DNA of 32,786 bases from Fidelibacterota bacterium TCS56 (GTDB taxonomy: Bacteria > Fidelibacterota > Marinisomatia > Marinisomatales > TCS56). Made by a program: the position numbers and the translations under genes. Where the stretch lies: assembly GCA_001577055.1 (NCBI GenBank), contig LSCG01000023.1, positions 1 to 32,786 of the forward strand, given 5' to 3'. The notes under the pieces were generated by a model that saw only the letters and a program-made list of their open reading frames with translations, had not been told where the DNA came from and did not search any database. Of the stretch, positions 1 to 32,786 are shown in pieces (position 1 is the stretch's first letter; each line of letters starts with the position of its first letter).

Positions 1-162
1 TGGTCATAATTGAATTTGGCACGAAAACTGAAATCAGAAATAAATGGGGCTTCCATGACAAACCAAAAAATCGATCAATTGGCCCGCACTAATAAAAAAT
101 TGAGCAGGTAGCAGGGCATCGACATTAGTTGAATACACCCATAAATAAGGTTATATTTAGTT

Positions 163-420
163 ATGTTTAAAATCAGGCAAACCGCCCGATTCAAAAAAGA
201 TTTTGCAAAGTTGGAACCACGCACACGAAATCGTCTGCTTGAAAAAGTCGCCTTGTTAGCAAAGGGATATGAATCGCAACTTGATATTAAAAAACTGCGG
301 GGTGTTGATAATCTTTTCCGCCTGCGGGATGGAAATTACCGTGTCCTGTATCAGAAATTCGTTGACCGTTTGCTCATAATCTTGATTAAGGCACGACATC
401 GAAAGGATGTATACCGATGA
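163..420 (+). CDS. RelE/ParE-superfamily toxin of a type II toxin-antitoxin pair
   Basis: This 85-residue basic protein has the layout of RelE-type mRNA interferases or ParE-like toxins: an N-terminal strand (MFKIRQTARFKKDF), two helices ending near residue 35, then the KKLRGVDNLFRLRDGNYRVLY strand pair (about residues 43-63) with the usual G-x-x-x-x-F/R-L-R and Y-R-V-L-Y pattern, and a C-terminal I-x-K-A-R-H-R-K-D-V-Y-R segment typical of the catalytic end of RelE. The stop overlaps the next start in ATGA (417-420), so toxin and antitoxin are probably translationally coupled. Toxin-first order is the higBA arrangement. RelE versus HigB cannot be settled by eye. Whether it cuts mRNA or poisons gyrase is not visible here; the family assignment is firm. 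Confidence 0.88.
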   Translation: MFKIRQTARFKKDFAKLEPRTRNRLLEKVALLAKGYESQLDIKKLRGVDNLFRLRDGNYRVLYQKFVDRLLIILIKARHRKDVYR

Positions 421-749
421 GTATTCAGATAATTAGAAAAGACAATAAGCCGGACTATCTGGTGATCCCTTACGAGGAATTTCGTGAATTAGCACGGGAA
501 GATCTATTGGACGCGGTAGCTGCCCAGGAAGTGTTGTCCGATCCGGTGGAAGGCGAAATCACCGACTTCAGCTTCGCTGATTATGTCAATAATTCCGCTC
601 ACACGGCACGATTGGAAGCAGGCCTCACCCAGAAGGAATTAGCGGCTAAAATGGGAGTGACGCAAGCCTATGTATCAAAATTGGAACAGGCTGACAAGGT
701 TACTCTTAAAGCACTGAAAAAAATAACCGACGCAATTAACGGAAAATAA
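417..749 (+). CDS. Xre-type antitoxin with a Phd/RelB-like N-terminus
   Basis: This 110-residue protein is the cognate antitoxin of the RelE-type toxin it overlaps by 4 nt. Residues about 62-108 form a Cro/C1-type (Xre) helix-turn-helix with the hallmark LEAGLTQKELAAKMGVTQAY segment, so it should bind the promoter and autoregulate. Residues about 1-30 (KPDYLVIPYEEFRELARED) resemble the start of Phd/YefM/RelB antitoxins, which suggests a two-part antitoxin: an N-terminal toxin- or dimer-contact strand plus an Xre DNA-binding end. Length and position fit HigA-like antitoxins. It is read in the same frame as the following ORF, which begins directly after this TAA. Confidence 0.88.
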   Translation: MSIQIIRKDNKPDYLVIPYEEFRELAREDLLDAVAAQEVLSDPVEGEITDFSFADYVNNSAHTARLEAGLTQKELAAKMGVTQAYVSKLEQADKVTLKALKKITDAINGK

Positions 750-1007
750 ATGGACCGCATGGTATATGGATTAGTAGAGCAGCATCTGGATAAACTCCAG
801 CTTGCCGACAAGCAATATCAGCGCTGGGCCGGGAAACGTTATCTGGTTTTGATTGAAGTCGAAAATGTGGAAGCCATTCCGCCCTTCGAGAATGATAAAA
901 GCAATTATGGCGATATGGACGACTGGCTGCCGGTGGAGGAGATTAGCAGGGTGCAGGTGTCAGGGATTAGGGTTCAGGGATTGGGGGGTAGTAAAAATGG
1001 AGTGTAG
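750..1007 (+). CDS. Short hypothetical protein, probably a truncated gene fragment
   Basis: This 85-codon frame starts directly after the antitoxin stop, with a weak GGAAAA purine stretch before the ATG. Residues about 1-68 look like genuine protein: a strand-rich GKRYLVLIEVENVEAI segment followed by FENDKSNYGDMDDWLPVEEI. I cannot assign a family with certainty; the pattern recalls small PUA-like RNA-binding folds (EVE or DUF365 type), a weak impression only. The last 17 residues (from QVSG to GSKNGV) are encoded by the left inverted repeat at 954-980 and the bases after it, so the natural C-terminus has apparently been replaced. The absence of an N-terminal half and the abrupt start suggest a remnant. 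Confidence 0.45.
   Translation: MDRMVYGLVEQHLDKLQLADKQYQRWAGKRYLVLIEVENVEAIPPFENDKSNYGDMDDWLPVEEISRVQVSGIRVQGLGGSKNGV
954..980. repeat. Left inverted repeat flanking the four-helix-bundle gene
   Basis: This 27-bp stretch is built from short CAGGTGT / CAGGGAT / TAGGGTTCAGGGA units. It is the imperfect inverted counterpart of 1352-1385: the reverse complement of the right copy reads CAGGTTTCAGGGAT, then six extra bases CAGGTG, then TTAGGGGTCAGGGA. The left copy lacks that six-base block. Its position 29 bp before the start codon marks one end of a discrete cassette. Confidence 0.75.
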
Positions 1008-1009
1008 AA

Positions 1010-1372
1010 ATGATTAAAAATTTTCGGGATTTGCAAGTGTGGCAAAAGGCAATTGATTTAGTAGTACGATGTTATTCAATTGCTAAAGGGTTGCCCGAAT
1101 ATGAGAAGTATGGCCTGTCCAGTCAAATTAGGCGAGCCGCGGTATCTATTCCTGCAAATATAGCCGAAGGTCACAGCCGGAGCCACACAAAAGAATACCT
1201 GCAACACATTTCGATTGCCTATGGTTCATTATCCGAACTGGAAACATTGCTAATTATTTGTGAGCGTTTGGAGTATATTTCCAATACCGCTATGAATGCT
1301 GCACTGGAACAAACATCAGAAATTGGTCGCATGCTCAATGGCCTGCGCTCTTCCCTGACCCCTAACACCTGA
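1010..1372 (+). CDS. Four-helix-bundle protein (23S rRNA intervening-sequence / S23 family)
   Basis: This 120-residue protein matches the four-helix-bundle family first noted in 23S rRNA intervening sequences and related to the Avd accessory protein of diversity-generating retroelements. The diagnostic blocks are present: FRDLQVWQKAIDLVV at residues 4-18, YGLSSQIRRAAVSIPANIAEGHSR around 34-58 with the conserved S-I-P-x-N-I-A-E-G, then S-x-S-E-L-E-T. No reverse transcriptase or variable repeat is nearby, so it is not part of a diversity-generating retroelement here. The last residues (SLTPNT) and the TGA stop lie inside the right inverted repeat at 1352-1385, so gene and repeats probably move as one unit. 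The biochemical role of stand-alone members is unknown; family call is firm. Confidence 0.92.
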   Translation: MIKNFRDLQVWQKAIDLVVRCYSIAKGLPEYEKYGLSSQIRRAAVSIPANIAEGHSRSHTKEYLQHISIAYGSLSELETLLIICERLEYISNTAMNAALEQTSEIGRMLNGLRSSLTPNT

Positions 1373-1385
1373 TCCCTGAAACCTG
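1352..1385. repeat. Right inverted repeat flanking the four-helix-bundle gene
   Basis: This 34-bp inverted partner of 954-980 starts TCCCTGACCCCTAACACCTG and continues ATCCCTGAAACCTG. It contains the last codons and the stop of the four-helix-bundle gene and ends 2 nt before the ATG of the downstream SRAP gene. I saw no convincing target-site duplication next to the two copies. Confidence 0.75.
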
Positions 1386-1387
1386 TT

Positions 1388-2056
1388 ATGTGTGGAAGAA
1401 AAACCCTAACCGAAGACATGCAATCGATCATCGAGGAACTGGCCATCCAGGAATGGGAGGACCCGGATAATTATGTTCCCAGTTTCAATATCGCCCCCAC
1501 CCAGACCTCGCCGATCCTGATTGACGACGGCCTCCGCCGCGTCAAACCAATGCGCTGGGGCTTGATCCCCGGCTGGTCCAAGGATGATAAGTTTAGCGCC
1601 CGGATGATTAACGCCCGGGCGGAGACGATTGATGAAAAACCTTCCTTCCGGGGATTGCTGCCCCGGAAGCGCTGCATCGTGATCGCCGACGGTTATTACG
1701 AATGGCAGAAGACCGCCGCTGGTAAACAACCTCATTTTATTCAGAGAAACGGTGGCGGCATTCTACCCATGGCGGGATTGTGGGATATGTGGATAAATCA
1801 AGACGGGAAACCAGTCTTTTCTTATACGATAATCACCACCACACCCCAACCGGATTTGAGCTTTATTCATGATCGGATGCCGGTGATTTTAGGGAAAGAT
1901 AAGCTGGATCACTGGCTGAAAACTCAAGAACATCCACCGGGGGAAGTGCTGCCGCTGTTAAATCCGACTCGTGATAAAATGGCGGCCTGGCCGGTTTCCA
2001 CCCTGGTGAATTCGCCGGCCAACAACAATCCTGACTGCCAGCGTCCCCTCAATTAA
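1388..2056 (+). CDS. yedK: SOS response-associated peptidase (YedK/HMCES, SRAP domain)
   Basis: This 222-residue protein is a full-length SRAP domain, which shields abasic sites in single-stranded DNA by forming a thiazolidine crosslink through its N-terminal cysteine. All key residues are visible: Cys2 (MCGR, exposed after Met removal), Asn75 in INARAET, Glu105 in ADGYYEW and His161 in IHDRMPVIL, almost the same spacing as E. coli YedK. The substrate groove motif MRWGLIPGW is at residues 55-63. The start is forced by Cys2. Only two bases separate the ATG from the inverted repeat of the upstream cassette and no Shine-Dalgarno is visible, so its native leader may have been displaced. It converges on the nicotinamidase gene, the two TAA stops sharing a TTAA palindrome at 2053-2056. 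Confidence 0.95.
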   Translation: MCGRKTLTEDMQSIIEELAIQEWEDPDNYVPSFNIAPTQTSPILIDDGLRRVKPMRWGLIPGWSKDDKFSARMINARAETIDEKPSFRGLLPRKRCIVIADGYYEWQKTAAGKQPHFIQRNGGGILPMAGLWDMWINQDGKPVFSYTIITTTPQPDLSFIHDRMPVILGKDKLDHWLKTQEHPPGEVLPLLNPTRDKMAAWPVSTLVNSPANNNPDCQRPLN

Positions 2057-2676
2057 CCGGGAATATCCACTCCCCGCAACAGGCGGGCGCCAGCCGCTTC
2101 CATTTCCTTTTCCGCCCGCTCCACATCACCGGGCCGCAGTTCAATCCCCTTGCACCCATTCTTGATCAGGTAAGTGCGAAAACCCAGATCAATTGAATCC
2201 AGCACGGAGAATTTCACGCAATAGTTAGTTGCCAGTCCGGCGAAAAATAAAGTAGTGACTTTTTTCTTTTTAAGATATTTTTCCAGTTTAGTGGAATTCC
2301 GGCTGGCTTTATCGAAAAAAGCGCTGTAGCTGTCAAACTTGGGGTTGGTACCCTTATAAATGATCTTTTTAATTCTTATTGTATCCAGGCGCTCAGGGAA
2401 ATCCGATCCGGGGGAATCCTGCACGCAGTGGTCAGGCGCAAGAATTTGGTCTATACCGTGGAGGTTGATGATTTCGCCAGGCTTACGGCCGGTGTGATTG
2501 GAGACGAAGCTGCCATGGTGGGTGGGGTGCCAGTCCTTGGTAGCCAGAATCTAGTCAAATTTCTCCTGAGCCCGGTTGATTACCGGAATTACTTTGTGGC
2601 TATCCCGAATCCCCATCGGCCCGTCTGGCAAAAAGTCATTTTGCAGATCGACAATGATCAACGCACGCTTACTCAT
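2053..2676 (-). pseudogene. pncA: Nicotinamidase (isochorismatase family) interrupted by an in-frame TAG
   Basis: Read from the ATG at 2676, this is a 207-codon nicotinamidase, which deamidates nicotinamide to nicotinate for NAD salvage. N-terminus: MSKRALIIVDLQNDFLPDG with catalytic Asp10. Metal-site block: KDWHPTHHGSF at about residues 47-57, with Asp48 and His50. Then PDHCVQ, Lys108 in YKGTNP followed by DSYSAFFD, and the nucleophile Cys153 in GLATNYCVKF. Codon 42 (2551-2553) is TAG, between EKFD and ILATKDWHP, so the frame is open on both sides of one nonsense codon. Without readthrough only a 41-residue peptide or a metal-site-lacking C-terminal part (GTG at 2424) could form. All catalytic residues are intact, so the mutation is recent, suppressed, or a base-call error. 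Confidence 0.85.
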
Positions 2677-2794
2677 GAACGGCGCCTTGGGATTTTATCA
2701 CCCCGAATACCACGGTAAAATCAATGGCTATCCTGAACGAGTAATCAATAAATCCAACATTAATGGTATCAGGCTAAATACCTGTCATCCAGAT

Positions 2795-3730
2795 TTATTT
2801 GATTAACAGTAATTTTTGGGTAACTGCGGTTGTGGCATTGTTTAAACGCACCAGGTAAACACCGGACGGCTGGTGGCCGGGATTCCAGTGATAATAATAC
2901 CCGCCCGGGGGGAGATTGGCCAGTTTCCGCTGATGAACAATGTGCCCGGCAAGATCATAGACAGTCAGTTTGATATTATCATTGCGGGCGATGCTGTAGG
3001 GAATCGTAACCGCAGCGTTAAAGGGATTGGGAAAGGCTGGCCGCAGGCTGAGCGCCTCCGGCAGGGTTTCTGGATCACCGGTTAATAAGGGCGGTAATGT
3101 AAGACCGGAAAAAGCGAACATTCCATTACTCACCAAAATCATCGGTGGAGGGAATCCGGTTTTTAAATACGAACCGTGGAACGTACCTGCCAGCGAATCA
3201 GGAGTAATATATATCATTTGTATCGTACCGGTAGCGCCCATATATGCAGAGGGGGTGATGCTATCGATTAATTGTCCGGCCAGATCATCTAAATCAGGTG
3301 TACCGCCGCTGGTATCAACCAACATCTGGAAAAGATCACTGATCAGGGCCGTATCAATCTCAGGGATAAAGGCGGAAAAGACACTCAGATCGGTTAGATC
3401 TCCAGGTAGTTGCCAGCTCTGCTGAGATTCGACACCACCACTGTCATCACGCAAATAGGTGATCAACAGATCGTAGGTGGTGTCAGTCACCTGCTGAAAG
3501 GCCGGAATCAGAATATGGGTCGTGTCACCGATTACTCCCACTGCGGCACCGGCAAAACTGGTGGGCACCGCGATAGAATCACCGATTTGGGGTGCTGATG
3601 CGCTGAAATCACCGCTGATCGCACCAGTGTAATCGAAAGATAAGTCGCCAATAAAGGCGGCACCATCTTCCTGGGAGTAAATGCCGACAACCAAAACCAT
3701 TACCATGAAAAATAGTTGTTTTCTGTACAC
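2795..3730 (-). CDS. Secreted protein with type IX secretion (Por-type) C-terminal sorting tail
   Basis: This protein of about 311 residues has an N-terminal signal peptide (KQLFFMVMVLVVGIYSQ) and a C-terminal tail of the Por/type IX class: FPNPFNAAVTIPYSI, then KLTVYDLAGHIV, then GYYYHWNPGHQPSGVYLVRL and a basic end (QKLLLIK). The middle is low in cysteine and strand-rich, and I do not recognise a domain in it. I chose the GTG at 3730 because AGGAG lies 5 nt upstream of it on the minus strand and it puts the hydrophobic signal near the N-terminus; the frame itself is open further upstream. The likely fate is export across the outer membrane or surface anchoring by a T9SS-like system; the substrate role is unknown. 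Confidence 0.8.
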   Translation of the reverse strand: MYRKQLFFMVMVLVVGIYSQEDGAAFIGDLSFDYTGAISGDFSASAPQIGDSIAVPTSFAGAAVGVIGDTTHILIPAFQQVTDTTYDLLITYLRDDSGGVESQQSWQLPGDLTDLSVFSAFIPEIDTALISDLFQMLVDTSGGTPDLDDLAGQLIDSITPSAYMGATGTIQMIYITPDSLAGTFHGSYLKTGFPPPMILVSNGMFAFSGLTLPPLLTGDPETLPEALSLRPAFPNPFNAAVTIPYSIARNDNIKLTVYDLAGHIVHQRKLANLPPGGYYYHWNPGHQPSGVYLVRLNNATTAVTQKLLLIK

Positions 3731-3824
3731 AGTTGCTCCTGCGATTAATATATTGATGTTAGCGTGGTGTCGAAATCTACAATAAACTACCAGGGCAATC
3801 AAAGGAACAAAAGCAGGCTGTAGT

Positions 3825-3845
3825 GCCGGACTGGCATCCTCCGGC
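3825..3845 (-). terminator. Weak candidate terminator hairpin after the ABC/GntR operon
   Basis: A 6-bp GCCGGA/TCCGGC inverted repeat with a 9-nt loop lies about 30 nt past the stop of the DUF2807 gene. In the minus-strand direction the first T-rich stretch comes only about 10 nt after the stem, so a classic intrinsic terminator is not well supported. Confidence 0.25.
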
Positions 3846-3875
3846 TCACTCTTTTAACAGGCTTAAAATTTTGTA

Positions 3876-4610
3876 TTAAAACTCGTGTTTTTCCAATGAA
3901 GAACTCCCGTGTACTCCAACCTTTTCCCGGGAGACGACACCGGCATAATCAAGATCAACATTGCCATTGAGCCTGCCAGTTAATTCGCCGCCATTCATGG
4001 TGATATCGGTATTGATGTCCCCGGATAAATTCAGTATAGCATCGGTGATTCGACTGTCCTCAAGATCCAGGTCAAGTTTTCCGCGGCCGGTTAAATCCAG
4101 CCGGTTAATCTCATTATTTGTAGCAATTAAATGACCAACACCACCTAAATCCAGAATGAGATTATCGCAGGTGAGATCATCAATATAAATACGGCAATCC
4201 CCCCGGGCTTTCAGTTCCACCAAATCGGGAATGAAAATCAGTACCTCCATTCTTTCCCCCTTGGTTAAAGCAGGGAATTTTTCCAGAAGATTAATCTGGT
4301 CGCCAGTCTGATTGATATTACTGGAACTGACCTTGTACTCCGGCCCGCTAACCATCACCGAATATTCCTCGCCTGGCTTTATTTCCACTTTCCAGTACCC
4401 CTGGATCCTGATACGCTGGAAGTCGGCAAAATCATATTGCTTGATGACTTGATCATTATCCAACATGGCCTGATCTTTGGAAAAGTCTTTATCGCCCACA
4501 ACATCATTAATCATGAGTCGCACCCAAAGCATTAATATCAGAATAATGGCGAAAGGCAGGGCGATCAGGATTGATAAACAGCGTTTATACTTCTTCATGG
4601 TGGTCCTCAA
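3876..4610 (-). CDS. DUF2807 (GIN domain) membrane-anchored protein
   Basis: This 244-residue protein has an N-terminal membrane anchor (about residues 12-30, a leucine/isoleucine stretch followed by WVRLMI) and then a strand-rich, right-handed-helix-like DUF2807 domain: YDFADFQRIRIQGYWKVEI at the start and repeated short strands ending in L-D-L / I-L-N-L / G-x-L-T-G-R-L-N-G-N-V. DUF2807 proteins sit in the envelope of Bacteroidota and relatives; their function is not established. The start overlaps the GntR stop in ATGA (4607-4610), so it is translationally coupled to the regulator and is the last gene of the ABC operon. ATG at 4598 (MKKYKR) is an alternative start. Confidence 0.85.
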   Translation of the reverse strand: MRTTMKKYKRCLSILIALPFAIILILMLWVRLMINDVVGDKDFSKDQAMLDNDQVIKQYDFADFQRIRIQGYWKVEIKPGEEYSVMVSGPEYKVSSSNINQTGDQINLLEKFPALTKGERMEVLIFIPDLVELKARGDCRIYIDDLTCDNLILDLGGVGHLIATNNEINRLDLTGRGKLDLDLEDSRITDAILNLSGDINTDITMNGGELTGRLNGNVDLDYAGVVSREKVGVHGSSSLEKHEF

Positions 4611-4975
4611 TTTGAATTTTCTGAATACTGCCGGTATAATAATTCAAGATCATCCAGGCTTAAATCGATCAGATGCATGGTTTTAAACAGGCGTGGAAGA
4701 TCGCTGTTAATGAATTCCTGTTTTTTAATTGCCCGGGCATTTTCGCGAGCCTGTTCACCGACAAAATAACCAATCCCGCGGCGATTGTAGATGATGCCAT
4801 CCGCCTGTAATTGATTGTAGGTGCGCATTACCGTATTGGGATTCACTTCAATTTCAACTGCCAGGTCGCGAATTGAAGGGATTTTCTCGTCTTCAGGCCA
4901 TTTCCCGGTGAGAATCATTTCAATAATAAAGTCGGCGATCTGTAGATATATCGCCTGGTCAGAACGGAAATCCAT
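4607..4975 (-). CDS. GntR-family transcriptional regulator, YtrA subfamily
   Basis: This 122-residue regulator has the short YtrA architecture: an N-terminal winged helix-turn-helix (IYLQIADFIIEMILTGKWPE, then KIPSIRDLAVEIEVNPNTVM and LQADGIIYNRRGIGYFV) and only a small C-terminal dimerisation part instead of a full effector domain. The start at 4975 is preceded by GAGG 8 nt upstream and lies 1 nt after the stop of the permease gene. YtrA-type regulators usually repress the ABC operon that encodes them. The CTAGTG/CACTAG palindrome just downstream of the operon promoter (6624-6635) is the obvious candidate operator. Confidence 0.92.
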   Translation of the reverse strand: MDFRSDQAIYLQIADFIIEMILTGKWPEDEKIPSIRDLAVEIEVNPNTVMRTYNQLQADGIIYNRRGIGYFVGEQARENARAIKKQEFINSDLPRLFKTMHLIDLSLDDLELLYRQYSENSN

Positions 4976-4976
4976 A

Positions 4977-5750
4977 TTATACCTCGGTTTCTTCCAAACG
5001 CAGGTAGGTAACCAACCATAGCACCGGTGCAATCAGCCATTTGAAACAGAAGGCCATCAGCTTGCCAAAACCAGTGAAAAAATCGGTAAACTTTTGATCC
5101 AGTTCTACTGATGAAAAGTAGAAATGATTATCGATAAAATTCCAGCCATCGAAGAATTCCCAAAAGGTGATTCTGAAGACAATCCCTGCAAAAATCGACA
5201 GCGCGCTAGCGATCAACCACAGGGATAACAGGGTCTTTATCAAGGTATTCTTACGAAAAATCACGGCACCCAGCAGAAAAATGGACTGGGTGATAAAATA
5301 TACACCGTTGCAGATCCAGACCACCCGGTCTAGAGGGTTGAATATTGGATAGCTTTCACCAAACACGATCAGGCTGACCAGTGACATCAGGATTGAAAAC
5401 ACCAGATACAACAGCATGGCGGCAAAGATGAATCCCACCGAAGTCAGTAACAGCTTACTCAGGAATTTCTCCTCATTGGAGGCTGGCAGGGTGAGATAAA
5501 CATAACTTTTCTGCGGGTGGTGCAAATCATTATAGGCCACACTCGTGATAATATACCCGCCGATAAACAACATCAGGCAGTAAAACTCCCGGGGGGCAAA
5601 CACCTCACCGCCCAGGATGGTAAAAAAATTAATGAACAGTAATAATCCGATCGCGGCACCACCTGCTATCAACAATGAACGGAAATTACTGAACAGGTCA
5701 TTCCGGACTAAATGCCAGAAGCGATTAGGATTGAATTGGGGATTACGCAT
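4977..5750 (-). CDS. ABC transporter permease (ABC-2 type)
   Basis: This 257-residue integral membrane protein has about six hydrophobic segments (for example LLIAGGAAIGLLLFINFFTI near the N-terminus, FYCLMLFIGGYIITSVAYND, and a C-terminal FKWLIAPVLWLVTYL). It follows the ATPase gene with an 8-nt overlap (ATGCGTAA). The start at 5750 is chosen because GGAGGTG sits 6 nt upstream. With the ATPase it should form an exporter; the substrate cannot be read from sequence, but YtrA-linked exporters often respond to cell-envelope stress or peptide antibiotics. A frame-open extension to 5789 exists but has no ribosome binding site. Confidence 0.88.
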   Translation of the reverse strand: MRNPQFNPNRFWHLVRNDLFSNFRSLLIAGGAAIGLLLFINFFTILGGEVFAPREFYCLMLFIGGYIITSVAYNDLHHPQKSYVYLTLPASNEEKFLSKLLLTSVGFIFAAMLLYLVFSILMSLVSLIVFGESYPIFNPLDRVVWICNGVYFITQSIFLLGAVIFRKNTLIKTLLSLWLIASALSIFAGIVFRITFWEFFDGWNFIDNHFYFSSVELDQKFTDFFTGFGKLMAFCFKWLIAPVLWLVTYLRLEETEV

Positions 5751-6597
5751 TTTCCACCTCCCGTAAAAATATCTCAGCCATCTTCTCACGGTTGTTGATC
5801 ACTGCATTGAAAAGCAGTTCCAGGTCAATTTTAGTATCGTGCCGCCCGGTGTTTTCCTGCATGACGGCATAACCTCCGAGTACTTTCTCCTGATAGAGAT
5901 ATTCATTTTCCGCCGGCAAATCCGCCATCAGTTGTACGGCCAAATGATCGGTGACGCTGCTTAAATCCTGGTCAAAGATTATATGACCCTCGTCCAGAAT
6001 AATAATCGGATCTATCAAATTTTCCATGTCACGGACCTGATGAGTGGAGATAATAAAGGTGCGTTCATCATTCATGGCGCCGGCCAATAGTTTGCGGAAT
6101 TGACTCTTAGTAGGGATATCCAGACCGTTGGTTGGTTCATCCAGGATCAACAAGCGGCAGTCGGTAGCCAAGCCAAAAGCCAGCAATAATTTCTTTTTTT
6201 GGCCATAGGACAGACTGGTCAGTTTTCCATTATCAGGCAGATCGAATTTGTCCCGGTAATCATTGAACTGCCGGCGATTGAAGCGTGGGTAGAAGGGGGT
6301 GTAGAGTTTGATGTATTCATCCAGCTTTACCGGCGGCAGATAGAATTCCTCGGGAATGAAAAACAATTCGCGCAAGAACTGAGGCAACCGTAGTTCCGGG
6401 ACATGGTCCATAACAGAACATTCCCCGGAATGGGGGAACAACAGACCGCCGATTAATTTTAACAGCGTCGTTTTCCCGGCTCCATTTTTACCCAGCAATC
6501 CGTAGATATTACCCGGATCAAGGTTCAGGTCCAGATTATTGAACAGATTCTGGCCGGGTTTATACTCAAATGAAAGGTCTTGGATATGGATCATCAT
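5743..6597 (-). CDS. ABC transporter ATP-binding protein
   Basis: This 284-residue ATPase is the first gene of the minus-strand operon. Walker A is GLLGKNGAGKTTLLKL (about residues 33-48), the signature is LSYGQKKKLLLAFGLA, Walker B is CRLLILDEPTNGLD and the H-loop is IISTHQVRDME. The C-terminal about 70 residues are a BcrA/YtrB-type extension. Its ATG at 6597 has AGGAAA upstream; ATG at 6594 is an alternative. It energises the adjacent permease. It is expected to be repressed by the YtrA-type regulator two genes downstream. Confidence 0.95.
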   Translation of the reverse strand: MMIHIQDLSFEYKPGQNLFNNLDLNLDPGNIYGLLGKNGAGKTTLLKLIGGLLFPHSGECSVMDHVPELRLPQFLRELFFIPEEFYLPPVKLDEYIKLYTPFYPRFNRRQFNDYRDKFDLPDNGKLTSLSYGQKKKLLLAFGLATDCRLLILDEPTNGLDIPTKSQFRKLLAGAMNDERTFIISTHQVRDMENLIDPIIILDEGHIIFDQDLSSVTDHLAVQLMADLPAENEYLYQEKVLGGYAVMQENTGRHDTKIDLELLFNAVINNREKMAEIFLREVENA

Positions 6598-6607
6598 TGG
6601 TTATTTC

Positions 6608-6635
6608 CTAGTGTATTATTGAACTAGTGCACTAG
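6608..6635 (-). promoter_or_regulatory. Candidate operator of the YtrA-type regulator
   Basis: A perfect 12-bp palindrome CTAGTGCACTAG lies at 6624-6635, with a further direct half-site CTAGTG at 6608-6613. On the minus strand the palindrome begins one base after the putative -10 box, so a bound repressor would block transcription initiation or early escape. Its location at the head of an operon encoding a GntR/YtrA regulator makes autoregulation the simplest reading. Confidence 0.6.
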
Positions 6636-6636
6636 G

Positions 6637-6665
6637 ATATTACATACAAACTGATTTACTTGCAA
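6637..6665 (-). promoter_or_regulatory. Candidate promoter of the ABC/GntR/DUF2807 operon
   Basis: On the minus strand, TTGCAA (6660-6665) and TAATAT (6637-6642) are separated by exactly 17 bp. Both hexamers match sigma70 consensus at four of six positions. The leader to the ATG at 6597 is short and contains the operator. TTGCAA is self-complementary, and on the plus strand it is followed after 18 bp by TTATAT (6684-6689), so it may also serve the divergent hydrolase gene. Confidence 0.45.
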
Positions 6666-6735
6666 GCCTTTTGATAAAACCCATTATATCTGGCTTACCC
6701 TGCTTAATTTCACCATTCATCAGAAACAGGTACAC

Positions 6736-7755
6736 ATGAAAAAACTAAGTATACTCATACTCTTTTTTATTATCTCACTTCTACTTGCGCCAAACCTGGC
6801 CGCCCAGCAAAAATTTGTCCCGTTGGGAGATTTTACCCTGGAAAGTGGTTCGACCATTAAGGATTGCCGGATAGGTTACCGTACCTTCGGCACCATGAAC
6901 CCTGAGGCCGATAATGTGATCCTTTTTCCAACCTGGTTCGGCGGCACCAGCAAGCATCTTGGTAACCTGGTGGGACCGGATAAACTACTAGACAGCGCCC
7001 GCTATTTTGTCATTGCCATGGATGCCCTGGGCAACGGCGTTTCCAGCTCACCTTCCAACAACTTACACCAACCGCAATCAGCCTTTCCGCTGTTCTCCAT
7101 ACGTGATATGGTTAACTCGCAATATTCAAGCCTTACGCAAGGACTGGGAATTAACCATTTATACGCTGTCGTCGGGGGTTCGATGGGCGGTATGCAGGTT
7201 TTCCAGTGGCTGGTAAGCTACCCCGATTTCATAGATAAAGCCCTGGCCTATGTGGCATCTCCCTGGCAGTCGGGCCATGGAAGATTGGTCTGGGAAACCG
7301 AACTGGCGATGATCGAAAACGGCCTGGCGCATGAGGTTCCGCTTGATATCATCACTGAACAGGTTGCGCTGGTACAGGTAATTAATGCCTATACGCCCGA
7401 ATATCGCAACCGCCAGACTACACCTGCGGCGGTAACCGATTTCCGCCACGCTTATGTTAAACGGTTCAGCAGCAATTTCCGCCCCTATAACTGGGCCAGT
7501 CAGTTGCGGGCCATGATGCAGCATGACATAACCTTATCAGTCGGCGACAAGACTGAATCCCTGCCAGAAATAATCATGGCCGAAACCTTTATTATTGTTT
7601 CAGCCACTGATCACCTGGTCCCTCCTGGACCGGCCCTGGAACTGGCTGACATCATTGGTGCTGAAACCCATATTTTCTCCAATGATTGCGGTCACCTGGC
7701 CCCCGGTTGCGAGATGGCTGAGTTCGTCGAAATCGTTCATAATTTTCTGCATTAA
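6736..7755 (+). CDS. Exported alpha/beta hydrolase of the homoserine acetyltransferase (MetX) fold
   Basis: This 339-residue protein has a clear signal peptide (KKLSILILFFIISLLLAPNL, cleavage near the AAQQ at residues 22-25) and then a MetX-like alpha/beta hydrolase domain: GYRTFGTMNPEADNVILFPT, DALGNGVSSSPSNN, the nucleophile elbow GGSMGGMQ with Ser149, Asp292 in VSATDHLVPP and His320 in DCGHLAPG. The triad is complete. Cytosolic MetX enzymes acetylate homoserine and are not exported; a secreted relative is more likely a hydrolase or esterase of unknown substrate. It stands just upstream of the C25 peptidase gene with a 37-bp gap and could be co-transcribed with it. Confidence 0.85.
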   Translation: MKKLSILILFFIISLLLAPNLAAQQKFVPLGDFTLESGSTIKDCRIGYRTFGTMNPEADNVILFPTWFGGTSKHLGNLVGPDKLLDSARYFVIAMDALGNGVSSSPSNNLHQPQSAFPLFSIRDMVNSQYSSLTQGLGINHLYAVVGGSMGGMQVFQWLVSYPDFIDKALAYVASPWQSGHGRLVWETELAMIENGLAHEVPLDIITEQVALVQVINAYTPEYRNRQTTPAAVTDFRHAYVKRFSSNFRPYNWASQLRAMMQHDITLSVGDKTESLPEIIMAETFIIVSATDHLVPPGPALELADIIGAETHIFSNDCGHLAPGCEMAEFVEIVHNFLH

Positions 7756-7792
7756 CCGTACAAAGGAAAACCAAAGTAGCCGCTGAATATTT

Positions 7793-10700
7793 ATGAGGAT
7801 TTGTAAACTGTTCACTGCTGTATTGCTGATATTGTCATATCTGTCTCCGATTGGTGCAACGGGATTGGCGATACAGGCCAATCAGCCAGGCCTGCTGATA
7901 TTGAACCTGCAAATCGATTCTTTGTGGGTGGAGGACGGTCATATTTATACAATACCGGCCGGGCAGGTACGATCGGAGGCCGGGTATCCGCAAATTCCTC
8001 ATTTCACTGAAGTTTTTGTAAATCTACCTGACAATGCCAACATCAATGTAATTGCCGACGAGGCAACAGCTATCACGAATTCGTCTGTAGAGATATCACC
8101 CACCGAGACCGCCAAAGGCATGGATTACTCAGTCGAGACTGCCAATTGGGATGGTTCGCTTTATCCTGGGTATTTGCATGCCCAACGATCTGCCGGGAGT
8201 ATCCGAGGAAACACCGGCCTGGCGATTTCCGTGTATCCTGTGCAAGTGGGAAACAACACATTATTGTGGCATCGCAACATCAGTTTACAGATCAACTGGA
8301 CGCCCCGGACGGACTCTGCCCCTCAGCCACTTTCGACAATCACACTCGGTGATCTGCCCACTGGTGACGGACCTCCTTCCGGGCAGCGGCTGCACCTGCC
8401 CCCGGCCTATCAGTTTTCCCCAAATCTTGCGCGAATTACGGTTGATCACGATGGCTGGCATGGAATCACGGCCGCAACCCTGCAGGACAGCGGCGTGTCT
8501 TTAAATGGCATTGACCCGGGTACCCTGCAATTATGGAATCGGGATGAGCAGGTTCTGCTGTGGCTGGAAGGTGCTGGGGACGGGCAATTCAATGGGAATG
8601 ACCTGATTGTTTTTCAAGCCCGAAAGAATCCACCGCCTGCTGGGGTCGAATACCAGAATAATTTCTATACCGCTGATAATATCTACTGGCTAACCTGGGG
8701 AGCTGGTACGGGATTAAGGTACGTATCCGAGAGTGTGTACCCCGATCAGCCACCGGATCAAGTATTGCACCCTGCCAGCTATGAGTACACCCGGCATTTT
8801 GAACGCGATGAGTATTTTGCCCGGCTGGGCCACATGGGTACTCATCAGGAATGGGACGACTTCGATCATTTTTTCATCATGCCTCCGATCCACGGCGGCA
8901 CATCTGACACCTTCATGATCCCCATCAATCATCCCTACCCTTCGAATACCTTACGATTCGGGGTCAAAATGCATCTCCAGGGAATCACCACCGGCTCGCA
9001 TAATCTCCAGGCCTTTATTAATGGCTACAAAATTGCAGACGCCGACTGGAGCGGACAAAACGCTCAACTCGTATCCAGCAGCCAGCAACAGATGCTGCAA
9101 AACAACTTCCTGTCCAACGGTCCCAACCAATTACTAATCACCCTGGACGGCAGTGATCCGACCAACCGCTATGATCAGGTATACCTCAATTGGGTCGATA
9201 TTGAATATCAGCGGCAATACCAGGCCAGTGCCGGTCGGCTGGAATTTTACCAGGACAGCGCATTGCCCCTGGCAACCCAATTTGAAATCGGGGGATTTAC
9301 TTCCAATGATATCCTGATTTTTAAAGAGAACGTCTCCCGGCTGCAGGATTTCCTCATGGTGGATGAAGGCGGCGGCCAGTTTAAGGTGATATTCCAGGAT
9401 CAGGCCGATTCCCCGGGGACGGTCTATCATGCCATAGAACAAGACAGTCTGTTTACTCCCAAGCTCTGCCAGGCCGAAGAACCGCTGGTTGACCCGGCCG
9501 CCGCCAGCCTGAGCGATTATTTGATAATCGCCCCCGATTCGTTCTTAACCACGCTACAACCGCTGGCTGCTGTCCGTAATGGATCGATGGTGGATGTGGA
9601 TGACATCTATCGGACTTATTCCGGTGGTGTGAAATCCCCCTACGCCATCAAACAGTTCCTGGCTGACTGCTATTATCATAACAGCCCCCGGCCAGGTTCT
9701 GTCTTAATTGGCATGCAGGGTGGGTTGTTTGGCTGGAGTTCTATCAATCGTGGAATATCGCACTACATCCCCGCCATGAAAATCCAAACTTTCAAATGGG
9801 GCGCCGCTTCATCCGATTTCTGGTATACTTTGATTGATGGTGACGACCTGATCCCCGAATTCAATATCGGCCGCCTGCCGGCGGCTAGTATCGCCGAACT
9901 GGAGCTGATGGTCGATAAAGTTCTGGCCCTGGAAAACCAATCGGCCGCCACCTGGCAAAATCAACTTTTAATGATAGCCGGTTATGAACAGACCTTTAAA
10001 AACCAATCGGAATCGCTGATTGCATCTATCATTGAAAAAGGCATCTTTCCTTCCCGTTTGAATATTGATGAATATTCCGAAGATGGACCATTTTTCGGAA
10101 CCACCGACACTTTAATTCATCATTTCGGGCGGGGGCTGGTCTATACTAATTTCCTGGGTCATGGCGGTGGTGCCGTCTGGGGGGACCGATCATTGATGAC
10201 CTTAGAAGACGTGGAAGACCTGACTAACGACAACCGTACCCCAATTGTCACCAGCATGACCTGTTTCACCGGCGATGTTACCAACCCCGATGCTCTGGGA
10301 CGGCGGTTGATGGGGTATGAAAACGGCGGCGTGGCGGGCTGGTTTGGCTCCTCTGGTGTGGGGTGGATTATCAACGATTATCTTTTACTCCAGCCGATCC
10401 ATCGCTATTTATTCGACACGGAACAAACCATCGGCGAAATCATCTCTAAAGCCAAAATCGAATTCATTGCCACCAACACCGCCTACCCAGATATTGCCAA
10501 ATCACAGCTTTATCAATTTAATTATTCCGGTGATCCGGCGCTCAGCCTGGCCCTTCCGGAGATCAATTTAATCCATATTCAGCCACAGGATCCCGAGCCG
10601 GGTGAGGAATTAACCATTCACCTGCCACATTTAGCTCCCGATTCGGTGCGCATCCAGTTCTTCAATCCGGAGCGGATACCCCACCCCCGCTATCCGTTGA

Positions 10701-12454
10701 CTTTACCAGCCACCAATGCCGGTGAGATAGTATATCAAACAGCAGATACGCTGGCGCCCGGCAACTACAGTCTAAATATTAACTGGCTGGCTGATGGAGC
10801 GGCCCACCGTGCAACTACTAACATCAGTCTTTCAGGCGCACAGATTTCTTTCAGTGATATCACTCCGGCCCGACCGACTTCTCTTGATAGTATCTCGATC
10901 ACGGCAACAATCAGTGATCGCCAGGTCGTTGATACAGCAGAATTATGGCTCAACGGCAGCTATTACGCCGACTTGCATCCAAATGGCGGCCAAGACTATT
11001 CCCTGGCCGATCCGATTCCACCCCAGCCGGCCGGGTCAACACTTTATTTAAAATGCAGGGTAGTGGATCAATCCGACCAGGTTACCTTCGGGCCGGAAAT
11101 TGCCCTGACTATCACCACCATTGCCCGCTTTGATATCGAATCGGCTATGATCAATAATGACGAAGTAATTCAGCTTACGGCACTGGTGAGAAATCCAACT
11201 AACGGCACTGGCCGGTGCGTTACTGACTTCCACCTGCTGGCTGGTGATACCTGGCAGGATTTAGGCACCGACACGGTTAATTTCAGTGGCCCGGGCTTGC
11301 GTTCCACCAGTATCATAACCGGCCTGCCCGCCGGACGGAATAGCTATCGCCTGATAACCAGAAACGCCGATTATCAGGATCGGCGCGACACGCTGCAGGT
11401 GGAGCTGGAAACGATGGCTTTCTGGGTAACACCGGAAGCAGGCACCACCACTGACCTGGCCACCAATAGTTGGGTATCCCGGAGAAAATTCAGCCTGAAA
11501 ATTTTACCCGGTTCCGTGGCCAGTCCGGTAATAATTATTATTGAGCCAACCGACACGCTCAAGTTAAATCATCAGCCGGATTTCTCGCTGGTGCAGCTTG
11601 ATTCCCAGGCCGCCGTCTATGACCTGAGCATCCCCTTAAAAACGGAAATCTCAGCCCGATGGACGCTGGATACCAGTATAACCGCCGATTCCAGGCTTTA
11701 TCAATATTTCCCGAAGTATAAAATCTGGCTCCCTGTCAGGGAAAGTACCAGCGCCGGTTCCACCCTCGAATTCAGTGCCCGAATACCCGGTAAATTTGCC
11801 TTACTTCAATCCAGTGACCTCACTGCTCCTGAATTGGAGGCTACGGTTAATGGTCAGCGCCTGTTGACCAACAGCTATCTTAATGATTCACCGGTGATAT
11901 CGCTGGTGGCCCAGGATCAAAACGGCATCGACCCCCGGACAAACTCATTATCCCTGCGAATTAATGATATCCCCGTATCCGATCCGCCTTTTACTCACAT
12001 GTCCGGCTCAGGCAATTTGTTCGGCTTCCGGCTCACACCCAATCTGACCGCCATTGACACCAGCATGGCTATCACCATCACCGATGCCACCGGAAATTCT
12101 TCCGATACCCTGAAGCTGAAATTCATAGTCAGCGAGAAATTACGATTGGTTGATTACGGAAACTTCCCTAATCCCTTCACCGATCATACCCGCTTCTCTT
12201 ATGAATTAACTGAAACTGTTGAAGATTTTTCTCTCTCCATTTATACCGTGGATGGCCGCCGGATTCGTCGACTGGGTCAGCAGGCATCCTTGACCGATAT
12301 CGACCTCACGGTCGGGGCCTACCACGAAATCATCTGGGACGGCCGCGATAAAAACGGGGATTTTGTGGCCAACGGCGTTTATTTCTATTGCATCAAAATA
12401 ACAAAAGACGGCAAAACCATCGAAAAACGGGGTAAAATCGCCAAAGCCCGCTGA
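7793..12454 (+). CDS. Gingipain-type C25 cysteine peptidase (PorU-like) with FlgD-like C-terminal domain
   Basis: This 1553-residue secreted protein begins with a signal peptide (CKLFTAVLLILSYLSPIGAT). A long strand-rich N-terminal part to about residue 570 (propeptide and jelly-roll-like) precedes a C25 peptidase core at about 575-930: YLIIAPDSF, FNIGRLPA, then NFLGHGGG with catalytic His790 and SMTCFTGD with catalytic Cys824. Ig-like segments follow, and the protein ends with a FlgD-type Ig domain (FPNPFTDHTRFSYEL; YHEIIWDGRDKNGDFVANGV; basic tail). The architecture matches the PorU-like large C25 proteins of type IX secretion organisms, either the sortase that cleaves Por tails or a secreted protease. 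The secreted protein at 2795-3730, with its Por tail, would be a possible client. Confidence 0.88.
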   Translation: MRICKLFTAVLLILSYLSPIGATGLAIQANQPGLLILNLQIDSLWVEDGHIYTIPAGQVRSEAGYPQIPHFTEVFVNLPDNANINVIADEATAITNSSVEISPTETAKGMDYSVETANWDGSLYPGYLHAQRSAGSIRGNTGLAISVYPVQVGNNTLLWHRNISLQINWTPRTDSAPQPLSTITLGDLPTGDGPPSGQRLHLPPAYQFSPNLARITVDHDGWHGITAATLQDSGVSLNGIDPGTLQLWNRDEQVLLWLEGAGDGQFNGNDLIVFQARKNPPPAGVEYQNNFYTADNIYWLTWGAGTGLRYVSESVYPDQPPDQVLHPASYEYTRHFERDEYFARLGHMGTHQEWDDFDHFFIMPPIHGGTSDTFMIPINHPYPSNTLRFGVKMHLQGITTGSHNLQAFINGYKIADADWSGQNAQLVSSSQQQMLQNNFLSNGPNQLLITLDGSDPTNRYDQVYLNWVDIEYQRQYQASAGRLEFYQDSALPLATQFEIGGFTSNDILIFKENVSRLQDFLMVDEGGGQFKVIFQDQADSPGTVYHAIEQDSLFTPKLCQAEEPLVDPAAASLSDYLIIAPDSFLTTLQPLAAVRNGSMVDVDDIYRTYSGGVKSPYAIKQFLADCYYHNSPRPGSVLIGMQGGLFGWSSINRGISHYIPAMKIQTFKWGAASSDFWYTLIDGDDLIPEFNIGRLPAASIAELELMVDKVLALENQSAATWQNQLLMIAGYEQTFKNQSESLIASIIEKGIFPSRLNIDEYSEDGPFFGTTDTLIHHFGRGLVYTNFLGHGGGAVWGDRSLMTLEDVEDLTNDNRTPIVTSMTCFTGDVTNPDALGRRLMGYENGGVAGWFGSSGVGWIINDYLLLQPIHRYLFDTEQTIGEIISKAKIEFIATNTAYPDIAKSQLYQFNYSGDPALSLALPEINLIHIQPQDPEPGEELTIHLPHLAPDSVRIQFFNPERIPHPRYPLTLPATNAGEIVYQTADTLAPGNYSLNINWLADGAAHRATTNISLSGAQISFSDITPARPTSLDSISITATISDRQVVDTAELWLNGSYYADLHPNGGQDYSLADPIPPQPAGSTLYLKCRVVDQSDQVTFGPEIALTITTIARFDIESAMINNDEVIQLTALVRNPTNGTGRCVTDFHLLAGDTWQDLGTDTVNFSGPGLRSTSIITGLPAGRNSYRLITRNADYQDRRDTLQVELETMAFWVTPEAGTTTDLATNSWVSRRKFSLKILPGSVASPVIIIIEPTDTLKLNHQPDFSLVQLDSQAAVYDLSIPLKTEISARWTLDTSITADSRLYQYFPKYKIWLPVRESTSAGSTLEFSARIPGKFALLQSSDLTAPELEATVNGQRLLTNSYLNDSPVISLVAQDQNGIDPRTNSLSLRINDIPVSDPPFTHMSGSGNLFGFRLTPNLTAIDTSMAITITDATGNSSDTLKLKFIVSEKLRLVDYGNFPNPFTDHTRFSYELTETVEDFSLSIYTVDGRRIRRLGQQASLTDIDLTVGAYHEIIWDGRDKNGDFVANGVYFYCIKITKDGKTIEKRGKIAKAR

Positions 12455-12556
12455 GGACGGCAATTGGGTTCGTGGATACCAGTTATATAATCTTCATTTC
12501 ACATCCCGGATTCAGCGTAATTAACAAGCCAGGAAATTGACCCTGCTGAATATTAA

Positions 12557-12868
12557 TTAGATAAATTTAACGGCTGTACCATAAACCAGGATTTCCGCCG
12601 CACCCTGCATCACAGTACTGGAGGCATTGCGGATATTAATCACCGCATCGGCGCCCAGTTTTTGTGCCTCGACAATCATTCGCTTAGTGGCCTTGGCCCG
12701 GGCTTCGTTCAACATTTCCGAATAAGAAACCAGTTCTCCGCCGAAAAGACTCTTCAGTGCCGTAACGATATCCCGGCCCACATGTTTCGATTGAATCATC
12801 GAACCTTTTACGATGGATAAAGTGGCCAGCTTTTTTCCGCTGACATAATCAGTATTTACCAAAATCAT
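12557..12868 (-). CDS. ybjQ: YbjQ/UPF0145 family protein
   Basis: This 103-residue protein matches the YbjQ (UPF0145) family in length and motifs: ILVNTDYVSGKKL at the N-terminus, GSMIQSKHVGRDI in the centre, EARAKATKRMIVEAQKLGAD and AVINIR near the end. The family forms compact pentamers and is sometimes listed as heavy-metal-binding on weak grounds; function is unknown. The start at 12868 has AAGGAGG upstream, which lies within the last codons of the preceding small membrane protein (20-nt overlap), so the two are coupled. Confidence 0.92.
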   Translation of the reverse strand: MILVNTDYVSGKKLATLSIVKGSMIQSKHVGRDIVTALKSLFGGELVSYSEMLNEARAKATKRMIVEAQKLGADAVINIRNASSTVMQGAAEILVYGTAVKFI

Positions 12869-13079
12869 CCTGTTCGTCCTCCTTGATTTCATATAACCGC
12901 TGAATCATCACGTAGATGATCAAAACTACGGTTATTAGTAGTGCGGTAGTGATCAGATAATAAACCCAGGAAGATAAAGCCAGTCGTTCTAACAGATAAA
13001 AATAAACCATGCCATAACCGGCGATGATCATGATCACCACTATGGTAATAATAAAGGCTGGCAAATATTTCTTCATCAT
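12849..13079 (-). CDS. Small membrane protein with two predicted transmembrane helices
   Basis: From the ATG at 13079 (preceded by ACAGGGG) this is a 76-residue protein with two hydrophobic helices (AFIITIVVIMIIAGYGMVYF and YYLITTALLITVVLIIYVMI) and an acidic cytosolic tail (RLYEIKEDEQDDFGKY). The frame stays open to 13334, but that extension crosses the hairpin-rich repeat and is an artefact. It overlaps the YbjQ-family gene by 20 nt and probably forms a two-gene operon with it. Such a pairing of a UPF0145 protein with a tiny membrane protein suggests a membrane partner; no function can be named. Confidence 0.75.
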   Translation of the reverse strand: MMKKYLPAFIITIVVIMIIAGYGMVYFYLLERLALSSWVYYLITTALLITVVLIIYVMIQRLYEIKEDEQDDFGKY

Positions 13080-13160
13080 CCCCTGTGGTATTTTACAGCG
13101 ATTGAATTTACCATATCCCGCTGAAAGACACTGCTTTTGCCTGATTACACCCGTTATTTT

Positions 13161-13366
13161 AATGGAGCCCCACGGGTAAACCCGTGGTTCCCATTGCATG
13201 ACCAGCCTGCGTTGCCGAAGCCACTTCGTCGAGGCTACGGCGCGGTTCATCCGCCCGACGTAAAAGGCGCCATCGCGCCGAAGCGGATGACTCAGCATTC
13301 CTCCCAGTGTAAACACGGTGTTTCCTGCCAGCAATCTTGCTCTGCAAGATCGCGAAGGCGGATGAA
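13161..13366. repeat. Hairpin-rich intergenic repeat element (REP/MITE-like)
   Basis: The 378-bp gap 13080-13457 holds no gene but carries a GC-rich block with stacked hairpins. CCACGGGT-AA-ACCCGTGG (13170-13187) is enclosed by AATGG/CCATT. GGCGC-CATC-GCGCC follows at about 13266-13279. AAACA-CGG-TGTTT is at 13311-13323 and ATCTTGC-TCT-GCAAGAT at about 13334-13350. A 10-bp inverted pair TTCATCCGCC (13246-13255) / GGCGGATGAA (13357-13366) brackets the right half. This looks like a dispersed palindromic repeat of the REP type, which is often mobilised by Y1 (IS200-like) transposases encoded elsewhere. The remainder, 13367-13457, is AT-rich and probably holds the promoter of the next gene. Confidence 0.65.
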
Positions 13367-13457
13367 AAATACTTTTAGGCGATATTCAGTCGAACTATCT
13401 CAATATTTTATAGTAAATTAATTTAGTTTGCTGGTTACATAATCACCACGAGCATCT

Positions 13458-16025
13458 ATGCTGAAACTGATTCAGGAATTAAAACGGCGTAAAGTCTTTC
13501 GCGTGGCAGGCGTGTATGCCGTCGTAGCCTGGATAATCATGCAGATCGGCGAAGTCACTTTTCCGGCCCTGTTGCTGCCGGAGTGGGCCCTGACGCTGGT
13601 CATCGTATTACTGCTGATCGGTTTCCCCATTGCCATTTTATTATCCTGGGCTTTCGATATCACTCCGGATGGAATAAAACGGGATCCACAGGATTTACCG
13701 GTCTCAAAAAGCGTCATGCCACAAGCACATGACGGAGTGCCCATATTCACCGCTCCGGCCCGCTATCGCAAGGTTGGTTTCACCATCGGCGGTCTGGCGG
13801 CTCTGGCGCTGATTGGCTGGCTGCTCCTACCTCAAATGGGACTGTTCGGCCTGCAACCCGATACGGAAGCCAATTCACTGGCAGTTCTAAATTTTGAAAA
13901 TCTCCGTGACATTGCTGACAAGGAGCGCCTGGGCCAGATCATTCAGGAATTAATCATTACCGACCTGTCCGAATCTCAGACCTTCCGGGTATTCAGCAGC
14001 CAGCGACTGTTCGATCTGCAAAATCAATTGGGCCACAGCGGCAGCCGCTCCATCGATCCCTCCGTAGCATTGGAAGTGGCTCGCATGGCCGGTGCATCCA
14101 CTCTGCTTACCGGAAATATCATCCAGACCGGACAGAAGACGATCTTAACCTCGAGATTGATCGAAGTTGACCGGGGAACTGTCATTAAATCCCAGCGGGT
14201 GGAAGGGGAGGATATTTATGCCCTGGTGGATGAACTGACCAGTCTGATGCGCATGGATCTGAACCTGAGTTCGACTGAAGTGCAGGTTATTGAAATCCCC
14301 GTGGCCGAGAAAACCACCACTTCGATGACTGCTTATCAACATTATCTGGAAGGCATCGACCTCTTCAACGAACAGAAATTCAAACCGGCTATTGAACACT
14401 TTCAGCAAGCAATCCAAATTGATTCGTCCTTCACCAATGTTTATTACACCATGGCAATGGCGCAGTGGTGGGCTCAATCCATTTATCATGAAGTCCGCCC
14501 GGAAGCGGCTCTTCAATCTCTGAATACCCTGCTGAAGGGTGAATTGTATCAGACCACCAAAGAAAAACTGCTGGCTGAAGGAGCCTACGAATTATTTACC
14601 CAGAATTTCACCCGCGCCGAAGAATTATTCTCTCAACTGGTCAATATTCTGCCCTACGAAAAAGATGGCTGGTATGGATTGGGGGAAGCCATTTTCCATG
14701 GATCACAGGATTTAGAACGTGCCCAGGAGGCTTTTGAAAAAGTACTGGAACTTGATCCCGATTATAAACTGGCGTACCGCCATATCTTTGATATTTTTGC
14801 GGCTAAAAATTTATACGAGCAGGGACGCATGCAAGCCGTTCAATTCCTGTCCCTGTTCCCTGAAAGTCCCTGGGGGCCCTATTACCTGGGATTAATGACT
14901 GCCGGATTAGAAGATTATCAGCGGGCGGCGGAATTATTTGTTGAAGCGCTTACTATCGATCAGGAGTTCGTTCAAGCCTTCAAATCCCTGGTTAATATAG
15001 CCAGCAATCATCTCGATTATACAGCAGCTATCACGCTGGCTAATGATTTAATATCAGGGTATCCCAATCAAACCGGCGGCTACGAGATCAAAGGTTACGT
15101 GGCGCGAACCAGGGCTGACTACACCACCGCTTTGAAAGCTTTTGAAGCGGCTTATTTAATCAAACCATCCGGCCATAACTTCGGACTGGAAATTGGTTTC
15201 ACCTACCAGATGATGGGGCTTTACGACACGGCGGAAGAAAAATACAATGAAATCCCGGGGCTGTCCGGCGATGACAGTTGGGAATCTGCCACTAATGATT
15301 ATCTGGTTAATCTGTATAGCGAGCAGGGTCAATATCGACGAGCCCTTGACATCATCCGGCAGGATACTGATACGATGGATTTACCACCGCAGAAGGCAAT
15401 CGGTAATTTGATCGGGATGGCATTCATCGCCAATCAATCCGCCGATTATGAATATGCCCATGCCCTGATTGACAGCGCTTTAAGCATGAATCCGTCCATT
15501 AACCAAATGCTGAATATCTACCTGATCAAATCCCTGATCTGCAGCTCTCAGGATGATAGTACTACGATCCGCAACATCATTGAGGTGGCGCAAAATCTGG
15601 CACAAAACTCCGATTCCGAGGCCAATCGTCTGTTCATGGCTGCCATGAAATTCGGTTACCATGCTACCACCGGAAATTATCAACAGGCATTAGAGTATTT
15701 CACCCAGTTGGAGAAGGGGCAGGAATTGCGTGATTATCTGCTCTTCCAAAAAGGTTTGATTTTTGTGCAGATGGGTGAATACGACCAGGCTCTGGCGGTT
15801 GCTGATGAAATGGCATCCTTGGTCCAGCGCAGGAATGTTTATGCCTTTGCCCATCCACGGGCACACCTGCTTCGCGGGCGCGCGCACGAAGCCCTGGGTA
15901 ACCTGGTACAGGCCCGCCAAAACTACCAGCGCCTCATGGGCATCTGGCGTAACGGGGATGAATCATCCGGCGAGCGTCAGGATTTACTCAACCGGATTGT
16001 ACAATTGAACCGACAAATAGGCTAA
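13458..16025 (+). CDS. Membrane-anchored TolB/FlgO-like and TPR-repeat protein
   Basis: This 855-residue protein starts with the recurrent ELKRRKVFRVAGVYAVVAW membrane module (two helices within residues about 15-66, then ITPDGIKRD) and a third helix at about 107-127. Residues about 139-275 are a TolB-amino-terminal/FlgO-like domain (NSLAVLNFENL, ASTLLTGNI, TSRLIEVDRGTVI). From about 295 to 850 there are tandem tetratricopeptide repeats. In many proteobacteria this module is attached to an adenylate cyclase or to a winged-helix or kinase domain; none is present here. It is probably a scaffold for protein-protein contacts at the inner membrane. It converges on the M3 peptidase gene with overlapping stop codons (16022-16025), leaving no room for a terminator. 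Confidence 0.88.
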   Translation: MLKLIQELKRRKVFRVAGVYAVVAWIIMQIGEVTFPALLLPEWALTLVIVLLLIGFPIAILLSWAFDITPDGIKRDPQDLPVSKSVMPQAHDGVPIFTAPARYRKVGFTIGGLAALALIGWLLLPQMGLFGLQPDTEANSLAVLNFENLRDIADKERLGQIIQELIITDLSESQTFRVFSSQRLFDLQNQLGHSGSRSIDPSVALEVARMAGASTLLTGNIIQTGQKTILTSRLIEVDRGTVIKSQRVEGEDIYALVDELTSLMRMDLNLSSTEVQVIEIPVAEKTTTSMTAYQHYLEGIDLFNEQKFKPAIEHFQQAIQIDSSFTNVYYTMAMAQWWAQSIYHEVRPEAALQSLNTLLKGELYQTTKEKLLAEGAYELFTQNFTRAEELFSQLVNILPYEKDGWYGLGEAIFHGSQDLERAQEAFEKVLELDPDYKLAYRHIFDIFAAKNLYEQGRMQAVQFLSLFPESPWGPYYLGLMTAGLEDYQRAAELFVEALTIDQEFVQAFKSLVNIASNHLDYTAAITLANDLISGYPNQTGGYEIKGYVARTRADYTTALKAFEAAYLIKPSGHNFGLEIGFTYQMMGLYDTAEEKYNEIPGLSGDDSWESATNDYLVNLYSEQGQYRRALDIIRQDTDTMDLPPQKAIGNLIGMAFIANQSADYEYAHALIDSALSMNPSINQMLNIYLIKSLICSSQDDSTTIRNIIEVAQNLAQNSDSEANRLFMAAMKFGYHATTGNYQQALEYFTQLEKGQELRDYLLFQKGLIFVQMGEYDQALAVADEMASLVQRRNVYAFAHPRAHLLRGRAHEALGNLVQARQNYQRLMGIWRNGDESSGERQDLLNRIVQLNRQIG

Positions 16026-17728
16026 GTGCCAAGCGTCGCTAATTCCTCGATCTTTTTCTCCATCAGTTCTACTGCTTCCCCCAGAATATCAGCTTTAAAT
16101 GTGAATTTCGCTCCCGCTGTTTGAAACAGCTCCGGTAGCGATCTGGTAGCCCCCAGCGACAGCGCCCGTCGATAATCGGTCAAAGCCTGCTGATTATCAT
16201 CTAACGAATTACGCCACACCTGGACCGCCCCCAATTGGGCGATACCATATTCGATATAGTAAAACGGTAAAACATGGATATGCAGTTTGCGGTGCCAGCC
16301 ACTGGCCTTTTCCTCTTCCAATCCCTGCCAGTTTACACCGGGCATAAAACGATCCCATAACCGGGACCAGTGATCGTCGCAGGCCGCCGGATCGGCGCTC
16401 ATCCGCGGATTTTCATAGACCCAGTGTTGGAAGCTGTCCACCACGGCCATGTAGGGCCAGAACAAAATATCACTTTCCAGATGTTCGATCTGCGCCCGGG
16501 CTGCGTCGTCAGGAGAATAGAACCCACCCTGGTCAGCAGCCAGATTAGGCGATGCTAAAAGTTCCATAGCCATGGAGGCCACCTCGGCGAATTCCATCGG
16601 GTAATCTTTTTGCTGGCTGTAGGGCAGGTTGGCGGTTTCAAAACCATGGAAGGCATGTCCCGCTTCGTGCAGGAGGGTCTGGGCGTCATCATGAATACCC
16701 ACGGCATTCATAAATATGAACGGGCGCCGGCTAACCGGAAAAAATTCGCAGTAACCGCCGGGTCCCTTCCCTTTTCGGCTGGCCAGATCCAGGCAACCTT
16801 CGGTTTGCATTATGCGAAAATACTCCGCCAATTCCGGATTGATACGATTGAAAATCTTGCCAGTGGTGGCGATTAATTCATTTTCCTCCGTAAAGGGACG
16901 CAATGGGGGCCGCCGGCTTATGTCCACATTCAAATCCCAGGGGCGCAAATCTGTCAAACCAAGTGCATTTTGCCGCCGCTGATAAATCCGCTCGGCGGCC
17001 GGTACCACCACTTCTTCGATCGCCTGGTGAAATGTCTGGCAATCAGCGGCGTTGTAATCCAGACGCCCCAGTTGCAGCCAGCGATATTCGCGATAATTAT
17101 CATACCCGGCATTAGCGGCAATCTGCCCCCTGACGGCCATGAAGCGTGTCCATAATTGATTAATTGCCTCACGATCATTTTGCCAGCAGGCCATTTCGGT
17201 GCGCCAGGCCTGCTTACGCAAGGCCCGGTCATCTTTGAGATATTCGGTTTTTAATTGGTGGGGCGTCAACTCATCACCGTGCCATTCCACGGTCTGGGCT
17301 CCGACTATCCGCTCATATTCGCTGGCCAGTTTCTGTTCTTCCACCAACAATTTAAGGTTTTTCTCACGGAAGATTTGCGCTTCCGCCTTCATTCGTGCCA
17401 AAGGCACTCTAAAATTTTCAGGGGTCAATCCACTATCCAGCAATTTGGATTTTAACTGCTGCTCCCATTCCTGAATTGAGGGATAGATGTCCTCCAGGAA
17501 ATGATGATAGGCCTGGCTGCTTTCTTTGTCGGCGGTATCAAGGGTCGTCGCCACATACAGGCGGTAAAATACTTCCATGGCCAAATCGCTGACAGAACTC
17601 CAGTCAGCCAGCCAATCGGAAAGATTCGCATCGTTCAGCGATTGGGTAATAAGCTTCTCATATCGTCCATAAAAATCCTGCTGGTTCCATTTCATGGCCG
17701 CAACTACTTCCGGGGGTGGAGTATTCAT
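16022..17728 (-). CDS. pepF: M3-family oligoendopeptidase (PepF-like)
   Basis: This 568-residue zinc metallopeptidase has no signal peptide and should be cytosolic, cleaving short peptides. The zinc motif is LLHEAGHAFH with His354, Glu355 and His358; the third ligand is Glu382 in EFAEVASMAMELL. Other M3 marks are FMNAVGIHDDAQT before the motif and HVLPFYYIEYGIAQLG near the C-terminus (substrate-binding tyrosines). Length is normal for bacterial M3 oligoendopeptidases. The ATG at 17728 has AAGGAAA upstream. It terminates with TAG, which shows that TAG serves as a normal stop in this genome. Confidence 0.95.
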   Translation of the reverse strand: MNTPPPEVVAAMKWNQQDFYGRYEKLITQSLNDANLSDWLADWSSVSDLAMEVFYRLYVATTLDTADKESSQAYHHFLEDIYPSIQEWEQQLKSKLLDSGLTPENFRVPLARMKAEAQIFREKNLKLLVEEQKLASEYERIVGAQTVEWHGDELTPHQLKTEYLKDDRALRKQAWRTEMACWQNDREAINQLWTRFMAVRGQIAANAGYDNYREYRWLQLGRLDYNAADCQTFHQAIEEVVVPAAERIYQRRQNALGLTDLRPWDLNVDISRRPPLRPFTEENELIATTGKIFNRINPELAEYFRIMQTEGCLDLASRKGKGPGGYCEFFPVSRRPFIFMNAVGIHDDAQTLLHEAGHAFHGFETANLPYSQQKDYPMEFAEVASMAMELLASPNLAADQGGFYSPDDAARAQIEHLESDILFWPYMAVVDSFQHWVYENPRMSADPAACDDHWSRLWDRFMPGVNWQGLEEEKASGWHRKLHIHVLPFYYIEYGIAQLGAVQVWRNSLDDNQQALTDYRRALSLGATRSLPELFQTAGAKFTFKADILGEAVELMEKKIEELATLGT

Positions 17729-17923
17729 TATCCAGATTTCCTTTTCTGAGCTATAACAGTCAAATTATTACCGGTGATCGCCTGCTGACGCCGTTTAGCA
17801 GGGGGAAATACCGAAAATAAATTATCGGATTATTACTTTCCGATGAAACAGTAAATTTATTCAGTTAATCAACAGTCCTGACCGACACTTAGCATACAAA
17901 ATCAGAATTATCACCACTTCAGA

Positions 17924-20569
17924 ATGGCAGAACACAATCGCAAACGAAAAATATTTATTGCCTTAACGGTAATATTATTACTGCTGGGGGGCGGTTGTCG
18001 CCCGGAAAAACCGGACTTTTCCCTGGTTTTTGAAAAATATGCGCTCGCCAATGGTCTGGAAGTCATCCTGCATCAAGATCACTCCGATCCAATTGTGGCC
18101 GTATCGATTCTGTATCATGTTGGTTCCAGCAGGTAGAAACCGGGAAAAACGGGGCTGGCTCACCTTTTTGAGCATATTATGTTTCAACAATCCCAACACG
18201 TTCCACCGGATCAATTTGTTCATAAAATCCAGGCGGACACACCGATTATGTGATTAATAAATTACTCTATCCCCAGCATCACCCGTATAATTGGCAGGTA
18301 ATCGGATCAATGGCCGATTTACAGGCGGCGTCGCTTGCGGATGTTCACGCCTTTTTCACCAAATGGTATGGACCGAATAATGCCACCCTGGTCATAGCCG
18401 GTGATTTCGATCAACTGCAAGCTAAAACCTGGATTGAGAAATATTTCGGCGAGCTACCAAGCCGGGACCCTGTTAGTGCTCTGCCCACAGAAGCAGTGCA
18501 TTTGGATACCACCAAAAGGTATTATCGTGAGGATAATTTCGCCCCCTCCCCCGAATTAACCATCGTGTTTCCCGTGGCTGAACGCTTTAACGAGGACAGC
18601 TATCCGCTGCGGTTTCTGGGTCGATTATTGTCCCAGGGAAAAAATCACCGCTTTATAAGGTTATTGTCGAAGAACGAAAAATGGCGCCCACAATCAACGG
18701 CTATTATAATGGCAGTGAATTAAGCGGGCAAATGCGCTTTCGTATCCGCACTTTCCCTCAGATTGACCTGAGTGAAGTTGAAGAGGCGGTCTTTGATGCC
18801 TTCAACCGCTTTGAGGAAGCGGGATTCACAGATAAAGATATTGAACGGATCAAAGCCGGAATCGAAACAGAATTTTACAATGGTGTCGCCAGCGTCCTGT
18901 CAAAAGCATTTCAATTAAGCCAATATAATGTGTTCGCCGGTTCACCGGACTTCATCAGACAGGATTTACTGAAATTAAGTTCGGTAAAATCCGCCGATGT
19001 CTGGAAGGTGTATACTAAATATTTGAAAAACAGGCCCTATGTCATGACCAGTTTTGTTCCCCGGGGCAAGCCGGAGCTGGCAGCAGAAAATTCGACCCTG
19101 TTTGAGATCAATGATGCAAAGGCACCTGCCGTTGATGTCGAACAAAGCCTCCCTGAACACTCTGCCACCACCCGCCCCTCCCGGTTCGACCGCTCGGTGG
19201 AACCGGCAGTTGGAATCGTACCGGCATTAACAGTTCCCGAAATCTGGGAGCATGAATATAGTACCGGCCTGAAAATGTACGGAATTGCACAACATGAATT
19301 GCCCTTGATCAATTATATTGTTCGAATAAAAGCGGGGCAGGTGCGGGATAACCCGGAAAAAACAGGGGTGGCCAACCTGATTTCTGACGTAATGATGGAA
19401 GGCACCCTGAGACGCACTCCTCAGAAATTGGAGGAAGCAATACAGGATTTGGGGGCCTCAATTAGCATGTACACCGGTCAGGAGGAAATTACCCTGGAAG
19501 TTAACACGCTGGCTTCCAAGCTTATTGAAACGGTTGAATTGGTACAGGAAATATTATTGGAACCGCGCTGGGATGTTAAGGAATTTGACCGTATCAAACA
19601 GGGGACGATTGAAATTATCAAACGTCGCAACAGCCGGCCGGCCATCATTGCCGATCAGGTTTTCAGGCGTTGTCTGTACGGTAATGACCATATTCTGGGT
19701 CAATCAATTCTTGGTGATTCGTCCTCAGTTGCCGGTCTGACGATTGATGACCTGCGCACATATTACCAGCAATACTTCACCCCACGATTGACCTCGGTAA
19801 CAATCACCGGTGATATTGCCGCCGATTCCGCCATTACGGTATTCAAGTCGTTGGCGGCAAATTGGCCGCGAAAAAAATCAAACTGCCGAAAATCCACATC
19901 CCGCCAGCAGCTAATAAATCCCAGTTGTATATCATCGATATCCCGGGAGCCCGGCAATCAGAGATTCGCGTTGGCAACCAGGGTTTACGGGCCATCGATC
20001 ACGATTACTATCCCGCCCAGGTAATGAATTACAAATTGGGAGCAAGCTTCAACGGTAATATCAACATGGTATTGCGGGAAGAAAAAGGTTACACTTATGG
20101 CGCGCGGACCGAGTTTAACGGTTCGACCCATTCGGGCCATTTCAGAGCCTATACTGCCGTTCGTTCCGATGCTACCATCGAATCAATAAACATCCTGCGC
20201 GATGAGATGCGGAAATACCGGCAACCCGTATCACCAAAAGACTTACAATTCACTAAAGAGGCCTTGATAAAAGCTAATGCCCGGCGCTTCGAGACACTCG
20301 CCGCTCTAATGGGAGTATTAGCTGATATCGCGCGCCATGATTATCCATTCAATTACATCAGCCGGCAGGACCGGATAATCAGGAAAATGACGGTTGGCGA
20401 ACACCATCGGCTGGCGCAAGAATATATTGATCCCGGCCGGATGATTTACCTGGTGGTCGGTGATGGCGAATCCCTGCTATCCGGACTGGAAAATCTAGGA
20501 TTGGGTCAACCGATTTTCCTGGACACCAATGGTCGTAAGATTAATCCCCAGTTTAACCTTTGCTACTAA
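17924..20569 (+). pseudogene. Decayed M16 (insulinase-type) zinc protease lipoprotein
   Basis: The remains of a roughly 900-residue M16 protease can be followed through three frames. The first part has a lipoprotein signal with lipobox LGGGC and FEKYALANGLEVILHQDHSD. A TAG at 18134-18136 precedes KPGKTGLAHLFEHIMFQ, which contains the inverted zinc motif HLFEH (18161-18175). Near 18230-18250 the sequence jumps to INKLLYPQHHPYNWQVIGSM, so the segment that normally carries the third zinc ligand is missing. Frame is lost again at the A run 18639-18644 and at 19871-19877; one extra A in each would restore it (SQGKK-SPLYKVIVEERKM; PRKK-IKLPKIHIPP). The second M16 domain runs to 20569. With an internal deletion the product could not be an active protease. 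Confidence 0.9.
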
Positions 20570-20637
20570 CTTGTTGCTCAGCAGGAAGGTAATCTGCAGG
20601 TCCTCAGGCGGGGCGTTTTTCGCCGTATATCCTGTCT

Positions 20638-21657
20638 TCAAATATCCAAACGTCTAATGGCCTGCTTCACCTTTTCTAAATCATCATCAGAAAAATCAAG
20701 ATGGGTCACCATCCGCACTAAATTGATGCCCATATCGATGGCTGCAATATCATCGGCCTCCAGCCGGGACACAAAATCGCTGGCCGTCACGGACTGGTTC
20801 AATTCAAAAATTACAATATTGGTCTCCACCGGCAACACCTTGTTGACATAATGGCAGTTCGCCAGGATCTCCCCCAGATCAGCCGCCCGGCGGTGATCCT
20901 CGGCCAATCGCTCGATATTATTTCCCAGGGCATAGATACCGGCGGCGGCCAGATAACCGGCCTGACGCATTCCCCCGCCCATCAGTTTGCGTACGCGACG
21001 GGCGCGGGCGATGAATTCCGATGATCCCAGCAGAACCGATCCCACCGGGCAGCCTAATCCTTTGGACAAGCAGATTGAAATCGAATCAAAGGTGGCACCA
21101 AAATCAAGTGGATTATCGCCGGTTCGCACCAGCGCATTAAACAGTCGGGCACCATCCAGATGAAAGGCCAGCCCGTGCTGCCGACAAACCGCTTCTATGG
21201 CCTTCAATTGTTCCAGGTCCCAGCAACTACCGCCACCTTTATTGCAGGTATTCTCCGCCACCACCAGGCGGCTAATGGGAAAATGCTCATCATCAGGATT
21301 GATATTGGCGGAAACATCCGCGGCAGTAAACCTTCCACGGTCACCATTTAACAGGCGCACCGATGCCCCCGAATTAGCGGCAATACCACCACCTTCGTAA
21401 TTATAGACATGGCTCAGGTGATCGCAGATCACCTCGTCACCAGGTGATACATGCACCCTGATGGCGATTTGATTGGTCATTGTCCCCGAGGGACAATACA
21501 GGCCGGCTTCCATTCCCAACCGGTCAGCCAGTGAGGTTTCCAACTGGATTATGGTAGGGTCTTCCTTAAAGACATCATCACCCACCTGGGCTGCCTGCAT
21601 GGCAGTCAGCATGGCCGATGTGGGACGGGTTATGGTATCGCTGCGCAGATCGATCAT
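20638..21657 (-). CDS. ltaE: Low-specificity L-threonine aldolase
   Basis: This PLP enzyme splits L-threonine or L-allo-threonine into glycine and acetaldehyde. The start at 21657 (MIDLRSDTITRPT) is the usual family N-terminus. Other blocks are QVGDDVFKEDPT, YCPSGTMTNQIA, CDHLSHVYNYEGGG, LHLDGAR-like FHLDGARLFNA and the PLP lysine in CLSKGLGCPVGS (Lys199 from this start; Lys197 in E. coli LtaE). Length, about 339 residues, is normal. An upstream extension to 21708 exists but breaks the family pattern. No operon partner is evident. Confidence 0.95.
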   Translation of the reverse strand: MIDLRSDTITRPTSAMLTAMQAAQVGDDVFKEDPTIIQLETSLADRLGMEAGLYCPSGTMTNQIAIRVHVSPGDEVICDHLSHVYNYEGGGIAANSGASVRLLNGDRGRFTAADVSANINPDDEHFPISRLVVAENTCNKGGGSCWDLEQLKAIEAVCRQHGLAFHLDGARLFNALVRTGDNPLDFGATFDSISICLSKGLGCPVGSVLLGSSEFIARARRVRKLMGGGMRQAGYLAAAGIYALGNNIERLAEDHRRAADLGEILANCHYVNKVLPVETNIVIFELNQSVTASDFVSRLEADDIAAIDMGINLVRMVTHLDFSDDDLEKVKQAIRRLDI

Positions 21658-21849
21658 TTTATTCCCGGGTTGGTTAATTTTTTTCTCTGCAATTCCAAAT
21701 ATCCGCAACTGGCGGGTGAATTAAATTTACGGAAGATTGTCCCCGATATCGTTTATTATCAAAATTTTTAAGAATTTTGCCGGTTTACCTTGTGTTAGCG
21801 GAAATTTATGTGTAAACTGATATTAATTAAATTGTTAAGGAGTCGGCAA

Positions 21850-22158
21850 ATGAAAACTGTCACTTACACGAAAAAGGATATAATCCGGCGGGTGGCAAAT
21901 CAGGTCAATGCTCCCGATTTACAGACGAAGAACTACATTGACAGTACCTTTAAAATAATGGCGCAGATGCTGTGTGAAGATCATGACCGGGTACGGATTG
22001 AAGTTCGCAACTTCGGTGTGCTGGAAGTAAAACCCACCAAGGCCAAACCCAAGGCCCGCAATCCGCGCACCAATGAAATCGTCTATGTTCCGGCCCATCG
22101 TAAAACCCATTTTAAAGCCGGAAAAATAATCCGCGAAAAATTGCGCCAGCCTCTGTAA
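21850..22158 (+). CDS. HU/IHF-family DNA-binding protein
   Basis: This 102-residue basic protein is a histone-like HU/IHF homologue: TYTKKDIIRRVANQV at the N-terminal helices, RIEVRNFGVLEVKPTKAKPK leading into the DNA-binding arm, ARNPRTNEIVYVPAHRKTHF with the arm R-N-P-x-T, and the closing FKAGKIIREKL helix. The ATG at 21850 has AAGGAG 7 nt upstream, which decides against the longer frame from 21808. The isoform (HU or integration-host-factor subunit) cannot be separated by eye. Confidence 0.93.
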   Translation: MKTVTYTKKDIIRRVANQVNAPDLQTKNYIDSTFKIMAQMLCEDHDRVRIEVRNFGVLEVKPTKAKPKARNPRTNEIVYVPAHRKTHFKAGKIIREKLRQPL

Positions 22159-22205
22159 ACCTGCCAAAAAAGGGGTTATCATAATTTTTCTTTGACGGTG
22201 AGCCC

Positions 22206-22224
22206 GGGCTGAGAAAACCAGCCC
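22206..22224 (+). terminator. Weak hairpin after the HU gene
   Basis: GGGCTG and CAGCCC form a 6-bp stem with a 7-nt loop about 48 nt after the HU stop. No clear T run follows, so it is at best a factor-dependent or weak terminator. Confidence 0.3.
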
Positions 22225-22256
22225 CGAGCCTGATTTCTAACATTTAATCCCGATTC

Positions 22257-22275
22257 ATTTATCGCGGCGATAAAT
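22257..22275. promoter_or_regulatory. 19-bp palindrome upstream of the cystathionine gamma-synthase gene
   Basis: ATTTATCG-CGG-CGATAAAT is an 8+3+8 inverted repeat centred 47 bp before the start of the sulfur gene. A 3-nt loop and absence of a T tract make a DNA operator more likely than a terminator. The binding factor is unknown; control by methionine or cysteine status is a guess from position. Confidence 0.4.
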
Positions 22276-22312
22276 TCTCTTATCTGTTTAACCACAATCC
22301 CGGAAGCCAACG

Positions 22313-23461
22313 ATGAAATTTGATACGAAAATAATCCACGCCGGAATCGAACACGACCCCACCACCGGCGCTATTATCCCACCGATTTACCAGACCACAA
22401 CCTTTGCCCTGGATGAGATTGGCCATGATAAAGGCTTTGATTACACCCGTTCAGCCAACCCGACCCGGCAGGTACTGGAGACTAATCTGGCCGCCGTTGA
22501 AGGTGGCCGGTACGGCATTTGTTTTGCCAGTGGCATGGCAACGGTGGACAGTTGTACCAAATTACTGAGTTCAGGAGATCACATCGTCTGTTCGGATGAT
22601 GTCTATGGTGGTGTTTCCCGTCATTTCAATTTCATCCTGGCACGGTATGGCCTTTCATTTTCTTACGTGGACACTTCCAATCCGGATAAGGTAATGCAGG
22701 CCATTCGTCCAAATACCAAAACGCTCTGGATTGAAACGCCCACCAACCCGCTGCTGAAAATCACCGATTTGGCGGCCATGGCGGAAATCGCCCGCCAACA
22801 TGAATTGCTTTATGTGGTTGACTCAACTTTCGCTTCGCCCTGCTACCTGCGACCATTGGAGTACCAGGCCGACCTGGTAATTCACAGCACCACCAAATAC
22901 CTCAGTGGCCACAACCAGATCATCGGCGGCATCGTGATAACCAATCGTGAAGATTTATCGGATCAATTAAAATTCGTGCAAAAAACCATCGGCGCCGTAC
23001 CCAGTCCTTTTGATTGCTGGCTTACCCTGATGGGGATCAAAACCCTGCATCTGCGCATGCCCCGTCATTCTGGTAACGCCCTGGCAGTTGCTGATTTTCT
23101 GGCTGAACACCCCAAAGTGGCACGGGTCATTTATCCCGGATTGCCCAGCCATCCCCAACACCAAATTGCATCTCGCCAAATGGACGGATTCAGCGGCATG
23201 ATCTCCTTCGAGCTCACCGGGGGCATTCCGGCCGGACGTCAATTGATGAATTCCATCCGTCTGTGCGCTCTGGCCGAGAGCCTGGGAGCGGTTGAATCGA
23301 TGATCACCCACCCGGCGACCATGACCCATGCCGAGGTTCCCCGGGAGGAGCGGGTTGCCAGGGGATTAACTGACGGTCTGGTGCGCCTATCAGTGGGAAT
23401 TGAGGATTTAGATGATATAATTGGTGATCTGAAACAGGCCCTGGACCGGGTCGATGAATAA
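22313..23461 (+). CDS. metB: Cystathionine gamma-synthase / gamma-lyase type PLP enzyme
   Basis: This 382-residue enzyme belongs to the Cys/Met-metabolism PLP family and acts in transsulfuration between methionine and cysteine. Blocks seen: IIPPIYQTTTFALDE, DYTRSANPTRQVLE, FASGMATVDS, DDVYGGVSRHF, WIETPTNPLLKI, VVDSTFASP and the PLP lysine Lys195 in HSTTKYLSGHNQIIGG; the C-terminus has SLGAVESMITHPATMTH and VRLSVGIED. GGAAG precedes the ATG. Synthase and lyase activities are not separable from motifs alone, so the symbol is tentative. It is 48 bp upstream of the HesB-like gene, and a shared transcript linking cysteine supply to a Sec- or Fe-S-related protein is plausible. Confidence 0.9.
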   Translation: MKFDTKIIHAGIEHDPTTGAIIPPIYQTTTFALDEIGHDKGFDYTRSANPTRQVLETNLAAVEGGRYGICFASGMATVDSCTKLLSSGDHIVCSDDVYGGVSRHFNFILARYGLSFSYVDTSNPDKVMQAIRPNTKTLWIETPTNPLLKITDLAAMAEIARQHELLYVVDSTFASPCYLRPLEYQADLVIHSTTKYLSGHNQIIGGIVITNREDLSDQLKFVQKTIGAVPSPFDCWLTLMGIKTLHLRMPRHSGNALAVADFLAEHPKVARVIYPGLPSHPQHQIASRQMDGFSGMISFELTGGIPAGRQLMNSIRLCALAESLGAVESMITHPATMTHAEVPREERVARGLTDGLVRLSVGIEDLDDIIGDLKQALDRVDE

Positions 23462-23509
23462 TTCTGTGTAACCATTGCGAGCTACAGGAATCAAAGCAAT
23501 AAAAATCCC

Positions 23510-23797
23510 ATGACGATTACTGACACAGCCCACTTACAGTTAACCGAAATGATAGAACAGCCGGAAAACACCGGTAAACATATTCGCGTATTCAGCCGTG
23601 GATTCGGCTGAGGCGGCCCGCGGCTCGATCTTGCTCTGGATGAGCAGAATGAATCCGATTCCCAGGTAGATATTGACGGTATTAAGGTAATTTTCGAACC
23701 CTATCTGGAGATGTTTACCAGGTCAATTAAAATTGATTTCCGCCAGGATCCCATCTGGGGCAGCGGATTTTTTATTGGCACTGATTACGACTGTTGA
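23510..23797 (+). CDS. HesB/IscA-like selenoprotein (in-frame UGA as selenocysteine 34)
   Basis: From the ATG at 23510 to the TGA at 23795-23797 there is one continuous 96-codon frame broken only by TGA at 23609-23611 (codon 34). The product is MTITDTAHLQLTEMIEQ..., then IRVFSRGFG-U-GGPRLDLALDE, VDIDGIKVIFEP and WGSGFFIGTDYDC. This is the HesB/IscA-like fold (PF01521 type), and GFG-[U/C]-GGP is the signature of HesB-like selenoproteins, which carry Sec where relatives carry Cys. A stem-loop begins 11 nt after the UGA. The family's role is undefined; IscA relatives carry Fe or Fe-S clusters. The Shine-Dalgarno is poor (AGGAA lies about 20 nt upstream). A simple nonsense mutation is the alternative, but the position and hairpin argue against it. 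The sel genes are not in this window. Confidence 0.85.
23612..23645 (+). promoter_or_regulatory. Candidate bacterial SECIS element
   Basis: After the UGA comes an 11-nt spacer (23612-23622), then a hairpin: stem GCTCGATC (23623-23630), loop TTGCTCT (23631-23637), stem GGATGAGC (23638-23645). The stem has two G-U pairs and one A-A mismatch. The 11-nt spacing equals that of the E. coli fdhF SECIS minihelix, and bacterial SECIS elements lie inside the coding region right after the Sec codon. The apical loop holds a G, though not the fdhF-type GGU, so SelB recognition is inferred rather than seen. Confidence 0.6.
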
Positions 23798-23872
23798 TTG
23801 ATATCAGGTCTGCCAGACCGGCGGGCCTATTTATCAATATGAATTATAATTCTTCTATTTATAAACTCACCC

Positions 23873-25048
23873 ATGCATCATGATGTCATCATTGTGGGAG
23901 CCGGCCCGGCCGGGTCGGCGGCCGCCATTACCCTGGCACGGGAAGGTGTTGATGTTTTATTGATCGATCGCGAGCGATTTCCCCGGGATAAAGTCTGCGG
24001 CGACGGATTACTCCCCGGCTCAATAAAATTGCTCAATCAGCTTGGTCTGGCCGATCATTTTCAGTCAGCTGGCTTTAACCAAATTAATCGTGCACTGGTA
24101 ATATCACCTGAGGACAAGGCACTGGCCATCGCAATGAATCCCCGCGAGGCGGATACGGCTTTCTACATTGCTCCGCGCTACGAATTCGATGCCATTATCC
24201 AGCAGCAGGCCGTGATGGCGGGAGCACGGTTCCTGCGCGCCAATGTCCATTATCCGCTGATTGAATCGGGCCGCGTGAAGGGGGTGGAAGTTATCCAGTC
24301 CGGGATAAAAAAAAGCTACCGTTCCAGATGCTTGATTGGCGCTGACGGTTCCAGTTCCACCATGGCAAAAATTCTGGCTCCCAAAACTCACAATCGCCGG
24401 CGGCGTATCCTGTGGCGGCGGGGGTATATCACCGGATTGGAATTTGATCATCGACAGGTTGAATTTTATTTTCTCAAGGAAATCGCCCCCTGCGGGGCCT
24501 GGATTTTTCCCGTCAGCGAAACCAGCGCCAATATCGGCCTGGGACAATATCTGGTTGACTATGATCCGCGCAAGCAGTCGCTGAATGACCTGCTGGCAAT
24601 GTTTTTAAAGCACCCGCGGATCAGGCCGCGGTTGCATAATGACTATGCCATAACCAACCGACGCAGCTGGTATTACCATCTGGCCGGCTGGCGTATGCCG
24701 GCGGTGGCCTTCGATGGCGCAGTATTGGCCGGTGACGCCGCTTCATTTCTGGATCCTTTCAGCGGAGAAGGAATTCACAATGCCCTCCATTCGGGCATTA
24801 TTGCCGGGGAGATTATTTCCCGAGCCCTGGAGACCGGTGACTGCTCACGTCAACGATTAATGAAATACCAGGCCAGGTGCCAACGGGAAATCTATCGGAT
24901 CATTCGCCGTTCACTGCTGATTCGCAAGAGCTATGAGTTGTTTCCGGGACAGGTGGAAAAATGGTTTGAGCGCATTAATATGCCAACTTCGCTGGCACAT
25001 AAATTCTTCAACAGAATATCCACTAATTTTGAATTCACCGGCGCCTGA
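23873..25048 (+). CDS. Geranylgeranyl-reductase-family FAD-dependent oxidoreductase
   Basis: This 391-residue flavoprotein has the Rossmann start DVIIVGAGPAGSAAAITLAR and LLIDRE, the family motif FPRDKVCGDGLLPG, and the second FAD motif VLAGDAASFLDPFSGEGIHN with Gly287-Asp288. It belongs to the geranylgeranyl reductase / ChlP-like family that saturates isoprenoid double bonds in lipids, quinones or pigments; related enzymes are also halogenases or epoxidases. The stop overlaps the CruF-type gene by one base (TGATG), so the two are coupled and the substrate is likely an isoprenoid or carotenoid. The C-terminal basic, tyrosine-rich region (CQREIYRIIRRSLLIRKSYE) is usual for the family. Confidence 0.9.
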   Translation: MHHDVIIVGAGPAGSAAAITLAREGVDVLLIDRERFPRDKVCGDGLLPGSIKLLNQLGLADHFQSAGFNQINRALVISPEDKALAIAMNPREADTAFYIAPRYEFDAIIQQQAVMAGARFLRANVHYPLIESGRVKGVEVIQSGIKKSYRSRCLIGADGSSSTMAKILAPKTHNRRRRILWRRGYITGLEFDHRQVEFYFLKEIAPCGAWIFPVSETSANIGLGQYLVDYDPRKQSLNDLLAMFLKHPRIRPRLHNDYAITNRRSWYYHLAGWRMPAVAFDGAVLAGDAASFLDPFSGEGIHNALHSGIIAGEIISRALETGDCSRQRLMKYQARCQREIYRIIRRSLLIRKSYELFPGQVEKWFERINMPTSLAHKFFNRISTNFEFTGA

Positions 25049-25848
25049 TGATGACTATTTCCCCCGGATTACTCAACCTGCTTTTCATAATTTTCCTGAG
25101 CCTGTCCGCGTCAATATTTTTTCTATATCGTATTATTGAACAAAAATACGACTATGCCAGCGCCGAACGGATCCGGATTGTCCAGGTATTTTTATTCCTG
25201 TTCTTTTTCCTGGCTCATGGCAGTTTGCTGATGGGAGTAACCAATATGCTGATTTTTCTCCTGGTCAGCACAGCCCTGAGTCTGCTGCTGGAAATCCTGG
25301 GGACCAACACCGGCTGGCTTACCAGTCCCTATAAATATACCAATAAATCCTGCCCGCTGCCGGCGGTGATGGGTGTCCCACTCTGCTATCCGATTGTCTG
25401 GTGCGCATTAATTTATATCAGCCTGTGGCTGGCTGTCCTGTGGTATCATAATCCGCTGCACACCAGCCTGACGCTGGGCTTGCCGGTTATCCTGGTTACG
25501 CCGTTATTGGTATTATTGCTTGATCTTTTTCTTGATCCGATTGCCGTGGACGAGGGGCGCTGGGTCTGGCAGAAAAACGGACGTTACTACGGGGTGCCGT
25601 TCAGCAATTTCATCAGTTGGCTGGTGGCTGGCAGTATTATTATGATAACCTTCAATTGGCTGGCGCCGGTAGAATTCAACCTGAGCCCGGCCACCCGCTG
25701 GTTCAATTTTTCGCCGGCCATCCTCTATGGACTGCTGGCCCTGGCCAGTACACGGGTCTGCCTGGAGCGTAAACTGTACGTACCGGCGATCGTGGCAATC
25801 GCGGCGGCCACAATTACAACCGCGCTGGTCCTGATTCGCCTAATCTGA
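25048..25848 (+). CDS. cruF: Carotenoid biosynthesis protein, CruF-type hydratase (DUF422)
   Basis: This 266-residue polytopic membrane protein has six or seven hydrophobic segments and the DUF422/CruF signatures: LLEILGTNTGWLTSPYKYTN, MGVPLCYPIVWCALIY, LLLDLFLDPIAVDEGRWVWQ and GRYYGVPFSNFISWLVAG. CruF-type enzymes add water across the 1',2' double bond of acyclic carotenoid ends (bacterioruberin-type hydratases in archaea, 1'-hydratase in some bacteria). It is translationally coupled to the flavoprotein gene upstream. No phytoene synthase or desaturase is in the window, so the pigment cannot be named. Its end overlaps the convergent gene by 9 nt. Confidence 0.87.
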   Translation: MMTISPGLLNLLFIIFLSLSASIFFLYRIIEQKYDYASAERIRIVQVFLFLFFFLAHGSLLMGVTNMLIFLLVSTALSLLLEILGTNTGWLTSPYKYTNKSCPLPAVMGVPLCYPIVWCALIYISLWLAVLWYHNPLHTSLTLGLPVILVTPLLVLLLDLFLDPIAVDEGRWVWQKNGRYYGVPFSNFISWLVAGSIIMITFNWLAPVEFNLSPATRWFNFSPAILYGLLALASTRVCLERKLYVPAIVAIAAATITTALVLIRLI

Positions 25849-26937
25849 ACCAGGTTTCACCAGTCGGCGCTGCAATCCTATCGGCGTCATCGGCAGGTTA
25901 ATCCCCAGGATGAAACCATCCCACCGGCCCACGGCGCAATACAATCCCGGCGATCCCCAGGGCGTATTAATCACCCCGGGGAAAATGTTTACCCGCAGAT
26001 TGACCAGTCCCGGACCGGTAATAATGGCAGACCACAGCAGCGAGTTCTGCCGGTCAAAAAATATTCCCAAAGCCCCATCCAGATTGGCTGACATGAATTC
26101 GAATCCGCTGACCACATTCGTCACCAGACTGTTGGCAACTACACCTCCCGCCACCGACAGTCCATCACCTGACGGCAGGGACCAGCTCAATCCGCTCAAT
26201 CCCTGGATACCCCAATAGGCAAAGCCCCTGACCGAATTGATCCACGGCAGCGGATATTTAACCGCGAACTGCTGGCCGGCATTTTCGAGCCGACCGGAAA
26301 ATGGATCAATCATGGGCTGTAGCGACCAGTCAATCAGATTGATCTTATCAGAAAAAAAACGCTTGGGTGCATCCAGCGAAAACAGGGCGAAACCAAGTGG
26401 ATTGAATATTAAAATATCAGCAATGGCATCCACATTTAAGTGACTGCGGCTGCTGTGCTCCACCACCTCATTCATCACCTGGAAAATGGTGGTGGTTACT
26501 CCGCCCCATAACCGCGGATGGCTGTATCCCCGATGATGATACCACTCGGAAATTTTCACGAACTGCATGCCGTTTCCCACCAGATGGGTGGCGTAATTAG
26601 GCCAGTATTGCACGTATTGGGCATCATAGCCCTCCAGTGGCAATACCTCGTGTGCCAGAAATTCTCGGGTACCGAATTGCTGAATGCGGTTTAGCGGATC
26701 GGTGATATTGTCTAAAACATTCTCAAACCCCAAACCGTATTCGATGGCAAAGATATTCTTGGTACGGGCATCATTGCGGAGAATATCATAGCTGCCATTG
26801 ATCAACAACGAAAACGGATTGAATACAGTCTCGGAACCGAAGTCAATATCCGGTTGATAGAAGTAATATTCCTGCCCGATTCCCAGTACTGCTAGGGCCA
26901 GTAACAGAAGTCCGAGGATGACATGTTTACTCTCCAC
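25840..26937 (-). CDS. Exported protein of unknown function
   Basis: This 365-residue protein starts at GTG 26937 with TAGGAT 8-9 nt upstream. It has an N-terminal hydrophobic segment (HVILGLLLLALAVLGIGQEY) that is a signal peptide or anchor. The middle contains a helical block VMNEVVEHSSRSHLNVDAIA followed by DILIFNPLGFALFSL, reminiscent of envelope proteins of the DUF3943 sort, a weak impression I would not annotate from. The C-terminal 120 residues are alternating strands (GLSVAGGVVANSLVTNVVSG; LLWSAIITGPGLVNLRVNIF), which could be an outer-membrane beta-structure. It converges on the CruF-type gene with a 9-nt overlap. Confidence 0.7.
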   Translation of the reverse strand: MESKHVILGLLLLALAVLGIGQEYYFYQPDIDFGSETVFNPFSLLINGSYDILRNDARTKNIFAIEYGLGFENVLDNITDPLNRIQQFGTREFLAHEVLPLEGYDAQYVQYWPNYATHLVGNGMQFVKISEWYHHRGYSHPRLWGGVTTTIFQVMNEVVEHSSRSHLNVDAIADILIFNPLGFALFSLDAPKRFFSDKINLIDWSLQPMIDPFSGRLENAGQQFAVKYPLPWINSVRGFAYWGIQGLSGLSWSLPSGDGLSVAGGVVANSLVTNVVSGFEFMSANLDGALGIFFDRQNSLLWSAIITGPGLVNLRVNIFPGVINTPWGSPGLYCAVGRWDGFILGINLPMTPIGLQRRLVKPGSD

Positions 26938-27167
26938 TGAATTATCCTACCGGCAGAAATTTAGTGGAAAAACCTAACCCGGTGAAATCAATCAGTGGTG
27001 GTCTTCACCATTTTTTCATGAAATATTTCAGGCAGATGATTATAGGCAAAATAACTTGACGGATAAACAGTACTTTAATGGCCTTGTCTCCGGTCTTGTC
27101 GTCCGGTTCAAGGATATTACATCCGGAAATACCGGCTATAATCGCTTAGTATCGCCGGTCGGTAAAT

Positions 27168-30100
27168 CTAATCGCCGAGAGGCTGCCGGTGGTCTGCTGG
27201 TAATACTGCTTTCCCACCAATGTAAACTGCCCGGATTTCGGCCTGGCCGTCCACATCCGCAAGCAGGACAAAATCAGCCGCCTTACCGCGATGGATTCGG
27301 CCCCGATCAGTAAAGCCCCAATCAAGTGATCGCTGACGGGTCAGACGTTTGATTAACTCACGGTCAAATGCGGGCAACAGTGGATTTTCCACCACTTTAC
27401 TCGACCGCAGGACAATCGGAAGGTCACTGTAAGCGGAAAATTCATCAATATTGAAACCGGAAAGTGCCAGCACCCCGCGATGCTGCCGCATGGTTTTCAG
27501 TAAAGGCAGGGATATCTTCCGGGCCCCGGATTTCAGCACTGTAGCCCAGCGTCCGCCGAACCGGGTCATTTCAAGAGCCGATTTCAGTTCGTTTCTGGTC
27601 AACCGGCCCGATTCCGGCAGGGCAAACAAGAGGGTGGTATATCCGGCAGCCAGTAATTTATTGGCCCGCTCCACTAATTGGTCCGGAGTTAATCCCTCCG
27701 TATCGACGACGCCAATCAAGCCGGGGATCAGAATCAGTTCCGCCCCATCGATAGTATCTTTGGCGGCAAATACATCCAGATCACCTAAATCGACAATGCG
27801 TCCCTTACCACCGGTAATGTTAACGGCCAGGTCAGCCTGGAAGGATTCGGTGGAAGCGCCGTCAAAGACGGCAACATCCCGTACGATTAAATCATATAAT
27901 TCCCGTTCATTTTCCGGCAGATCATCATATACAGCAGGATCAATTTGCAGGTAGTCCCCGCGGGCGATGACATCGAAGGCGGCCATCAGGGCCAGGAAAT
28001 TCGTTTGCTGTAAAAAGGCGTCACTGGCGCCGAACCAGCCGGCTGATTCGATCAGAATGGTGCTGACGCCCCAGTTTTGCATGGAATCGCCAAAGGCGCG
28101 GGGCATATAATCGGCGGCATAACGGGCGATATGACCCCCCAGACGAGGTTCCAGGGCGGACACCAATGACATAGTGACCTGTTTGGCACGGCGCAGAGTC
28201 AAATTGCTGTCATCATTGCTGTTTCGGGGTGGCGCCATCAGGGCCAGGGCCAGCAGTTGATTGGTTTCCCCGACCGTTTCACGACTGCTCATATCATGCA
28301 GGTTAAAACCGAAATCGGGATCGTATTCATGCTTCAGTTTAAACAGCAGTCGGCCTTCCGGTGTCTGGCGGTCTCGTGCATCGCGGTTTATATCAATCCC
28401 CTGGGTGTTGCGGCGTGTAAACCTTTCGGCACCATCAGGGTTCAGCATGGGGACCGCCAGAATCGTCAGCTCATTCAAAATCGTGCGGGCCGGTTCATGG
28501 TCGCTATTGGCGCATAAATAATTAAATACGTCGAACAAGGCAGCCGTGGCGGTGGGTTCGTCGCCGTGCATTTGACTCCATAGCAGAACACGAGTGTCAC
28601 CGGTACCGATCCGCATCAGATTTACGGGGCGTCGCTCCACGGAATAACCCACCTGGGCATAACTGAAGCTTTCGGGATAATTCTCTGACAGCAGCGTTAA
28701 CAGTGAATCCACCTGGGGATATTTCAAGCGCTTCAAAGGCTGACGATACAGTCGATGCCCGGCGTAAAGGCTGTCGATAGCAGCCAGCAACTGCTGGCGG
28801 GCGATATTGGGATGATCCTGCCGGTAACGCCGGTGTAATTCTGCTGCCGTAGGCTGGTACTCGAGTGGCGTTGAATGCGCCCAGGCCCCACTTTCGTTAC
28901 CGGTGCGATCCACGGCGGTTATGCGTATTTCGTTCAGGGGAGTGATGAAATCACTGGCGGAAAAATCATCATTATTGGGCAGGTCATCAGCCGTAAAGCG
29001 CCGCAATTGATAAAGGGGCAATTTATCGGCAGCAAGCGGTTGATTGACAATCCGGTAATTCCAGCGGTTGCCATAGCGCGTGTAAACCACCCAGCGGAAA
29101 ACATCCGCCGGCCGGGGATGGTCGAAAATGAGTTTGAGGCTGTCTTTATCCGCCAGCATTTTCACCGACGGGACGGCCGGCGGTTTTTTATCCAGCCATG
29201 GTGACGAGGGCACCAGGGCAGGTCGCCGGTAAGGCCCGTTCTGCAAAGCGGAAGCCAGGGCCTGGTTGGTCTCCAGAGGACTGAAACTCCAGTGGACATT
29301 CCCGGACGTGCCGGGCAAAAAGGCCCGGGTCAGCATAATTTTATTCACGGTTTCATCGGCTGCGGCCTCATGGTCGCCGCCGATACTGATCCCGGCCCAC
29401 AGGTGGCGCCGGTGAATATTCTGGTCCGACCACCATTTCAGCAGAAACGGATAACTCTGCCGCCGGCGGTTGATGTCCCAGTACAGTTGGGGTGTCCAGT
29501 AATCGATCCAGCCTTTCCGCAGCCACAGGCGGGCATCGGCATACAACTGATCATACTGGTCAAAACCGCTGATCTCAGGCGGATGTCCCGGCCGCCAGAT
29601 ACCAAAGGGACTCAAACCAAATTTAACGTGGAGCCTGGCGGCCTTGATTTTATCGTACAATTCTTCAATAAAGCGGTTTACACCGTCCCGGCGCCAATCA
29701 CCGCGGGAAAGTTTACCACCGCCTGCCTGATAGGCCGTCCAACTTTCGTCGTCGGGGAAATCCAGGCCATTATTATATGAGGGATAGGGATAGAAATAAT
29801 CATCGAAATGGATGCCGTCCACATCATAACGCTCGATAATATCCATAACCACAGCGGTAGAATGGGCGCGGGTTTCCTCCCGCGAAGGATCCAGCCAGTA
29901 GTATCCTGACGCCAGTTTTACCACCAGTTCGGGTCTGGTTTTCACGATCGACTGGTCACTGACAGGGCCACCGACCACGTGGTGGGCACGATAGGGGTTC
30001 AGCCAGGCATGCAGTTCGATCCCCCGGCGATGGGCTTCGTTAATCCAGAATTCCAGGGGATCATACCAGGGGTCCGGGGCCTGGCCCTGCACTCCTGTGA

Positions 30101-30416
30101 GGTAATACGACCAGGGTTCCAGATCGCTGGCGTAAAGGGCATCGCACTGGGGCCGGACCTGGAAAATAACGGCGTTGAAATTCAGTTCCTGCAGGCGATC
30201 CAGGATGGCCCGGGCTTCGGCCTGCTGTTGCGCGGTGGACAGACCCGGTTCACTGGGCCAGTTGATATTGGCCACGGTCGCCACCCAGGCGGCGCGGAAT
30301 TCACGCTCTGCATAGGGTTCATGTGGGATTTTATCGGCTGGCGGCAATACACCGGCACACCCGGAAAGGATCAATAAAATCAGTGATAGAGCAGCAGATG
30401 AAAAAGGCTTTGACAT
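27168..30416 (-). CDS. Lipoprotein fusing a GHL10 glycoside-hydrolase-like domain, an M14 carboxypeptidase and an amidohydrolase-like tail
   Basis: This 1082-residue lipoprotein (lipobox LSGC, Cys about 20) has three parts. Residues about 38-400 are a GHL10/DUF187 barrel (EFRAAWVATVANINWPS; ELNFNAVIFQVRP; ELHAWLNPYRAHH; DGIHFDDYFYPYP; WTPQLYWD). A fibronectin-like linker is at about 415-520. Residues about 545-820 are an M14 peptidase with zinc motif HGDEPT (His617, Glu620), NPDGAERF and DINRDAR, His707 in FNLHDMS and catalytic Glu790 in TILIESAGW. From about 835 to the end there is an amidohydrolase-like region (VFDGAS; ILIPGLI; GKAADFVLLADVDGQ) without the HxH metal pair that normally follows PGLI(D), so it is probably inactive. 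A joint attack on cell-wall glycopeptide material is plausible. Confidence 0.87.
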   Translation of the reverse strand: MSKPFSSAALSLILLILSGCAGVLPPADKIPHEPYAEREFRAAWVATVANINWPSEPGLSTAQQQAEARAILDRLQELNFNAVIFQVRPQCDALYASDLEPWSYYLTGVQGQAPDPWYDPLEFWINEAHRRGIELHAWLNPYRAHHVVGGPVSDQSIVKTRPELVVKLASGYYWLDPSREETRAHSTAVVMDIIERYDVDGIHFDDYFYPYPSYNNGLDFPDDESWTAYQAGGGKLSRGDWRRDGVNRFIEELYDKIKAARLHVKFGLSPFGIWRPGHPPEISGFDQYDQLYADARLWLRKGWIDYWTPQLYWDINRRRQSYPFLLKWWSDQNIHRRHLWAGISIGGDHEAAADETVNKIMLTRAFLPGTSGNVHWSFSPLETNQALASALQNGPYRRPALVPSSPWLDKKPPAVPSVKMLADKDSLKLIFDHPRPADVFRWVVYTRYGNRWNYRIVNQPLAADKLPLYQLRRFTADDLPNNDDFSASDFITPLNEIRITAVDRTGNESGAWAHSTPLEYQPTAAELHRRYRQDHPNIARQQLLAAIDSLYAGHRLYRQPLKRLKYPQVDSLLTLLSENYPESFSYAQVGYSVERRPVNLMRIGTGDTRVLLWSQMHGDEPTATAALFDVFNYLCANSDHEPARTILNELTILAVPMLNPDGAERFTRRNTQGIDINRDARDRQTPEGRLLFKLKHEYDPDFGFNLHDMSSRETVGETNQLLALALMAPPRNSNDDSNLTLRRAKQVTMSLVSALEPRLGGHIARYAADYMPRAFGDSMQNWGVSTILIESAGWFGASDAFLQQTNFLALMAAFDVIARGDYLQIDPAVYDDLPENERELYDLIVRDVAVFDGASTESFQADLAVNITGGKGRIVDLGDLDVFAAKDTIDGAELILIPGLIGVVDTEGLTPDQLVERANKLLAAGYTTLLFALPESGRLTRNELKSALEMTRFGGRWATVLKSGARKISLPLLKTMRQHRGVLALSGFNIDEFSAYSDLPIVLRSSKVVENPLLPAFDRELIKRLTRQRSLDWGFTDRGRIHRGKAADFVLLADVDGQAEIRAVYIGGKAVLPADHRQPLGD

Positions 30417-30600
30417 ACGAATACCCGGTGGTTAGTGGTGGAGATATTACGCAATCCTTTGGGCTGGTAGGAAAGGATTATACATTAAGTATAAATCACA
30501 ACCGATCAAGATGGGGATCAATCAACAAATTCTCAGTTTCGGCTGAAACTGGATTTATTAATCGGGCTCACCACCAACAATCTCCCGCTTTTATCATTGA

Positions 30601-30966
30601 TCAGTGGCGGTGATGGTTTTCGTCCCTGAAGGAGTGCTGACGACAGGCAGTCTGATCAGTGGCCTGCACCAATTGATTGGTGCGCCACATTTCAAGAGCA
30701 TTTTTCACACTACCGGCGGCGCCGATGAACACTTCAATTCCAAATCCTTCAAACATTTTAATAGCCCGGCGCCCCAAACCGCTGCACAACAGGATAATGA
30801 CACCAGCCTGGCGCAATATTTCCGGCGGATACCCCTGACCACCCATGTGTTCACTGGTATTCTCGATTACGGGAATTTCCTCCGAATCGGTATCAAATAA
30901 AGTAAAAGTTGGTACACGGCCAGTCAGATGGAAACGATAAGCTGTAAACCTGTAGGCTGGGAGCAA
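30601..30966 (-). CDS. NifX/NifB-type dinitrogenase iron-molybdenum cofactor family protein
   Basis: This roughly 121-residue protein has the PF02579 pattern: TGRVPTFTLFDTDSEEIPVI, then ENTSEHMGGQGYPPEILRQA, VIILLCSGLGRRAIKMFEGF and FIGAAGSVKNALEMW, plus a His-rich tail (ENHHRH) seen in stand-alone members. These proteins may bind metal clusters; no nif genes are nearby, so nitrogen fixation is not implied. The N-terminus is odd: instead of the usual short M-K-I-A-type strand there is LLPAYRFTAYRF from a TTG start without a ribosome binding site, and the frame stays open upstream to about 31060. The 5' end may have been altered where the adjacent mobile element begins. Confidence 0.72.
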   Translation of the reverse strand: MLPAYRFTAYRFHLTGRVPTFTLFDTDSEEIPVIENTSEHMGGQGYPPEILRQAGVIILLCSGLGRRAIKMFEGFGIEVFIGAAGSVKNALEMWRTNQLVQATDQTACRQHSFRDENHHRH

Positions 30967-31069
30967 TCCCGGCCTGCCACTTCCCTGGTTAACTGCCAGA
31001 TGGCCGGCTTCCCTGCCGGTAAGGTCGCCACTGACCTGGATATCAACCTCAAAGTGGAGGACTCAGACA

Positions 31070-31345
31070 ATGAGTACAAGTTGCCCCAATTGCGGGAATC
31101 CAATAACCGTCAGCAATGACGAGGACCTAATTAAGGAAATACAGAACCTGAAAACCCTGGTCAAGGGTACGTCGAAAACCAGTGACCAGTGGATGGACAT
31201 GAAGAGCGTATGCGACTTCACTTCTCTATCCGAATCAAGCATCCGAAGAGCAATCGCCGATTCAAAGCTGCGCTGCTCATCCGCCACCGGAAAGCTGTTA
31301 TTTAAAAAGCAGTGGGTGGAAGATTGGCTGTGCGGGGATGAATAA
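31070..31345 (+). CDS. Small CPxCG + helix-turn-helix protein (excisionase-like)
   Basis: This 91-residue protein opens with a half zinc ribbon (SCPNCGNP), has a helical linker (EDLIKEIQNLKTLVKG) and then a MerR/Xis-type winged helix: MDMKSVCDFTSLSESSIRRA, LRCSSATGKLLFKKQWVEDW. GGAGG lies 9 nt before the ATG. It precedes a second gene of the same design (2-nt gap) and an integrase. Excisionase or recombination directionality control is the likely role; repressor is the alternative. Only two cysteines of a zinc site are present, so a dimer or a partner would have to complete it. Confidence 0.75.
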   Translation: MSTSCPNCGNPITVSNDEDLIKEIQNLKTLVKGTSKTSDQWMDMKSVCDFTSLSESSIRRAIADSKLRCSSATGKLLFKKQWVEDWLCGDE

Positions 31346-31347
31346 TC

Positions 31348-31563
31348 ATGAACGATACGCCCTGCCCAACCTGCGGCCATATATCACAGCGCTTCCTGAC
31401 AACTCCGGAAGCTGCTGACTACCTGCGACTATCAGAGCCTGCTTTAAGGTCAATGATAGCCAGGCGGGAAATAGATTTCTTCAAGCTTGGAAATCGAATA
31501 CGATTCGACATTGTCACCCTGAAGAAAGCCCTGGCTCCCTATCCGTGTACAGAGTCCATCTGA
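31348..31563 (+). CDS. Second CPxCG + helix-turn-helix protein (excisionase-like)
   Basis: This 71-residue protein repeats the design of its upstream neighbour: CPTCGH at the N-terminus and a HTH_17-type domain LTTPEAADYLRLSEPALRSM with IDFFKLGNRIRFD, the typical excisionase wing. A GGGGA stretch precedes the ATG. It probably acts with the integrase that begins 88 bp downstream. Confidence 0.8.
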   Translation: MNDTPCPTCGHISQRFLTTPEAADYLRLSEPALRSMIARREIDFFKLGNRIRFDIVTLKKALAPYPCTESI

Positions 31564-31588
31564 CACGCCCCCATTAATACAAACCACG

Positions 31589-31600
31589 TTGATTAATCAA
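31589..31600. promoter_or_regulatory. Perfect palindrome ahead of the integrase gene
   Basis: TTGATTAATCAA is a perfect 12-bp palindrome between the excisionase-like gene and the integrase. It could be a binding site for one of the two small HTH proteins; nothing else supports it. Confidence 0.3.
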
Positions 31601-31604
31601 TAGC

Positions 31605-31628
31605 GGGCTGCATCCCGGAATGCGGCCC
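31605..31628 (+). other. Strong hairpin in the integrase leader
   Basis: GGGCTGCAT and ATGCGGCCC form a 9-bp stem (one G-U pair) with a 6-nt loop, ending 22 nt before the integrase ATG. No T tract follows. It may attenuate or insulate integrase translation, or be part of a recombination site. Confidence 0.5.
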
Positions 31629-31650
31629 CTAATCCCATGAGGTAATTACA

Positions 31651-32786
31651 ATGAACATCAGACCATTTATAAGTAAAACGAAACGTAAGAACATTTACGA
31701 CTACCATGATAAGAAAGCCAACGCAACTATCAAGGTGGCCGGATTCAATATATACATTTACAACCCGAATACAGGTGGACGAATCCGCAAAAGGGTCGTA
31801 GCCGATTACAAGATAGCAGCCATGATGGTTGATAAAATCAAGATTGCTATTGCGAATAATCAGCCAGCAGAGATTGAAGCATTAACAGGCCATCGCTCCA
31901 GAACGCTTGATGATTTGTTCAACGCTTTCAAGAGGAACAAGCTTCGGTATGCCAATCGGGTTGGTAGCGATATATCTGACCTGACAATCAGGCGCTATTT
32001 AGTGGCTTTGAAATCACTGTGTAGTCCTGATAATCCAGAACTATTAAAAGTTAAAATCAGCCGAATAACTGCCGACTTTGTGGACCGACGGCTGGAAAAC
32101 CGGCTGAGGAAGGGATTATCACCGAAAACGCTGAATACCGAGATTACCCACTCGAAGGCAATATTCAACTGGGGTGTTAAAAATCGATACCTTGATCATA
32201 ATCCTATGGAGGCAATTGCGGAGTTTAAAGTCCAAGCCAAAGAGCCCCGCATATTGTCAATGGATGAGTGGGACAAACTCTGGGAGATTGCAAAGTATAG
32301 CAGATGGCGCCCGCTTATCCTTACCTATTTATTCACAGGTGCCAGGGCATCTGAGATAGTTCGTCCCAAGCTAACCTGGGATGATATAGACTTTGAGAAG
32401 CATACTATTACCCTGGGTAAAAGGAAACGCGGTAAGTCACTCACCCTGCCAATGCCGAAGATCCTGGTTGACGAATTAAATGATCTCAGAGAGCATCCGA
32501 TTGAAAAGCAAACTAGTCAATACGAAGATGATAAACTGTACCCCTTCCCGTTCCACAGCGATTATGTATCGCATGCCATCAAGAATGAAGTATTAACCCC
32601 AGCTGGATTACAAGATGTCACCATTCACGACCTTCGTCGGACATTTGGTTCTTATTTGATTCACCTGGGAGTGCCTGTGGCGGTTGTCAGCCTGTTGATG
32701 AGCCATGGTTCAACACGTACAACTGAGCAGCATTATATTGGCCAGCTGGACAGTGTGAAGCGAGAAGCAATCGATAACCTGGCTGA
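31651..32786 (+). CDS. Tyrosine recombinase (phage-type integrase), partial at the right edge
   Basis: The frame runs 378 codons to the end of the window without a stop. GAGGT lies 8 nt before the ATG. Residues about 1-75 are a basic arm-type N-terminus (KRVVADYKIAAMMVDKIK); about 85-180 form the core-binding SAM-like domain (LSPKTLNTEITHSKAIFNWG); about 200-375 are catalytic. All catalytic residues are visible: Arg232 in TGARASEI, the beta-hairpin lysine in the GKRKRGKS strand (about 262-268), His326 and Arg329 in TIHDLRRTFGS, His352 in LLMSHGS and Tyr362 in EQHYIG. The enzyme would integrate and excise the element that continues to the right. No tRNA gene was seen beside it. Confidence 0.93.
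   Translation, partial: MNIRPFISKTKRKNIYDYHDKKANATIKVAGFNIYIYNPNTGGRIRKRVVADYKIAAMMVDKIKIAIANNQPAEIEALTGHRSRTLDDLFNAFKRNKLRYANRVGSDISDLTIRRYLVALKSLCSPDNPELLKVKISRITADFVDRRLENRLRKGLSPKTLNTEITHSKAIFNWGVKNRYLDHNPMEAIAEFKVQAKEPRILSMDEWDKLWEIAKYSRWRPLILTYLFTGARASEIVRPKLTWDDIDFEKHTITLGKRKRGKSLTLPMPKILVDELNDLREHPIEKQTSQYEDDKLYPFPFHSDYVSHAIKNEVLTPAGLQDVTIHDLRRTFGSYLIHLGVPVAVVSLLMSHGSTRTTEQHYIGQLDSVKREAIDNLA

Follow-up and report, generated by a model that had tools for sequence, protein, structure and literature searches.

A HesB-like selenoprotein gene in Neomarinimicrobiota whose in-frame UGA is almost certainly decoded as selenocysteine

An otherwise open reading frame with one TGA in its middle raises the question of whether this codon marks the end of a decayed gene or is translated. 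The frame considered here lies in the window, i.e. the whole stretch of 32,786 nucleotides that was analysed from Fidelibacterota bacterium TCS56, an uncultured bacterium of marine origin (Table 1). We propose that it almost certainly encodes a HesB-like selenoprotein, the internal UGA being decoded as selenocysteine (Sec), and that the gene would for this reason be overlooked by standard gene finders. The evidence from the sequence makes incorporation of Sec at codon 34 very likely.

Table 1. Position of the HesB-like selenoprotein gene, its elements and its neighbours in the window.
Feature	Coordinates	Strand	Remarks
HesB-like selenoprotein CDS	23510..23797	+	96 codons including stop, 95 residues, Sec at 34 (predicted), terminal TGA 23795-23797
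UGA codon, very likely read as Sec34 (UGGP = UxGP motif)	23609..23611	+	codon conserved across relatives
SECIS-type hairpin	stem 23631-23636/23642-23647, apical loop TGGAT 23637-23641	+	covariation, spacing, bSECIS constraints
Cystathionine gamma-synthase-like gene, upstream neighbour	22313..23461	+	named by sequence inspection
Geranylgeranyl-reductase-like FAD oxidoreductase (flavoprotein) gene, downstream neighbour	23873..25048	+	named by sequence inspection

The interrupted frame and its relatives

The frame reads as the preliminary description had it, with a single internal TGA placed between GFG on its 5' side and GGP on its 3' side, and the other two frames of the same interval are rich in stops. 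It starts 48 nt past the stop of the cystathionine gamma-synthase-like gene, with no clear Shine-Dalgarno motif seen upstream, and the interval up to the flavoprotein gene is otherwise empty. There is no shown functional link between the cystathionine gamma-synthase-like gene and the HesB-like gene, the former being missing between an HU-like gene and hesB in the relative G002. The adjacency of the HesB-like gene to the flavoprotein gene is retained in all three family members seen, and its neighbours vary from family to family, so that they give no functional lead beyond this within-family adjacency. Elsewhere on the forward strand of the window, a peptidase M16-like gene (18681-20569, named by sequence inspection) seems to be broken up into two frames that overlap (18681-20024 and 19862-20569), as if by a frameshift or through faulty assembly.

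Searching 245 genomes from this phylum revealed one in-frame TGA at the matching codon in 10 other genomes (G002, G003, G008, G013, G027, G039, G182, G061, G207 and G218), which include members of other families and classes; the named records of close relatives belong to Candidatus Neomarinimicrobiota. The motif is GFGUGGP in eight of the ten, the exceptions being GYGUSGP in G207 and GIGUGGP in G218. The protein is 63% identical to that of G002 and 59% identical to that of G013, and in pairwise comparisons between these two genomes and the present one, pS amounts to 0.57-0.90 vs 0.19-0.31 for pN, before as well as after the TGA, with third codon positions the most variable. These values point to purifying selection acting on both flanks of the TGA and, together with a profile match that spans the whole frame (NF038090, see below), they uphold the earlier claim that the coding signal continues past this codon. 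In the aligned relatives, this column holds either Sec (TGA) or Cys, as anticipated; the codon is TGT (Cys) in the Firmicutes relatives, namely those from Peptococcaceae and Desulfitobacterium (loci L079 and L080).

An interrupted frame would also be seen if an IscA-like gene were decaying into a pseudogene and the premature stop were genuine, and broken copies do exist in two relatives: that of G001 (L011 410-710) has an extra TGA, a TAG and a TAA and has lost its start, and in that of G047 (L055, around 1501-1700) a deletion between two TGGATGA copies has destroyed the frame. The frame described here is nevertheless intact apart from its TGA, pN lies well under pS on both sides, and the identical codon recurs in the ten genomes listed above, across families and classes, which renders decay very improbable in the present case. 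The two broken copies do indicate that the selenocysteine-encoding gene (HesB-Sec) is dispensable. In G001, the flavoprotein gene is present twice next to the decayed gene, and the genome still holds selA and tRNA-Sec. In G047, one TGGATGA copy is situated at the Sec codon and the other at the SECIS loop, and the deletion takes out the 5' arm of the SECIS stem. An error of sequencing or assembly, by which a Cys codon (TGY) would have become TGA, might be suspected in a draft of 161 contigs, but the ten other genomes with TGA at the matching codon were assembled independently, and the probability of such an error is negligible.

The stop-free matches read out in relatives are of the canonical IscA/SufA/ErpA type, having GGC(S/A)G as well as CGC or CSCG at the C terminus, and are thus paralogues; in G008 and G013, a canonical A-type protein is present besides HesB-Sec.

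Selenocysteine machinery and the hairpin downstream of the UGA

The preliminary description implied a Sec machinery in this organism, and the genome (1.94 Mb, 88% complete) does contain the full set of selA, selB, selC and selD by which a bacterial selenoprotein gene is judged. The tRNA-Sec scores 69.2 bits and is called by ARAGORN as tRNA-SeC with anticodon tca, selA (498 bits) adjoins selB (344 bits), and selD reaches 394 bits (L045 1501-2430, G000:C51). The latter carries an in-frame TGA of its own, within HGSGUACKIG, and the genome therefore holds at least two selenoprotein genes. The sel genes, a second selenoprotein gene and a frame conserved in relatives with Sec or Cys at the column are thus all present, their absence having been named beforehand as counter-evidence. 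Within the order, selA is above cut-off in 48 of 61 genomes (the present one and 60 relatives); in family f15, whose genomes are reduced (0.8-1.0 Mb), it is absent together with tRNA-Sec and the TGA gene. Six further TGA-bearing genomes were tested, all of which contain selB and three of which contain a tRNA-Sec; the latter was not found in G003, G039 and G218, all of them drafts with selB.

A SECIS-type hairpin, which the preliminary description did not include, is located within the 48-nt fold that begins at the UGA (TTGCTC-TGGAT-GAGCAG, 23631-23647). Its loop of 5 nt, its stem of 6 bp with an outer U-G pair, the G at loop position 2 and the spacing of 25 nt all lie within the constraints given for bSECIS elements, which are a loop of 3-9 nt, a stem of 4-16 bp, a G in the first two loop positions, a spacing of 16-37 nt and an MFE of at most -7.5 (PMC13188914); the MFE of the 48 nt from the UGA is -14.9 vs this last limit. 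Across 11 sequences, the stem is paired in 93.9% of cells, two of its pairs vary on both sides (GC, UA, CG and GU in one, GC, GU and AU in the other), and the covariation score is 0.397 vs a shuffled mean of 0.186, a level reached by none of 500 shuffles, with slid-hairpin controls at 0.112 at most. The codons CTG GAT GAG beneath the hairpin are identical in 9 of the 11 sequences, AT-rich relatives included, although in six of those genomes CTG is rare among the codons for Leu (0-14%, as estimated from small codon samples). When all 48 nt are folded, other pairings are preferred at minimum energy in several relatives, although the hairpin does form on its own. An Rfam search of the hairpin yielded no meaningful hit, only a chance match to one snoRNA. 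We propose that SelB would bind the mRNA hairpin immediately downstream of the UGA and, with tRNA-Sec, would allow the codon to be decoded as selenocysteine.

Coding that continues past an in-frame TGA is also what would be expected if UGA were reassigned, for example to Trp or Gly, or plainly read through. This is extremely improbable, given that, by a mechanical count of the window's 25 long ORFs, eight have TGA as their stop, as does the HesB-like gene itself, that the matching column is Cys in homologues from other phyla, and that the genome combines tRNA-Sec, selA, selB and selD with a covarying SECIS-type hairpin; decoding as Sec remains by far the preferred reading.

In a Peptococcaceae MAG, the Cys-form HesB-like gene (L079 3100-3140) retains the hairpin TGGCTC-TGGAT-GAGTCG, probably a SECIS remnant that followed a Sec-to-Cys change. 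It resembles the SECIS-like remnant reported for D. hafniense (PMC1794560).

Family placement, predicted fold and possible role

If the TGA is translated as Cys, the read-through frame as a whole matches the NCBIfam models NF038090 IscA_HesB_Se (1.6e-15, 57.3 bits) and TIGR00049 (7.1e-11), and the protein also matches TIGR01911 HesB_rel_seleno (3e-8, 34.2 bits), the ErpA model being also among the matches; Pfam PF01521 matches at 2e-5, slightly below its cut-off. The curated cut-offs of the two HesB-Sec models are 85 bits for NF038090 and 66.35 bits for TIGR01911, and both are missed. NF038090, PF01521 and an IscA fold concur in the homology to the A-type/HesB domain, and U34-G-G-P37 corresponds to the motif UxGP given for HesB-like selenoproteins (PMC13188914). 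The protein is filed as a divergent branch of this family, outside the two curated models. It shares with the members covered by those models the Sec in UxGP, the A-type fold, the exchange between Sec and Cys and the SECIS-type hairpin after the UGA, but differs in its scores, in its host and in having Cys as last residue. The Cys-form proteins of Peptococcaceae and Desulfitobacterium have GFGCGGP at the matching column, with Cys instead of Sec.

The AlphaFold2 model, built from seven sequences with Cys substituted for Sec, has a pLDDT of 89 and a pTM of 0.76, and its top PDB matches are IscA (1r94 and 1x0g leading, IscA being matched both with and without its [2Fe-2S] cluster), HI1723 and SufA. 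Sec34 aligns to the first ligand Cys of the IscA/SufA/ErpA family, whose place in the cluster site it would occupy. The predicted fold is the same as that of these carriers, whereas their three-ligand pattern C-x(n)-C-G-C is absent: the C-terminal region reads GSGF...DYDC where they have CGC, leaving Sec34 and Cys95, the last residue. All seven proteins of alignment A1 (the present one and six others) end in Cys, and more distant members terminate in Cys, Cys-Cys or CSC. From the missing CGC pair and the C-terminal Cys we infer a dimer with selenolate and thiol as functional pair; tentatively, the Sec34 selenolate and the C-terminal thiol might bind an Fe-S cluster or a metal, or might serve as a redox pair.

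A second A-type protein was not found in this genome, at its 88% completeness. It could be surmised that the HesB-Sec clade of Neomarinimicrobiota has a function of its own, as an A-type protein with two ligands (Sec34 and the C-terminal Cys), which, in some lineages including this one, would be the only A-type carrier of the genome and do the carrier job with selenium, but we consider this unlikely. The HesB-like selenoprotein of M. maripaludis has been labelled with 75Se, and a mutant in which it is disrupted remains viable and able to fix nitrogen (PMC11097638).

Novelty and significance

HesB-like proteins already appear in a 2006 table of 25 selenoprotein families of bacteria, in a study that noted changes from Sec to Cys; Sec forms are known from Deltaproteobacteria, Clostridia and Symbiobacterium (PMC1794560) and from Methanococcus (PMC11097638). 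The word "unrecognised" used in the preliminary description is consequently justified with regard to gene calling and the NCBI HMM cut-offs, but not for the family and its Sec form, which were already known (PMC1794560, PMC13188914). As this kind of gene has been known for some 20 years and the protein falls in a known selenoprotein family, with relatives among the iron-sulphur cluster carriers, it is a further, well-supported case of something already described. The novelty is one of place: a divergent branch below both HesB-Sec cut-offs, in Neomarinimicrobiota. A literature search among open-licence papers found none on HesB-Sec in Marinimicrobia.

The present analysis adds a gene that would be missed by ordinary annotation and by the curated NCBI models of HesB-Sec. 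It shows that this phylum, which is uncultured and mostly of marine provenance, has kept the Sec trait and, with it, a HesB-like gene that bears a SECIS. The new sequences could be used for extending the HesB-Sec HMMs, and the genomes in which HesB-Sec is the sole A-type protein found would provide a test case for the function of HesB-like selenoproteins.
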